Origin: Prochlorococcus sp. MIT 1341
GTDB taxonomy: Bacteria; Cyanobacteriota; Cyanobacteriia; PCC-6307; Cyanobiaceae
NCBI RefSeq assembly: GCF_034092415.1
Contig: NZ_CP139304.1
Span: 1,100,001-1,164,000, forward strand
Direction: 5' to 3'
DNA: 64,000 nucleotides
Of the stretch, positions 1 through 64,000 are shown in pieces; positions within the stretch are counted from its first letter, which is position 1; every line of letters begins with the position of its first letter. The translations under genes were made by a program, and so were the position numbers. The notes beneath the pieces were generated by a model. The model saw nothing but the letters and a program-made list of their open reading frames with translations, was not told the origin of the DNA and ran no database searches.

Positions 1-1
1 A

Positions 2-340
2 CCAAAAAGAATTTCTCCAAAGGATTTATCAAGTTGGCTGAACCAAGAAGTCACAAAGCCATTTTTGATAGATGTCCGAGAAGAAGAAGAACTGAATATT
101 GCTCCTTTCCCTGCTCAAGCAATGCATCTTCCGCTAAGCCAAGTAAATAATAGGCTAAAAAACTTACAAGTAGAAATACCAAAAGATAAATCTGTTGTTG
201 TTATTTGCCATAAAGGAATCAGAAGCTGGAATTTTGGGATGTGGCTATTAGAACAAGAGTTTGGTTATGACGTTTGGAATCTTGATGGAGGAATAGATGC
301 ATGGAGTACTGAGATTAGCCCAGAAACCCCAAGGTATTAA
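2..340 (+). CDS. Rhodanese-domain protein, 3' part (5' end outside window)
   Basis: The reading frame is open from the left edge, so the gene starts outside the window; the TTG at 65 is probably an internal codon. The visible part carries the second half of a rhodanese domain: an LIDVREEEE segment near the start, then VVICHKGIRSW, where the Cys of CHKGIRS is the expected persulfide-forming active-site residue, then the usual NLDGGIDAW segment near the C-terminus. Rhodaneses move sulfane sulfur to acceptors such as cyanide or thiols; the physiological partner cannot be told from sequence. The next gene (hrcA) begins 77 bp downstream on the same strand. Confidence 0.85.
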   Translation, partial: PKRISPKDLSSWLNQEVTKPFLIDVREEEELNIAPFPAQAMHLPLSQVNNRLKNLQVEIPKDKSVVVICHKGIRSWNFGMWLLEQEFGYDVWNLDGGIDAWSTEISPETPRY

Positions 341-417
341 AAGGTTAAAAACAAGTCTAAAATTTGTTCTTAACAGCATATTGAAGCTCGTAATATCGAG
401 TCAACTTACTAAATCAA

Positions 418-1416
418 GTGGAGACGCTGTCCTTTAGACAAAAACAAGTTCTACGTTCAACGGTTCGTCACTACGTAGACACAATCGAGCCAGTAAGTAG
501 CAAAACACTTGTTGAACGGTTTGGATTAAAAGCAAGTGCTGCCACTATTCGCACTGCAATGGGAGCACTTGAACAACGAGGTTTACTAACTCAACCACAT
601 ACCTCGTCTGGTCGAATACCTAGCCAGAGAGGTTATCGGCATTACGTCGACTGCCTTCTCCCGCCACCAGCAGCAACAATTAATCATTTAGAACATGAGC
701 TAACCAATTTAGGCTTGCAATGGGCAGCACTAGATGACTTACTTGTACATCTTGCAAAGAGACTTACTGATTTCACAGGACTAATGAGTCTGATTGCAAA
801 GCCTAAAAAACTAAAACATGGACTTCAAGACATTCGACTTGTCAAAAGCGGTACAAGACTTCTAGTAATGCTTGTAAAAACATCAGATCAAGCAACCCTC
901 TTAAACCTTCAGCTACCCCATGACACCAATCTGGAACTAGAAGGGCTCGAGGCTTGGACGCAAGACCAATTAGAAAGATCAAATGATGGTTTTATTAACT
1001 GGGCCAACCTCCCTTCCCATCTCAATTTAAGTGGCTCTTTCCTTAAAGAAGCCATCCAAAATCATAAACAAGCGCCAACAAACACCGAAGAAATTGTCAT
1101 CACACGAGGAATCTCACAACTTGCCTCCCAACCAGAATTCAAAGAAAGCAATAGTTTTAGACCTTTTTTAGAACTTATGGATAGTCAACCATCAGCAGTG
1201 GTTCCGGAATTAACTAAAAGGAGTAATAGTGTCTGGATTGGAGCAGAACACCCTGAAAGTGCTTTAAAACACTTCTCTGTTGTCCAAGCTGCTTATAAAA
1301 GTTCCACCAATGGTATTGGACACGTCGCTTTGATAGGTCCAATGCGCATGGCCTATTCAACAGCAATAGCTGCTGTTACCCATGTAGCAAAGCACCTGGA
1401 GAGACTTTTAAATTAA
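418..1416 (+). CDS. hrcA: Heat-inducible transcription repressor HrcA
   Basis: The 332-residue length and the N-terminal winged-helix region (RQKQVLRSTVRHYVDTIEP, then SAATIRTAMGALEQRGLL and SSGRIPSQRGYRHYVD) are characteristic of HrcA, the repressor that binds CIRCE operators upstream of groESL and related chaperone genes. The C-terminal part (IGAEHPESALKHFSVVQAAY, then GHVALIGPMRMAY) matches the effector/dimerisation domain. The start is a GTG at 418. No CIRCE operator (TTAGCACTC-N9-GAGTGCTAA) was seen in this window, so its targets lie elsewhere. It converges with trpB, whose stop is 7 bp past the hrcA stop. Confidence 0.93.
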   Translation: METLSFRQKQVLRSTVRHYVDTIEPVSSKTLVERFGLKASAATIRTAMGALEQRGLLTQPHTSSGRIPSQRGYRHYVDCLLPPPAATINHLEHELTNLGLQWAALDDLLVHLAKRLTDFTGLMSLIAKPKKLKHGLQDIRLVKSGTRLLVMLVKTSDQATLLNLQLPHDTNLELEGLEAWTQDQLERSNDGFINWANLPSHLNLSGSFLKEAIQNHKQAPTNTEEIVITRGISQLASQPEFKESNSFRPFLELMDSQPSAVVPELTKRSNSVWIGAEHPESALKHFSVVQAAYKSSTNGIGHVALIGPMRMAYSTAIAAVTHVAKHLERLLN

Positions 1417-1423
1417 AAGCACC

Positions 1424-2680
1424 TCACAAATCAACACCTAATTTGTTAGCAACTGTATTTACATCCTTATCACCTCGCCCTGAACAATTAATAACAATTT
1501 CTTTCCCTGGCTCCAATTTGGGACAAAGCTTTTCCAACCAAGCAAAAGCATGCGCTGTCTCCAATGCCGGAATTATTCCTTCTAGTTGACTAACCAATTG
1601 CAAAGCTTCAAGTGCTTGCTGATCAGTTACCGCCACATACTCCGCTCTTCCAATTTCAGCAAGATAACTATGTTCAGGACCAACTCCTGGATAATCCAAT
1701 CCAGCACTTATCGAATGTGCTTCTTGGACTTGCCCTTCGGAATCCTGTAATAAAAAGCTCATAGCCCCATGCAAAACCCCAATACGACCCTCTGTAAGAG
1801 TTGCGGCATGTCTTCCAGTTAATACTCCATCTCCAGCAGCTTCAACACCAATCATTCTGACTTCAGTGTTCTCAACAAATGGATGAAACAAGCCCATGGC
1901 GTTAGATCCTCCACCTACACAAGCTAGAAGTACATCAGGAAGTCTTTCAAATGCCTCCTGACACTGCAGCTTTGTTTCTTGTCCAATTACTGCATGAAAA
2001 TCACGAACCAACATTGGATATGGATGCGGTCCCGCAACTGAACCAAGAATGTAATGAGTTGTCTCGACATTGGTAACCCAATCTCTAATCGCTTCACTAG
2101 TTGCATCCTTCAGAGTCGCAGTACCTGCTGTAACAGCTTTAACCTTTGCCCCAAGCAACCTCATTCGAAAAACATTTAGAGCCTGTCTTTGCATATCTTC
2201 CTTTCCCATATAAACAACACAATCCAGACCAAAACGTGCACATACCGTTGCGGTTGCCACTCCATGCTGCCCAGCTCCAGTTTCAGCAATAATTCTCTTC
2301 TTACCCATTCGTAAAGCTAAAAGAGCCTGTCCCAGTGCGTTATTAATCTTGTGTGCCCCGGTGTGGTTGAGGTCTTCTCGTTTGAGCCAAATCCTTGGTC
2401 CACCTTCAGACCTTGAATAATGTGCTGTAAGTCTTTCAGCCTCATATAGAGGTGTTGGACGACCTACATAAGAACGCAACAATTTAGTTAATTCTTCAGT
2501 GAAAGAATGATCTTTCCAGGCTTCTGTAGCAGCTTTCTCCAGCTCGGCAAGTGCTGGCATCAAGGTTTCTGGGACATACTGTCCCCCAAATCGACCAAAT
2601 CGTCCCAATTTCGAGGGCCTTGCTGTGAGTGAAAGATCACCCTCTTTAGGTTTAGGAGGAAGTGTGCTGCTCATCGACAA
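1424..2680 (-). CDS. trpB: Tryptophan synthase beta chain
   Basis: TrpB joins indole and serine to give tryptophan with pyridoxal phosphate. At 418 residues it has the normal length. The lysine in [15 protein letters not shown] (K111) is the expected PLP Schiff-base residue, and [10 protein letters not shown] is the glycine loop that holds the PLP phosphate. [13 protein letters not shown] near residues 30-41 is the conserved N-terminal segment. trpA is not next to it; isolated trpB is common in cyanobacteria, where trp genes are scattered (trpG lies at 20.0 kb here). It is divergent from the SUI1-like gene with 43 bp between starts. Confidence 0.97.
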
Positions 2681-2723
2681 AAAGATTGAAAATAGATATC
2701 AGTTGGAGTAAAGACTTAAATCC

Positions 2724-3047
2724 ATGCCAAAAGGAAACTGGGTTGAATTCAACGACCCAACGCCAACCCATCAACAAGAACCTAATGCATCCACAAAAAC
2801 CAAAGCCAAGAAGGAAATCAGGATAAAGCGAGTCCGTAATAACAAAGGAGGTAAAACAATTACGGTAATAAGCGGTTTAGATTTAACTCATAAGGAGTAC
2901 TTGAAATTACTAAAGCAATTTAAAACTCGACTGGGTACAGGAGGGACAGTAAAAGGAAATTCCATAGAAATCCAAGGAGACCAAATAAAGGCAGTTATGG
3001 ATTTACTCAGAATGGAAGGATATCGCCCAAAACAATCTGGTTCTTAA
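2724..3047 (+). CDS. SUI1/eIF1-family translation factor (YciH-like)
   Basis: This 107-residue protein has a basic, lysine-rich N-terminal tail (residues 22-45) followed by a SUI1/eIF1 fold: KTITVISGLDL, then LKQFKTRLGTGGTVKGNSIEIQGDQ and MDLLRMEGY. The GTGGTVK loop and the final EGY are family signatures. Bacterial YciH binds the 30S subunit and influences initiation fidelity; its exact role in cyanobacteria is not settled. cysC follows 28 bp later on the same strand, so the two may be co-transcribed. Confidence 0.88.
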   Translation: MPKGNWVEFNDPTPTHQQEPNASTKTKAKKEIRIKRVRNNKGGKTITVISGLDLTHKEYLKLLKQFKTRLGTGGTVKGNSIEIQGDQIKAVMDLLRMEGYRPKQSGS

Positions 3048-3075
3048 CAAGAAAGAAAATATATGAACCTCCTCG

Positions 3076-3747
3076 ATGGAGAATGGCACCCATATGAGCA
3101 TTGCCACAATGAGCACACCCTCAGATCAAGCCATAGATCACAAAGCAAAAAACATCTCTTGGCATACAGCTTCTATCGACAGAAATGCCATAGCAACGCA
3201 AAGAGGTCATAAAAGTGCAATTCTCTGGTTCACAGGTCTCTCTGGATCAGGCAAAAGCACATTGGCAAATGCCGTTAATGCAAAACTGTTTGAAATTGGT
3301 ATATCCAGCTATGTGCTCGATGGCGACAATGTGAGACATGGACTATGCAAAGATCTTGGATTTTCAGATCAAGATCGTGCAGAAAATATTCGGAGGATTG
3401 GAGAAGTTGCCAAACTATTTCTCGACTCAGGCGTTGTAATTCTAACTGCTTTTGTATCCCCTTTTCGAAGTGATAGGGATCGCGCAAGGGCTCTTGTTGC
3501 GGACTCTGACTTCTTAGAGATTCATTGTGCAGCAGAACTTAAAGACTGCGAAGCAAGGGACCCAAAAGGACTTTATGCAAAAGCCAGGACCGGGCAAATT
3601 AAAGAATTTACAGGAATATCTAGTCCTTATGAAGAGCCTATCTCTCCAGAAATTAAATTAAATACAGGCAGCAAGAAACTTGAAGAATGCGTAGAGATAG
3701 TAATCAAAAAACTAATTCAATTCAATGTAATTCCAGACAAACCATAA
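3076..3747 (+). CDS. cysC: Adenylylsulfate (APS) kinase
   Basis: CysC phosphorylates adenosine 5'-phosphosulfate to PAPS in sulfate assimilation. The Walker A motif GLSGSGKST sits at residues 54-62, followed by VLDGDNVRHGL (APS binding) and FVSPFRSDRDRAR, all diagnostic of APS kinase. A second in-frame ATG at 3094 could be the true start, since the first 25-30 residues are not conserved in the family. The enzyme stands alone, not fused to ATP sulfurylase. Confidence 0.95.
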   Translation: MENGTHMSIATMSTPSDQAIDHKAKNISWHTASIDRNAIATQRGHKSAILWFTGLSGSGKSTLANAVNAKLFEIGISSYVLDGDNVRHGLCKDLGFSDQDRAENIRRIGEVAKLFLDSGVVILTAFVSPFRSDRDRARALVADSDFLEIHCAAELKDCEARDPKGLYAKARTGQIKEFTGISSPYEEPISPEIKLNTGSKKLEECVEIVIKKLIQFNVIPDKP

Positions 3748-3790
3748 TCTAATTTTATGAGATCAATAATATGAATAGGCAACATTTAAC

Positions 3791-4348
3791 CTACATTTGC
3801 TTCAGGTAATCTAAGACTCCCAATTCTGATAGCCTGTGATCTTTTGCGATCACTTGATCATGCATCGATTGACGATATGCAAATAGTTTTTTCTCCAAAT
3901 TAGAATCAAATGTAGAAAGGATCTGAATAGCCAACAAACCTGCATTCAAACCCCCACCAATAGCAACCGTGGCGACAGGAATGCCTGCAGGCATCTGCAA
4001 AATTGAAAGCATAGAATCTACGCCTTGAAGAGACTTAGTCTGAACTGGTACACCGATCACCGGCAAAGAGGTCAATGAAGCAATCATCCCAGGCAAATGA
4101 GCCGCACCTCCAGCACCAGCAATAATTACCTTGAAGCCAAGGGCCTTCGCATCATTTGCAAAAGCCACCATCTCTAAGGGCGTCCGATGTGCTGAAAGGA
4201 CTCTTATCTCACAATTGACGCCAAAACTGTTCAAAATATCCACAGCCGGCTTCAAAGTAGACAAATCAGAATCGCTACCCATCAAGATGGCAACCCGGGG
4301 ATTTAGTTCAACAACTTCAGAAGACACAGACAGACTTGAAAAGGGCAC
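3791..4348 (-). CDS. purE: N5-carboxyaminoimidazole ribonucleotide mutase
   Basis: PurE moves the carboxyl group of N5-CAIR to form CAIR in purine synthesis. The class I signature is complete: GSDSD (residues 24-28), SAHRTP (52-57) holding the catalytic histidine, AGAGGAAHLPGM and PVIGVPVQ. At 185 residues it is about 15 longer at the N-terminus than many bacterial PurE proteins, so translation may start a little downstream. It is divergent from nagA with 60 bp between. Confidence 0.96.
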   Translation of the reverse strand: MPFSSLSVSSEVVELNPRVAILMGSDSDLSTLKPAVDILNSFGVNCEIRVLSAHRTPLEMVAFANDAKALGFKVIIAGAGGAAHLPGMIASLTSLPVIGVPVQTKSLQGVDSMLSILQMPAGIPVATVAIGGGLNAGLLAIQILSTFDSNLEKKLFAYRQSMHDQVIAKDHRLSELGVLDYLKQM

Positions 4349-4408
4349 TATGTATTCATAATGAAGAGAATGTAATTCTCTCGCATTAGATCCAATACCT
4401 TTATTCCA

Positions 4409-5569
4409 ATGCGTCGGATCATCAATGTCAAACTTCCAGAAGGCAGCAGGAACTCCTCTCTGAACTCCCTGTGGTGGATTGGCCTAAATAGCGAAAACAA
4501 GATAATTCAGATTCAACCTATGTCAAACGAAGAGCATGAAATCGAAGGTGAAAACTGGGAAAAAGACTTTCTGAGCCCTATGGGTATAGACCTTCAAATC
4601 AATGGAGGAATGGGTATTAGCTTCAATCAACTAACCGAAAAACAACTTCCAAACCTACTAAAGCTGCTTGATATGCTTTGGCAAGATGGAATCGAATTCA
4701 TATGTCCAACATTAATAACCTGTGAGACGAATCAATTACGCACATCTCTAGCTATTTTACAAAAAGCAAGAGAACAACACTCTCCAAATCGCTGCAAATT
4801 ATTAGGTGCCCATCTCGAAGGGCCCTTCATTTCTAAAAGACGGATTGGAGCACACCCTGAAAGGGATATCTCCTCTCCAAACCTTCAAGAACTGGAAAAG
4901 AGAATTCAAGGTTTTGAAAAAGAAATCCAAATGATGACCCTTGCACCTGAGCTACCAGGAGCGAAAGATGTAATAAAGCAATTACATTCAAAAAAAATAA
5001 TTAGTTGTCTGGGGCACTCAGAAGCTAATAAAACTGATGCCGAAATAGCCTTCAATAATGGGATCACCATGATCACCCATACTTTCAATGCGATGAAAGG
5101 GCTTCACCATCGAGAACCTGGTCCTATAGGAGCTGCTATTGAACATGGAAATATTGCCTTAGGACTTATTGCAGATGGAGTACACATAAATCCCTTAATA
5201 GCATCAATGTTGCACAAACTGGCCCCACGAAAATTAGTTCTTGTAAGTGACGCTCTCCCCGCCTATGGATTAGAAAATTCCAACTACTTCTGGGGAGAAA
5301 AAGAATTAATAATTCGTGAAGGCACATGCTTCATCAAAAATGGCCCTCTAGCAGGGACAAGATTGTCCCTGCTAGAGGGCTGCAAAAATCTTGCAAGTTG
5401 GATTCACAACCCTTCCGCTGCAATTTGGTCAGCCACAATTGCTCCTAGAGAAGTTATATGGGGTGAAATGTCAATATCTAAACTTCTTATAGGCCAATCC
5501 TTGAGTAGACTTCTACGTTGGCGACAGAAAAACGCTAATTGCGCATTGAATTGGCAACAAGCTGCGTAA
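4409..5569 (+). CDS. nagA: N-acetylglucosamine-6-phosphate deacetylase
   Basis: NagA removes acetate from GlcNAc-6-phosphate during amino-sugar or peptidoglycan recycling. At 386 residues it has the family length. Seen motifs are DLQINGG (61-67), HLEGPF (135-140) with the metal-ligand Glu, CLGHSEA, THTFNAM, HHREPGPIG, IADGVHI and VSDALPAYG with the catalytic Asp. No nagB or transporter is adjacent, so it is not in a catabolic operon here. The stretch 5343-5380, coding roughly residues 312-324, is a perfect inverted repeat (see repeat entry), yet the encoded GPLAGTRLSLLEG is a normal NagA segment. chlM follows 25 bp downstream from its preferred start. Confidence 0.93.
   Translation: MRRIINVKLPEGSRNSSLNSLWWIGLNSENKIIQIQPMSNEEHEIEGENWEKDFLSPMGIDLQINGGMGISFNQLTEKQLPNLLKLLDMLWQDGIEFICPTLITCETNQLRTSLAILQKAREQHSPNRCKLLGAHLEGPFISKRRIGAHPERDISSPNLQELEKRIQGFEKEIQMMTLAPELPGAKDVIKQLHSKKIISCLGHSEANKTDAEIAFNNGITMITHTFNAMKGLHHREPGPIGAAIEHGNIALGLIADGVHINPLIASMLHKLAPRKLVLVSDALPAYGLENSNYFWGEKELIIREGTCFIKNGPLAGTRLSLLEGCKNLASWIHNPSAAIWSATIAPREVIWGEMSISKLLIGQSLSRLLRWRQKNANCALNWQQAA
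5343..5380. repeat. Perfect 18-bp inverted repeat inside nagA
   Basis: The left arm GCCCTCTAGCAGGGACAA (5343-5360) is followed by GA and then by its exact reverse complement (5363-5380). The arms are much more GC-rich than the surroundings. In mRNA this would fold into a very stable hairpin in the middle of the reading frame. There is no T-tract, so it does not look like an intrinsic terminator. Confidence 0.97.
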
Positions 5570-5594
5570 TTTACTTTTGACCACCAATGAATCT

Positions 5595-6308
5595 ATGAGC
5601 AACGAACAACTAAACAAGCTCAAGGAAGCTGAAAAAAAAGAAGTCGCTAAATACTTCAACGAAATGGGCTTTGAAAGATGGAATCGCATTTACAGTGAAA
5701 GCAATGATGTAAATAGAGTTCAGCGGAATATACGAATAGGTCACCAAAAAACAGTTGACGATGTTCTGTCTTGGCTACAAAAAACTGAAAAACTAAATGA
5801 AGTAAGCTTCTGTGACGCAGGTTGCGGAGTTGGCAGCTTGTCTCTTCCACTCGCATTGATGGGAGCTGGCCACATCTATGCCAGCGATATTTCACAAGCA
5901 ATGATTGAAGAAACCAAAAAGCGTGCAACCCTGGAAGGAATAGACCTCAAGAAAATCAATTTCAAAAAATCAGATCTTGAAAGCCTTTCGGGAAATTTCC
6001 ATACAGTCATTTGCCTCGATGTACTAATACATTATCCACAGGAAGCTGCTGAAGAAATGGTTCGGCATCTTTGTTCTCTTACAGAAGAAAGGCTAATTAT
6101 TAGTTTTGCACCATATACACTTTTTCTTGCCACACTAAAAAAAATAGGTCAACTATTTCCTGGCCCAAGCAAAACAACAAGAGCTTATACCCTGCGCGAG
6201 AAAGGAATCACAAAAATGGCAAATCGTTGTGGTTTTAACGTAAAGCGTACAAAATTAAATACAGCTCCATTTTATTTCTCTAAGCTTATTGAATTCAAAA
6301 AGGCTTAA
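5595..6308 (+). CDS. chlM: Magnesium-protoporphyrin IX methyltransferase
   Basis: ChlM methylates Mg-protoporphyrin IX using S-adenosylmethionine, an early committed step of chlorophyll synthesis. The SAM-binding motif I is CDAGCGVGSLSLPLA, followed by YASDISQAM (motif II) and CLDVLIHYPQ. YFNEMGFERWNRIYSE and NIRIGHQKTVDDVL are typical of cyanobacterial ChlM. A TTG at 5577 extends the frame by six residues; the ATG at 5595 is preferred. It lies close behind nagA on the same strand, although the two pathways are unrelated. Confidence 0.9.
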   Translation: MSNEQLNKLKEAEKKEVAKYFNEMGFERWNRIYSESNDVNRVQRNIRIGHQKTVDDVLSWLQKTEKLNEVSFCDAGCGVGSLSLPLALMGAGHIYASDISQAMIEETKKRATLEGIDLKKINFKKSDLESLSGNFHTVICLDVLIHYPQEAAEEMVRHLCSLTEERLIISFAPYTLFLATLKKIGQLFPGPSKTTRAYTLREKGITKMANRCGFNVKRTKLNTAPFYFSKLIEFKKA

Positions 6309-6419
6309 TCAATCCAATTTAACAGTTGCTAAATGTTATTTAATTAATAATTTTAGCCCTTTCAATGGTCGTTAGATTGGGGTATATAAAAGAAGAAAAA
6401 TTTTTATCTCGCAGTTTTT

Positions 6420-7145
6420 TTAATCAACCAAATTCTTTTCAAGAGCATAACGAACTAACTCCGTACGACTTGAAGTTCCAGTCTTGTTAAACAAGCGGCT
6501 CACATACTTTTCTACATTCCGAATTGATGTTTCAAGCTGCCTTGCTATCTCCTTATTCATCAAACCTTCTGCTACTAATTGTAAGACACTTGCTTCTCGA
6601 GGTGTAAAGTTATGAATCACCCCTCCCTTACTGCTAGAAGCATCTCCTTTAGAAAGTAAAGATTTGATTTCTGTGATTTGCTTTGCCATTTGACCAACAT
6701 CGGCATCTGCGAAACGCGCTGCTTCCGCAAGTAATCGATCTTGTCTCCTCACAACATTGCGAACACGTGCAACTAATTCTTCCGGATCAAAAGGTTTTGG
6801 TATGTAATCATCAACACCAGCTTGATAACCTTGGGTTCGATCAATTGTCATTCCCTTTGCTGTAAGGAAAATGACTGGTGTTCCTCCAAGACGTTCATCA
6901 TCCCGCAAGCGTTTCAACAACTCATAGCCATCACATCTAGGCATCATCACATCACTAATCACAAGATCAGGAAGCATTTGCTGAGCCTTCTGCCAACCTT
7001 CCTCACCATCCACAGCGGTAGTCACTTCAAAGCCTTCATCTTGTAAATATGCCTGTACAGCTGTTCGTAAGCCTGGTTCATCATCAACAAGCAATAATCG
7101 ACTTGGCTTTATAGCCTCAGAATTCTCAGTAGGTGAATCAATCAT
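6420..7145 (-). CDS. Two-component response regulator, NarL/LuxR type
   Basis: An N-terminal receiver domain (residues about 15-135) has the acidic pair DD at 21-22, the phosphoacceptor Asp in VISDVMMPRCDGYELL (D65), and FLTAKG with the conserved Thr and Lys. After a linker, residues about 175-241 form a LuxR-type helix-turn-helix (FTPREASVLQLVAEGLMNK, then VEKYVSRLFNKTG). It therefore should bind DNA when phosphorylated. Picocyanobacteria have few such regulators; this one resembles the plastid/cyanobacterial Ycf29 group, but that assignment is from memory. No histidine kinase is adjacent, so the partner is unknown. Confidence 0.9.
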   Translation of the reverse strand: MIDSPTENSEAIKPSRLLLVDDEPGLRTAVQAYLQDEGFEVTTAVDGEEGWQKAQQMLPDLVISDVMMPRCDGYELLKRLRDDERLGGTPVIFLTAKGMTIDRTQGYQAGVDDYIPKPFDPEELVARVRNVVRRQDRLLAEAARFADADVGQMAKQITEIKSLLSKGDASSSKGGVIHNFTPREASVLQLVAEGLMNKEIARQLETSIRNVEKYVSRLFNKTGTSSRTELVRYALEKNLVD

Positions 7146-7218
7146 TCTGATTTTTCATAAATTCATAAGGTGAATCTAGAAGCGTTTAGCTTGGGAAGTT
7201 AGTACTGCTTCCTATACC

Positions 7219-7767
7219 TCACCTTTTTGGAATTCTCAAGACTTCTTGTTTTTCAACTAAAAACGTTGAAAACCCTAATGAGAGGGCCTTTTTCTTCAAT
7301 GTTGATGGATCTACACCTGCCATCTCAGGAACACAAGCAGCCCACCAAACCAAATGGTCTTCTCTATTTACTGGCGTAATAAGTCCCCCAGGGTTTAGGC
7401 GACGCACATAAATTGACTTAGAATCACGCTTAACTCGTAATGGACCTTCGGAATTACACCTAACTGATTCACGTCGGACTTTAAGGTTATAAGGCCATTC
7501 CTCCCAAAGCTTAAATCGACGCAGGCTTTGATCTCTCTTATCTATCTCCACTTCATACATCCCCAATACATAATCACCTCCTAGATCTGGTTTCTTGATT
7601 AATACAACAAGATTAGGAGGTCTTAACTTCTTCATCTTTTCACTAGAACTCTTTTGGCGAGATACTTCAAAAGCCTCTACTGCTATCCCTCCGAAACACA
7701 CCAAATAAAAACATCCAACCACGATCACACCGCGTAAACGATTCCAGACAAGGGATGTCCCAATCAT
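7219..7767 (-). CDS. Conserved-looking unknown protein with N-terminal membrane segment
   Basis: I do not recognise this 182-residue protein. Residues about 13-32 (RGVIVVGCFYLVCFGGIAVE) form one hydrophobic segment, either an uncleaved anchor or a signal peptide, so the rest probably lies outside the cytoplasm or at the thylakoid surface. The remainder is rich in Lys/Arg and includes paired cysteines (RCNSEG and WWAACVPEM). The start codon overlaps that of the divergent desulfurase gene within one CATG (7765-7768). A start further inside at the Met of MKKLRPP would remove the membrane segment and is less likely. Confidence 0.65.
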   Translation of the reverse strand: MIGTSLVWNRLRGVIVVGCFYLVCFGGIAVEAFEVSRQKSSSEKMKKLRPPNLVVLIKKPDLGGDYVLGMYEVEIDKRDQSLRRFKLWEEWPYNLKVRRESVRCNSEGPLRVKRDSKSIYVRRLNPGGLITPVNREDHLVWWAACVPEMAGVDPSTLKKKALSLGFSTFLVEKQEVLRIPKR

Positions 7768-8941
7768 GCTTTCAAACCTGAAAAAACAAACCGCAGAAAA
7801 CTTTCCTATCCACCTGGACTTTCAAGCGACAACCCCCTGCGCATGTGAAGTAATTGAAGCCATGGCCCCATTTTGGTCAGACCAATGGGGGAATGCATCA
7901 AGCAAACAACACCGAGAAGGACTAAAAGCAGCTGCAGCAGTGAATCTAGCTAGAGAAAAACTAGCATCCTGGTTCAATGTCAACCCTAAACAAATCATTT
8001 TCACAAGCGGGGCAACTGAAGCAAATAATCTTGCACTATTAGGGCACGCGCGAGCAAAAGCAAAATTGCTGAAAAAAAAAGGACACTTAATTACACTTAG
8101 GACAGAACATCATGCCGTTCTAGATCCAATGCGGCAACTCCAAGCAGAAGGGTTTGAATTAACTGAAATTCAACCAGAGCCTGATGGACTTCTAAAGCTA
8201 GATAAGCTTATTCAAGCTTGTAAAAAAGAAACCTTGATCGTTAGTATTATGGTGGCAAATAATGAGATAGGGGTAATCCAAAATACACAAGAAATTGCTG
8301 AGATTTGTCAAAAAAAAGGTATTACTTTCCATAGCGATATTTCTCAAGCTTTTGGCAATCTCAAAACACATTCACATTTCAGTGGACCTGACTTGATGTG
8401 TTTAAGTGCTCACAAAATTTATGGGCCCAAAGGCATAGGAGCCTTAGTAATGAATCAAGAAATTATCTTAGAGCCATTGCATTGGGGAGGGGGTCAAGAA
8501 AATGGTATTAGGCCTGGAACACTTCCTGTACCTTTAATCATTGGATTAGCAAAGGCAGCTGAGCTTGCAATGAGTGGCCTAAACGAAAGATCAAATAGAT
8601 TAAAAATGCTAAGAAACCAACTTTGGGAGAATTTGAAAAGAGGTACTCCTGATTTATTACTAAATGGTTGTTTAGAAAACCGCCTGCCAAATAATCTAAA
8701 TTTCACTGTAACTGGTGTAAGTGGAAGTCAATTACATCGAGCACTTAGACGTTTTGTTAGCTGCAGTAGCGGTTCAGCATGCACAAGGGGTTTACCATCT
8801 CATGTCCTTATAGCTCTTGGAAGAACTAAAAAAGAAGCTGAAGCTTCATTAAGATTAAGTCTAGGCAGAGATACCACCTTGGAAGAAATAAATAGAGCTT
8901 CCATGGAAATTAGTAAAGTCATATATGAACTAAGAAATTAA
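7766..8941 (+). CDS. Cysteine desulfurase (IscS/NifS family)
   Basis: This class V PLP enzyme takes sulfur from cysteine for Fe-S clusters, tRNA thiolation and cofactors. The PLP lysine is in LSAHKIYGPKG (K217), and the catalytic cysteine lies in CSSGSACTRG (C339), matching group I (IscS/NifS) and not SufS. HLDFQATTP at residues 16-24 is the usual N-terminal strand, so the first 14 residues are an extension and the true start may be slightly internal. No iscU or iscA is adjacent, as is usual in cyanobacteria. Confidence 0.92.
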   Translation: MLSNLKKQTAENFPIHLDFQATTPCACEVIEAMAPFWSDQWGNASSKQHREGLKAAAAVNLAREKLASWFNVNPKQIIFTSGATEANNLALLGHARAKAKLLKKKGHLITLRTEHHAVLDPMRQLQAEGFELTEIQPEPDGLLKLDKLIQACKKETLIVSIMVANNEIGVIQNTQEIAEICQKKGITFHSDISQAFGNLKTHSHFSGPDLMCLSAHKIYGPKGIGALVMNQEIILEPLHWGGGQENGIRPGTLPVPLIIGLAKAAELAMSGLNERSNRLKMLRNQLWENLKRGTPDLLLNGCLENRLPNNLNFTVTGVSGSQLHRALRRFVSCSSGSACTRGLPSHVLIALGRTKKEAEASLRLSLGRDTTLEEINRASMEISKVIYELRN

Positions 8942-9002
8942 TAAAACAAAATCTTCTTGAAGGCGAGAACAATCTTAAAATCACCTTGCATAATTAAGGT
9001 CA

Positions 9003-9920
9003 CTATGAGACACAATTAACTCTTCTTGCCATCCTGCACTTTGCGGACCTACTGCGAGGGTTAATAGCAACCTCATCTTTGCTTGCTTTCAGTGGCTTAC
9101 GCATTAATGGGTCGAAACGATCATCCTCCCGAAACACCTTCTTGACAGGTCTATCTTCTAATGAGTGAAAACTAATGACACAAGCTAATCCACCTTCAAC
9201 AAGCCAGTCAGGGATTTTGCTTAGAAAACGATCAAGAGTCTTTAATTCATCATTAACAGCTATTCGCAAAGCCTGAAAAGTTTTCGTAGCTGGATGAATT
9301 CGACCATGACGAATTTTTTTTGGAAAGCAACCAGCAACTGAATATGCCAATGCTGCAGTTCCATCATATTGACCATGCAACTGAAGATCTTTTTTAATGC
9401 GCCTAGCAATTCTTCGAGATAGGCGCTCCTCTCCGTATGAGTAAATAATATCTGCAAGTTCTTTTTCACTGACCTGATCGATCAAATCGGCTGCAGTTAA
9501 TAACGTTTCAGGGTTCATTCGCATATCTAATGGCCCATTACGTTTAAAACTAAATCCTCTTTCAGCACTATCCAACTGTGGGCTACTTACACCCAAATCA
9601 GCAAGAACAATTGCAGCCTTCTCGGTTGGCATAAAGTCAGCAAAATTTGTTGCAACTATTTCGACACGGTCCGCAAAAGGTCTTAAACGCTCAGCAGCAG
9701 CAACCCGCGCTGCAGGATCTTGATCAAGCCCCACCAAACGCAATGTGGGATAAGCCCTTAAAAGAAGTTCAGAATGGCCTCCACCTCCAAGTGTGGAATC
9801 TATTAAAAGACTGTCTTCAAAGAGTTTTAAAGGCAATTTGGAAATGATTTCCATGATCTCATCACCTAAGACAGGAAGGTGTTGAAATGCCGAATAAGAC
9901 GAAGATAAGTTTTCTGGCAT
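9003..9920 (-). CDS. rsmH: 16S rRNA (cytosine-1402-N4) methyltransferase
   Basis: RsmH (MraW) methylates C1402 of 16S rRNA in the decoding centre. Diagnostic segments are [11 protein letters not shown] near the start, [16 protein letters not shown] (SAM binding), [36 protein letters not shown] and the C-terminal [16 protein letters not shown]. At 305 residues it is of normal length. It is not in a division (dcw) cluster here. It is divergent from ndhH with 45 bp between starts. Confidence 0.97.
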
Positions 9921-9965
9921 GAGTTCTTCCTAATATCTTGCAATAGCTCCTCAATCCAAAGGGCC

Positions 9966-11150
9966 ATGACGCAGCTTGAAACGCGAACAGAACCCATGGT
10001 CGTGAACTTCGGGCCCCATCACCCATCAATGCATGGAGTCCTTCGCCTGGTAGTTACCCTGGACGGCGAAGATGTTCTGGACTGTGAACCTGTCATTGGA
10101 TACCTCCATCGAGGAATGGAAAAAATTGCTGAGAACAGAACAAATGTAATGTTCGTTCCCTATGTGAGTCGAATGGACTATGCCGCTGGGATGTTTTATG
10201 AAGCAATTGTTGTTAATGCGCCAGAGCGCTTAGCAAATATTTCTGTTCCCAAGCGAGCAAGTTATATACGTGTCTTAATGCTTGAGCTCAACCGAATAGC
10301 TAACCATCTCCTTTGGCTTGGCCCTTTTCTTGCTGATGTTGGAGCTCAAACCCCATTCTTTTATATTTTTAGAGAGCGAGAAATGATTTATGACTTATGG
10401 GAAGCAGCTACTGGGCAAAGATTAATAAATAACAACTATTTCCGAATAGGGGGTGTTGCAAGTGATTTGCCTTGGGGATGGCTTGAAAAATGCAAAGACT
10501 TTTGCAATTGGTTTGGCCCGAAAATTGATGAATATGAAAAGTTAATTACTAATAATCCAATTTTCCGCAAAAGGATCGAAGGGTTAGGAACAATAACCAA
10601 AGAGGAAGCTATTAACTGGAGTCTTTCTGGCCCAATGCTAAGAGCCTCTGGCATACCCTGGGATTTAAGGAAGGTAGATCATTACGAATGCTATGACGAT
10701 TTTGAATGGGATGTCCCCTGGGAGAAGGAAGGAGATTGTTATGCAAGATATCGAGTAAGAATTGCAGAGATGCGCCAATCACTGAAAATTCTCCAACAAG
10801 CTTCCGAAATGATCCCTGGTGGGCCAACTGAAAACCTAGAAGCCAAAAAGATGTTAGAAGGCAAAAAAAGTTTATTTGCGGGCTTTGACTACCAATACAT
10901 TGCTAAGAAAGTTGCTCCCACATTTAAAATTCCAAATGGGGAGCTATACACCCGCCTTGAGTCTGGTAAAGGAGAAATCGGGGTTTTCTTACAAGGAAAC
11001 AATGACGTAACACCTTGGCGGTTCAAGATCCGTGCCGCAGACCTCAATAATTTGCAAATTTTGCCTCACATCCTTAAAGGAGCAAAAGTCGCAGATATTA
11101 TGGCCATTCTTGGTTCTATTGACGTAATCATGGGGTCGGTTGACCGCTAA
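9966..11150 (+). CDS. ndhH: NAD(P)H-quinone oxidoreductase subunit H
   Basis: NdhH is the 49-kDa-type subunit of the photosynthetic NDH-1 complex in the thylakoid membrane, acting in respiration and cyclic electron flow. At 394 residues it matches the cyanobacterial/chloroplast size. Recognisable segments include [17 protein letters not shown] at the start, [32 protein letters not shown] and the C-terminal [20 protein letters not shown]. The thioesterase gene begins 8 bp after its stop, so the two are probably one transcript. Confidence 0.97.
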
Positions 11151-11158
11151 GGAAGTCA

Positions 11159-11626
11159 GTGTTGAAGCAAAACCCCGAAACCTGGCTTGTTTTAAAACGA
11201 ACTGCACGATTTGGTGATACCGACGCCGCAGGAGTCATGCACTTTCATCAGCTACTACGGTGGTGTCATGAAGCATGGGAAGAAAGCCTTGAAACTTACG
11301 GAATACAAAGTAATGAGATCTTCCCGTCATCTCAACTGGGTGAAGATATTCACCCAGTTGGCTTGCCCGTAGTTCACTGCCAAGCCAGCTTTAGAGGTCC
11401 AATCTATACAGGTGATGAGTTAATCGTCATAATCAAACCCATGCAATTAAACCCAAACAGTTTTGAAATAACAACGACTTTCAATATGCAGGGAAAGACT
11501 TTGGCTATTGGATTGATTCGACATATGGCTATCCATCCTGACACTCGTCAACGCATAGAAATGCCTGACAAGATTCAAAAGTGGTTAGAAGCCTCGTATG
11601 TAAACCATGGGCCAACTCCGACTTGA
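11159..11626 (+). CDS. menI: 1,4-dihydroxy-2-naphthoyl-CoA thioesterase (hot-dog fold)
   Basis: This 155-residue 4HBT-type hot-dog protein carries RTARFGDTDAAGVMHFHQLLRWCHEAWEE-type sequence, in which the Asp of DTDAAGV (D22) is the expected catalytic residue. In cyanobacteria this family (Slr0204 type) hydrolyses DHNA-CoA in phylloquinone synthesis, and menE, menC, menA and menF follow within 5 kb, which strongly supports that role over a generic acyl-CoA thioesterase. Translation probably starts at GTG 11159 or the next codon TTG. A 12-bp inverted repeat lies at 11333-11360 within the gene. Confidence 0.85.
   Translation: MLKQNPETWLVLKRTARFGDTDAAGVMHFHQLLRWCHEAWEESLETYGIQSNEIFPSSQLGEDIHPVGLPVVHCQASFRGPIYTGDELIVIIKPMQLNPNSFEITTTFNMQGKTLAIGLIRHMAIHPDTRQRIEMPDKIQKWLEASYVNHGPTPT
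11333..11360. repeat. Perfect 12-bp inverted repeat inside menI
   Basis: The arm CAACTGGGTGAA (11333-11344) and its reverse complement (11349-11360) are separated by GATA. It encodes about residues 59-68 of the thioesterase. There is no T-tract, so it is not a terminator. Confidence 0.95.
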
Positions 11627-11690
11627 AATTAAAAAAAGAAAAGCTCTTGAAAACACCTCTAAAAAACTCAACCCAAGGTAACCAACCCTA

Positions 11691-12923
11691 TTAAGAGTTC
11701 TCACGTAACCAGATCATCCATTTAGCTCGATCCCATTTGCCAGCTTCGGTACGAGAAAGACTCGGGCATAGATACCAAGCAGTAGGTTTCTCTGCAGGCA
11801 ACCAATCTTCGATAAGTCCAAACAACTTTTGGAACAACACTTTAGGTGTATAGGAACATTGCTCTTGATTCAAGCGCACCAATCCTGCCAACCTATGTCC
11901 CCACTCATCATCTTTTTTGGGCAAAAGCAACAAGTTTTCAATTGGCAAACTTGCTTCTCTTACAAGTTTAAATAATCGTTGCTCCAATTGCTCTGGAAAA
12001 ACAGTTTCACCTCCAGAGTGAACAGCAAAATCTATTCGCCCAATGATCTTCAAACTTACCTTATTAGTAAACTCTTCCAACTGAGCTTTATCAGCGGATC
12101 GCCACCATCCATCAATAGAACAGGGTTTCTGCACACCATGCTCTGTAAAACTGCTAATTGCCAACCTGGAAGTACGTATCAATAAAGTCCCATCATTCGA
12201 CAAACGTAACTCAACATCACTCAAAGGACTCCCACAACCTGTTTTACCTGCCAAAAAATCCTTCGGGGAAAGTGCAGTTACCATAGCCGCAGTCTCAGTA
12301 GATCCATAACAGGGAGCTAGAAGCAACCCTTCCAATCTCGCTAATTCTTCCAAACTTTTCGAAAGCTTATCCCCCCCTACCCATATAACAGAAAATCGTT
12401 TTAACCACTTCATCCCAAAGGGGTCAGACATCAAGCGTGCCAACTGGGTAGGGACCAAAGAAAGAAGACGAGGTTTTAAAGAGTCCTTTTCTTCAACGCG
12501 ACAAAACTCTTCCAGCAAAGCTGGATCATGCATTAATTCTCGCGAAAGCGAGACGTATTTAACTCCCCAAGATTTACTCCTCCACAATGGCATTAAGCCA
12601 CTGACATGGTGAAGGGGCAAAGGATTAAAAATCACACAGTCTTTAGGATTGATTCCCAGATCGCCAAGCCAGCTTGCGGTAGCGTTAGCTGAGCGATCTA
12701 AATGCCTACAAGGCTGCAAACAATACTTCCTAGAACCAGAGCTACCACCACTCGCCACTACGACACCAGGGCCTAAAGGTAAACAATCCCTGGTAATCAA
12801 GCGGTTAGTAGCGGGGTATGGCAACAAATGAACCCAAGAACCATTTTTAAGCTCTTTAAAAAGCTTCTCAATACAGAGGTTTATATGCTTTGGATTACAT
12901 TCAAGTAGAACTAAATTACTCAT
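11691..12923 (-). CDS. menE: O-succinylbenzoate--CoA ligase
   Basis: MenE activates o-succinylbenzoate with ATP and CoA. The acyl-adenylate family P-loop appears as VVASGGSSGSRK, with NPLPLHHVSGLMPLW, LAPCYGSTETAAMVTAL and the C-terminal hinge IGRIDFAVHSGGETVFPEQLE. It is about 410 residues, short for the family but usual for cyanobacterial MenE. The ATG ending at 12923 overlaps the menC stop as ATGA, which is why it is preferred over the ATG four codons upstream. It is the last gene of the leftward menA-menC-menE operon. Confidence 0.9.
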   Translation of the reverse strand: MSNLVLLECNPKHINLCIEKLFKELKNGSWVHLLPYPATNRLITRDCLPLGPGVVVASGGSSGSRKYCLQPCRHLDRSANATASWLGDLGINPKDCVIFNPLPLHHVSGLMPLWRSKSWGVKYVSLSRELMHDPALLEEFCRVEEKDSLKPRLLSLVPTQLARLMSDPFGMKWLKRFSVIWVGGDKLSKSLEELARLEGLLLAPCYGSTETAAMVTALSPKDFLAGKTGCGSPLSDVELRLSNDGTLLIRTSRLAISSFTEHGVQKPCSIDGWWRSADKAQLEEFTNKVSLKIIGRIDFAVHSGGETVFPEQLEQRLFKLVREASLPIENLLLLPKKDDEWGHRLAGLVRLNQEQCSYTPKVLFQKLFGLIEDWLPAEKPTAWYLCPSLSRTEAGKWDRAKWMIWLRENS

Positions 12924-13897
12924 ATTGCTTGCCAAACAATCTCAGGATTATCGCTAAACAATTTGTCTTGCGGGAACCAACCAGGTGCAAGGCCTGGAGC
13001 GGTAGGAGTAGGGCCATTGTGTTGTATAGCCGCCAAATGATTCACCCATCTACGGCCAATACCTGTCTCAAATGCAGTACTAATCATTCTATGAGACCTA
13101 CCCCGTTTTAAATCATTTAATAAGGGGCGAGGATCACCATCAATAACTGGTCTTCGTACCTGCCAACCAAACCACGATTCCCGTAAAGACGTATCTGCTA
13201 ACAAAGACTCATCGAGCGCAACAGGGACATATGTAGCCAAATTAATTAAGCCCTCCAAGTCATTAACTGGCAAAGGTTGTTCAAACCATTCCAACCTTTC
13301 TTCATGTCGCAAGTGATTAGCCCAATTCTTTGCAATAGCTCTATTCCAACCACCATTGGCATCCAGTCTCAAACGAATATTTTCGGGAAGAATGTCTAGC
13401 AACTTATCCAAAATAGAAAGCTCCTCATCCACTGATTCAACTCCAACCTTCCATTTAAAAGTGAGAGAATTTGTTTGTTGAGAATAGTGTTTAAGAAATA
13501 CCTCAACATCTAACAAAGCCTGATGACCTTTAGATAAAAGGAATGCAGACTCTGGAGCTTCTAACCAATCTGAAGGGTAATCAAATAAACCATCAAGCTC
13601 TCCTAATGCCGCGCCGATTCCAAAGGCAAATGCACTTGGAGCCTGCATTAAAAAATCTTCCAAACTTCTTCGAGTCATTTTGCTCTGTAGAACATCAAAC
13701 AAATCAAAACATTCCTTGAAGTCATCTAAACCCAATGGTGAAACCTCTCCCCAGCCACATCTCCCCAAAGAATCCTGTATACGAATTAACCAACCACTTC
13801 TTTTGTGAAGAATGCCATGTGAAGTTTGTAAAGGTCTCAGCAACCGAAATGAATAAGGCTTGAAATGAAATCTTAAATCCACAAATAGGTCAACCAA
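12920..13897 (-). CDS. menC: o-Succinylbenzoate synthase
   Basis: MenC dehydrates SHCHC to o-succinylbenzoate. It belongs to the enolase superfamily; visible landmarks are the catalytic lysine segment TFKWKVGVES, the metal-binding IRLRLDANGGWN, LEWFEQPLP and VALDESL. At 325 residues it has the expected size. The apparent start is a TTG at 13897 overlapping the menA stop by 8 bp; a GTG five codons in is an alternative. It sits between menA and menE in an overlapping leftward operon, which fixes the assignment within the superfamily. Confidence 0.9.
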   Translation of the reverse strand: MVDLFVDLRFHFKPYSFRLLRPLQTSHGILHKRSGWLIRIQDSLGRCGWGEVSPLGLDDFKECFDLFDVLQSKMTRRSLEDFLMQAPSAFAFGIGAALGELDGLFDYPSDWLEAPESAFLLSKGHQALLDVEVFLKHYSQQTNSLTFKWKVGVESVDEELSILDKLLDILPENIRLRLDANGGWNRAIAKNWANHLRHEERLEWFEQPLPVNDLEGLINLATYVPVALDESLLADTSLRESWFGWQVRRPVIDGDPRPLLNDLKRGRSHRMISTAFETGIGRRWVNHLAAIQHNGPTPTAPGLAPGWFPQDKLFSDNPEIVWQAI

Positions 13898-14864
13898 TTC
13901 TTAGTAAGCCAAACTCAAAAAAACGAGCCAAAGCAAAGCCAATACTTAAACCCAAACCATTAAGAGCCTGAAATCTCAATGCTAAAAACTTACATCCACT
14001 TATCTTCTCAGGTTGATCGTGATAGGCATGTAATAAGCGTATTAATTTAATTCCTGAAGGCAATCCCAAAAACCCTAACAAAGAAGTAATAGGCCATTTG
14101 CCCAAAAAGACTGGCAGCAATTCCACAGCAAATATTGCAAACAAAAACCATGGAACAAGTCTCGCCGCACGCCTTGTACCCAAACGAACCAAAGGTGATC
14201 TTTTACCATGAGCAGCATCTTCATCAACCTGATGAAAATGCGAACAAAACAAAACAAGAGTTGTTGCAAGAGCAGGTCCCGATCCCAATCCGAGAGATAA
14301 CGCCCACGGCACTACCGATTCATTGATTGAGATAGGAGCTAAAACTAGTAATGCCGCTGCAGTAGCAAAGGGTCCGAATGCAAGCCAACAAAGAGGCTCC
14401 CCTAGCCCTTTATAACCCAATCGAAAGGGGGGGCCTTGATAAAGATATCCCAAAAAGCAACTAAACAAAACCAGTCCAAATACTGCGAAGCTACTTCTCC
14501 ATGCCAAAGTGAAAATAATGAGCAAACCTAAAAGCAGTGCGCAATAAGCCAGACGCCCAACCATCCCTCTTTCACCTAGAAGTTTTACGACCGAATGCGG
14601 TTTAGCAAATTCATCTACACCTGTTTCATCATCAAAAAGATCATTAGTTAAGTTTTCCCAAAGCAATAAAAGGACCGAAGCAAGCAGAAATCCAAACAAA
14701 TGATCAATTCGGACAAAATCACCTGCCCCGAAGCGCCAACCAGCCGCCAAAAGTACTGGCATCACAGCAACAGAGTACAAAGGCCACTTAATTGCAGCCC
14801 TCCAAAGGCGAACTTTTTCTGACTTCAACGCATGAAGGGATACAACAGCCTTATGGTCTTGCAT
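13890..14864 (-). CDS. menA: 1,4-dihydroxy-2-naphthoate phytyltransferase
   Basis: This UbiA-family membrane prenyltransferase attaches the phytyl chain to DHNA to form the phylloquinone precursor of photosystem I. LLLWENLTNDLFDDETGVDEF carries the first Asp-rich Mg-prenyl-diphosphate motif, and CSHFHQVDEDAAHGKRSPLVRLG carries the second. About eight hydrophobic segments alternate with short loops. The frame can be extended upstream to 14954, but that would overlap the divergent menF coding region; the ATG ending at 14864 leaves 74 bp for a shared promoter region and is preferred. It heads the menA-menC-menE operon. Confidence 0.92.
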   Translation of the reverse strand: MQDHKAVVSLHALKSEKVRLWRAAIKWPLYSVAVMPVLLAAGWRFGAGDFVRIDHLFGFLLASVLLLLWENLTNDLFDDETGVDEFAKPHSVVKLLGERGMVGRLAYCALLLGLLIIFTLAWRSSFAVFGLVLFSCFLGYLYQGPPFRLGYKGLGEPLCWLAFGPFATAAALLVLAPISINESVVPWALSLGLGSGPALATTLVLFCSHFHQVDEDAAHGKRSPLVRLGTRRAARLVPWFLFAIFAVELLPVFLGKWPITSLLGFLGLPSGIKLIRLLHAYHDQPEKISGCKFLALRFQALNGLGLSIGFALARFFEFGLLRIG

Positions 14865-14938
14865 GTAATCAATCCCCCTTTTACCCACGTGACGGTTTAT
14901 ACATTTGAGCAGCCCCTGCAGTAAATCTGCACTGAAGG

Positions 14939-16363
14939 ATGAAAGCTGATCCAAGCTTCAGCGAAATCATGAACGCATCATCCATAGGTTGGTGCGACAA
15001 GAAAGGTGATGAAGGTGTTCTAAGCATTGCCTTACCGATCAAAAATGCAGACCCACTGGAACTATTACCCGTAATAGCTGAAGAACATCAGTTTCGCTTC
15101 CTTTGGGATGAAGCTAAAGATCTAAGTCTTGCAGCTGCAGGATATTGCCAAAAAATAGAGCTTGCTGGTCCTAAACGTTTTGAATTAGCACAACGTTTTA
15201 GCGATGCAACTTTTGGGAAACTAACAAATGCATCCCCTAATACATATCCTCTAGCTAGACCAAGGATCCTCTTGGCTTTTTCATTCTTTAAACAAGCAAT
15301 GGAAAGACTGCAGAGCCATGAAAACATCCCAGCAATGCAAGCTGTGCTGCCCAAATGGCAAATAAGTCGGCAAGGAGAAAGTGCGTGGTTACGCCTTAAC
15401 GGAATAGTCACTCATGAAGCAGATGCAAGAGAGCTTGCTGAACATCTTTGGATAATGAAAGAAGCTCTAATGAGCAATCACAAAAAAACAATCACTACCA
15501 ATACCTATAGCCTGGCTCATTACCAAAACTCAAAAGACTGGCAAAACAGCTACATGCCAGCCTTAAGTAAAGGCATTGAATTAGTAGAAAATGGACAACT
15601 CAACAAGCTAGTACTGGCTGTGAGGCAATCCATACAACTCAAAGAATCCTTAGATCCTTTGCAACTGTTATCTCGTCTTAGAAAGCAACAAAATGGAAGT
15701 TGTAGATTTCTCTGGCAAAGAAAATTTGGCGAAGCGTTTTTTGGAGCCTCACCTGAAAAACTCCTAAGCCTAAAAAAAGGCCACTTCTACTGCGATGCTT
15801 TAGCAGGAACTGCTAGTCGCAATGACAATGGTTCTCTTCTTCTCAAATCAAACAAAGATAGGTTGGAACACGAACTAGTTGTAAATGAAATAACTCAGCA
15901 ACTCATTAATGAAGGCCTAGAGCCAAAAAGGCCAAACAAACCATGCTTGGCAAAATTTGGGAAACTAGTACATCTTCATACTCCGATCAAGGCTATATCT
16001 AACAATCAAAGAGCATTATTGCTGGCCGAAAAATTACACCCAACTCCAGCTGTAGCAGGATTACCTCGCAAAGAAGCCATATCCTGGTTGAGGACATTAG
16101 AACCCTTTGAAAGAGGGAACTACGCTGCACCTATAGGGTGGATTGATAGTGAAGGAGAAACCGAATTAAGAGTGGCGATAAGATGCGGAACAGTGAAAGG
16201 AAACTTGTTAGAACTAACTGCTGGAGCTGGACTGGTAAAAGGATCAATAGCAGAAAAAGAACTCGAAGAGGTTGGACTGAAACTAACTGTTCTTGCTGAC
16301 CAACTAGCGGCAGTGCAATGTGATCCTCACGACAAAGAGTTCAAAAGGCAATCGATGACTTGA
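14939..16363 (+). CDS. menF: Isochorismate synthase
   Basis: This chorismate-utilising enzyme converts chorismate to isochorismate, the first step of phylloquinone synthesis. The C-terminal catalytic domain shows [49 protein letters not shown] and the final [20 protein letters not shown], all typical of isochorismate synthases and not of anthranilate or ADC synthases. The 474-residue size includes the usual variable N-terminal half. The location opposite menA confirms the pathway. It ends inside the 3' end of gshB (37-bp tail-to-tail overlap). Confidence 0.93.
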
Positions 16364-17253
16364 TCTGCAAGTGGAATTCCCATAAGTCTCTCTACTTCCC
16401 TGATTCCTGTAGGGCTAGTCACATTAATCTCGCTAAGGATCCCATCAATCACATCTATACCAACAAAAAAAAGTCCATTTTCTCTTAAAGCTGGAGCAAT
16501 CTGTTCACAAATCTCATTTTCAACTGAACTGAGCTCTGTTGCCTCTGGAGTTCCTCCAACTGCAAGATTGCTACGGAAATCTCCCCGTTTAGGTCGCCGA
16601 TTAACTGCTCCTAAAGGCTTCCCATCTACTAAAAGGATTCGCTTGTCTCCATTAAGCACTGCAGGAAGAAAACGCTGGATCATAACTGGCAAGCGTTCCT
16701 GATCCGTGACCAACTCAAGCAAAGCCTCCAAACCTGGGGCTGACTTTGCCACGCGAATTACACCTTGCCCTGCTTTACCTCCTAACGGTTTAAGTACAAC
16801 CTCGCCCTGTTCACGAGCAAATGATGCTAGAGCAGTTACTCGACTACCTACAAAAGTAGGGGCCATGAATGAACTGAAACGCAATGCACCTAACTTTTCA
16901 TTCCATGCTCTTAGAGAACTAGGTTTATTGACGACTCGAACTCCATCACGCTCAGCGAGTTCTAACAAATGGGTTGCATAAAGATATGCAGCATCAACAG
17001 GTGGATCCTTTCGCATCCAAATGCAGTCAAAATCAATCAACTGACAAGCCTCTGGCTCGCCTTGCTGCAACCAAGGCTCAGGAATGACATGAGAAGCAAT
17101 AGCCCAAGAAGTGGAAGCTTGAGCCTGAAGATCTGAAGTTGTACAAACCCAGACCCCTATTGAAGCTCTATGAGCCGCCTGCATAAGAGCAACTGAGGAA
17201 TCCTTAGAGGGGTTGATTAGCGGGATAGGGTCCAGTACAAATAGGTGTCGCAT
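16327..17253 (-). CDS. gshB: Glutathione synthetase
   Basis: GshB joins gamma-glutamylcysteine and glycine using [26 protein letters not shown] at the N-terminus, [51 protein letters not shown] (ATP-grasp), [11 protein letters not shown] and [21 protein letters not shown] are all characteristic of the prokaryotic enzyme. The size of 308 residues is normal. grxC lies just upstream on the same strand (4 bp gap), forming a plausible glutathione/glutaredoxin operon. Confidence 0.96.
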
Positions 17254-17257
17254 AAAA

Positions 17258-17521
17258 TCAACCCACTAAACCAAGCAAAACATCCAACTGTTTTGTACTT
17301 TCCAATGCATATAAATCATCACATCCACCAACTGGCTTTCCCTCGATAAATATCTGAGGAACAGTAGTTCTGCCACCTGCCCTGTTCGCCATACGAGTTC
17401 TTGCTTCATTATCGCCATCAATGGAATACTCCTCATATCTCACTCCCTTTCTTTCAAGCAACATTTTCGCCCGTATACAAAATGGGCAAGATTGCCATGT
17501 ATAGATCTCAACCTTGTTCAT
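17258..17521 (-). CDS. grxC: Glutaredoxin 3
   Basis: This is an 87-residue dithiol glutaredoxin with the active site CPFC (residues 12-15), [21 protein letters not shown] carrying the conserved cis-Pro and the glutathione-binding GG-D. The frame extends upstream to 17623, but those 34 extra residues do not look like a glutaredoxin and overlap the start of divergent prfB; the ATG ending at 17521 gives the family length. Its neighbour gshB makes the reductant it needs. Confidence 0.94.
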
Positions 17522-17617
17522 AATGAAAAAAACATTCTTAATCATCCTATGAATTGTGATTCTCAGTCGTTGTACTGATAACTTCAAGACTAAATTATCC
17601 GCTACCGTCCTAAACCA

Positions 17618-18746
17618 TTGCAAGATCTAACAGACTTCAAACGAGACCTCTCACTCCTCACTGAGCGCCTGGGCAAAGCCCAGGACTGTCTTTGACGTCC
17701 CCGCTCTTACCGCACAGCAAAAAGACCTTGAAAAATTAGCCTCTCAAGCAGGGTTTTGGGATGATCAACAAAACGCACAAAAAAAGATGCGGCTTTTGGA
17801 CGAAGTCAAAGCACAATTGAATCTTCTTGTAACTTGGAACAATGCAATTAAGGATGCAAAGGCGACTCTAGAGTTATATGAATTAGAGCCTGATGAAGAG
17901 ATCCTAGAAGAATCTCAAATAGGTCTTAAAAAACTTTGCAATGACTTGGATAGATGGGAATTAGAAAGACTGCTCAGTGGTCCTTACGATCAGGAAGGGG
18001 CTATTTTGTCAATCAATGCAGGGGCTGGTGGAACTGATGCTCAAGACTGGGCACAAATGCTTTTAAGGATGTACACCAGATGGGCAGAAGATCATGCCAT
18101 GAAAGTAACCATCGATGAAATTTCAGAAGGAGAAGAAGCAGGTATCAAAAGCGCTACAATTGAAATTGAAGGACGTTATGCGTATGGCTATCTACAAAAT
18201 GAGAAAGGTACACATCGCCTTGTAAGAATCTCTCCATTCAACGCTAACGATAAACGGCAAACCAGCTTTGCAGGTATTGAGGTAATGCCCAAATTGGATC
18301 AAGAAGTTGAACTAGATATACCTGAAAAAGATTTAGAAGTAACTACAAGCCGCTCAGGAGGTGCAGGTGGTCAAAATGTAAATAAAGTTGAGACAGCTGT
18401 TCGTATTCTCCACATCCCTACAGGACTTGCCGTTCGATGTACTCAAGAAAGATCCCAATTGCAAAATAAAGAAAAAGCAATGGCACTTTTAAAAGCAAAG
18501 CTTCTTGTGATTGCACAAGAACAACGTGCCGCTGAAATAGCAGATATCCGTGGAGATATTGTTGAAGCTGCCTGGGGGAACCAAATTAGAAATTATGTCT
18601 TTCATCCATATCAAATGGTCAAAGACTTGCGCACAGAAGAAGAAACGACAGATGTGCAAAGTGTTATGGATGGAGACCTAGACAATTTCATCCAAGGCCT
18701 ACTTCGCCAAGGAGTAGAAGATCTTGAGAAGAACTTAATAGAGTAA
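17618..18746 (+). CDS. prfB: Peptide chain release factor 2 (programmed +1 frameshift)
   Basis: RF2 reads UAA and UGA stop codons. The frame from 17787 lacks the N-terminal domain, but the missing part can be read: a zero-frame segment from TTG 17618 encodes [19 protein letters not shown] and ends at CTT TGA (17690-17695); a +1 slip on CTT continues as D-V-P-A-L-T in the long frame. The joined product is 375 residues, normal for RF2. The anticodon-like tripeptide SPF ([10 protein letters not shown]) marks RF2, not RF1, and GGQ lies in [13 protein letters not shown]. Since RF2 itself reads UGA, low RF2 favours the shift, giving autoregulation. The TTG start is inferred by analogy; it lacks a clear Shine-Dalgarno. 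Confidence 0.93.
17668..17695 (+). promoter_or_regulatory. prfB recoding site: hairpin plus CTT-TGA-C slippery stop
   Basis: The slippery heptamer CTTTGAC (17690-17696) is identical to the one in E. coli prfB. Just upstream, CCTGGGC (17668-17674), a three-base AAA loop and GCCCAGG (17678-17684) form a perfect 7-bp hairpin ending 5 nt before CTT. The internal Shine-Dalgarno-like AGGA (17682-17685), which normally stimulates slippage, overlaps the hairpin's 3' arm. The AGGA is weaker than the AGGGGG of E. coli. Confidence 0.85.
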
Positions 18747-18756
18747 CTAAAATCTT

Positions 18757-18948
18757 ATGAACATTAAAGAATCTACAGAAAATCAAAAAATGAAAAAAGT
18801 TACTCCTCCAAGTTTTATCAAACTGGCAATGAGAAATATGGTGAAGAAAGGGAGGCAAAGTATATTCCACTTTGGCTTGACAGCAATTGGTTTTATTATT
18901 TTTATTTTAATCATAGCGTTTCTAGGACGCCCAACCTTACCTCATTAA
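18757..18948 (+). CDS. Small single-pass membrane protein (DUF3285-like)
   Basis: This 63-residue protein has a polar, basic N-terminal half (TPPSFIKLAMRNMVKKGRQS) and one C-terminal transmembrane helix (GLTAIGFIIFILIIAFLG). It resembles the small cyanobacterial family DUF3285 as I remember it; function unknown. It lies 10 bp after prfB and 19 bp before ybeY on the same strand, suggesting one transcript of translation-related genes. Confidence 0.75.
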   Translation: MNIKESTENQKMKKVTPPSFIKLAMRNMVKKGRQSIFHFGLTAIGFIIFILIIAFLGRPTLPH

Positions 18949-18967
18949 TTTCAGAACTTACAAGACA

Positions 18968-19546
18968 ATGTTAAAACGGTTAGAGTTGGACCTAGCATTT
19001 ACAGTTACTTCCAAGGAGCTAATATCTGAGAGTGCAAGTGTAAATAGCAATAGAGGACTAGAAAATTCGACTTTTTGGCATGATGAGTTAATTCGTTGGA
19101 TCTCTTTTATTCAAAGAAATAAACATATAAAATGCCCTGAATTTATTAGAGATAGCTTATCATTCAGCCTTGGTCTTGAAATGACAGATGACTCAACAAT
19201 TACCGAAATAAATGAGGCTTGGAGAGACAAGAAAGAAACGACTGATGTCCTTTCTTTTCCAGTCCTGGACAATACATTTGTCATCCCAAAAGACACATGC
19301 ATTGAACTAGGTGACATCATAGTGTCTGTCGAAAAAGCAAGTATTCAAGCCTTGACACATGAACACTCATTAGATGAAGAACTACGGTGGCTTGTCAGTC
19401 ATGGTCTCCTTCATCTTTTGGGTTGGGAACACTCAAACGACAAGCAATTAAAGGAAATGTTGATTTGCCAAGAAAAACTTCTAAATATCAGAAGCGATGC
19501 TGATCGCCAAATCAATTCCATTCAAGGGAAAACCAATGATCAATGA
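18968..19546 (+). CDS. ybeY: Endoribonuclease YbeY
   Basis: YbeY is a zinc endoribonuclease involved in 16S rRNA 3'-end maturation and ribosome quality control. The metal-binding signature HGLLHLLGWEH matches the family H-x3-H-x5-H pattern, and NEAWRDKKETTDVLSFP is the conserved upstream segment, with LGDIIVS between. At 192 residues it carries about 30 extra N-terminal residues relative to short homologues. dgkA starts 11 bp before its stop. Confidence 0.95.
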   Translation: MLKRLELDLAFTVTSKELISESASVNSNRGLENSTFWHDELIRWISFIQRNKHIKCPEFIRDSLSFSLGLEMTDDSTITEINEAWRDKKETTDVLSFPVLDNTFVIPKDTCIELGDIIVSVEKASIQALTHEHSLDEELRWLVSHGLLHLLGWEHSNDKQLKEMLICQEKLLNIRSDADRQINSIQGKTNDQ

Positions 19547-19994
19547 AAAGACAGATTCAGTAAAAGAAGAACGCATTTCTTCAACCAGCCAAAGACTCAA
19601 AAACACTAAAAGAGATTCCTGGAAAATTGCAGGAGATCTTCCATCGAGTTTTAAATATGCTCTCCAAGGCCTAGTCTATACCTATGGAACCCAAAGAAAT
19701 TTCCGGATCCATATATTAATTAGCACTATAGTTTTAGGATTAATATTCTGGCTGAAGTTAAGCTTAATAAAATCAGCAATACTTGTTCTTACAATTTCAT
19801 CTGTTCTAATTCTTGAATTAATAAACACTGCTATTGAAGCTGTGGTAGATCTATCAATAGGTCGACAATTTCATCGACTCGCAAAGATTGCAAAGGACTG
19901 TGCAGCAGCAGCTGTTTTAGTTGCCTCGATAAGTGCTTTGCTAATAGCCTTCCTTATCCTTGTTCCACCCTTGCTAATCCACCTGGGTTCCTAA
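19536..19994 (+). CDS. dgkA: Diacylglycerol/undecaprenol kinase (DgkA family)
   Basis: This small membrane kinase of the DgkA family phosphorylates undecaprenol or diacylglycerol. SFKYALQGLVYTYGTQRNFRIHI is the conserved first amphipathic segment, and ELINTAIEAVVDLSIGRQFHRLAKIAKDCAAAAVL holds the catalytic Glu/Asp and Mg ligand region. Three transmembrane helices are evident. The ATG at 19536 (152 residues) is chosen over an upstream start at 19497 because the extension would lie wholly within ybeY. ybeY-dgkA is a widespread pair, and trpG follows 13 bp later. Confidence 0.92.
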   Translation: MINEKTDSVKEERISSTSQRLKNTKRDSWKIAGDLPSSFKYALQGLVYTYGTQRNFRIHILISTIVLGLIFWLKLSLIKSAILVLTISSVLILELINTAIEAVVDLSIGRQFHRLAKIAKDCAAAAVLVASISALLIAFLILVPPLLIHLGS

Positions 19995-20007
19995 CTACGT
20001 ATAGCCG

Positions 20008-20616
20008 ATGCTTCTTGTAATCGATAACTATGACAGCTTTACCTTCAACCTTGTCCAATACTTGGGAGAACTGGCCTCAAAACACCCTATTGCAAAAAAT
20101 TTGCGTGTAGAGCGTAATGACGCGATTGAACTCAATCAAATTAAAGATCTAAAGCCATCAGCAATAGTTCTCTCACCTGGGCCTGGCGATCCAAATCAGT
20201 CCGGCATTTGCCTTGAAATCCTTAAAAAGCTAGCTCCATCTATACCTATTCTTGGAGTCTGCCTTGGTCATCAAGCTTTAGCCCAAGCGTATGGAGGCAA
20301 AATAATTAGGGCAAATGAACTTATGCACGGAAAAACCTCCAAAGTCATCCATACAGGTGAAGGGATATTTACTGATCTACCACAACCACTGACTGCTACC
20401 AGATATCACAGCTTGATTGTTGACAGGTCTAGTCTCCCCTCGTGCCTTGAAGTTACGGCTTGGTTAAAAGACAAAACGATTATGGGTTTGCGTCATCGTA
20501 AGTTTTCTCATCTTCAAGGGGTTCAGTTCCATCCTGAAAGTGTTCTAAGCGAAGCTGGTCATCAACTACTAAGCAACTTTTTAGTCATGGCTGAGAGCAA
20601 CTCCAAAGACTGCTAA
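20008..20616 (+). CDS. trpG: Glutamine amidotransferase of anthranilate/ADC synthase
   Basis: This class I glutamine amidotransferase provides ammonia for anthranilate synthase and probably also for aminodeoxychorismate synthase (TrpG/PabA). [18 protein letters not shown] opens the protein, LSPGPGDP binds the partner, and the nucleophile is C85 in GVCLGHQA; the His-Glu of the triad lie in [10 protein letters not shown]. The length is 202 residues. It is the fifth gene of a rightward run starting at prfB, with no trpE nearby. Confidence 0.94.
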
Positions 20617-20638
20617 CTTTCTTGCTAATCCATTATTC

Positions 20639-21379
20639 GTGATGAAACCCTTTAACTGGATATCACAATCTTTCGTTCTCCCGATCATATCAACGATTGG
20701 AATCCTGATTTCTACACTGAGCGCAGTAGAGGCAAGTGGTGTAACCATTAAAAGTTACGGGCATAGTGCATTACTAATTACTGGCAGTGGGAAATCCGTT
20801 CTAATAAATCCTTTCAAAGCCGTTGGATGTGCCGCAGGACTAAAAGAACCAAAACTTGATGTTGATCTAATTCTTGCTAGTTCAAAATTGGCAGATGAAG
20901 GGGCTAAGGTCGCGAACGGAAAGCTCCTTGTAGAGCCAGGCTCTTATCGAATAAAAGGCCTTAATCTGGAAGGGTTCGCCGCACCCCATGATCGGCTGAA
21001 CGGTCGGCGATTTGGTCAAGCCACGTTATGGAGATGGCGACAGGGAGGACTGACATTTGCCCATCTCGGAGGCAGCGCTGCTCCTCTGACAGGTGAAATC
21101 AAAGTCCTATTCGGACAGCCAGATGTTCTTATTATTGGAGTGGGTGGCGGAGCAAAGGTCTATAACGGGATTGAAGCAGCAAAAATAGTAAAAGCACTTC
21201 AGCCGAAACATGTGATACCTGTTCAATACACCAAGGGCTCTACTCCGAAAAACTGCGATCAAAAAGGCATTGCACCCTTCTTAAATGCCATCAAAGGAAC
21301 TCCCATTAGCAAACCAGGTAAATCTCTAACCATCTCAAACAAGCTCAGCAATTCAATCGTGATTAATATTCTGGAATGA
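20639..21379 (+). CDS. Metallo-beta-lactamase-fold protein with degenerate metal site, signal peptide
   Basis: The N-terminal SFVLPIISTIGILISTLSAVEA segment is a signal peptide or anchor, so the protein is exported. The rest follows the UlaG/UPF0173 branch of the metallo-beta-lactamase fold: VTIKSYGHSALLITGSGKSVLINPF, later LTFAHLGG and LQPKHVIPVQYT. However, the H-x-H-x-D-H zinc motif is absent; at its place stands ILASSKLADEG. Several other usual metal ligands also appear missing, so hydrolase activity is doubtful and a binding or structural role is possible. Start is GTG 20639 or the adjacent ATG. Confidence 0.75.
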   Translation: MMKPFNWISQSFVLPIISTIGILISTLSAVEASGVTIKSYGHSALLITGSGKSVLINPFKAVGCAAGLKEPKLDVDLILASSKLADEGAKVANGKLLVEPGSYRIKGLNLEGFAAPHDRLNGRRFGQATLWRWRQGGLTFAHLGGSAAPLTGEIKVLFGQPDVLIIGVGGGAKVYNGIEAAKIVKALQPKHVIPVQYTKGSTPKNCDQKGIAPFLNAIKGTPISKPGKSLTISNKLSNSIVINILE

Positions 21380-21421
21380 CTAACACCAACTCGAACAAAC
21401 AAAAATGAAATTTGCTATTAG

Positions 21422-22546
21422 CTAGTTTGCAATCTTACTAAGGGTGGAAAAAACATCCCAAAATTGTTCCATTTGACTTTGAGTGCCGATGCTTACACGT
21501 AAGGATCCATCAATTAAAGGTTTTCCACTCATTTCTCTTACAAGGATTCCTGATTCTTTCAAAGAATTTGACATTTCTTGGGGATCAATTGTTGGCCATA
21601 CGAGAAAATAATTACCTCCGTCGATATGATGTTTTATACGGCTACTCACTAATTGACCCTTAATCCAATCACGAGCCTGTAGCACTTGAGAAACATATGA
21701 GTCCACATATGCTTGATCAGACAATGCAGCAAAAGCAGCAGTGACAGCAAAGCTATTAATGTCATAAGGCCCTGTCACGCGACTTACATAATCGATAACT
21801 TCAGAACAACCAATTGCAAAACCCATACGCAAACCTGCTAAACCAGCAGTCTTTGCAAGCGACCGTAAAACCAAAAGATTAGGTGCCATATTGAAATCGA
21901 CATTAGGTAAGACACTATCTCCAGAAAATGCCTCATAGAGCTCATCAACAACAACAAGTGTTCCTGGAGAGTTAACAGCCATATCAATCAGTTTTTCTGG
22001 AGCCAACCTTGTTCCCGTTGGATTATTTGGATTGCATATAAACAAAAGTCTTGGATTCCTTTCTAAAAGAGTTTTACGAATAACTCTTAATGGAAATTGA
22101 AAATCTTCGCCCTCATAAGGAATCGATTGAACATCCATACCTTGCATTTGAGCACACGGGGCGTAATAACCAAAGGTTGGTGATGTAGTCAATAACTCCG
22201 TACTACGATCACCATAAGCATGAAAAATGGCATGAATTGCAGCATCAACTCCATTGAAAATGCCAACTTGGTTTAAAGAGAATCTATTCTTCAGACCTTG
22301 AAGCCTAAGGTTATCAATGAAAGCCTCTCTAAGACCGCCATACTCTGGATAAATAGCTATTTCACTAGCCGGAATATCTCTAAGAGCATTTACTACAATT
22401 GGGCTTGGACCAAGTGTATTCTCATTAAAATCCAACCTTAAGAACTGTCTCCTGCCTTCGAGTGGTGCTGAATATGGATTCAAATTATCAACTTCTAGTC
22501 GTGGCGTAGGCCTATGAAGAAAAGAAGATTTATCACTCGAAGTCAT
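21422..22546 (-). CDS. hisC: Histidinol-phosphate aminotransferase-like enzyme
   Basis: This is a fold-type I PLP aminotransferase. LRLDFNENTLGPSP is the HisC N-terminal substrate segment, CNPNNPTGT and VVVDELYEAF bind PLP, and the Schiff-base lysine is in LRSLAKTAGLAGLRMGFAIG. The frame can be extended to 22618, but the ATG ending at 22546 overlaps the argS stop as TGATG, giving 374 residues and a typical HisC start; it is preferred. Close relatives act on aromatic amino acids, and the window also holds a cobC-like gene of this fold, so substrate remains an inference. Confidence 0.85.
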   Translation of the reverse strand: MTSSDKSSFLHRPTPRLEVDNLNPYSAPLEGRRQFLRLDFNENTLGPSPIVVNALRDIPASEIAIYPEYGGLREAFIDNLRLQGLKNRFSLNQVGIFNGVDAAIHAIFHAYGDRSTELLTTSPTFGYYAPCAQMQGMDVQSIPYEGEDFQFPLRVIRKTLLERNPRLLFICNPNNPTGTRLAPEKLIDMAVNSPGTLVVVDELYEAFSGDSVLPNVDFNMAPNLLVLRSLAKTAGLAGLRMGFAIGCSEVIDYVSRVTGPYDINSFAVTAAFAALSDQAYVDSYVSQVLQARDWIKGQLVSSRIKHHIDGGNYFLVWPTIDPQEMSNSLKESGILVREMSGKPLIDGSLRVSIGTQSQMEQFWDVFSTLSKIAN

Positions 22547-24363
22547 CACATTCGCTCCAAAGTAGGAATTCCCAATAAAGACATTCCCAATCGCAGAGTA
22601 TCGGCAGTTAAACGGCACAGTGCCAATCTAGAAACTCGCTGATGCTCTTCTGCCTTCAATACAGGAACTTGGTCATAAAAGCGATTAAAGATCTGACTTA
22701 ATTCAAATAAATAATTACAAAGCCGATTAGGGAGCAACTCCTTCTCAACTAAAACGACAACTTGATCAAACTTGAGCAATTCTCGAAGCAATGTCCATTC
22801 TTGAGGCTCAGAAAATTTGAGGTCTTCAGAAGTCATGCGACACTTCCCTCCCTTGCGATAAATTCCAGAAATTCGAACCAAAGCGTATAAAAGGTATGGA
22901 GCTGTGTTTCCCTGTAAAGAAAGCATTCTGTCAAAACTAAACTGATAATTTGTAATTCGGTTTTGACTCAAGTCTGCATACTTCACTGCAGCAAGTCCAA
23001 CTGTCGAAGAAACTTTGCTAATAAATGCAGCATCCTCATTCCGACCCTCTACTTTCAAACGTCTGCAAAGATCTTGTTCAGCCCTCTCAACTGCTTCATC
23101 CAACAAATCCCTCAAGCGCACTGTGTCTCCAGAACGAGTTTTAAGTTTCTTACCATCCTCACCTTGAACCAAGCCAAAAGGAACATGTTCAACAGACCTA
23201 TTTGAAGGAATCCATCCAGCTCTCTTTGCGACCTGAAAAACACCAGCAAAATGATTAGATTGACCTACATCTGTTACATAGATAACACGACAAGCTCCAT
23301 CACCTTTCGGAATAGGCTGAAAACGGAATCTAATGGCAGCTAAATCAGTTGTCGAATAATTAAACCCCCCATCACGCTTTTGCACAATCACAGGTAAAGG
23401 CTTTCCATCTTTACCAATTAATCCTTCTAGAAAGACACATTTTGCTCCATCATCTACAACTAAAAGACCATGGTTGTCTAAATCCTCTACGACTTCTTGA
23501 AGATAGGGATTATAAAAAGATTCACCACGCTCATGTAGACGTATATCCAACCTATCATAAATACTTTGAAATTCTTTACGGGATTGCGTACAAAGTAAAG
23601 ACCACGCTTGCAAGGATATTTCATCCCCCATTTGAAGCTTCACCACCTCTTGACGTGAATCCTCTTGAAAAGCTTTGTCCGTATCAAAACGATGCTTTGC
23701 CTCTCTGTAAAAAGTCACCAAATTTCCCAGATCAACTGCGTCAGGAGTCTCAAGTGCTGAAGGCGCCACCTTTTTAAGGTGAGTAATCAACATCCCAAAT
23801 TGCGTTCCCCAATCACCTACGTGATTAAGCCTAGATACGGAATAACCACGAAACTCAAGCACCCTTGCCAAGCAATCTCCAATAATTGTGGAGCGTAAAT
23901 GTCCAACATGCATTTCCTTAGCGATATTTGGGCTAGAGAAATCAACTACTACCCTTAAATTGTCTTTCAGCGTCTTGTCACTATCAACGAGTGGCACTCC
24001 TAACCTTGCATCTTTCAAGCGAGCCTGAAACTCAGAAATCAAACATTGAGACCTAAGTGTGATATTGATAAAACCCGGTCCAGCAATTTGAGGTAATTCA
24101 CACAACTCTAAAAATTGATCATCATTCGCCAATTGTTCTTTAACTGCTAAAGCAATCTCACGAGGAGGTCTCCGCATGGGTTTCGCCAACGCTAAAGCAC
24201 AGTTCACCTGAAAATCTCCAAACTCTGGTTTTGTGGCTGGCACTAATTGAGGGTCTAACAAGAAACCTGAAATGCTAGACGTTACAGAGGATTCCGACTC
24301 TGCAATAATCTTTTTCAGAGCCATTCGAATTCTGGTTTCTATTTGATGAGAGATAGAAAGCAT
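22546..24363 (-). CDS. argS: Arginyl-tRNA synthetase
   Basis: ArgS charges tRNA-Arg. At 605 residues it has the bacterial length. [32 protein letters not shown] holds the class I HVGH motif, followed by [10 protein letters not shown]; the N-terminal additional domain is seen in [36 protein letters not shown] is in the KMSKS-equivalent position, and the C-terminal anticodon domain has [13 protein letters not shown]. hisC follows with a TGATG overlap. Confidence 0.97.
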
Positions 24364-24428
24364 TAGCGTTTTAGAAATAAAGAATTGGAATCGGCGCTAG
24401 AAAGAGGTGACAGCACAAGGCAACAACA

Positions 24429-25301
24429 TCAAACATTCTTTTCAAAGCGCAAGCTGAAATCAAGCCAAGTGCTTTTGGTAATTGATGCACTGCTCGAAAT
24501 AAAGTCAACACCTGTAGATGCATATTCCTTCAAAGTAGTTGGGTTAACACCCGATGCCTCAAGAACAATCCGGCCAGGTCCTCCCTCCTTCATAAGTGCT
24601 GACGCTAGCTCCCGAAGTCGAGGAACCAGAATCCTTAACTCAGAAAGAGAAAACTCATCAAGTAGTACACCATCAACACCAAGGCAAACAGCTTCCTCTG
24701 CCTGTATTGAAGTCTCTGCTTCAACAATCAAGCTAGATGGCCAAGGCAATGTTGACCTAACAGCTCGTACTGCAGCTTCAATTCCTCCTGACCAAGCGAT
24801 ATGGTTTTCTTTCAGCATTGCAGCATCATCTAAACCAAGACGATGATTAACACCGCCTCCACAACGCACCGCATATTTTTCCAATACACGCAATCCGGGC
24901 GTAGTCTTTCTAGTGTCTACAAGCTTCACAGAAGTACCATTCAACTCTGCTACTAAGGATGCTGTAGCAGTAGCTATACCCGATAGATGCATCGCAAGGT
25001 TTAACGCTGTTCTTTCTCCTGCTAAAAGACTCATGGCAGGTCCCTCTAGTTCTAATAATTTTTGTCCGCTTGCAATAGTTTCTCCATCCAAAACTAGCTG
25101 ACGAGTGTTAACCAAACCATCTAGTCGCTGAAACACTCGTTCAACTAAAGGTCCCCCACAAAAGATTCCTGATTGCTTGGCTATTAAATTTGCTTTGCCA
25201 TAACCCTGATTAGTTGCACTAGCTGTTAAATCACCACGTCCTAGATCCTCCTCTAGGAAAGTGTCCAAAAGACGATTAATCCATGGAGAGACGAAATCCA
25301 A
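24429..25301 (-). CDS. nadC: Nicotinate-nucleotide pyrophosphorylase (carboxylating)
   Basis: NadC converts quinolinate and PRPP to nicotinate mononucleotide in NAD synthesis. The family signatures are EDLGRGDLTA (about residues 18-27), ERTALNLAMHLSGIATAT, VDTRKTTPGLRVLEKYAVRCGGGVNHRLGL with the catalytic basic residues, LKENHI and LEASGVNPTTLKEYASTGVDFIS. The size is 290 residues. It lies between mnmE and argS on the same strand. Confidence 0.97.
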   Translation of the reverse strand: MDFVSPWINRLLDTFLEEDLGRGDLTASATNQGYGKANLIAKQSGIFCGGPLVERVFQRLDGLVNTRQLVLDGETIASGQKLLELEGPAMSLLAGERTALNLAMHLSGIATATASLVAELNGTSVKLVDTRKTTPGLRVLEKYAVRCGGGVNHRLGLDDAAMLKENHIAWSGGIEAAVRAVRSTLPWPSSLIVEAETSIQAEEAVCLGVDGVLLDEFSLSELRILVPRLRELASALMKEGGPGRIVLEASGVNPTTLKEYASTGVDFISSSASITKSTWLDFSLRFEKNV

Positions 25302-25372
25302 AACGCAAATTCAAGTATAAATTCTGGCTAAAGCCTATTCATAACTCTACCTAACCAAGAAAAATGCTGATC

Positions 25373-26776
25373 TTATTTACCGATACAAAACCGTGAAAAG
25401 ATTCGATCAAGTACAGCCTCCGTTACTTCCTCGCCCAAAACCTCTCCCAAGCTATGAATTGCATCACGCAAATCAATAGTCCAAAAATCCCACGGCAGCT
25501 TCTCATTCGCAACCTCCTGAACACGGGCCAATGCTGCAAGAGCTGCTAATGCAAGATCCCGTTGTCGTTCATTAAGCGAAATTATCAAATTTTCGGTGTC
25601 AGTAGCACCACAAACTTTTAAAATTGCTTGAATTACATTCTCCTCACCAGCTCCTGTAAGAGAACTCATAATCACATTAGGAGAACTTTCTTCATGACAA
25701 GAAGAACTATGGTGCCGATTATCAGAATCCAAAAGATCCGCCTTGTTACCAATTAGAAGGCGTGGGATATCAGCTGGAATCTTTTCTAATAACTGAGAAT
25801 CTGCCTTAGTCCAACCAACCCCTAAATCAAATACCAACAAAACAACATCTGCTCCTAGCAAGACTTCATAGCTACGATCAATCCCAAGGTTTTCTAATGA
25901 ATCCTTTGTTTCATGAATACCTGCTGTATCTATCAAAGTAATTGGAACACCATTTAAATCCAACGAGCTTTCTAATAGATCTCTTGTTGTACCTGGTAAG
26001 TCAGAAACAATTGCTTTGTTATGGCCACTTAATCGATTAAGTAAAGAACTTTTCCCAACATTTGGGCGACCAATTAAAGCAACTCGAAGTCCTTTTCGAA
26101 ACACAAGACCTCTTTCTGAGTCTTGAATTAATTGTCTTAATTCCAAAGAAACTGTTTGAAGTTCATTGAGAACCAAAGCACTATCCAATTTCGGCAAATC
26201 CTCTTCAAAATCTACACGTGCATCTAATTCACTCAGTTGATCTAACAACCTTTTTCTAAGTAGCGTTATACGACGCTGGATGCCTCCGTCCAATCCCTTC
26301 ATTGCTAACTGAGCCGCTCTACGACTTCGAGCAGAAATAAGTTCATTTATTGCCTCAGCACTAGTGAGATCTAGTCTTCCGTTTAGAACAGCACGTTGAC
26401 TAAACTCCCCAGCCATAGCCCTACGTATACCTGGTTGCGAAAGCACCCGACCCAACACACGCTGTACAGATATCAAACCTCCATGGCAATGAATCTCCAC
26501 AACATCCTCACCTGTAAAACTTCGCGGAGCCTTCATGACTAAAATCAAAACCTCATCCAAACGTTCTGTAGGACTTTCACCCAATACATACCCATAAAGA
26601 ATGCGATGACTTTCCCAAAGCTGAGTCCCGGGAATGGAAACAACATTCTTAACAACACTCTCGGCATCTGGCCCAGAGACCCTCACAATGGCAACCCCTC
26701 CTTGAGCGGGAGCTACTGCAGTTACAACAGCTGCAATAGTTTCATGATCAAAGGTTGATAAAGAAGACATTGGCAT
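25373..26776 (-). CDS. mnmE: tRNA modification GTPase MnmE
   Basis: MnmE works with MnmG (61.4-63.4 kb here) to modify wobble uridines of tRNA. The N-terminal folate-binding domain begins TIAAVVTAVAPAQGGVAIVRVSGPDA. The G domain has GRPNVGKSSLLNRLSG (G1), GTTRDLLE (G2), DTAGIHET (G3) and NKADLL (G4). The C-terminal residues FCIGK carry the single conserved Cys. At 467 residues it is full length. Confidence 0.97.
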   Translation of the reverse strand: MPMSSLSTFDHETIAAVVTAVAPAQGGVAIVRVSGPDAESVVKNVVSIPGTQLWESHRILYGYVLGESPTERLDEVLILVMKAPRSFTGEDVVEIHCHGGLISVQRVLGRVLSQPGIRRAMAGEFSQRAVLNGRLDLTSAEAINELISARSRRAAQLAMKGLDGGIQRRITLLRKRLLDQLSELDARVDFEEDLPKLDSALVLNELQTVSLELRQLIQDSERGLVFRKGLRVALIGRPNVGKSSLLNRLSGHNKAIVSDLPGTTRDLLESSLDLNGVPITLIDTAGIHETKDSLENLGIDRSYEVLLGADVVLLVFDLGVGWTKADSQLLEKIPADIPRLLIGNKADLLDSDNRHHSSSCHEESSPNVIMSSLTGAGEENVIQAILKVCGATDTENLIISLNERQRDLALAALAALARVQEVANEKLPWDFWTIDLRDAIHSLGEVLGEEVTEAVLDRIFSRFCIGK

Positions 26777-26833
26777 GAAACCCTACTCACTCTCTACGAT
26801 CGTCTGCATCGTTCAACAATCGTATCTCTGAGA

Positions 26834-27298
26834 TTGCTTAACATTAAATTCCTACGGCAACCAAAAAAAAAGTTGTCCAAGTCACTTAGATGGATCTGGC
26901 ACCATAAAGGTTCTGCTGGCGAACGTGCAAAAGGACTTGCAGTAGGCGTATTTAGCGGATGTTTCCCATTCTTTGGATTACAGACACTTTTAGGCATCAG
27001 TCTTGCGAGTGTTATCAAAGGCAACCACCTCCTAGCAGCTATAGGAACATGGATTAGCAATCCATTCACTTATCTTCCTCTATATTGGATGAATTATTAT
27101 GTTGGATCAACACTTATAGGCAAACAAGAAAACTTTCCCAATATAAGCAACCTCGACTCACAAGAAGTTTGGTCACAAAGTCTAAGTTTTATTGTTAGGG
27201 TAATTTTAGGCTCTTTCATTGTTGGAGGTATTGCGGGAACTCTTTCTGGGGCTATCTACTACCACATCCTAAAGAAGTTGAGTCGAAGTGCTAAATAG
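26834..27298 (+). CDS. DUF2062 membrane protein
   Basis: This 154-residue protein has a basic N-terminus followed by the DUF2062 pattern: KGLAVGVFSGCFPFFGLQTLLGISLASVIKGN, then GTWISNPFTYLPLYWMNYYVG, and a C-terminal hydrophobic hairpin IVGGIAGTLSGAIYYHIL. Three or so membrane-inserted segments are evident. Function is unknown; in other bacteria the domain occurs with glycosyltransferases. The start is a TTG at 26834. It is divergent from mnmE and convergent with relA/spoT. Confidence 0.85.
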   Translation: MLNIKFLRQPKKKLSKSLRWIWHHKGSAGERAKGLAVGVFSGCFPFFGLQTLLGISLASVIKGNHLLAAIGTWISNPFTYLPLYWMNYYVGSTLIGKQENFPNISNLDSQEVWSQSLSFIVRVILGSFIVGGIAGTLSGAIYYHILKKLSRSAK

Positions 27299-27501
27299 AT
27301 ATTCAGCGTATAATCTTAATCAAGATAAAGACAGTCCTATTGTCCATAATTTACTTTAAAAGACCCTTATCATCTCTAACTAAGCATAAAAAGAAGTGCA
27401 ACCATAACTGATTGGAAGTACTTACAAAGCTTATCAACAGACACTCTGATTGATTTCTTGCCTATTCCAATTAAGAATTCTGATCCAAATCTTAGAAAAA
27501 G

Positions 27502-27543
27502 AATAAACAAATGATTGATCAAAAGATCAATCATTTGTTTATT
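27502..27543. terminator. Perfect 19-bp stem with AAAA loop between convergent genes
   Basis: The arm AATAAACAAATGATTGATC (27502-27520) is followed by AAAA and then by its exact reverse complement (27525-27543). It lies 204 bp past the DUF2062 gene and 36 bp past the relA/spoT stop. The stem is AT-rich and has no long T-tract, so a bidirectional terminator or transcript-end stabiliser is likely but not certain. The remaining bases of the 280-bp gap (27299-27501) show nothing I can name. Confidence 0.75.
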
Positions 27544-27578
27544 GCGAAGTTGAACAAAACTTTTAATCTACAACGTAT

Positions 27579-29909
27579 CTATCCCAAGCCAATACGTGCA
27601 ATATCTAGGACATCAGCCATTGATCTAATTTGTTCAACTGTTTTAGAAAGTTGGGAAGAACTTTTCAATTCTACCCGCAAATCAATACAAGCTGGCTTGC
27701 CATATGCGGTCTTTACGCGTGCATCACTAACATTAATCCCACTATCTGATAAACGCATCAAAATATCCTTTAGAATACCTACACGATCAATGACTTCGAT
27801 TCGTAACTGTACTGGAAATCGTTGTGATTCATAGACTGTCCTCTGATTCCAACGAACAGGTAACCTCCTCTCACTCGGTGTAGATGACACATTGGAGCAA
27901 TCCTGACGATGAATCGTAATGCCGTGGTTACCTAAAGCCACAGTTCCTACAATTGCTTCTCCAGGGAGAGGACTACAACAACCACCTAGACGGTATTCCA
28001 GTCCTTCAATACCTATAATTGGCTCACCCTCTCTATGAGACGTCTTCGAGGGGTTTAACTCATTCTTGGTAACTATACTTCGTGCAACATCGTAATTAGT
28101 TTCTAAATGGTCAGGAACTAAATTCTGTAGACGTACCTCCTCTCTCAATCGATTAAGAACTTGCTGCAATGTTAAGGCTCCAAACCCTAAAGCAGCTAAT
28201 AAATCATCTGTGGTTTGCAAATTACAGCGCTCAGCCACTCTGGTCATTGCCTCACTACTAAGTAAGGCGTCAAAACCATTTCGTCCCAACTCTCTCTCCA
28301 ATAACTCCTTTCCTCTTTGAATTGTTTCATCTCGATGGCTTCTCTTGTACCACTGCCGTATACGATTACGAGCAGTTGGTGTCGCAACAAAATTCAGCCA
28401 ATCCAAACTTGGATGGGCCGTTTTACTCGTTAATACATTTACAAAATCACCATTTTGCAAGGGTGTTGATAAAGGACAAAGTCGATCATTAATCCTCGTT
28501 CCATGGCAATGATTACCAACTTCCGAGTGAATCCTATAAGCAAAATCTACAGCAGTTGATCCCTTTCGAAGGCCTACAACATCACCTTTTGGAGTAAACA
28601 CAAAAACCTCTTCATCAAAAAGATCTTCCTTGATTGAAGCCAGATAATCATTATGGTCATCATTACCTCCTTCTTGTTGCCACTCAACTAACTGACGTAA
28701 CCAATTAAAGCGCTCTGCATCTCCAGAAGCTGGCGATCCACCCTCTTTATACTTCCAATGCGCAGCAATGCCAAACTCTGCAACCCTATGCATTTCTGGA
28801 GTCCGAATCTGAACTTCAATTGGCCTATGTCTACCAATAACAGCTGTATGGAGCGACTGATAGCCATTCGGTTTAGGTAAACCAATGTAATCCTTAAAAC
28901 GACCTGGGATAGGGCGAAAAGTATCATGAACGACCGCCAATGCTCGATAACAAGCCTCTACAGAGGGCGCAAGTATGCGAAGAGCTGCAACATCAAATAT
29001 TTCATGAAATGCCTTTTGTTGACGTTGCATCTTGCTCCAAATTCCATAAAGATGTTTTGGCCGGCCACTAATCTCGCAATTTCCAAGATCCATAGATCTC
29101 AAACGATCACTTAACAAGTTCACAGTTACCTTCAAGCGATCTTCTCGCTCACTGCGCTTAGTAGAAACTTGTTGTTGAATCTCACGAAAATCATCAGGTT
29201 CAAGCAATTTGAATGCCAAATCCTCCAATTCCCATTTGAAGCGACCTATACCTAAGCGATTAGCTAAGTGAGCATAAATTTCTCTAGTTTCACGTGCTAT
29301 TCGCTGCTGCTTATCAGATTGAAGAGAAGAAATAGTGCGCATGTTATGGAGCCTATCTGCCAATTTCACCAAAACAACCCTGATATCACTTGCCATTGCC
29401 AAGAACATTTTGCGAAGATTTTCAGCCTGAGCTTCTGTCCGATTCGTGAAGTGAATTCCTCCTAGTTTTGTCACTCCTTCCACTAAGCCACGTACTTCAA
29501 TTCCAAAATATGCTTCTAACTGCTCTGGAGTAACGTCCGTATCCTCAACGACATCATGCAAAAAACCAGCAGCAATTACTGATGGGCTTGATCCAATATC
29601 CCAAAGGAGATCAGCCACTGCAACTGGATGAACTATATAAGGCTCTCCACTGGCTCGAAATTGACCCTCATGAAGCTGAAAAGCAAAGTCAAACGCTGCC
29701 GCCAACAAGGCCTCAGAATCCAAAGGGCAGCATTGTCCAACCCTTGGAGGAATTTTCTTAATACAATCTTGTAACCAATTCGGTAGATCAATTCCGTAAT
29801 CCTCAATTCTCCCCATAGGGGTTGAGCTCACTGAAAGAACCCCACTCAAATCCGAGTCACAAACCTTACTAGCCTGCTTGGGATCAATCTGGGAACTGAC
29901 GTTAAGCAT
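27579..29909 (-). CDS. spoT: Bifunctional (p)ppGpp synthetase/hydrolase
   Basis: This long RelA/SpoT protein (776 residues) has all domains in order: an HD hydrolase domain (YIVHPVAVADLLWD, then FLHDVVEDT), the synthetase domain (RFKDYIGLPKPNGYQSLHT and PIEVQIRTPEMHRVAEFGIAAHWKYKEG), a TGS domain (VFVFTPKGDVVGLRKGSTAVDFAYRIHSEVG) and a C-terminal zinc-finger/ACT region (LGGCCSPLPGEAIVG, then IEVIDRVGILKDILMRLSD). The intact HD motif indicates hydrolase activity, so it is probably the only long Rel protein of the cell and controls the stringent response. The first 40 residues are poorly conserved. Confidence 0.94.
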   Translation of the reverse strand: MLNVSSQIDPKQASKVCDSDLSGVLSVSSTPMGRIEDYGIDLPNWLQDCIKKIPPRVGQCCPLDSEALLAAAFDFAFQLHEGQFRASGEPYIVHPVAVADLLWDIGSSPSVIAAGFLHDVVEDTDVTPEQLEAYFGIEVRGLVEGVTKLGGIHFTNRTEAQAENLRKMFLAMASDIRVVLVKLADRLHNMRTISSLQSDKQQRIARETREIYAHLANRLGIGRFKWELEDLAFKLLEPDDFREIQQQVSTKRSEREDRLKVTVNLLSDRLRSMDLGNCEISGRPKHLYGIWSKMQRQQKAFHEIFDVAALRILAPSVEACYRALAVVHDTFRPIPGRFKDYIGLPKPNGYQSLHTAVIGRHRPIEVQIRTPEMHRVAEFGIAAHWKYKEGGSPASGDAERFNWLRQLVEWQQEGGNDDHNDYLASIKEDLFDEEVFVFTPKGDVVGLRKGSTAVDFAYRIHSEVGNHCHGTRINDRLCPLSTPLQNGDFVNVLTSKTAHPSLDWLNFVATPTARNRIRQWYKRSHRDETIQRGKELLERELGRNGFDALLSSEAMTRVAERCNLQTTDDLLAALGFGALTLQQVLNRLREEVRLQNLVPDHLETNYDVARSIVTKNELNPSKTSHREGEPIIGIEGLEYRLGGCCSPLPGEAIVGTVALGNHGITIHRQDCSNVSSTPSERRLPVRWNQRTVYESQRFPVQLRIEVIDRVGILKDILMRLSDSGINVSDARVKTAYGKPACIDLRVELKSSSQLSKTVEQIRSMADVLDIARIGLG

Positions 29910-29963
29910 CCACTAAGCCTGATAATTCCATGGTATTCAGGCCTTATAAGACGTGCTACTCCT

Positions 29964-31574
29964 ATGCCCAATTCTTCGGGGCAGGTTCTTCAGCTGAAAC
30001 ACTTGCGTATCGCTTATCCATCCAGCAATACTTGGATATTGAATGGGCTAAACCTTGAGCTTTCTGCAGGAGAAAAGATCGCTCTAGTAGGAGGATCAGG
30101 ATGTGGAAAAAGTACGGTAGCAAAAGCTTCAATACAACTTCTCCCAGCCAAAAGCATTTGTGAAGGTGAAATATTCCTTGGAGGTAAAGATCCTCGTCAA
30201 CTTACAGAACAGAAACTTAGAGAATTGCGAGCAAAAACTGTAGGGCTGATTTTTCAAGATCCAATGACTCGTTTAAACCCCCTAATCAAAGTGGGAGATC
30301 ATTTACTTGACACCCTCCAAGCTTTCCAACCCAGAAGCAACTCCAAACAAAGAAAAGAAAAAGCCGAAGAACTCTTAGAGAGAGTAGGCATTGATCCCAA
30401 AAGATTTAATGCCTACCCTCATGAACTAAGTGGAGGTATGCGTCAACGACTAGGAATTGCTTTAGCAATAGCACTCAATCCTCCTTTAATCATCGCTGAT
30501 GAACCAACTACAAGCCTAGATGTTGCAGTAGCTAATCAAATAATGGGTCAATTAAATGACCTTTGTGAGGAAATGGGTGTTGCCCTCTTGCTAATAAGCC
30601 ATGACCTTGCCTTAGCAGCCCGCTGGTGTAAAAAGATCGCAATCCTGTACAAAGGTCAAATAGTTGAACAAGGGCCTTGCAAAGAAATACTGAGCCAACC
30701 TAAATCAGAAATTGGCAAAAGAATGGTAGAAGCAGCGCGTGAAAAAGAGGCGTTAATTAATCCATCTCAATGCCAGAAATCAATTGTCCTAGAAATAAAT
30801 AATTTGCGTTGTTGGCATAGAGAGCGCGGGCTCCCATGGAGCAAAAATTGGATCAAGGCAATAAATGGAATTAGTTTTTCATTGCACACCGGTGAAAGTA
30901 TTGGAATTGTTGGAAAGTCAGGATGTGGGAAAAGCACTTTATGCAGGGCTTTGATGGGGCTAATCCCTGTGCGGGGTGGACTGATAAAACTAAATGGTTG
31001 CACAATTCTGAATTTAAAAGGTAAAGATTTTTACAAACAAAGAGAACAAATTCAAATGGTTTTTCAAGATCCATATGCTTGCCTTAACCCAAAAATGACT
31101 GTTGGCGAAGCGATAGCAGATCCCTTACTAATTCATAGAATCTGTAACAAGTCAAATGCAAAAGAAATATCTTTAAAACTCCTGCAAAAAGTAGGGCTTA
31201 ACCCTCCCGAGAATTTTCAAAATAGATTACCAAATCAGCTCTCTGGCGGTCAGCAGCAGAGAGTTGCTATAGCTAGAGCTATAGCCTTAAAACCAAAAGT
31301 TCTTATTTGTGATGAAAGCGTAAGCATGTTGGATCCAGAAATTCAAGCTGAGGTTCTGTCCCTGCTTAAACAGTTACAACAGAATCTAGGAATAGGGATA
31401 ATTTTTATTACGCATGATTTACAGATTGCATCACGTTTCTGTCAGAAAATAATCGTATTGGATCAAGGCAAAGTAATTGAAGAAGGGTTGCCAGAAAAGG
31501 TCTTTAATGAACCTGTTTCCCGAGTCACAAAATCTCTTGTCAAATCTTGTCCAAGGTTACCAACGTCAAGATAA
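29964..31574 (+). CDS. ABC transporter, two fused ATPase domains (Dpp/Opp-type)
   Basis: This single 536-residue protein carries two ABC ATPase domains. The first has Walker A GGSGCGKST (43-51), signature LSGGMRQR and Walker B LIIADEPTTSLD. The second has GKSGCGKST, LSGGQQQRVAIARAIA and LICDESVSMLD, where Ser replaces the usual Pro after DE. Both show the Dpp/Opp-type FQDP Q-loop (LIFQDPMTRLNP and MVFQDPYACLNP). It therefore equals DppD and DppF joined, and would energise uptake of peptides, nickel or a similar solute. No permease or binding protein is adjacent. Its 3' end overlaps the rluD-like gene by 9 bp. Confidence 0.9.
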   Translation: MPNSSGQVLQLKHLRIAYPSSNTWILNGLNLELSAGEKIALVGGSGCGKSTVAKASIQLLPAKSICEGEIFLGGKDPRQLTEQKLRELRAKTVGLIFQDPMTRLNPLIKVGDHLLDTLQAFQPRSNSKQRKEKAEELLERVGIDPKRFNAYPHELSGGMRQRLGIALAIALNPPLIIADEPTTSLDVAVANQIMGQLNDLCEEMGVALLLISHDLALAARWCKKIAILYKGQIVEQGPCKEILSQPKSEIGKRMVEAAREKEALINPSQCQKSIVLEINNLRCWHRERGLPWSKNWIKAINGISFSLHTGESIGIVGKSGCGKSTLCRALMGLIPVRGGLIKLNGCTILNLKGKDFYKQREQIQMVFQDPYACLNPKMTVGEAIADPLLIHRICNKSNAKEISLKLLQKVGLNPPENFQNRLPNQLSGGQQQRVAIARAIALKPKVLICDESVSMLDPEIQAEVLSLLKQLQQNLGIGIIFITHDLQIASRFCQKIIVLDQGKVIEEGLPEKVFNEPVSRVTKSLVKSCPRLPTSR

Positions 31575-32543
31575 ATGATCTAATCTTCTGCGCAAAACAG
31601 ATAATAACTGAGTAAAAGATGGTGGCAATGGAGCATTAAACTCCAGCCTTGTTCCTGTAACAGGATGTTCCAAGCCGAGGTGAATTGCATGCAATGCCTG
31701 GCCAGGTAGATCAACAGGAAGTTTTTTACAACGGCTATAAATAGGGTCGCCCACAATGGGATGGCCTTGGTGCAAGCAATGAACTCGTATTTGATGCGTG
31801 CGGCCAGTATCTAACTTAAAGCTCAGCAATGAATAATCCCCTAGACGTTCTTTTAAACGCCAATTTGTGCAGGCATGTCTTCCATTCTGATCGGAAACAA
31901 CAGCATATTTCTTTCTATCAACTGGATGCCTCCCGATAGGACCAATGATTATTCCTTCTTCACCTTTAGGTACACCATGAACCACAGCAAGATAATTACG
32001 TGATGCAATACGAGTTTGAATCTGCTTTTGCAAACTCACCAAAGATTCCTGATTCTTAGCAATAACAATGCAACCTGTTGTATCCTTATCAAGACGATGA
32101 ACTATGCCGGGCCTAAGTTTTCCATTAATCCCTGGTAGGTCTCTACAATGATGTAAAACACCATTCACTAAAGTGCCATCTTTATTACCCGGTGCTGGGT
32201 GAACAGTTAGGCCTGAAGGTTTATTGATAACAATCAAATGTTCATCTTCAAATAGGATATTTAGTTGCATTTTTTCTGGCTTTAAATATGGCAAAGGCTC
32301 AGGAGGTGGAATCCATAAAAGAACCTCATCATCTTTTCTTAGAGGTGTTTTAGAAAGTCCCTTATTTCCATTAACACGAACATATCCTGCATCAATAAAT
32401 TTCTGTATGCGACTACGACTTTGTTCTTGTCTTTGGCTAACCAACCAACGGTCAAGTCTCATTGGCAATGGTCTGAGATAAATAAGCTTGACCAGCTCTC
32501 CTTCTCCTTCTCCAAACTCAGGTGTTTTCTCCTCAAGCTTCAT
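31566..32543 (-). CDS. Ribosomal large-subunit pseudouridine synthase (RluD-like)
   Basis: An S4 RNA-binding domain (RLDRWLVSQ to GYVRVNG) precedes a RluA/RluD-family catalytic domain with IVHRLDKDTTG, in which the Asp is catalytic, VINKPSGLTVHPAPGN, DTGRTHQIRVH and HPIVGDPIY. The S4 domain fits RluD/RluC-type enzymes that modify 23S rRNA; the exact uridines cannot be told. At 325 residues it has normal length. Its ATG overlaps the rbgA stop by 4 bp, so both belong to a uspA-rbgA-rluD leftward operon. Confidence 0.92.
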   Translation of the reverse strand: MKLEEKTPEFGEGEGELVKLIYLRPLPMRLDRWLVSQRQEQSRSRIQKFIDAGYVRVNGNKGLSKTPLRKDDEVLLWIPPPEPLPYLKPEKMQLNILFEDEHLIVINKPSGLTVHPAPGNKDGTLVNGVLHHCRDLPGINGKLRPGIVHRLDKDTTGCIVIAKNQESLVSLQKQIQTRIASRNYLAVVHGVPKGEEGIIIGPIGRHPVDRKKYAVVSDQNGRHACTNWRLKERLGDYSLLSFKLDTGRTHQIRVHCLHQGHPIVGDPIYSRCKKLPVDLPGQALHAIHLGLEHPVTGTRLEFNAPLPPSFTQLLSVLRRRLDHLS

Positions 32544-33397
32544 GGGAGCTCCAAGGAAATCAAACCCAAATGCGATTTTCGAAAATCATCCAAAACCCTT
32601 TGCGCCATCCTCTCAATCTGCCCTGAGGTATTTCTTTGTGCCAAAAGGCTCAACCACTTCAAACATTCATCGGGTTCTGTTGGAAAAGGTATTCCGTAAC
32701 GGGTATGCAAAATCTGATTAGAAACCTCAACCTTGTTTTCTAACAAAGCCAGCATTTTCAAAAACTCAACTGCAACAACTTGAACGTCATATGCTCCCAT
32801 CCCAATATCATCACAAATAGCAAGCAATAAAGCCGATTTCTGATTATCTAATCTTGGGGGTAATACTCCAGGAGCATCAAGCAAATCTAAATCTTGGCCA
32901 ACTCTGACCCAACGTAAAGTCCTTGTAACACCAGCGCGCCTAGCGCTCGCAACAATCTTCTGACGCACCAATCTATTAATCAAAGCAGACTTGCCAACAT
33001 TTGGAAAACCCAAAACGAGAGCGCGTACTGGCCGAATACGCATCCCCCTCGAAAGACGACGCTGATTGAGATGATCCCCAGCACGAATTGCAGCTTGCTG
33101 AATCTGCTTAACACCGGTACCTCTTTTCGCATCGCACCACCATGGTGTCTGGCCTTGATCCCTAAACCATTTATCCCATGAATGCATGGCTTCTCCAGAA
33201 ACCATGTCACGTCGATTAATCACTAATAGATGCTGCTTACCCTGTATCCACTTCTTGAGATGCGGATGAGAAGTGGATACAGGAATCCTTGCATCACGTA
33301 CTTCAATCACCAAATCAACTTTATCCAGTCCATTGGTTAATTGTTGCTCTGCTTTAGCTATATGGCCTGGATACCACTGGATAGTTGGAAAACTCAC
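32540..33397 (-). CDS. rbgA: Ribosome biogenesis GTPase (RbgA/YlqF)
   Basis: RbgA is a circularly permuted GTPase needed for 50S assembly. IQWYPGHIAKAE is the diagnostic start; the G4-like NRRD precedes the G1 motif GFPNVGKSALINRL, and DAPGVLPP is G3, showing the permuted order. The frame is open to a TTG at 33418, but the GTG ending at 33397 overlaps the uspA stop as GTGA and puts the start close to IQWYPGH, so it is preferred (285 residues). A 15-bp inverted repeat lies at 33241-33283 within the gene. Confidence 0.93.
   Translation of the reverse strand: MSFPTIQWYPGHIAKAEQQLTNGLDKVDLVIEVRDARIPVSTSHPHLKKWIQGKQHLLVINRRDMVSGEAMHSWDKWFRDQGQTPWWCDAKRGTGVKQIQQAAIRAGDHLNQRRLSRGMRIRPVRALVLGFPNVGKSALINRLVRQKIVASARRAGVTRTLRWVRVGQDLDLLDAPGVLPPRLDNQKSALLLAICDDIGMGAYDVQVVAVEFLKMLALLENKVEVSNQILHTRYGIPFPTEPDECLKWLSLLAQRNTSGQIERMAQRVLDDFRKSHLGLISLELP
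33241..33283. repeat. Perfect 15-bp inverted repeat inside rbgA
   Basis: The arm CCTGTATCCACTTCT (33241-33255) and its exact reverse complement (33269-33283) flank a 13-base loop. It lies near the 5' end of rbgA, coding the stretch from PVSTS to KKWIQ. It has no T-tract. Confidence 0.95.
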
Positions 33398-33795
33398 GGC
33401 ACCACTAACACAGGACAAGGTGCCAACTGAATAACACGAACAGCAATACTTTCTTTTTCTTCCTCAAGGTTTATGCCCTTAGTACCCATCACAATCAAAT
33501 CAACATTTTTTTCATCTGCTACATCACAAATCACAAAAGCAGGTTTCCCTTTTCTATTAAGTGCCTCACAAACAATTCCAGCCTGCTGAGACCTATCCAA
33601 AATGGTTTCTAATATGTTCTTTCTCAACGTGGAATCATTTCCATCTGTACCCTCAGGATCTTCCACTACAAGCAAAATCAATTGGCTCTGTTGAGCTCTT
33701 GCCAAGTCCAAAGCCTTCTTTGCTGTATCAATTGCCTGACGAGGATGCCCAATTGGGAAAAGAACTGTTTCGAACAAATCAATAAGCTCCAACAC
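33394..33795 (-). CDS. Universal stress protein family (UspA-like)
   Basis: This 133-residue protein has the Usp fold: LFETVLFPIGHPRQAIDTAKKALDLA at the start, LILLVVEDPE, and VDLIVMGTKGINLEEEKESIAVRVIQLAPCPVLVVP at the end. GTKG stands where ATP-binding members have the G-2x-G-9x-G loop; the later part of that loop is altered, so ATP binding is uncertain. The start is GTG 33795. It is the first gene of a leftward operon with rbgA and the rluD-like gene, and divergent from pgk. Confidence 0.85.
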   Translation of the reverse strand: MLELIDLFETVLFPIGHPRQAIDTAKKALDLARAQQSQLILLVVEDPEGTDGNDSTLRKNILETILDRSQQAGIVCEALNRKGKPAFVICDVADEKNVDLIVMGTKGINLEEEKESIAVRVIQLAPCPVLVVP

Positions 33796-33911
33796 TCAAC
33801 TCTTATTTGTAGTAGAGCACTTCAACGTTATTTGGCCAACTGCACTGCAAGCCAAAAAGGCCACCAAAGGGTTAACCTCAGCCAGTTTAGTTACTTCATG
33901 AAATAACCATC

Positions 33912-35120
33912 ATGGCGAAGCGTTCTCTATCTAACCTCAGCCCAGCAGATCTCAGTGGCAAACGAGTATTGGTTCGCGTGGACTTCAATGTTCCTCTAAA
34001 TAATCAAGGCCAAATAACCGATGACACAAGGATCCGCGCAGCAATCCCAACAATTAATGACCTCATTCATAAAAGTGCGCGAGTGATCCTTTGTGCTCAT
34101 TTCGGTAGACCAAAGGGAGAAGTCAAAGAAGGAATGCGCCTCACACCTGTTGCTGCTCGCCTAAGTGAGCTGCTTAATAAACAAGTTCAAAAAAGCAATA
34201 GTTGCATTGGCGAAGACGCATCAAACAAAGTGTCCGCCATGGAAAATGGTGACATTTTACTTCTAGAGAATGTCCGTTTTTTCGCTGAAGAAGAAAATAA
34301 TGAACCGGGTTTTGCTAAAAGTCTGGCTTCCCTAGCAGAAGTTTATGTAAATGATGCATTTGGAGCAGCACATCGTGCACATGCTTCCACTGAAGGAGTT
34401 ACCAAGTTCCTATCTCCAAATGTTGCCGGTTATCTAATGGAAAAAGAGCTGCAATATCTCCAAGGGGCTATAGATCAACCCAAAAGGCCATTAGCAGCAA
34501 TTGTAGGGGGCTCTAAAGTAAGTAGCAAAATAGGTGTTCTTGAGTCTTTAATCGACAAATGCGACAAGGTATTAATTGGTGGAGGGATGATATTTACCTT
34601 CTATAAAGCAAGAGGCCTAGATGTAGGAAAAAGCTTGATTGAAAATGACAAACTTGAACTTGCAAAAAACCTCGAAGAGAAAGCCAAAGCGAAAGGAGTG
34701 GAATTATTATTGCCATCAGATGTTGTACTTGCTGATGATTTCTCTCCTGATGCCAATTCCAAAATCACATCTATAAATGCAATGCCAGATGGATGGATGG
34801 GCCTTGACATTGGTCCAGAATCAATCGCAACATTCCAATCAGCCCTAGAGAATTGTCAAACAGTCATTTGGAATGGACCCATGGGAGTATTTGAATTCGA
34901 CAAATTTGCCAAGGGAACTAACGCTATAGCAAGCACACTTGCAAAAATTGGATCTACTGGTTGTTGTACCATTATTGGTGGTGGTGACTCAGTTGCAGCA
35001 GTTGAAAAAGCTGGTCTTGCTGAAAAGATGTCTCACATTTCTACTGGAGGTGGAGCAAGTTTAGAATTATTAGAAGGTAAAGTTCTACCTGGTGTAGCAG
35101 CTTTAGACGAAGCAAGCTGA
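33912..35120 (+). CDS. pgk: Phosphoglycerate kinase
   Basis: Pgk interconverts 1,3-bisphosphoglycerate and 3-phosphoglycerate in the Calvin cycle and glycolysis. At 402 residues it is full length. [11 protein letters not shown] is the N-terminal substrate segment, [11 protein letters not shown] the basic patch, [16 protein letters not shown] the hallmark motif, and the C-terminal [17 protein letters not shown] and [13 protein letters not shown] bind nucleotide. The 116 bp upstream separate it from divergent uspA and should hold its promoter. Confidence 0.98.
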
Positions 35121-35146
35121 ACATGAAGGTGCAAGGCAATAATTAT

Positions 35147-35893
35147 TTAATTAATTGCCAATTCTTCTTCTGTTGGGACAACTCTAACCAACTTCGTTAC
35201 CGAAATAATTCCATTAGTATGAGCCAAAAGAATAGCCCAAGTCTGTTTCCCTGGGATAAGGGGAGCAAGTACTGATTTAAATAGTCCTCCCCCATGCATA
35301 GGCGCAAGCAATATCTCAGGACTCTCATCGGCATTAATCTGTTTACTTGTCAGGTCAATCAAACCTGCAGCAACAATTGATTCTCCTAATGGCTCATCAA
35401 ATAAAACATCAATGTCATATCTACTACCAGTAAGGACAGCATCAGGTATTTGCAAAGTGATCGGAATTAAGTGATTATTGCTTCTAAGAATTGACTCCTC
35501 AAATAACAATTCCTGATCAATAATCTTTTCCTTGCGAGTTCGAAAAGCCAGAATTTGTTTAGATTGAAAATGATAATCTTGTTCTTTTAATTGAGTACTG
35601 CCATTAATAAATACTTCCAGAGTTGAACGGCCATCCTGAAGCTTGCTAGATGGCTTCAAAAGCCATCTAGCATCTGGGAACCGAGTTTTCAACCTTCTAA
35701 AGCGAAGCAATAAATCAGAAGCCTGCTCAACATCGAAGAAATTACTAAGAGTGCCCTCTGCAGAGCTATTTAATGCAGTCTCTATGTCATCAACTAACAC
35801 CAGTGTGTCGCCTGCTCTTGATGAGGGCAATCCCATCAAAATCATTAACGCCAACAGAGATGATGCAAAAACAGCCTTTGTTGATTGTCGCAA
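35147..35893 (-). CDS. Exported protein of unknown function
   Basis: Residues 1-27 form a clear signal peptide (basic MRQSTK, then hydrophobic [15 protein letters not shown], then SSRAG), so the mature ~220-residue protein is periplasmic or lumenal. I do not recognise the family. The middle has alternating strands ([43 protein letters not shown]), suggesting a beta-rich domain. No cysteines or lipobox are seen. Divergent from murG with 60 bp between starts. A 13-bp inverted repeat lies at 35644-35672 inside it. Confidence 0.75.
35644..35672. repeat. Perfect 13-bp inverted repeat inside exported unknown gene
   Basis: The arm TGCTAGATGGCTT (35644-35656), a CAA loop and the exact reverse complement (35660-35672) form a 29-base hairpin coding about residues 74-84 of the exported protein. 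No T-tract follows. Confidence 0.95.
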
Positions 35894-35953
35894 GTTAGTG
35901 TTTGGTCTAATAAAGACAAGTTAATCGGCACTTCGCATAATGTGCCAAATACG

Positions 35954-37027
35954 ATGCCAAAACTCCTTATTGCAGCAAGTGGAACAGGTGGGCATATCTA
36001 CCCCGCATTAGCAGTAGCAAAAGCTTTACCTGCCACCTGGCAATGCAGATGGATAGGGGTACCAGACAGACTTGAGGCCAAAATCATCCCGACTGAATAC
36101 CACCTCACCACAGTTAGCGCGGGTGGACTACAAAACAGCTTTTTTCACAAACTTCTACGATTACTGCAAGCGCTTGCGGTAAGCCTAAAGATACGAAGGT
36201 TGATAAAAAAAGAAAAAATACAAGTAGTTTTTACAACAGGTGGATATATAGCAGCGCCTGCAATTTTGGCCGCAAGGCTATGCCAGATACCAGTTTTACT
36301 CCATGAATCCAATGTGATCCCTGGGAAAGTAACCCGCTTCATGGGGAGATTCTGCAAAGTGGTAGCTATCGGACTTCCAGATACAGCTAGGCAGATCCCA
36401 CGAATAAAGACGATCCTTACTGGAACTCCTGTTAGAGCAGAGTTTTATCAAATTCAACCTGTACCAACATGGGTACCTATCGGTTCAGGTCCCCTATTAA
36501 TCGTTATAGGCGGTAGTCAAGGCGCTATAGGACTAAATCGAATGGTTAGACCTTTGTTACCATCTCTGCTAGAAGCAGGTTGCAGAGTTGTTCATATAAC
36601 TGGGAACAATGATAAGGAAATTAATCATATAAACCATCCCAACCTCATTGAAAAAAAATTCACAGAAGAGGTCGCAGGGCTCCTTCAAAATGCAGACTTG
36701 GCTATCAGCAGAGCTGGTGCAGGTAGCATCAGTGAACTTGCCATATGTGGAACACCAAGTATTTTGGTGCCATTTCCGAATGCTTCCGATAGACATCAAG
36801 ATGCGAATGCCTCATGTGTTGCATCATTTGGGGGAGCAGTGATAGTTCATCAACATAAAGCCAATGAATATAGTCTTAGAAACAACATTACTTATTTACT
36901 AAATCCACGACTATCAACAAAAGGGTCAAAAGAAGATCTTCTACTTACAATGAGCAAGCAAATAAGAAAATTAGCTGTTAAGGATGCTGAGAAAAGAATT
37001 GTCAAACTTTTAGAAGGGCTTATTTAA
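35954..37027 (+). CDS. murG: UDP-GlcNAc:lipid I N-acetylglucosaminyltransferase
   Basis: MurG makes lipid II from lipid I at the inner face of the cytoplasmic membrane. [19 protein letters not shown] holds the first glycine loop, [13 protein letters not shown] and [12 protein letters not shown] follow, and [35 protein letters not shown] is the UDP-GlcNAc binding region. The reading frame extends to 35885, but the ATG at 35954 gives the normal MurG start and 357 residues. It stands outside any division cluster and overlaps the cobC-like gene by 4 bp tail to tail. Confidence 0.96.
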
Positions 37028-38109
37028 TGGGATAGACAAGTTCCCAAAGCATTTACAATTCTTCTATTATCAAGTCGCCCTTGCAGAGATATTCTCAGCC
37101 ATCGTTCATCAAGGTCAACAAAAGAGCGGCAGTCTCTTAATAAGATCCGTTTCTGAGCCATCTGCTCATTAATAGACAACAGAGAAACATCTCCTTCGAT
37201 AAGTAAAAAATTTGCAGCGGATGGATAAGGTGTGATTCCTGGAAGCTGATCCAAATTGCGATATATCCATTGTCCCTCCTTCTCTACCCAGCGATGTACT
37301 CTTTGTATCCAACTTTCTACGGGAGGAGTATTCGTCATTAAATAAATTCCACCAGCTATGGCCAAGGCATTTAAAGGCCATGGATCACGCCAGTTCTTCC
37401 ATCGCTCTAAGCGCTCAGGATCTCCAATCGCATAACCAATTCTTAAGCCTGGCAAGGAAAATAGTTTTGTCAAACTACGAATAACAACCAAATTAGAATT
37501 ATTAGCTATCAATGAGACAAGTGATTCATCCTCACCACATGGCACCAAAGGCAAAAAGGCCTCATCACAAATAACAAGCTTATAGTTAGGTAGACAACTC
37601 TTAATTGATTCTCTACTCCATAACTGCCCAGTAGGATTATGAGGATTAGTTATCCAAAGAACATCTGATTTAGGAGTCAATGGAAACAACTGTGGTCTAG
37701 TAGCTGACCATACCCTTGGTAAAGACTCATACCGAAAGGCTGCCTGCCAACAACGAAGAGCTCTTTCGTAATCAGCAAACCCTGGGGAAGGTAATGAACT
37801 TAACCCTTGAAAAGAGGCATCCCGAGCCGCCCAGGTAATTAATTCTGCAGCACCATTGCCTGGTAATACCATTGCAGCATCAATCTGATGCCATTTAGCA
37901 ATGGCCTGACGCAACTCGAGATAGTCCCTATCAGGATAGTGATGCAACACGTCTTCTCTAAGGGCTTTAACAAGACATCGACTTAAAGACTTACTCATTG
38001 GGAAAGGGACTAAAGATGCACTTGCGTCCAATAATTGATCAGGTCTACATCCCAGTCTTCTCCCTTCATAAATCAGGTTGCCACCATGCAAAGAAATTGC
38101 TTCACTCAT
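37024..38109 (-). CDS. Threonine-phosphate decarboxylase-like aminotransferase (CobC/CobD)
   Basis: This 361-residue fold-type I PLP enzyme begins [13 protein letters not shown], typical of the cobalamin-pathway threonine-phosphate decarboxylase group, and has [41 protein letters not shown] and the PLP lysine in [22 protein letters not shown]. The HGGN start and ASASLVPFP argue for the cobalamin branch over HisC. It would supply the aminopropanol arm of (pseudo)cobalamin. No other cobalamin gene is adjacent, so this rests on motifs alone. Confidence 0.82.
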
Positions 38110-38236
38110 AAATCAATCAAAAAGGAGATGCTCAAGAAAAATCTCTTATAGGGACTACTAGTCATACAGCCATACATGAAAAAATTTGAAATTATTCCCC
38201 ACAGAATTGGTCGGGAAAGTGACAACCCATTCTGAA

Positions 38237-39415
38237 CTACGTCCATGGCACCTCACTACCGACTGCTTCCGAAATATGCCTAAATCCATGTTTCTCAAGC
38301 TGCATAAGGATGCCTTCTGAAATGCGAGGGACTAAATCGGGACCTTGAAAAATCCAACCTGTATAAAGCTGCACCAAAGAGGCACCCGCAGTAATTCGCT
38401 CCCAAGCGTCTTTTGAAGAAGAAATGCCCCCAACCCCTACAAGAGGAATAGATGAACCAACTATGGCTCTTAATCGTTTCAACACTTCCAAAGCTCTATC
38501 GCACAATGGTGTACCACTCAGACCTCCAGACTCCTCCTCGAGCGCTCGTCCAGTTTGAGGAAGAACTCTATTTTCTAAACCCAATCTATTTAAACTAGTA
38601 TTCACAGCAATAATTCCTTCAAGACTTTCATCGGTAGCCAATCTTGCTAAATCGTCTATCTCTCGATCTTTTAAGTCTGGAGCAATCTTTACCAATAAAG
38701 GCGGACAACCATCTAGACCACGCAATCGTTCCACTAAAAGCCTTAACTGTCTTGGTTGCTGAAGGTCTCTCAATCCTGGAGTATTTGGAGAGCTGACATT
38801 AAGCACTACATAATCAGCAAAAGGAGCCAACAATTCAAGGGAGGCAAAATAATCATTAGAAGCAAGCTCTAAAGGTGTAATACGAGACTTCCCTAAATTT
38901 ATCCCTATAGGGAAAAGTCGCTGTCCTCGAGGAAGTAAAGCCTGCTGTTCAAGGGTTCTATACATAACCCGAGCCCCCTTATTATTAAATCCCATACGAT
39001 TTAATGCAGCTTGTTCAGCAGCAAGCCGAAATAATCGAGGTCGAGGATTTCCTTCCTGAGCATTAAAAGTAACTGTACCAAGCTCAGCAAAACCGAATCC
39101 AAATCGATCCCAAATTCCAGCCGCAATACCATTCTTATCAAAACCTGCAGCCAGCCCTATGGGATTAGGGAAACAACAACCAAAAAGTCTTTGCTCAAGT
39201 CGCAAATCTAATCGCTGCAAATCTTTTGCCATATCTGATAAAAGTCCAGATAAAAAAGGCCACTCCCTTCGTCGTGACACTTGACCTAAAACAGCCAATG
39301 CAATCTGTGTCAACTGCTCAGCATCAAAACCTTCGTCATTCCTCAAGAGAGGACCAAACCATCGTTGATAAAGATGTGCAGTTGGGCTTAAAGCAACTTG
39401 CGATTTCTCAGTCAT
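38237..39415 (-). CDS. pyrD: Dihydroorotate dehydrogenase (quinone, class 2)
   Basis: PyrD oxidises dihydroorotate to orotate, passing electrons to quinone. [63 protein letters not shown] (catalytic Ser segment), LLVKIAPDL and [28 protein letters not shown] are class 2 signatures; the N-terminal ~60 residues form the membrane-binding extension. At 392 residues it is slightly long. It overlaps rnhA by 8 bp at its start, so the two are one transcript. Confidence 0.96.
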
Positions 39416-40196
39416 TACATCGATCCTCTGATGAAATGATATTTTCCAAATTGTTCCGTAAACGCCACTTTTGGTTACTTAAAGGCTCTATAACCCAATC
39501 TCGCCAAACCCATGACTCAGTAATTGTTCGAATTTTTTCAATAGGCTCTTCGATTAATTGCGCGATCTCACCATCGCTGAGGGTATGACCAGAGTTGGCA
39601 AAATGATCTGCAAGCTCAAATCGTGTCAAAAGCTTCTGCAGATTCATTGGAGCAATATCCGAAATTGCTTTATCTCTAAGACTTGATTCGTGTGGAATTG
39701 AATTATCTTGATGATCAGTCCTGGTATTTAGTTTGATCGAAAGACCTTTGGAAAAAGCAACGGCAATCTTATCCACACGATCATTATCCTTATCCCCGCT
39801 GTGGCCCTTTACATAAGCAAAAGGAACCTGTTGCAATCGAGCATGATCCAAAGCCAACCACAAGTCTTTATTTAATACAGCCTTACCAGACGACGTACGC
39901 CATCCATTTTTTTTCCAAGCTGTTATCCATTTGGTAAAACCATCAATCAAATATTTGCTGTCCGTGCGAATCTGCAAATCTGGATGCATTGAAAACTGCT
40001 TTAGTCGTTTTAATGCTTCCAAAGCCGCCTGCAACTCCATCCGATTATTTGTAGTTGACCTGACGTGTCCTCCAAATTCTTCTAAAAAGCCATTTTCAAA
40101 ACGAAACAGTACAGCCCAACCGCCTGGACCTGGATTACCACTGCATGCACCATCAGTTGCAGCCGCTATTACCCTTCCTAGAGGTTGATCAGTCAT
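39408..40196 (-). CDS. rnhA: Ribonuclease HI with C-terminal extension
   Basis: RNase HI removes RNA from RNA-DNA hybrids. The N-terminal ~150 residues contain the catalytic D-E-D-D set: [44 protein letters not shown] and [18 protein letters not shown]. After it comes a ~110-residue extension absent from E. coli RNase HI, ending in a [19 protein letters not shown] segment that looks like a small folded domain of unknown function. It is upstream of pyrD in the same leftward transcript. Confidence 0.94.
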
Positions 40197-40316
40197 AAAA
40201 AAAGTATGTCAATTTCTTCAAGCATTCATCCTGGAAACTTAATTAGGAACAATACAAATCCCCACTACCACATTCCAACAGAAAGCTAATAAAGTAAAGA
40301 TCTTTCTATAGGACAG

Positions 40317-40347
40317 TTGAAATAGCGCCCCTTTTATAAGGCATAAT
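40317..40347 (+). promoter_or_regulatory. Candidate promoter for the ncRNA at 40354
   Basis: TTGAAA (40317-40322) and CATAAT (40342-40347) lie 19 bp apart on the plus strand, in sigma70-like positions. A start near 40354 would follow. There is no plus-strand protein gene downstream for over 7 kb, so the promoter would serve the small RNA only. Confidence 0.5.
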
Positions 40348-40353
40348 CCTGAG

Positions 40354-40475
40354 ACAGGAAGTTATCTTTACGCTTGTGTGAGGGGTGAGGAATTTTTCAG
40401 GGTCGAAACAAGGAAAGACTCCTGGTAATTTCCACCTAAAAGACCCTGTCTATGACAGGGTCTTTTATTATTCTT
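40354..40475 (+). ncRNA. Candidate small RNA with its own terminator (possibly Yfr2/Cyano-1 type)
   Basis: The 369-bp gap between rplL and rnhA holds no convincing protein. On the plus strand, opposite to all neighbours, a promoter-like pair ends at 40347 and a strong terminator stem lies at 40438-40466, giving a transcript of about 120 nt. The central part contains GTCGAAACAAGGAAAGACTC (40412-40431) and the 5' part GTGTGAGGGGTGAGGAATT (40376-40394). The GAAACA-GGAAA run recalls the Yfr2/Cyano-1 family of abundant picocyanobacterial sRNAs, but I cannot check the alignment. It lacks the 4.5S RNA, 6S, tmRNA and RNase P signatures I know. Confidence 0.55.
40438..40466. terminator. Bidirectional intrinsic terminator (rplL and ncRNA)
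   Basis: AAAAGACCCTGTC (40438-40450), a TAT loop and the exact reverse complement (40454-40466) form a 13-bp stem with A-tract on one side and T-tract on the other. It can end the leftward ribosomal-protein operon about 100 bp past rplL and also the rightward candidate ncRNA. Confidence 0.9.
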
Positions 40476-40566
40476 AAATACATGAAAAATGCCGGCCAAA
40501 AATAAGCCGGCATAACAGAAGGAAACAAAAAATATCAAGAGGAAAGTCTCAATATCAATCAAACAA

Positions 40567-40959
40567 TCATTTAAGGGTGACCTTACCCCCAGCTGCTTCA
40601 ATAGCCTTTTTGACTGTTTCAGCTTCATCTTTTGCAACTCCTTCTTTAATGGTCTTAGGAGCTGCCTCAACCATAGCCTTGGCATCACCAAGACCAAGCC
40701 CTGTAGCTTCTCTAACTGCTTTCAAAACTTTGATCTTGGCTGAAGCCTCAAAGCTTTCAAGCACAACATCAAATTCAGTTTGTTCTTCAGCGGCTTCCCC
40801 AGGAGCTGCACCAGGTGCACCTGGTGCAGCCATAACTACACCAGCAGAAGCAGCAGCTGAGACTCCAAAAGCATCTTCAATTTGCTTGACAAGTTCAGAA
40901 GCCTCCAACAAAGAAAGAGTCTTTAAAGACTCAAGGATTTCATCAGTTTTTGCAGACAT
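40567..40959 (-). CDS. rplL: Ribosomal protein L7/L12
   Basis: This is the dimeric stalk protein that recruits translation factors. The N-terminal helices ([27 protein letters not shown]-type), an Ala/Pro/Gly-rich hinge ([14 protein letters not shown], residues 44-57) and the C-terminal domain ([36 protein letters not shown]) are all present; 130 residues. The hinge is coded by a 26-bp perfect palindrome (40805-40830). Last gene of the leftward operon, 48 bp after rplJ. Confidence 0.98.
40805..40830. repeat. Perfect 26-bp palindrome in the rplL hinge
   Basis: GCTGCACCAGGTG (40805-40817) is followed directly by its reverse complement (40818-40830), with no loop. It lies in the APG-rich hinge, where repeated Ala-Pro-Gly codons favour such symmetry. 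Confidence 0.95.
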
Positions 40960-41007
40960 GAGTGGGATTCAGCAACAGATCAGAGTGGAAAATTAAAGTC
41001 GAAGGTC

Positions 41008-41535
41008 TTAGCTATTGCCTTTTTCGGCATGCTGGTTAATAGTCCTCGCTAGGCCAGAAGGAACCTCGTTAATACCCAATGCAACTTTAGTTGCAAGAGA
41101 ATTAATTGCCCCAGCTATTTGAGCCATCAATACCTCCTTCGAAGGCAGATTCCCAATAGCCTTAATCTCATCTTGAGAAAGAAGCTTGCCTTCAAACAAG
41201 CCTCCTTTTGTTTGAGATTTTTTGGTGTCCTTTTGAAAAGATTGAACAGCCTTAACTGCACCACCCACATCCCCTTTTACAAGGACAAAAGCATTTGTGC
41301 CTTTCAATAAGGATTCGAGATTCTCCCAAGCACTATTTCCATCAATAGCACGACGCATCAAGGTATTTTTTGTAACCTTGCATACACCATTCTGAGCCTG
41401 CAAACGATTTCGCAAGTCAGAAATTTCCTTGACAGAAAGTCCTTGATAATCAAGGACTAGTGCTAATTCAGCCTCATCGAGGAGTCCTTTTAACTCTTCG
41501 ACAATCTGTTGCTTGCTCTCCAGAGTGCGGCCCAT
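41008..41535 (-). CDS. rplJ: Ribosomal protein L10
   Basis: L10 is the base of the ribosomal stalk and binds L7/L12 dimers and 23S r[45 protein letters not shown] at the start (abbreviated here as [11 protein letters not shown] and [10 protein letters not shown]) and [11 protein letters not shown] are family signatures; the C-terminal amphipathic helix binds L12. At 175 residues it is normal. It is preceded by an L10-leader-like RNA, its likely autogenous regulator. Confidence 0.97.
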
Positions 41536-41639
41536 AGTATTTGGATCGAGTCAGGTGAACAAGCTGGACATGCAGCCGGAGCTCAGCTCCATTATTGGAA
41601 ACGAGGCCGCATTAGTTCATATCCCTAGGGGAAAACCTT

Positions 41640-41740
41640 AGCGTTCACCTCGGCAGGAATTATAAAATTCAAATTTGATGTAATTACATCAAAATGAATT
41701 TGTTACCTGCTGTCTTTGGCCGGGAGCACGCCCGTTGGCT
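41640..41740 (-). promoter_or_regulatory. L10-leader-like ribosomal protein regulatory RNA
   Basis: In the 234-bp rplA-rplJ gap, the minus strand reads AGACAGCAGG (41706-41715) and, about 50 nt later, CCTGCCGAGG (41648-41657). This GACAGCAGG / CCTGCCGAGG pairing is the core of the L10 leader, which L10(L12)4 binds to control rplJ-rplL. A short AT-rich arm with TGATGTAATTACATCA (palindromic) lies between. The remainder, 41536-41640, holds the rplJ ribosome-binding region and nothing else I can name. Confidence 0.8.
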
Positions 41741-41769
41741 TTCGCCATATATAAGATACAACAAAACGG

Positions 41770-42477
41770 TTACCCTTCTTGCTGCATATCTTGTAGTGCT
41801 GTGACATCCACTGCCACTGAAGGACCCATTGTAGAAGTCAAATAAAGACTCTTCCAGTAACGGCCCTTAGCACCACTTGGCTTATTGCGATCAATAGATT
41901 CCTGCAAAGTCCTCAAATTTTCCAGCAAGTCTTCTGCTTTAAAGCTTGCCTTGCCAAATCGAACATGAACAATACCTGCACGATCAGCTCTGAATTCCAA
42001 TTTTCCAGCTTTAAATTCCTTAATTGCAGACTTCAAATCAGTCGTAACTGTGCCAGCTTTGGGATTAGGCATCAAGCCACGTGGTCCTAAAACTCGACCC
42101 AACTTTGCGACCTTAGGCATCATCTCGGGAGTAGAAATAAGTAAATCAAACTCCATCGAACCTTTAGAAATAGTCTCTACCAGCTCATCCTCTCCAACAA
42201 GATCTGCTCCTGCAGATTTTGCTTCAGCCACCTTTTCTCCTTTTGCTATCACAGCAATACGAACAGCTTGACCAGTTCCATTTGGCAGCGCAACGGTAGT
42301 CCTCAATTGTTGGTCTGTATATTTAGGATCTATCCCTAAACGAGCGTGAACTTCCAAGGTCTCGTCAAACTTGGCTGTAGCATTTTCTTGGACAAGTTTT
42401 ATTGCCTCTAAAGGGGAATAGATTCGATCTTCAACCTTTGCAGAAAGATTGCTAAAGCGCTTTGATAGTTTTTTCAT
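41770..42477 (-). CDS. rplA: Ribosomal protein L1
   Basis: L1 forms the mobile L1 stalk near the E site. [48 protein letters not shown] and [11 protein letters not shown] are hallmark segments (shown in part). At 235 residues it has the bacterial size. It follows rplK by 87 bp in the same leftward operon. Confidence 0.98.
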
Positions 42478-42564
42478 AACAAAATTGGGGTGCTAACGGC
42501 AAAACTTGCCTTCCCCATAAATGAACAAGAGAAAGATTAACCCCTAAGAGGGCTTTAGAAAGAC

Positions 42565-42990
42565 TTAATCACTAATAGAGACTCCCATATTGCGAGCAGT
42601 GCCCTCAATAATACGCATTGCAGAGTCAACCGTGCTGCAATTTAAATCAGGGAGTTTTGTCTTAGCTATTTCCTCCAATTGGGCACGCGTAATTGTGCCA
42701 ACCGTTCCCTTTGCAGATTCACCAGATCCTTTCTCAATACCTGCAGCTTTGGTAATGAGTACCGATGCTGGAGGAGTCTTGGTAATGAAGGTAAAACTTC
42801 TGTCTTCAAAGACAGAAATTTCCACAGGGATCACAAATCCCGCTTTGTCCTGAGTTCGAGCGTTGTACTCCTTACAGAACGCCATGATATTGACCCCATG
42901 CTGACCGAGGGCTGGACCCACCGGTGGCGCGGGATTCGCTTTGCCGGCCTGGAGGGCCAACTTAATCACGGCTACTACTTTCTTTGCCAT
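42565..42990 (-). CDS. rplK: Ribosomal protein L11
   Basis: L11 binds the GTPase-associated centre of 23S r[37 protein letters not shown] is the conserved N-terminal domain (proline-rich switch), with [14 protein letters not shown] and the C-terminal [23 protein letters not shown]. 141 residues. It follows nusG by 112 bp, a gap holding a GC-rich hairpin. Confidence 0.98.
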
Positions 42991-43053
42991 CAGCTAGCGG
43001 TGTTAGACAATTGCGGATACCTGTCAAAAAGACAAGCTTTACGAGATAAGTAG

Positions 43054-43090
43054 TGAACCTACCTCTCAGGCCGCCCTCCGCAGGGAGACG
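43054..43090 (-). other. GC-rich hairpin between nusG and rplK
   Basis: The nusG-rplK gap contains nested inverted segments, GGCCG/CGGCC outside and CCCT/AGGG inside (about 43058-43093). It could be a partial terminator, a processing site or an L11-related control element. It is not followed by a T-tract in the leftward direction. Confidence 0.45.
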
Positions 43091-43102
43091 GCCCTGAAAA
43101 AA

Positions 43103-43738
43103 TTAATTCTGTTTGCTTATTTGAGAGAACTCAAGTTCCACTGGGGTTTCCCGACCAAATATGGAAAGGAGAGCCTTCAACTTGTTCCTCTCGCCAGAAA
43201 CTTCTATAACTTCTCCCTGAAAATCTTTAAAAGGTCCAGCAGTCACAAGGATTTGATCTCCTTCCGTGAGGTCAAGCTTCACAACAGTCTTCTTCTCAGC
43301 AGCCCTCTTAAATATTCGATCAACTTCTTGACGGCTTAAGGGTCGTGGCTTGATATGCCCCCTCGCCTTACCGGTAGCACGTCTATCCTCAGCTCCGACA
43401 AAATTAATAACGTTGGGTGTACTGCGGACAGCCATCATAGTGTCTTCATCCAACACCATACGAACTAAAACATAGCCAGGAAAAACCTTCTCTTCCGTAG
43501 ATTGTCTAGTCCCATCTTTCTTCAATTTCACCGCAGGCGTTTGAGGTATTTCTATCTCTAATATTCGATTACTAACTCCCAAGGTCAGAGCCCTTTGCTC
43601 CAAAGTTGCCTTTACTTTCTTTTCACAACTGGAAGCAACCTGTATTGCATACCACCGGGCAACACTTGTTTTAGCCACCGAAACAGTTTCAAGGGCCAAA
43701 TCAGATTCTTGTTGAGGTGTGGTATCGAACTCAGACAC
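43103..43738 (-). CDS. nusG: Transcription antitermination/elongation factor NusG
   Basis: NusG travels with RNA polymerase and couples it to the ribosome or Rho. ARWYAIQVASSCEKKVKATLEQR is the NGN-domain start, VFPGYVLVRMVLDED and PNVINFVG follow, and the KOW domain reads GDQILVTAGPFKDFQGEVIEVSGERNKLKALLSIFGRETPVELEF. The 211 residues include a short acidic N-terminal tail. It is in the canonical secE-nusG-rplK order. Confidence 0.97.
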   Translation of the reverse strand: MSEFDTTPQQESDLALETVSVAKTSVARWYAIQVASSCEKKVKATLEQRALTLGVSNRILEIEIPQTPAVKLKKDGTRQSTEEKVFPGYVLVRMVLDEDTMMAVRSTPNVINFVGAEDRRATGKARGHIKPRPLSRQEVDRIFKRAAEKKTVVKLDLTEGDQILVTAGPFKDFQGEVIEVSGERNKLKALLSIFGRETPVELEFSQISKQN

Positions 43739-43787
43739 TTGTGGAAAAATATAGAAAAATGGGCTGAAAGACCAAGCGAATGTTTAG

Positions 43788-44057
43788 TCAACGAAAGATT
43801 TGGGAAGCACCCCAGCCGTAAAAACGACTTACTGCAGCAATAGATGCAGCCGAAAGACTGACCATCAAAATTACTGCAATCGATTCGCTGAATAACTGCT
43901 GACGACTAGGCCAGACAACCAGCTTTAGCTCATCATAAGTAGCAGCAATAAAACTACGCTTTGGAGCTGAAGTAGCCTCTGAGGGTGAGCTATCGGATGA
44001 AGTTTCCTCTGAGGGCGAGCTATCGGATGAAGTTTCCTCTGAAGATGGACTAGTCAC
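43788..44057 (-). CDS. secE: Preprotein translocase subunit SecE
   Basis: SecE clamps SecY in the translocon of plasma and thylakoid membranes. The C-terminal ~50 residues (ATYDELKLVVWPSRQQLFSESIAVILMVSLS-type) give the conserved amphipathic helix and the single transmembrane segment. The N-terminal 30 residues are a Ser/Glu-rich repeat (SSEETSSDSSPSEETSSDSS) coded by a 30-bp tandem duplication. The 89-residue size is normal, but the tail is low complexity. Position ahead of nusG supports the call. Confidence 0.93.
   Translation of the reverse strand: MTSPSSEETSSDSSPSEETSSDSSPSEATSAPKRSFIAATYDELKLVVWPSRQQLFSESIAVILMVSLSAASIAAVSRFYGWGASQIFR
43981..44040. repeat. 30-bp tandem duplication in secE
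   Basis: Two adjacent 30-bp units (43981-44010 and 44011-44040) differ at one base. They code repeats of S-P-S-E-E-T-S-S-D-S in the SecE N-terminal tail, in frame. A diverged partial unit follows on the 44041 side. Confidence 0.95.
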
Positions 44058-44133
44058 GAAGCTAAAACCAGAAGCTAATACCGGTGTTAATGCACACTCG
44101 GGCAGGCTGATACATTAACGGATTAAGGTTGAC

Positions 44134-46968
44134 TTAGTCTTCTGGAACAAAAAGAAAGGGTTCTGACTGGCTCATACCAACCTTTACACGTAAAGCACCA
44201 AAACCTTTAAAGCGCTCCTCCAACAATTCAGTAGCCAAAGGATTTTCAAGCCTTCTTCGCAATACTCGCCTTAAGGGGCGGGCTCCATATTCAGGCTGAT
44301 ATCCCTCAGCGGCAAGAGAAACAACAACTTGATCATCGACTCTTAACTCAAGTTCCTGTTCCGCAAGTAAAGAAGCAAGATCAGCTAATTGAAGTCGAAC
44401 AATCTTCTGAAGATGATTTGGCTGAAGAGGAAGGAATCGGATAACTTCATCAATTCGATTTAAAAATTCGGGACGAAACTGCTTTGCCAGAGAGAGGTCA
44501 ACCTGCTTTTTCAAAATTTGCTCCAGCGCGACAGAATCTCCATCTTCCTTTTCAGCCAACCTTGCTTTTTCTAAGATTTCTCGACTTGCAAGATTGCTCG
44601 TCATAACAATTACCGTATGACGGAAATCAACTGTCCTCCCTTGCGAATCAGTTAAACGTCCATCATCAAGCACCTGTAAAAGTAAATTAAAAACATCTGG
44701 ATGAGCCTTCTCTATTTCATCTAAAAGCAAAACTGCATAGGGCCGTCTTCGAACAGCTTCAGTAAGTTGACCCCCTTCTTCATATCCAACATAACCAGGT
44801 GGTGCGCCCAAAAGGCGTGCTACTGCATTCCTTTCCATAAACTCACTCATATCTAACCTCACCAGAGCATCTTCTTCATCAAACAAAGAAGATGCCAAAG
44901 CCTTAGCTAATTCTGTCTTACCAACGCCAGTAGGGCCTAAAAAAAGAAATGATCCAACTGGCCTACGAGGATCTTTCATCCCTGCCCTGGCCCTCCTTAT
45001 AGCTGCAGAAACAGCCTTAATAGCTTCCAGTTGACCCACAACTCTTTCAGACAAATAATCCTCGAGTTCTAACAGCTTTTGTCTTTCCCCAGCCAATAAC
45101 CTCTGAACTGGTATACCTGTCCACCGAGCCACTACATCCGCAACATCTTCTGGCTCAACCTGTTCACGAAGCAATGCTGTTCCTGCTGCTTGGGCTTTGG
45201 CTAAAGCATTCTCTAACTCTGATCGTCGTTGTTGTACAACAGTAAGGTGGTCATATTGCAACCTAGCGGCATCCTCAAGATCACCTAAATGTTCAGCTTC
45301 AGCAATAGCAGTACGGAGATCTTCATCCTGTTGAAGAAGCTTTCTTAACTCAATAACCTGATCCAATTCCTGTTGCCAATTCTCCTTCAGATCAGATAAA
45401 TAAGAGGCAGCCGAAAGACGTGCTTTTTGTAGCTCCATTCTTTCTGATTGTTTTGCCTCATTAGAAGCCAGCAAAGCCATTTCAATACGACGTAGCTCTA
45501 CCTCAGCCTCCTCAACAACCTGTGGCTTGGAAGTGACTTCCATCTTCAATTGAGCAGAAGCTTCATCAATCAAATCAATAGCTTTATCAGGCAAACAACG
45601 ATCACTTATATAACGATCTGCTAAACGATTGGCCGCCTGAACAGCAGCATCAGTAATTGCAACCCCATGATGCAGTTCATATCTTTCTTTCAAACCACGC
45701 AAAATCTGAAGACTTAGATCCAGGCTGGGCTCCTTAATGTCAACCTGCTGAAAACGACGACTAAAGGCCTGATCCTTTTCGATCGATCTACGATAATTTT
45801 CTGAAGTTGTAGCTCCTATACACCTCAAATCACCTCTTGCAAGAAGTGGTTTTAACAAACTTCCGGCATCAGAACTAGACCTATCATTACTTACTAAAGC
45901 ATGTAACTCATCAATAAAAAGAATTACACCTGCATCTGGATCACTCACCTCAGTCAAAACTGCTCTTAATCGCTCTTCAAATTGACCCCGGAATTTCGCG
46001 CCAGCAATTAATGCCCCTAAATCAAGGGCAACCAATCTCAGCCCTTTCAGTAAATCAGGAACATCCCCATTAACAATTCGTTGGGCTAAAAGCTCAACAA
46101 TTGCTGTCTTCCCTACACCCGGGGCTCCTATAAGCACGGGATTATTCTTACCCCTTCGCGAAAGAACCTTGATCAACCTACGAATCTCAGGATCGCGACC
46201 AATAACAGGATCTAGTTCCCCTTGCTGTGCAGCTGATGTCAAATCTCGACCATACAAATCAATAGCCTTTGGCTCTTGAACTAACTCCAAGGAAGATGAC
46301 TCAGGAGAAGTTTTGGTTGATTCTGAAATCAGTCCAGATTCCAAAGAAGTTGTTTGCTCATTAGTATTTACCCTTGGCGAGGTTGTTTGCTTATTGGTAT
46401 TTACCCTTGGCGCGGTTGTTTGCTTATTGGTATTTACCCTTGAAGTTGCCTTGTCTGGTGGAGATGCAACACGAGAAAATTTACTTTTACTAGATGCATT
46501 TGGCAGTCGCCTCAATTCCACTTCTAATCTTTGTCCAGGTAGCCCAAGCTCATCAAATAACTCTGCGCCAATTCTAGAATCTTTACCTAACGCGATTAGG
46601 AGATGGGAAACATCAATTAATCGAGAGCCCCAACGCACTCGGGAACGCTCAGCCTCTTCAAGTAAGTTTTCCAAGTCTTCCCCAACAAATAATTCGTCAC
46701 TACGTGACATTGGCTGGTCAGCCATAAACGCTTCTAAACGATCTAACAACTCTGCATTGTCAATAGGAAGACCATCTAACCAATTTTTATAGGAAATATC
46801 ACTAAAAAGAGCCTGCATTAAATGCTCTACATCAAGATCCTGATGACGCCATCTGCGAGCCAAATCTTGCGCAGCCAACAAAAGATCCCATGCATCGTCA
46901 CTAAAAAGATCAGGCTGTGTTGTGAGGCTACCCTGATTAGAAAATCTAGTCCCAGTCTGGAAATTCAT
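44134..46968 (-). CDS. ClpB-type AAA+ disaggregase (second ClpB-like)
   Basis: This 944-residue protein has two AAA+ domains: Walker A GAPGVGKTA (281-289) and later GPTGVGKTE, with GYVGYEEGGQLTEAVRRRPYAVLLLDEIEKAH-type sensor/Walker B sequence in the second. A coiled-coil M domain lies between them (about 490-610), which marks ClpB, not ClpC or ClpA. The N-domain (residues 20-155) is a double Clp-N repeat. Between N-domain and AAA1 is a low-complexity linker with three 11-residue repeats of N-T-N-K/E-Q-T-T-S (177-210). It resembles the cyanobacterial ClpB2 paralogue, whose role is less understood than ClpB1. gloA starts 6 bp upstream. Confidence 0.92.
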   Translation of the reverse strand: MNFQTGTRFSNQGSLTTQPDLFSDDAWDLLLAAQDLARRWRHQDLDVEHLMQALFSDISYKNWLDGLPIDNAELLDRLEAFMADQPMSRSDELFVGEDLENLLEEAERSRVRWGSRLIDVSHLLIALGKDSRIGAELFDELGLPGQRLEVELRRLPNASSKSKFSRVASPPDKATSRVNTNKQTTAPRVNTNKQTTSPRVNTNEQTTSLESGLISESTKTSPESSSLELVQEPKAIDLYGRDLTSAAQQGELDPVIGRDPEIRRLIKVLSRRGKNNPVLIGAPGVGKTAIVELLAQRIVNGDVPDLLKGLRLVALDLGALIAGAKFRGQFEERLRAVLTEVSDPDAGVILFIDELHALVSNDRSSSDAGSLLKPLLARGDLRCIGATTSENYRRSIEKDQAFSRRFQQVDIKEPSLDLSLQILRGLKERYELHHGVAITDAAVQAANRLADRYISDRCLPDKAIDLIDEASAQLKMEVTSKPQVVEEAEVELRRIEMALLASNEAKQSERMELQKARLSAASYLSDLKENWQQELDQVIELRKLLQQDEDLRTAIAEAEHLGDLEDAARLQYDHLTVVQQRRSELENALAKAQAAGTALLREQVEPEDVADVVARWTGIPVQRLLAGERQKLLELEDYLSERVVGQLEAIKAVSAAIRRARAGMKDPRRPVGSFLFLGPTGVGKTELAKALASSLFDEEDALVRLDMSEFMERNAVARLLGAPPGYVGYEEGGQLTEAVRRRPYAVLLLDEIEKAHPDVFNLLLQVLDDGRLTDSQGRTVDFRHTVIVMTSNLASREILEKARLAEKEDGDSVALEQILKKQVDLSLAKQFRPEFLNRIDEVIRFLPLQPNHLQKIVRLQLADLASLLAEQELELRVDDQVVVSLAAEGYQPEYGARPLRRVLRRRLENPLATELLEERFKGFGALRVKVGMSQSEPFLFVPED
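46349..46447. repeat. Three 33-bp tandem repeats in clpB-like gene
   Basis: Units begin at 46349, 46382 and 46415, each starting GTTGTTTGC on the plus strand, with a few substitutions. They keep the frame (11 codons per unit) and code the linker between the N-domain and the first AAA+ domain. Confidence 0.95.
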
Positions 46969-46973
46969 CAGCT

Positions 46974-47375
46974 TTAGATCACAGCCTGACGGGAATTCAT
47001 CTGAATCAGTTCGATCTTGTAACCATCTGGATCCTCAACAAATGCAATCACAGTATTTCCATGTTTCATTGGTCCAGGATCTCTTACCACAATGCCCCCT
47101 CGTTCTGCTATCGCAGTACAAGCTGACCAAATATCATCAACTCCCAATGCAATGTGCCCATAACCTTCCCCAAGCTCATAATTATCTTTGTCCCAGTTGT
47201 GCGTTAATTCCAACACAGTATTCTCACTTTCATCCCCATACCCAACAAATGCCAGAGTAAAGCGTCCAGACGGGTAATCCTTACGCCTTAAAAGGCTCAT
47301 ACCCAATACCTCGGTATAAAAAATCAAAGACCTCTCAAGGTCTCCAACTCTGAGCATCGTGTGCAACATCCGCAT
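46974..47375 (-). CDS. gloA: Lactoylglutathione lyase (glyoxalase I)
   Basis: GloA detoxifies methylglyoxal as its glutathione hemithioacetal. The metal ligands are visible: His in [14 protein letters not shown] (H5), Glu in [10 protein letters not shown], His in [11 protein letters not shown] and Glu in GYKIELIQ, the set typical of Ni/Co-type bacterial enzymes. 133 residues. It heads the leftward block that continues with the clpB-like gene. Confidence 0.95.
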
Positions 47376-47479
47376 AACTATCGACTCTGAACACCGAGCC
47401 AGCTAAGTTCATTCTGCTCTTACAAAGAGCTTGGTCCACCCATATGAAGATCTAGTAGTGCAATCGCACATATTGCTAG

Positions 47480-48823
<1,344 letters not shown>

Positions 48824-48854
48824 TGGTTGAACTTGCTGAAATTTTTTACAAATC

Positions 48855-48877
48855 AATATCATCTAGCAGATGATATT
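48855..48877. terminator. Hairpin between convergent eno and ABC1 kinase genes
   Basis: AATATCATCT (48855-48864), an AGC loop and the exact reverse complement (48868-48877) are followed by TTC. It lies 31 bp past the eno stop and covers the last codons of the opposite gene. It is a likely eno terminator; the T-tract is short. Confidence 0.6.
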
Positions 48878-50541
48878 TTCTTATCCAAGCGAGCCTCCCT
48901 CCTTAGTTTAATCTGCAATTTTAGCCAACTAAATAATACTGGAATCGAAATAATGATTGGTATACCAGCAAACCTAGGCTGGTTACTTAAAAACAGTAGC
49001 GATGCAGAGATAGCAAAGCTGCCTAGCAAAACTGATTGACTGAATGACTGCTGAACATTGACCATGCGACGAAATTGTCTATCTGATTCACCCATTCGAA
49101 TTTGCAATTGCAAATCTCCTTGTTCAAGTCTTTCAAGACTTTCATCAAGCCGTCTTGGCAGAGCCACGGCGCGACTCCCTATTTCGCCAACCTGACGGCC
49201 TAATTCATTGAACAAGTCATTCGGCCCAGAGCTACTCGAATTCATAAGTGGAAGAAAATAAGGCTTGGCAATAGACATCAGGTTAAAGCCCGGATCAAGG
49301 CTCCTGCCAACTCCTTCAAAAGTAGATAACGCACGCATAACGAAAATTAACTCAACAGGAATGCGAAAAGGTTGTCCATAAACCAGGTCATAAATATCGC
49401 CAGATAATTTCTCCATCAGCTTTGAATTAAATGGAGGTGTCAATATCTCCCGAAACATCAGTCTCACCAAACGTCGTACAGGCCCCAACTCAACATCAAC
49501 AGCAATAACACCTGCAGCTTGCAATTCATTAACTAGAGCAGTCGCATCTTGTCTAGCTGCTGCACGAACCATTGCCCCTAACCTTTTGCGAAGGCGATCA
49601 GAGACTGAGCCCATCATTCCAAAATCGTAATAAATCAATGCACCATCACTTGCTACAGCAAGGTTTCCAGGGTGGGGATCAGCATGAAAGAAACCGTACC
49701 TAACTAATTGTTGTAGGTAGCTTGCTGCTCCTATCTCCGCTACATCAGAAGGCTTTACACCTAGCTCCAAGATTGATTGTCGATCATTAACTTTTATGCC
49801 AGGCAAATAATCAAGACAAAGAATACGCCGGGTACTTAAGTTCCAAACAACTGAAGGTACACGTATTTGCGGATCATCTAAAAATTGCTGTCGAAAACGA
49901 GCTGCAAACTGCGCTTCCTGCCGAAAATCAAGTTCTCGTAGTAACACTCTTCTACATTCCTTAGCTATGCCAATCAAATCTCTTCCACGTCCCCAAGTTG
50001 GATGTCGTTGCAAGACTGCAGCAACATCTTGCATTACATCTAAGTCAAGGCGAAATAACTTCTCAAGGCCTGGTCTTTGAACCTTAAAAACAACCTGACG
50101 ACCATTGCGTAATTTGGCGAGATGAACTTGAGCTAACGAAGCTGCACCTAGAGGGTGTTGTTCCAAATCACGAATATCTAGACATCTCGCTCCTAATTCC
50201 TCCTTAAGCAAAGTCTGAACCTGACTAAAAGCAAATGGTGGCACCTTATCTTGAAGTTCAGCCAACTCAACTATCCATCCAGAAGGTAGGACATCCGGTC
50301 TCGCCGATAGAAGTTGGCCTAGTTTAATAAATGCAGACCCAAGCCGAATTAGCTCTGAAGCAAGCCATTTAGCTCTTATTTGTTGACGTATTTCACGTCT
50401 AGACCTACTAAATCCCCTGCAATATGTCCAAGGACGGCTATCCCACCAAAGAAAAATAATTAAGCACAAAAATGTTGCCCATATTCTTATAGCCCGTATT
50501 CCACGGTTTACAGTATCAAAAAAATCTACAGCAATCATCAA
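48859..50541 (-). CDS. ABC1/UbiB-family atypical kinase
   Basis: This 560-residue protein has the ABC1 signature: FIKLGQLLSARPDVLP (the KxGQ motif), PLGAASLAQVHLAKLRNGRQVVFKVQRPG (the Ala-rich loop and Lys), ELDFRQEAQ and FFHADPHPGNLAVASDGALIYYDFGMMG. Hydrophobic segments are at the N-terminus (residues ~15-33) and C-terminus (~510-545), so it is membrane-bound. Family members support prenylquinone (ubiquinone, plastoquinone) metabolism; the substrate is unknown. Two short unknown genes lie just upstream on the same strand. Confidence 0.92.
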   Translation of the reverse strand: MMIAVDFFDTVNRGIRAIRIWATFLCLIIFLWWDSRPWTYCRGFSRSRREIRQQIRAKWLASELIRLGSAFIKLGQLLSARPDVLPSGWIVELAELQDKVPPFAFSQVQTLLKEELGARCLDIRDLEQHPLGAASLAQVHLAKLRNGRQVVFKVQRPGLEKLFRLDLDVMQDVAAVLQRHPTWGRGRDLIGIAKECRRVLLRELDFRQEAQFAARFRQQFLDDPQIRVPSVVWNLSTRRILCLDYLPGIKVNDRQSILELGVKPSDVAEIGAASYLQQLVRYGFFHADPHPGNLAVASDGALIYYDFGMMGSVSDRLRKRLGAMVRAAARQDATALVNELQAAGVIAVDVELGPVRRLVRLMFREILTPPFNSKLMEKLSGDIYDLVYGQPFRIPVELIFVMRALSTFEGVGRSLDPGFNLMSIAKPYFLPLMNSSSSGPNDLFNELGRQVGEIGSRAVALPRRLDESLERLEQGDLQLQIRMGESDRQFRRMVNVQQSFSQSVLLGSFAISASLLFLSNQPRFAGIPIIISIPVLFSWLKLQIKLRREARLDKKISSAR

Positions 50542-50542
50542 G

Positions 50543-50839
50543 TCAGATATCTAACTTGTGGCTTAAGTCGGCTACCTTGGAACGAAGCCGATCAACTATT
50601 TCCTGGGGTTGATCAATATCTGTTGGGCAGAAAGAACTAACATCCTCTACCACTTCCTCTGATGAGGATTCTTGCTCCATCAAATCGGCCTCAGTGATCA
50701 CTTCTTCGTAAAACAGCTTTAGTTCGTGGCGTAAGCGGTCTGGTCCCTCTCTAACCAGCCTCTCAGTTCGTGCGAAAAAACGCTTCAATGTGGCTTGAAT
50801 CAAAAAATCTGGTGAACTCATAAAACGTAAATAATGCAC
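50543..50839 (-). CDS. Unknown acidic protein, upstream of ABC1 kinase
   Basis: I do not recognise this 98-residue protein. The first half is basic and helical (IQATLKRFFARTERLVREGPDRLRHELKLFYEEVITEAD-type), the second strongly acidic (MEQESSSEEVVEDVSS). No membrane segment or signal is seen. A Met at residue 7 could be the start. It ends 1 bp before the ABC1 kinase start, so they are probably translated together and may work together. Confidence 0.75.
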   Translation of the reverse strand: MHYLRFMSSPDFLIQATLKRFFARTERLVREGPDRLRHELKLFYEEVITEADLMEQESSSEEVVEDVSSFCPTDIDQPQEIVDRLRSKVADLSHKLDI

Positions 50840-50854
50840 TTCAAAAATTGTGCT

Positions 50855-51349
50855 CTAGGGCACCTTAGGCAAATCTTTTGGAAGGAAGAAAGTCCTTGCA
50901 GAAGGGAACCTAGGTACCCAAGGAATACTAGGAAGAGAAGTCCAACCATTTTCTGGTTGTTTGCTTAAAACTTTGGATAGTTTCTCAACTTTGCTTGACT
51001 GAACCAAATCAAGGACAGAGCGACTTTCTTCAGGTGAATTAACAAAATCATTGATCTCACTGGCACTGGCCACAGATCTCATTGAACCCTGCGTATCGAT
51101 CAAATAAGAACCTGGAAGCAATTCTGAACTTTTACCATCATGAAGATTGCGAAGTGTCTCCAAGTCAACTCCAGAAAAAACCTTCTCTTCAAAGTATTGG
51201 TATTGCAATGAATTTTTTGGACTACCAAGGCTAATTAAACGCTGTGTAATTCCATAACCAACAGCGAAGCATCCACCTGCTACTAGTGGTCCCAACCAAA
51301 ACCGAGGACGCTTATTTGAGGATTGATTAGCTTTTCTTGAAGATTCCAA
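50855..51349 (-). CDS. Unknown protein with one membrane anchor
   Basis: A short basic N-terminus is followed by one hydrophobic segment (WLGPLVAGGCFAVGYGITQRL, residues about 18-38) and then ~125 soluble residues (164 total). The C-terminal part is Pro-rich (TSLPSIPWVPRFPSARTFF). I know no family. It lies 15 bp upstream of the acidic unknown gene and the ABC1 kinase, on the same strand, suggesting a three-gene unit. Confidence 0.7.
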   Translation of the reverse strand: MESSRKANQSSNKRPRFWLGPLVAGGCFAVGYGITQRLISLGSPKNSLQYQYFEEKVFSGVDLETLRNLHDGKSSELLPGSYLIDTQGSMRSVASASEINDFVNSPEESRSVLDLVQSSKVEKLSKVLSKQPENGWTSLPSIPWVPRFPSARTFFLPKDLPKVP

Positions 51350-51458
51350 AATAGTTACTCACCTTAAACTATTCAGATATTTTTAAAATGTGTTTATATT
51401 TTACACACAAACTAATCACCAATCGTCGAAAAAGTAAATAAAATTTTGAAAACTGAAT

Positions 51459-51773
51459 TTAAGAATCTTTATCTGTGTCTATAGCAAATCTTGCCTGCAA
51501 GGCCATGGAAAGATGTACCTCTAAAGCCCCTAATGCCATAGCCTGCTTAGGTTTCAAATCTTTAATGATTGAAGGATGTTTAGTCCGTAATGTCTCAACA
51601 ATTGTTTTACTCATATTCGTCCATTCGGCCAAAATTATTTTGAAGCTCTCCTCCTTCGCATTGGATTCAGGCAAATCATTGCTAGAAGAGTAACTTTCTT
51701 TTAAGGCTGAAAGCAATAATGAGTTCAAGTCTTTATGACTGATCTCATTCGGTACCGAAGAAAACTCAGCCAT
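51459..51773 (-). CDS. Unknown small helical protein
   Basis: A 104-residue soluble protein with no signal or membrane segment. The sequence is mostly helix-forming (FKIILAEWTNMSKTIVETLR and LKPKQAMALGALEVHLSMALQARFAI). I do not recognise it. It stands alone between AT-rich gaps, 109 bp before the anchored unknown gene. The 217-bp gap upstream (51774-51990) shows no gene, tRNA or strong hairpin. Confidence 0.6.
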   Translation of the reverse strand: MAEFSSVPNEISHKDLNSLLLSALKESYSSSNDLPESNAKEESFKIILAEWTNMSKTIVETLRTKHPSIIKDLKPKQAMALGALEVHLSMALQARFAIDTDKDS

Positions 51774-51990
51774 GGATTCTCCATCTTTTATTTACTTATA
51801 AAACATTTTAAATGAAAAACAGATTCAGCACGGTGCGACACTTGGCGAAATAACCGATACATCCGAATAAATACTTAGCAGATTTGTTAAGGAAGAGAGT
51901 TCATTTAAATCAATAAGCTAGAGAATAGAGATCTAGTGTCAGGGATAATTTTGGGGCATTTACCTATGGTCAAACGCCTCAGAAAGTTAG

Positions 51991-52272
51991 TCAGTATTTT
52001 CTAGCTCCATGCTTGGCAGAAGATTGAAGTTGATTCTCTCGGTCTTCAAGAATTGTTCTCAACCATTTTGCCCCTAGAGCTGGGGAAATTGTTCGGTCGT
52101 GTAGAAAATCACAAATCCATGAATACAAAGGCCCAGCATTTGTTTCACAATTAAACCTTTCTTCAAATGAAAGTACCTGTTCCTTAGTCTTGCAAGCTCG
52201 CAACTGATCAACAATCGCTTCTCGCACCCCCTTGTGCAGCACTTCTGGAGGCTGGGTATTTGTAAGGGTCAT
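51991..52272 (-). CDS. Unknown small soluble protein
   Basis: About 93 residues from the Met of MTLTNTQPP; the frame is open to 52305. No known domain was recognised. It is mixed in charge with a single tryptophan-rich patch (LYSWICDFLHDRTISPALGAKWL). The upstream gap 52306-52473 includes a small GCCC-AAAA-GGGC hairpin and a 14-mer shared with the candidate ncRNA, but no clear gene. Confidence 0.55.
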   Translation of the reverse strand: MTLTNTQPPEVLHKGVREAIVDQLRACKTKEQVLSFEERFNCETNAGPLYSWICDFLHDRTISPALGAKWLRTILEDRENQLQSSAKHGARKY

Positions 52273-52473
52273 GGCTCTAGAGGTAATGATTGGGTATTCA
52301 CCCACTACTTCATGATTAGCTCCTTTCTTGGTAAATGCGCAAGTACATTTAAACCATCTATGTTAAAACCTAGTCTCTTTAAGCTCTTGATTTAGCCCAA
52401 AAGGGCCTTTAGCAATTCCTCACCCCTGTAGAATTGTGAATACATAAAGATTATCCTGGGCCAATTCAACCGG

Positions 52474-52731
52474 TTATTCTTCAGGGAAAAGCAAACTAGC
52501 CAATTCATCAGCATCTACGTCATATACTCTTGCAAGACTAGTTTCTATTGCACTAGTTACCTCACCAGATAAAAAGCGCATGGAATTCAAGGCATCTTCA
52601 GTTATGTCTTCTGTAAGCAACTGGTCCTCGCTTTCCAATTTTTCATCATTAATTACGGCCATTACCCAACTTTGATAGGCATAAACCAAATCAGAAAACT
52701 CGAGTTCAGGGTCATTCAAATCCAAAGTCAT
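52474..52731 (-). CDS. Unknown acidic protein
   Basis: About 85 residues from MTLDLNDPE; an upstream Met at 52758 is less likely. It is strongly acidic (LESEDQLLTEDITEDALNSM, then YDVDADELASLLFPEE) and helical. I know no family. It is divergent from the next gene with about 50 bp between, so the pair may share regulation. Confidence 0.65.
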   Translation of the reverse strand: MTLDLNDPELEFSDLVYAYQSWVMAVINDEKLESEDQLLTEDITEDALNSMRFLSGEVTSAIETSLARVYDVDADELASLLFPEE

Positions 52732-52781
52732 TTCTAAATGCCGGTTCGAAGGCAACACCAGTCTGAATATTAAAAGAAAGA

Positions 52782-53249
52782 ATGTCCTCCATCGACGCCT
52801 CTCTAAAAACTAACCTCCAAGGAAAGCTTTTTGATTTAGCCTTATTAGAGTTAGTAAAGAATTATCGCGAAAGCTTCGAACCTCTCTGGAGTACAGATAG
52901 TTGGGTGAAATTCCTTATCTTGCTTGCGCTGAAATCTGGCTTATCGGGAGAACAAGAATCTCTAGAATTTTTTGCAGAATCAATAGGACATAGGGTGACG
53001 TCAAAAATGCGACGTGTTTTTTTCGAAAGAACACTTGAAGAACAAGGGCTGCTATTGATGGCAGATCCCTCCGAAGCACAGGTCTTAATAATGCCCACTG
53101 CCGCTGAAACAGAAATCACTGAACAGCTAGCATCAGATGCACTTAGGCTAGTTGGGCTTGCAGACAGAACTGTTGCTGATCCCACACTTTGGGAAAGTCA
53201 TGACTCTTTGCTCGCAATCCCTTGGAAATTCCCTTATAAAAAAAGCTGA
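52782..53249 (+). CDS. Unknown protein
   Basis: This 155-residue soluble protein has no recognised domain. It is helical throughout, with a basic patch (HRVTSKMRRVFFERTLEEQG) in the middle that could bind nucleic acid or a partner, and a distinctive end (DSLLAIPWKFPYKKS). Divergent from the acidic unknown gene, and 42 bp upstream of valS on the same strand. Confidence 0.7.
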   Translation: MSSIDASLKTNLQGKLFDLALLELVKNYRESFEPLWSTDSWVKFLILLALKSGLSGEQESLEFFAESIGHRVTSKMRRVFFERTLEEQGLLLMADPSEAQVLIMPTAAETEITEQLASDALRLVGLADRTVADPTLWESHDSLLAIPWKFPYKKS

Positions 53250-53291
53250 ATTTTTAGCAATCGGACCATAAATCAGTCGCACTTTGCGACC

Positions 53292-56105
53292 ATGGTCAAA
53301 GTGCTTTCTACTTCCGCCTTGACTGAGCTGAACGCCAAAGCTGAATCCTCTATGGAGAAAGAGACTTCACTGCCTAAAACCTATGACCCAGTAGGTACCG
53401 AAAACCGTTGGCAAAATGCCTGGGAAGAAAATGGTGCCTTTCACCCTGAAGCGAATTCATCTGCAGAACCATTTTGTGTGGTAATTCCACCTCCAAACGT
53501 GACAGGTACCCTGCACATGGGTCATGCATTCAATACAGCCTTAATAGACACGATTGTTCGCTTTCAACGTTTACAAGGGAAAAATGTACTTTGTCTTCCT
53601 GGAACAGATCACGCCTCAATTGCTGTACAAACACTTCTTGAGAAACAACTAAAAAAAGAAAACATAGATTGCTCAAAACTAGGACGGGATTTCTTCCTCA
53701 AACGTGCCTGGGCATGGAAAGCCGAAAGCGGAGGCAACATAGTTCGCCAACTTCGAAGATTGGGTTATTCCGTAGATTGGGAAAGAGAACGGTTTACCCT
53801 TGACGAAGGCCTTAGCAAAGCTGTCAGAGAAGCCTTTATTCGTTTACACGATCTAGGTTTAATCTACCGAGGAGAATATCTCGTAAATTGGTGTCCTGCT
53901 TCTGGTTCAGCAGTCAGCGACCTAGAAGTAGAAATGAAAGAGATAGATGGTTTCCTTTGGCATTTTCGCTATCCCCTTAAAGAAAAATCAGACCATTCAA
54001 ATTACATTGAAGTTGCTACTACGCGTCCCGAAACCTTGCTAGGTGACACTGCCGTTGCAGTTAACCCCTCAGATGAACGCTACAAACATCTAATCGGCAA
54101 AACCTTAATCGTCCCATTTTTGAACCGTGAAATCCCTTTAATTGCAGATAATCATGTAGATAAAGAATTCGGCACGGGTTGCGTAAAAGTCACTCCCGCG
54201 CATGACCCTAACGATTTTGCAATTGGACAAAGGCACCAATTACCACAAATCAACATAATGAATAAAGATGGCAGCATGAACAAAAATGCTGGTCGCTTTG
54301 CAGGGCTAGAACGTTTTGAAGCACGTAAAGCTGTTATACAAGCTCTAGAAGATTCCAATTTACTAATCGAGGCAAAACCTCATAGACATAACGTTCCCTA
54401 TTCTGAACGAGGGAAAGTTCCTGTTGAGCCACTTTTATCAACACAGTGGTTCGTACGCATGGAACCAATTGCATCTAAAACTCGAGATCATCTAGAGAAA
54501 AGAGAACCAAATTTCGTTCCAAAAAGATGGGAAAAAGTTTATCGAAACTGGCTACTCGACATAAGAGACTGGTGCATAAGTAGACAACTCTGGTGGGGGC
54601 ACCGCATACCTGCATGGTTTGTTGTCAGCGAAACAAAAGGAGAGGTGACAAACGCAACCCCCTACGTAATCGCTCATTCAACAAACGAAGCCTTAATTAA
54701 AGCTAAAAAGAAATTTGGCGAATCATGTGTGATTCAACAAGATGAAGATGTTTTAGACACTTGGTTTTCAAGTGGTCTATGGCCTTTTTCAACGTTGGGC
54801 TGGCCTGACGAATCAAATGATGACCTTTCTTGCTGGTTTCCTACAAGCACACTCGTAACGGGTTTCGATATCATTTTTTTCTGGGTTGCAAGGATGACAA
54901 TGTTATCTGTGATATTTACCAAGAAAATACCATTTAAAGATGTATATATTCACGGGTTAGTTAGAGATGAAAAAAACCAAAAAATGAGCAAAAGTGCTGG
55001 CAATGGAATTGATCCTTTATTATTAATAGAAAGATATGGAGCTGACGCCCTAAGATTTGCACTCGTACGGGAAGTGGCTGGTGCGGGACAAGACATAAGA
55101 TTGGATTACGACCGGAACAAAGACACTTCTATAACCGTAGAAGCATCAAGAAACTTTGCTAATAAATTATGGAATGCAACAAGATTCGTACTACTACAGA
55201 AATCTCATCAAAACGAAGACCTTGATCAAATTATTAACCCAGATGATCTCAAGCTGTCAGACCGATGGATACTATCTAGACTTGCAACAGCTAACCAAGA
55301 AACTTGCAAACGATATCAAACATATAACCTTGGAGAAGCTGCAAAAGGTCTTTACGAATTTGCATGGAACGACTTCTGTGATTGGTATCTAGAATTAATT
55401 AAAAAGCGCATTAATCCCGATGAAAAAGAATCTCTTAAAGATCAGAAAATAGCCCAAAAGATACTTCATAAGGTCCTTACAGAGTTATTGATAATGCTTA
55501 ATCCACTTATGCCTCATCTAACAGAAGAACTTTGGCATAGCATTACAAATAATTCTCATAGAGAATTTTTATCTCTACAAGCTTGGCCAGTACTAGACAA
55601 AAGTTATATTGACACAACCCTGGAAGAATCTTTTGAAAATATTATTGGCGCAATAAGAGTAATTAGAAATCTACGAGCACTTGCAGAATTAAAGCCCTCT
55701 CTAAGTGCTCCTGTAAGGCTGGTAACACCTCGAAAGGAAATAGCCAAGATCCTGAAAGAAGCAAAAGATGAGATCAAAAACCTTACTCGTGCTAGCAAGA
55801 TTGAGATACTAGACCCTGAAGAATTAAAAAATAATCCATCAAATAAAGCTCTTGCAGGAGTAACAGGAGATCTACAAGTACTACTTCTAGTAGATGGATC
55901 TATAGATCTTTCAGCACTTCATAGTCGTTTAGAAAAAGATATCACTAAAGCTGAAAAAGATATTAAAAATCTATCTTCTAGGCTTAATAATAAGAACTTT
56001 ACCTCTAAAGCTCCAAAAGAAATTATAAATGAATGCAAAGCCAAACTTACCGAGGCGCAAACTCAAGCAGCATTAGCAAAAAAACGGCTGTCTGACCTTT
56101 CTTAA
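53292..56105 (+). CDS. valS: Valyl-tRNA synthetase
   Basis: ValS charges tRNA-Val. Class I motifs are HMGH (residues 75-78 in [14 protein letters not shown]) and KMSKS in [16 protein letters not shown]. The editing (CP1) domain has [18 protein letters not shown] and the zinc/connective parts follow; the C-terminal coiled-coil arm is present ([19 protein letters not shown] onwards). At 937 residues it is full length. A Met at residue 21 ([13 protein letters not shown]) could be the true start, since the family usually begins near it. Confidence 0.98.
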
Positions 56106-56118
56106 GGTAAAAAGAAAA

Positions 56119-56727
56119 ATGAATCCAATAGAGAATATCCTGCCATTCTTGCAAACTCCTTTAGGAACTTTATTATTTATCCCCTTATATGCGCTTTGGG
56201 TCTCCATTCTTCTACCAGGAATTTGGGCATCAATGCTTGCAGGTGCGTTGTATGGGACATGGATAGGAAGCTGCATAGTATTTATAGGAGCATGTATTGG
56301 GGCTTTTATCAGTTTCCTTCTAGGGAGAACTCTCCTCAGAAACTGGGCTCAGCAAAAATTATCTAAAAATGCCAAATTACTAGTGATTGAGAAAGCAGTA
56401 AATAAAGAAGGTTTAAAACTAATTTTGCTAACTCGTTTATCCCCAATCTTCCCATTTAGCCTATTGAATTTAGCGTATGGACTAAGCAAGATTAGTATTA
56501 AGGACTATTCGATTGGGTTAATAGGAATACTTCCAGGTACAATATTATTTTGCAATCTTGGTTCTCTTGCTGGGACTCTTAGTAATTTCAATGAAATATT
56601 AGAAAATAATGAAAATAGTTTCAGTTTATTGTTAAAAGTCATTGGTATTTTCGCCACCCTAGCTATTATTATTTTAATTAGTCGCACTTCAACCAAAATA
56701 CTTCAAGAGTTAGATTCACTAGATTGA
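56119..56727 (+). CDS. TVP38/TMEM64 (DedA-superfamily) membrane protein
   Basis: Five or so hydrophobic segments span the 202 residues. The family core is GIWASMLAGALYGTWIGSCIVFIGACIGAFISFLLGRTLLRNWA-type sequence (glycine-rich re-entrant loop) and LILLTRLSPIFPFSLLNLAYGLSKISIKDYSIG, the conserved R-x-P/F-P-x2-x-N segment. These proteins are proposed to move lipid carriers across the membrane. It follows valS by 13 bp, so the two are probably co-transcribed. Confidence 0.88.
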   Translation: MNPIENILPFLQTPLGTLLFIPLYALWVSILLPGIWASMLAGALYGTWIGSCIVFIGACIGAFISFLLGRTLLRNWAQQKLSKNAKLLVIEKAVNKEGLKLILLTRLSPIFPFSLLNLAYGLSKISIKDYSIGLIGILPGTILFCNLGSLAGTLSNFNEILENNENSFSLLLKVIGIFATLAIIILISRTSTKILQELDSLD

Positions 56728-56885
56728 TCAGGATTGGTTAAAAAGAAATCTCGGAGAGTAGCAAAGACAACAAACCATACAAGTCGAACCCTCGAAAAAA
56801 CCCCCTGTTGTCTTGACAGCTCTACAAATTTCATACGACCGCATGGGGTTTTAATTAGATCATTAATTCTAATTTGGAAAATCAC
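56703..56885 (-). CDS. Possible small protein after ligA
   Basis: A 60-residue frame begins 11 bp after the ligA stop and overlaps the end of the TVP38 gene by 25 bp. It has a hydrophobic stretch (VRLVWFVVFATLRDFF) that could be a membrane helix and a basic start. An internal Met (at 56834) would give 43 residues. Nothing else supports it, so it may be a chance frame. Confidence 0.3.
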   Translation of the reverse strand: MIFQIRINDLIKTPCGRMKFVELSRQQGVFSRVRLVWFVVFATLRDFFLTNPDQSSESNS

Positions 56886-56896
56886 TTTGCAGCATC

Positions 56897-59017
<2,121 letters not shown>

Positions 59018-59020
59018 TTA

Positions 59021-59440
59021 TTAGCTACTCACATCAACGATTCGGTCTATCCGCCAGGACTCCTCAACCTTAACAAAAGTGAAATCCAAAGGTAGTTCAT
59101 CTTTATTTTCAGCTTTAAGCTTGAGGGTCAAGATAATTTTCCCTTCCTGAATTCTCGGCCTACCAGACTTAAGATTGCTATAACGATTCAACTTAAGATC
59201 AACCAAGAATTTGATGAATTGCTGACGGTTGACATGTTGTCGATAACTTTTGGAAGTCAAACGATATGCAGCATCAACCCTTCCTGCAGCTATCTGATTG
59301 AAAAACTGCTTCACCATTGGGTTGATGCCCCTTGCATTAAAAACAAGCTTTGCTGCAGTAAAAGTCCAATAAAGGACAAGAGCTCCAGCACCTCCCAAAA
59401 GAGCCTTTGTTCCAATCTCCTTAACTAATACCCCATCCAT
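59021..59440 (-). CDS. Unknown membrane-anchored NTF2-like protein
   Basis: A 139-residue protein with one N-terminal hydrophobic segment (ALLGGAGALVLYWTFTAAKLVF, residues 13-34), then a ~100-residue soluble part with VKQFFNQIAAGRVDAAYRLTSKSYRQ and LDFTFVKVEESWRIDRI, the pattern of small SnoaL/NTF2-like or DUF4864-type domains. Function unknown. It is 15 bp upstream of ligA on the same strand. Confidence 0.75.
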   Translation of the reverse strand: MDGVLVKEIGTKALLGGAGALVLYWTFTAAKLVFNARGINPMVKQFFNQIAAGRVDAAYRLTSKSYRQHVNRQQFIKFLVDLKLNRYSNLKSGRPRIQEGKIILTLKLKAENKDELPLDFTFVKVEESWRIDRIVDVSS

Positions 59441-59462
59441 TGGAAAAGCAGCAAATGACTAG

Positions 59463-59491
59463 TGAGTGTTTCAGAAACACTCTAAAAAAAT
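59463..59491. terminator. Short hairpin with T/A-tract upstream of NTF2-like gene
   Basis: GAGTGTTT, a CAG loop and AAACACTC (about 59464-59482) are followed by TAAAAAAATT. It has the shape of an intrinsic terminator for leftward transcription (T-tract on the minus strand precedes it), but lies upstream of 59440 and behind no leftward gene I can see, so its role is unclear. Confidence 0.5.
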
Positions 59492-59564
59492 TAATCTTAT
59501 CTGACCTACCCAATTAGAGGCAGACTATGCGCAAATTTGCTAACGGAATTAAGTACCGATATCC

Positions 59565-60113
59565 ATGCCCCTAATCCCTTTGCTACCAATCTTTCATAGA
59601 CTGAGCAAAAAGCACTTTAATGGGGCTCTAGTCAAGCAGTCAAAGCCAATCATCGATATACGTTGGAGTGACGGGCGATTGCGTAAGACCGCAGGGTTTT
59701 ACAGAAGAAAGCACTTTTCAGATGGCAGACAAAACTGCGAAATAGTTCTATCTCAACCATTGCTTGGACCACTTCCTCAAAGCGCTATTGAAAGTACCCT
59801 ATGCCACGAAATGATCCATGCATGGATTGATTTAATTCTAAAGATCAATGAAGGTCATGGACCCCATTTTCGGGCTCGTATGGCAGCAATTAATGCAACG
59901 GAAAAAAACTTCCAAGTAAGTGTTTGTCACAAATTTCCAGTACCCAGCACAAAGCATAAATGGATAGCTATCTGTCCCTCCTGTGGAATGCAGTCCCCTT
60001 ATCTACGCCGTGTCCCCACTGCTGCATGCAAATACTGTTGTAACAAACATCATGGAGGGAAATGGAATCCAAGATTTCTTCTAACCTTTCAAGCAATAAA
60101 CCATGAGACATGA
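59565..60113 (+). CDS. SprT-like zinc metallopeptidase-family protein
   Basis: A 182-residue protein with the zinc motif HEMIHAWID (81-89) followed by HGPHFRARM, as in SprT/Spartan-type proteins, and a C-terminal zinc ribbon CPSCG ... CKYC. WSDGRLRKTAGFYRRK is the conserved N-terminal part. Related eukaryotic proteins cut DNA-protein crosslinks; the bacterial role is uncertain. A 35-codon membrane ORF overlaps its last 11 bp. Confidence 0.9.
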   Translation: MPLIPLLPIFHRLSKKHFNGALVKQSKPIIDIRWSDGRLRKTAGFYRRKHFSDGRQNCEIVLSQPLLGPLPQSAIESTLCHEMIHAWIDLILKINEGHGPHFRARMAAINATEKNFQVSVCHKFPVPSTKHKWIAICPSCGMQSPYLRRVPTAACKYCCNKHHGGKWNPRFLLTFQAINHET

Positions 60114-60210
60114 TTTGGCTGTTTTCTTATGGGTCCTCCAACTAAGTGGAATCTCTATTGCTTTCATTGGTTGGCAAAGAGAATACTGGCTAAAGCGTCA
60201 TGAACGCTAA
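60103..60210 (+). CDS. Possible 35-residue single-pass membrane protein
   Basis: An ATG at 60103 within the end of the SprT-like gene opens a 35-codon frame ending at TAA 60208-60210. The product has one hydrophobic segment (LAVFLWVLQLSGISIAFIGW) and a basic C-terminus (REYWLKRHER), the size and shape of many photosynthetic small subunits, but it matches none that I know (PsbM, PetM, PetN, Psb30, PsaM). Its 10-bp distance to the next gene supports co-transcription. Confidence 0.5.
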   Translation: MRHDLAVFLWVLQLSGISIAFIGWQREYWLKRHER

Positions 60211-60219
60211 GTTCAAACT

Positions 60220-60705
60220 ATGAATAGAAACTCGCATCCACGTCAAAGATCACGAGACCCCTTAGATCGCAGAGTTGATCAATGGCTGGAGACAGGCCGT
60301 CAATTTGTGGATGGTGTAGCAGGAACCAAGCCTGGTCAGCGAAAATACGGTCGTTCTGAAAGGCGCTCAGAATCCAACCTAACAACAGTAGGACGCTGGG
60401 TGGGCAACAAGTTGGACTGGTTCCTTGAAGAAGAAGAAGATTGGCTAGAAGAGCTAGGCGTTAATAATCAAAACGAAGCGTCAAAAACGAAAAGGCCCTT
60501 AGACGCAATCTCTAGAAGAATGACCCCTATGCTGCCCCCGAGACCTCAACAAAAAGACGACTGGCCAAACGAAAATATTTTTAAAGTCAATCGCTGGGAA
60601 AGAAACGAATCCTTGAGAGATCAAGCTCAAACGCCCAAAAACAAAAACCATGTCCAAACACATGAGAAACGCTCTCTCCCAAAATCAAACCGAAGACGAA
60701 GATAA
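60220..60705 (+). CDS. Unknown basic, disordered-looking protein
   Basis: A 161-residue protein without a recognised domain. It has a basic/arginine-rich start (RQRSRDPLDRRVDQWLETGRQFVDGVAG), a conserved-looking acidic-aromatic centre (VGNKLDWFLEEEEDWLEELG), and a Lys/Arg-rich end (SNRRRR). Tryptophans are frequent. Nucleic-acid or partner binding is possible but unproven. It is 9 bp after the small membrane ORF and convergent with the chorismate lyase-like gene. Confidence 0.7.
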   Translation: MNRNSHPRQRSRDPLDRRVDQWLETGRQFVDGVAGTKPGQRKYGRSERRSESNLTTVGRWVGNKLDWFLEEEEDWLEELGVNNQNEASKTKRPLDAISRRMTPMLPPRPQQKDDWPNENIFKVNRWERNESLRDQAQTPKNKNHVQTHEKRSLPKSNRRRR

Positions 60706-60785
60706 GTAATTCTTTGATAAAAAATTTAGTCCAACTACTATCCCAAGATTTGCCAAGAAATCCAAAAGCGTCTGAAACGAATTAA

Positions 60786-61445
60786 TTATTCCAAGAGGAA
60801 TCCCCTACGAGGAACAGGACCTAGCCATGTTTCTAATAAAGGGCTAAACACCTCTCGAATAACAGTCAATTCCTTTTCTTGACGAAAAAAACGATAGTGC
60901 CTACTCCAAAAAGGACCTTCAAGACCAAAACCTTGTTCTAACCATGATGCACTTACCAAAGCCAATCCATCCACCTCACGAAAAAGTTCTGATCGACCTT
61001 TTGTCAAACTATGCCAAATAGGCTGATTTCGATTGCTCAGATGATGATCAGCCTCCTTTTTATTCCACCAACTTTCCGCCCAAGCAAGAGTATTAGTTCC
61101 ACAATTCAGCCACACTTGTCTTCGTAATAGCGGAGGCCTCAACTCACTTACCTCTCTAGGTAAGGAACTGTTTTGCTTCTGATCTAGTTCCGATTCCATA
61201 GCTATCAACTGCACTTGAACTTCATCTCCAGTCAATAATCTCAGGTGTCGAGTTGGACTTCCATCACCCAACAACATCATCCTCCATGGGCCTGGTAATT
61301 GCGAAGGTCCATCTCCAGACATAACTGCCTTAGATGGGGCTTCCCATATGATTTCTGGGGAAATGAATAGCGGCGAAGATCTACTCAGAGGTCCTTCCGA
61401 AAGCAAAGCGAGACTATCCCTTCTTAGCCGATGCTGGGAGTTCAC
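60786..61445 (-). CDS. Chorismate lyase-like protein (DUF98)
   Basis: This 219-residue protein has [25 protein letters not shown], the RxVWL and AWAESWW pattern of the chorismate lyase/DUF98 family, and [14 protein letters not shown] near the end. In cyanobacteria this family makes 4-hydroxybenzoate from chorismate for plastoquinone. Its start lies inside the 3' end of mnmG (32-bp overlap), so it is likely translated with it. Identity depends on the family pattern, not on a full alignment. Confidence 0.78.
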
Positions 61446-63420
61446 GACGGTTCTTAAGCTTCAACCAAACTAAAAGAGCAGCTAAATCAGCCTTACTCAC
61501 CCCAGGCAATTGAGCTGCATGACCAAAGCTTAAAGGACGAATTTGTGTCAACTTCTCTCTGGCTTCATTGGAGAGTGTATGAATACTTTGATAATTAATA
61601 TCTATAGGGATAGGTCGCTGACGTTGCTTTTTCATGTAGTCAATTTGTTGTTGTTGACGTTGAAGGTAGCCACTGTATTTAATATCAATCTCCGCTCCGT
61701 CTCTAACTGCAAGTGGTAAAGAGGAATCAGCTAATCCATAGCGTAAAAGATCTTTGCTATGTACACCCGGCCTTCTAAGTAAATTAGCAAGTGTTATTGA
61801 GCCTTTAATCGGCGCACCTGTTTCAAACTCCACAGTAGCTGCAATTGGATCATTAGCTGATAAACGTTCCTTTTCAAGACGCATCTTTTCCTTGTCTAAT
61901 GCAATCTGTTTATCTTGAAAAATTTGCCAACGGCGATCATCTATGAGTCCAATCTCACGTCCAATTGGTGTCATCCGTCTATCAGCATTGTCCCCTCGTA
62001 ATAACAAACGATATTCGCTCCTACTAGTAAGAACTCTATATGGTTCTCTTAAATCTTTAGTAACCAAATCATCAATCATTGTTCCTATATAACTTCCTTC
62101 GCGTGGAAACAAAAATTTTGCCTCCCCCTTAACCATTCGAGCTGCATTAAGACCAGCAACAAGACCTTGTGCTGATGCCTCTTCATAGCCAGTCGTTCCA
62201 TTTAGTTGGCCCGCTCCAAAAAGTCCACTTACTCGCTTGGTTTCCAAAGAATGCGTTAATTGAGTTGCAGGAAGATAGGTGTAATCAACCGCATATGCAG
62301 GTCTCAGCATCACACAATTTTCCAATCCAGGAAGAGTTCTCAACAACTCAAGCTGCAAGCGTTCAGGAAGACCTGTTGAAAACCCCTGAACATATATCTC
62401 TGGAGTATTTAATCCTTCAGGCTCAAGAAAAATTTGATGTGATGACTTATCTGTAAATCTAACAATTTTGTCCTCAATAGAAGGGCAATAACGTGGCCCT
62501 TTGCTATCAACAAATCCGCCATAAATTGGGGTTAAATGAAGATTTTCTTTAATCAGCTTGTGGGTAGCAGTAGTCGTTCGAGTGATATGACAACTAATCT
62601 GTTCACCTGAAACCCATACAGCAGGATCAAATGAAAAAAAATGATCTTCCGCGTCACTTGGTTGTTCTTCAAGGGTATTAAGGGAAATACTCCTCCGATC
62701 TACACGCGGAGGAGTGCCAGTCTTTAAGCGATCAGTATCAAAGCCTAAATTTACAAGTGCCTCACCCAATCCCTCAGACGCTTGTTCACCTGCACGCCCA
62801 GCAGACATGGATTGATTTCCAATCCATATTTTCCCATCTAAAAAAGTGCCCGTTGTGAGGATTACGGCTTTTGCGCCAACAACACTGCCAAAATAAGTTC
62901 TAATTCCTCTAATACGTGCTAATGCACCTTTAGAAGGGTCCCAATTTTGAATAGCTTCTGGGGTTTCACCTTCTATTTCCAATCCTGTAACCATAGCTTC
63001 GCGTATAGCTAGGTTGGGGGTAGCTTGAAGCAACTCAAGCATTTTTCTCGCATATAGTCTTTTATCCGTCTGCGCCCGAAGCGCCCATACTGCAGGACCT
63101 CTACTTGAATTCAAGACCCTTTTTTGGATAGCAGTTGCATCGGCTATTCGTCCAATCACTCCACCTAATCCATCAACCTCATGAACTAGTTGACTTTTAG
63201 CCGGACCTCCAACTGCTGGATTACAAGGCTGCCATGCAATCCGATCAAGATTAAGTGTAAATAATGCAGTGGAAAGTCCTAACCGAGCGGTTGTAATTGC
63301 TGCCTCACATCCCGCATGACCACCTCCAACGACAATCACATCGAATTCTTCTGTTAGCTCATCAAGTTTGCTCATTGGTTCTGTATCGTTCTCGGCAATC
63401 TGAGAATTCAGAAAAATCAA
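61414..63420 (-). CDS. mnmG: tRNA uridine-5-carboxymethylaminomethyl modification enzyme MnmG
   Basis: MnmG (GidA) uses FAD and folate, with MnmE, to modify wobble uridines. [23 protein letters not shown] is the FAD dinucleotide-binding motif (GGGHAG, residues 32-37), followed by [65 protein letters not shown] and [17 protein letters not shown]. Full length at 668 residues, or 653 from the second Met at 63375, which is the more typical start. dnaB ends 4 bp upstream. Confidence 0.98.
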
Positions 63421-63423
63421 ACC

Positions 63424-64000
63424 CTAAGCAGCAAGATTCCGAAAACGCGTGAATTGAGGCTCAAATAGAAGCTTGACTGTACCAACAGGTCCATTTCTGT
63501 GCTTGGTAACTATGACTTCAGTTATTCCTCTATCTGTTGTCTCAGGATTGTAATACTCATCTCGATAAATCATTAAAACCAAATCAGCATCCTGCTCAAT
63601 TGAGCCAGACTCTCTAAGGTCACTAAGCATTGGTCGCTTATTTGTACGAGATTCAACACCTCGACTTAGCTGAGACAAAGCAACCACAGGAACCTTCAAC
63701 TCTCTTGCCATCCCTTTCAGTCCCCTAGTGATCCTAGAAAGTTCTTGAACACGATTGTCGGGTGTAGAACCCTCCATCAGCTGTAAATAGTCAATCACTA
63801 TTAAACCCAATTCTTTACCTTGTTCTGCCATAAGACGTCTGCACAAAGAACGCATTTCCAAAACTCCAGAATTAGGTTTGTCATCAATAAAAATTGGCAA
63901 CTGACCAAGGGTATTAATCCCTTGTCCAAGTAAAGGCCACTCATCCTCCTGTAATCGACCCGTCCTTAAACGACCACTTTCAATCCCTAACTCCATAGAA
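63424..64000 (-). CDS. dnaB: Replicative DNA helicase DnaB, 3' part
   Basis: The frame is open at the right edge, so only the C-terminal ~192 residues are seen. LIVIDYLQLMEG is the Walker B region, VPVVALSQLSRGVESR the conserved motif with the Arg-finger region near it, and SDLRESGSIEQDADLVLMIYRDEYY is the hallmark C-terminal segment. The Walker A site and any intein lie outside. It is upstream of mnmG on the same strand. Confidence 0.96.
   Translation of the reverse strand, partial: SMELGIESGRLRTGRLQEDEWPLLGQGINTLGQLPIFIDDKPNSGVLEMRSLCRRLMAEQGKELGLIVIDYLQLMEGSTPDNRVQELSRITRGLKGMARELKVPVVALSQLSRGVESRTNKRPMLSDLRESGSIEQDADLVLMIYRDEYYNPETTDRGITEVIVTKHRNGPVGTVKLLFEPQFTRFRNLAA

Follow-up and report, generated by a model that had tools for sequence, protein, structure and literature searches.

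In a low-light Prochlorococcus-like cyanobacterium, the gap of about 370 bp between rnhA and rplL very probably holds the rplL-linked yfr2 gene, transcribed from its own promoter into an RNA of about 94 nt that would act in trans as a sponge of Yfr1 and Yfr10. Among the regulatory RNAs of cyanobacteria, the abundant small RNA Yfr2 is one of the most widely conserved. For this gene, we document family membership, structure, conservation, promoter anatomy, and complementarity to the partner RNAs, both of which the genome contains. The features of the locus are as follows.

39408-40196 (−): rnhA, RNase H domain protein (Pfam PF00075), divergent neighbor
40311-40330 (+): upstream element GGACAGTTGAAATAGCGCCC (GGACAGTT-N5-AGCGCCC), candidate CGRE1 (GntR operator), at about −65 to −46
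40363-40368 (+): predicted −10 box TATCTT, with TANNNT at this place in relatives
40376-40469 (+): yfr2, predicted transcript of about 94 nt with inferred ends (RF01701, spacing between 5′ motif and −10 box, homology to MED4 RACE ends, fold)
40376-40387 (+): 5′ motif GUGUGAGGGGUG, complementary to the Yfr1/Yfr10 motif CACUCCUCACAC (conservation, fold, pairing)
40397-40425 (+): central stem with a bulged U and the 12-nt loop GAAACAAGGAAA (covariation, invariant loop core)
40437-40467 (+): yfr2 intrinsic terminator, AAAAGACCCTGTC TAT GACAGGGTCTTTT (hairpin scan, stem covariation)
40489-40513 (−): rplL-side terminator, ATGCCGGC-TTATTTTT-GGCCGGCAT-TTTT (separate GC-rich hairpin with a T-tract)
40567-40959 (−): rplL, ribosomal protein L7/L12 (Pfam PF00542 and PF16320), convergent neighbor

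Identity and structure of the RNA

An Rfam covariance scan of the whole window, that is, the 64,000-nt stretch of DNA analyzed, returned a single match above its gathering score: RF01701 (Cyano-1, the Yfr2 family) at 40372-40440 (+), with 61.4 bits against a gathering score of 41 bits, an E-value of 2.6e-8, and coverage of the full model (1-69). The sequence-only reading had placed a small RNA gene in this gap, which it found free of any convincing protein gene, on the strand opposite to its neighbors. The immediate neighbors, pyrD (dihydroorotate dehydrogenase) and rnhA before the gap and rplL and rplJ after it, are indeed all on the minus strand. That reading had also linked the RNA to the Yfr2/Cyano-1 family through GTCGAAACAAGGAAAG, which is present in the gap, and the covariance search agrees with this assignment. 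Together with the conserved 5′ motif, loop, stems, and terminator and a conserved promoter region of its own, the match strongly supports an independent small RNA gene of the Yfr2/Cyano-1 family at rplL, whose transcript is probably abundant. A 6S RNA, which had been named as a control model, or another housekeeping RNA could also be short, structured, and probably abundant; however, Cyano-1 alone exceeded its gathering score in the whole window, where the 6S model gave no match above its own, and we give this explanation practically no chance.

Two Yfr2 copies exceeded the cut-off in the genome (1.94 Mb, one contig). Three sub-threshold Rfam matches (15-18 bits) were not counted as Yfr2 copies; two of them are the opposite strand of Yfr1-motif sites.

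The segment 40354-40475 folds better than chance (z = −4.7), as does the refined RNA at 40376-40469 (z = −5.5, with 0/200 shuffles equally stable), for which the minimum-energy and centroid structures agree. GUGUGAGGGG at 40376 fits the conserved unpaired Yfr2 5′ motif GUGnGAGGnG, and the first 7 nt are unpaired in the fold. The loop has the AAACAnGGAAA sequence (core GGUCGAAACAAGG) on a stem bulged near the loop, as expected for Yfr2, with a single bulged U after three pairs.

Alignment of the gap across related genomes, a check put forward in the sequence-only reading, found the 5′ motif, loop, stems, and terminator kept in 30 rplL-linked relatives, with compensatory changes. GTGAGG and the GT of the 5′ motif are invariant in these relatives, and so is the loop GGTCGAAACAAGG. 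In the stem and terminator taken together, 97.4% of cells are paired and 12/18 pairs have changed on both sides, versus 5.3 in shuffles; the central stem is 97.8% paired with 5/9 pairs doubly changed, and the terminator stem is 97.0% paired with 7/9 consensus pairs doubly changed. When the alignment was slid as a control, the paired fraction fell to 36-61%. This pattern also bears on the idea that the region is a small-protein gene, suggested by a 30-aa plus-strand frame with a GTG start at 40385. Between the 5′ motif and the stem, relatives carry indels that are not multiples of three, yet base pairing is retained, which leaves a coding role with a negligible probability. The RNA is genuine and an ordinary representative of a known RNA family; its gene model is corrected below.

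Transcript ends, terminators, and promoter

In MED4 (G119), the Rfam match begins 2 nt before the RACE 5′ end for each of the four Yfr2 copies, and it begins 6 nt before the 5′ ends listed for MIT 9313 and SS120 (Table 2 of PMC1242208 compared with the Rfam places). These offsets predict a yfr2 5′ end at 40374-40378, and the position of the −10 box points to a start near G40376. With this start and the terminator at 40437-40467, the RNA would be about 94 nt long, which falls within the published range of 87-95 nt for Yfr2 (PMC1242208). The small RNA first proposed from the sequence stands, but in place of a 5′ end near 40354 and a length of about 120 nt, about 40376 and about 94 nt are predicted.

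The plus-strand terminator stem with a T-tract that had been noted in the gap is found at 40437-40467, with 14 pairs counting G-T, followed by TTATTATTCTT. It had also been described as shared with rplL. Sharing is not required here: rplL has its own hairpin at 40489-40513 (−), so the yfr2 terminator is at most a backup for rplL. One hairpin common to both genes is plausible only in some short-gap relatives (L055, L058, L064). It could be argued that there is no RNA gene and that the yfr2 hairpin merely serves the rplKAJL operon as a bidirectional terminator, as it is flanked by an A-tract and a T-tract, is the sole hairpin between the two genes in some relatives, and belongs to a type of cluster so listed in Table 1 of PMC1242208 (cluster 226, MIT 9313/WH 8102). 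However, the conserved unit reaches about 130 nt upstream of the hairpin and includes the promoter element, the −10 box, the 5′ motif, the covarying stem, and the invariant loop. In addition, the Cyano-1 model matches most of the rplL-linked loci scanned with Rfam, and rplL here has a hairpin of its own. A terminator without an RNA gene is thus highly improbable.

A TANNNT box is found 4-10 nt before GTGTGAGG in 36 of the 39 distinct relatives, as opposed to 0-3 at control offsets, and TATCTT is the predicted −10 box of yfr2. The sequence-only reading had instead proposed a sigma-70 promoter, TTGAAA/CATAAT. Both hexamers exist, at 40317-40322 and 40342-40347, but we rejected this candidate because its spacer is 19 nt and its −10 columns are not conserved (0.01-0.34 bits in relatives for CATAAT). 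A consensus promoter scan listed no promoter at TTGAAA/CATAAT, and promoter-like sites in the region were fewer than in shuffles (3 versus a mean of 4.8).

TTGAAA lies within the conserved upstream element at 40311-40330, whose consensus GGACAGTTgAaagAGCGCCCc or a variant of it is present 61-65 nt before GTGAGG in 38/39 relatives. The GntR regulator PMM1637 binds yfr2 promoters via a motif named CGRE1 (PMC6778093), and the genome studied here encodes exactly one GntR-domain protein, at G000:C1:1339275-1339460. We infer that the upstream element is probably CGRE1, a GntR operator. The 15-base core pattern of the element has four further exact matches in the genome, one of them inside a tRNA-Ala gene, so the short core pattern alone is not specific. 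The element (CAGTTGaaaTAGCGCC, 40311-40330) also resembles the tRNA D-arm sequence CAGTTGGTAGAGCGC, which is probably a coincidence.

Partners and proposed mechanism

Both known partners of Yfr2 are present in the genome. Yfr1 lies between trxA and guaB (L150:1470-1535; G000:C1 near 459429, −), its known place. The second Yfr2 copy is preceded, about 150 nt upstream and on the same strand, by a Yfr10-like RNA carrying the motif ACTCCTCACAC (L002:1320-1400; G000:C1:748739-748819), an arrangement described for high-light Prochlorococcus strains. A third exact ACTCCTCACAC occurs in the EF-Tu gene (GSITPHTKFEG; L152:1500-1510, G000:C1:1476560-1476570), probably through chance or protein constraint.

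An uninterrupted run of 12 pairs, including one G-U pair, is possible between the 5′ end of Yfr2 and the motif ACUCCUCACAC of either partner. Such 12-pair runs, with G-U allowed, appear in 3-6% of composition-matched shuffles and are not rare, so conservation is the stronger argument for pairing. Only the contiguous 5′ pairing was used, as the full-length duplex energies of Yfr2 with Yfr1 and Yfr10 were no better than those of shuffles. Previous studies reported that the Yfr2 5′ end pairs with the Yfr1 motif (PMC2518516), that the 5′ tail and the 12-nt loop are conserved in Synechocystis (PMC2662882), and, from MED4 and E. coli experiments, that Yfr2 binds Yfr1 and Yfr10 and, in a GFP assay, lifts the repression exerted by Yfr1 (PMC6778093). 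As 12 pairs are possible with both Yfr1 and the Yfr10-like RNA, the published trans-acting sponge or competitor mechanism, in which Yfr2 also has mRNA targets of its own, is the best reading.

Under this mechanism, the plus-strand promoter with its −10 box TATCTT would drive yfr2, and the upstream activator site, probably CGRE1, would be bound by the single GntR-family regulator. Transcription would stop at the intrinsic terminator of yfr2, giving a stable hairpin RNA of about 94 nt that most likely base-pairs with other RNAs in trans. With its 5′ end, GUGUGAGGGGUG, the RNA would capture CACUCCUCACAC of Yfr1 and of the Yfr10-like RNA, so that both are withheld from the mRNAs they target; further mRNAs may pair with the exposed loop of 12 nt. 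Expression, GntR control, sponge action, and the targets of this Yfr2 are extrapolated from the published MED4 work. The place beside rplL would be an old conserved locus that the mechanism does not need.

Alternatively, Yfr2 could influence rplL in cis, either by acting as an antisense RNA against read-through rplL transcripts or through transcription collision, coupling the Yfr2 level to the ribosomal operon. The convergent placement, conserved in 98/101 copies of this Yfr2 type, speaks for such an action. However, rplL has its terminator ahead of the Yfr2 3′ end, at a distance of about 20 nt, which means that normal rplL and Yfr2 transcripts need not overlap. Moreover, the two genes are spaced very differently in different genomes (79-696 nt from the loop motif), and conservation is strongest at the Yfr2 5′ end and loop, not at the end facing rplL. 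We regard action in cis as very unlikely and retain the sponge mechanism.

The rplL link across genomes and comparison with known systems

Yfr2 genes have been stated not to lie at fixed positions (PMC1242208, PMC2662882). We surveyed the location of two loop forms, GGTCGAAACNAGGNNAGAC and GTGGAAACAAGGNNACAC, in 151 genomes of the family. The GGTCGAAACNAGGNNAGAC form, to which the Yfr2 of the window belongs, was found in 100 of the 151 genomes, once in each of them but one (101 copies; one control match in all), and 98 of these copies are convergent with rplL, no more than 800 nt from its 3′ end. The position facing the end of rplL is thereby kept in roughly two thirds of the genomes surveyed. 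The GTGGAAACAAGGNNACAC form includes the second copy of the genome studied here and all four MED4 copies (Yfr2-5); none of its 113 copies, spread over 58 genomes, is beside rplL. GUCG-type Yfr2 copies are away from rplL in G044 (about 570 kb) and G142 (about 6 kb), perhaps through rearrangement or insertion, and G107 has two such copies (C50:19984 and C91:6128) and two rplL genes, each convergent with a copy, maybe from a mixed assembly.

The GGTCGAAACNAGGNNAGAC form also occurs in some cyanobacteria outside the family, and the non-family loci that we examined showed no Yfr2 loop motif in the 600 nt after rplL. From this distribution, the rplL link seems to go back to the ancestor of the family; high-light Prochlorococcus, such as MED4, and several other genera would since have lost it. 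The new finding is a single-copy Yfr2 lineage (loop GUCGAAACnAGGnnAGAC) syntenic with rplL, as opposed to a scattered multicopy lineage; we found no mention of Yfr2 together with rplL in the literature searched, but this search was incomplete and priority for the rplL link is uncertain. One could go further and view the rplL-linked Yfr2 as a distinct vertical sub-family, defined by a GUCG loop, one copy, and a fixed convergent position, with a functional link to the ribosomal operon, the multicopy Yfr2-5 being derived and mobile. We consider this unlikely. If it were true, read-through rplL mRNA could, for example, pair with and remove Yfr2, tying the Yfr1/Yfr2 network to ribosome synthesis.

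Yfr2 belongs to the Yfr1/Yfr10 network in the most abundant phototrophs. The split between a syntenic single-copy lineage (98/101) and a multicopy lineage (0/113) makes the orthologue traceable across genomes, and for functional studies in tractable strains of marine Synechococcus and Cyanobium, the rplL-linked yfr2 is a natural choice. The conserved place beside rplL is the part that may interest specialists.

Axmann et al. (2005) described cluster 226 as a “possible bi-directional terminator of the rplKAJL operon” (PMC1242208). We found a Yfr2 beside rplL at 2204978-2204996 of G052, a genome taken as MIT 9313 since the position of its other Yfr2 agrees with the published coordinates, and cluster 226 apparently occupies the same place. 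The 3′ end of a Yfr2 gene would lie within what was read as a terminator in 2005. This suggests that the terminator listed then is a Yfr2 gene, although later papers may already have corrected cluster 226.

Yfr2b and Yfr2c of Synechocystis PCC 6803 share the loop GUCGAAACAAGGAAA, as deduced from RACE primers (PMC2662882), but they are located directly upstream of slr0199 and sll1477, whose start sites they share, and no rplL link has been reported for them. Similar to Yfr2-Yfr5 of MED4 (RF01701), the RNA described here has an unpaired 5′ motif complementary to the Yfr1 motif, a 12-nt AAACA/GGAAA loop on a bulged stem, a terminator, its own promoter, and a predicted length in the 87-95 nt range. 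It differs from them in its 5′ end (GUGUGAGGGGU here, GUGUGUAGGAG in MED4), in the closure of the loop by GUC/GAC instead of GUG/CAC, and in being a single copy convergent with rplL rather than one of several scattered copies.
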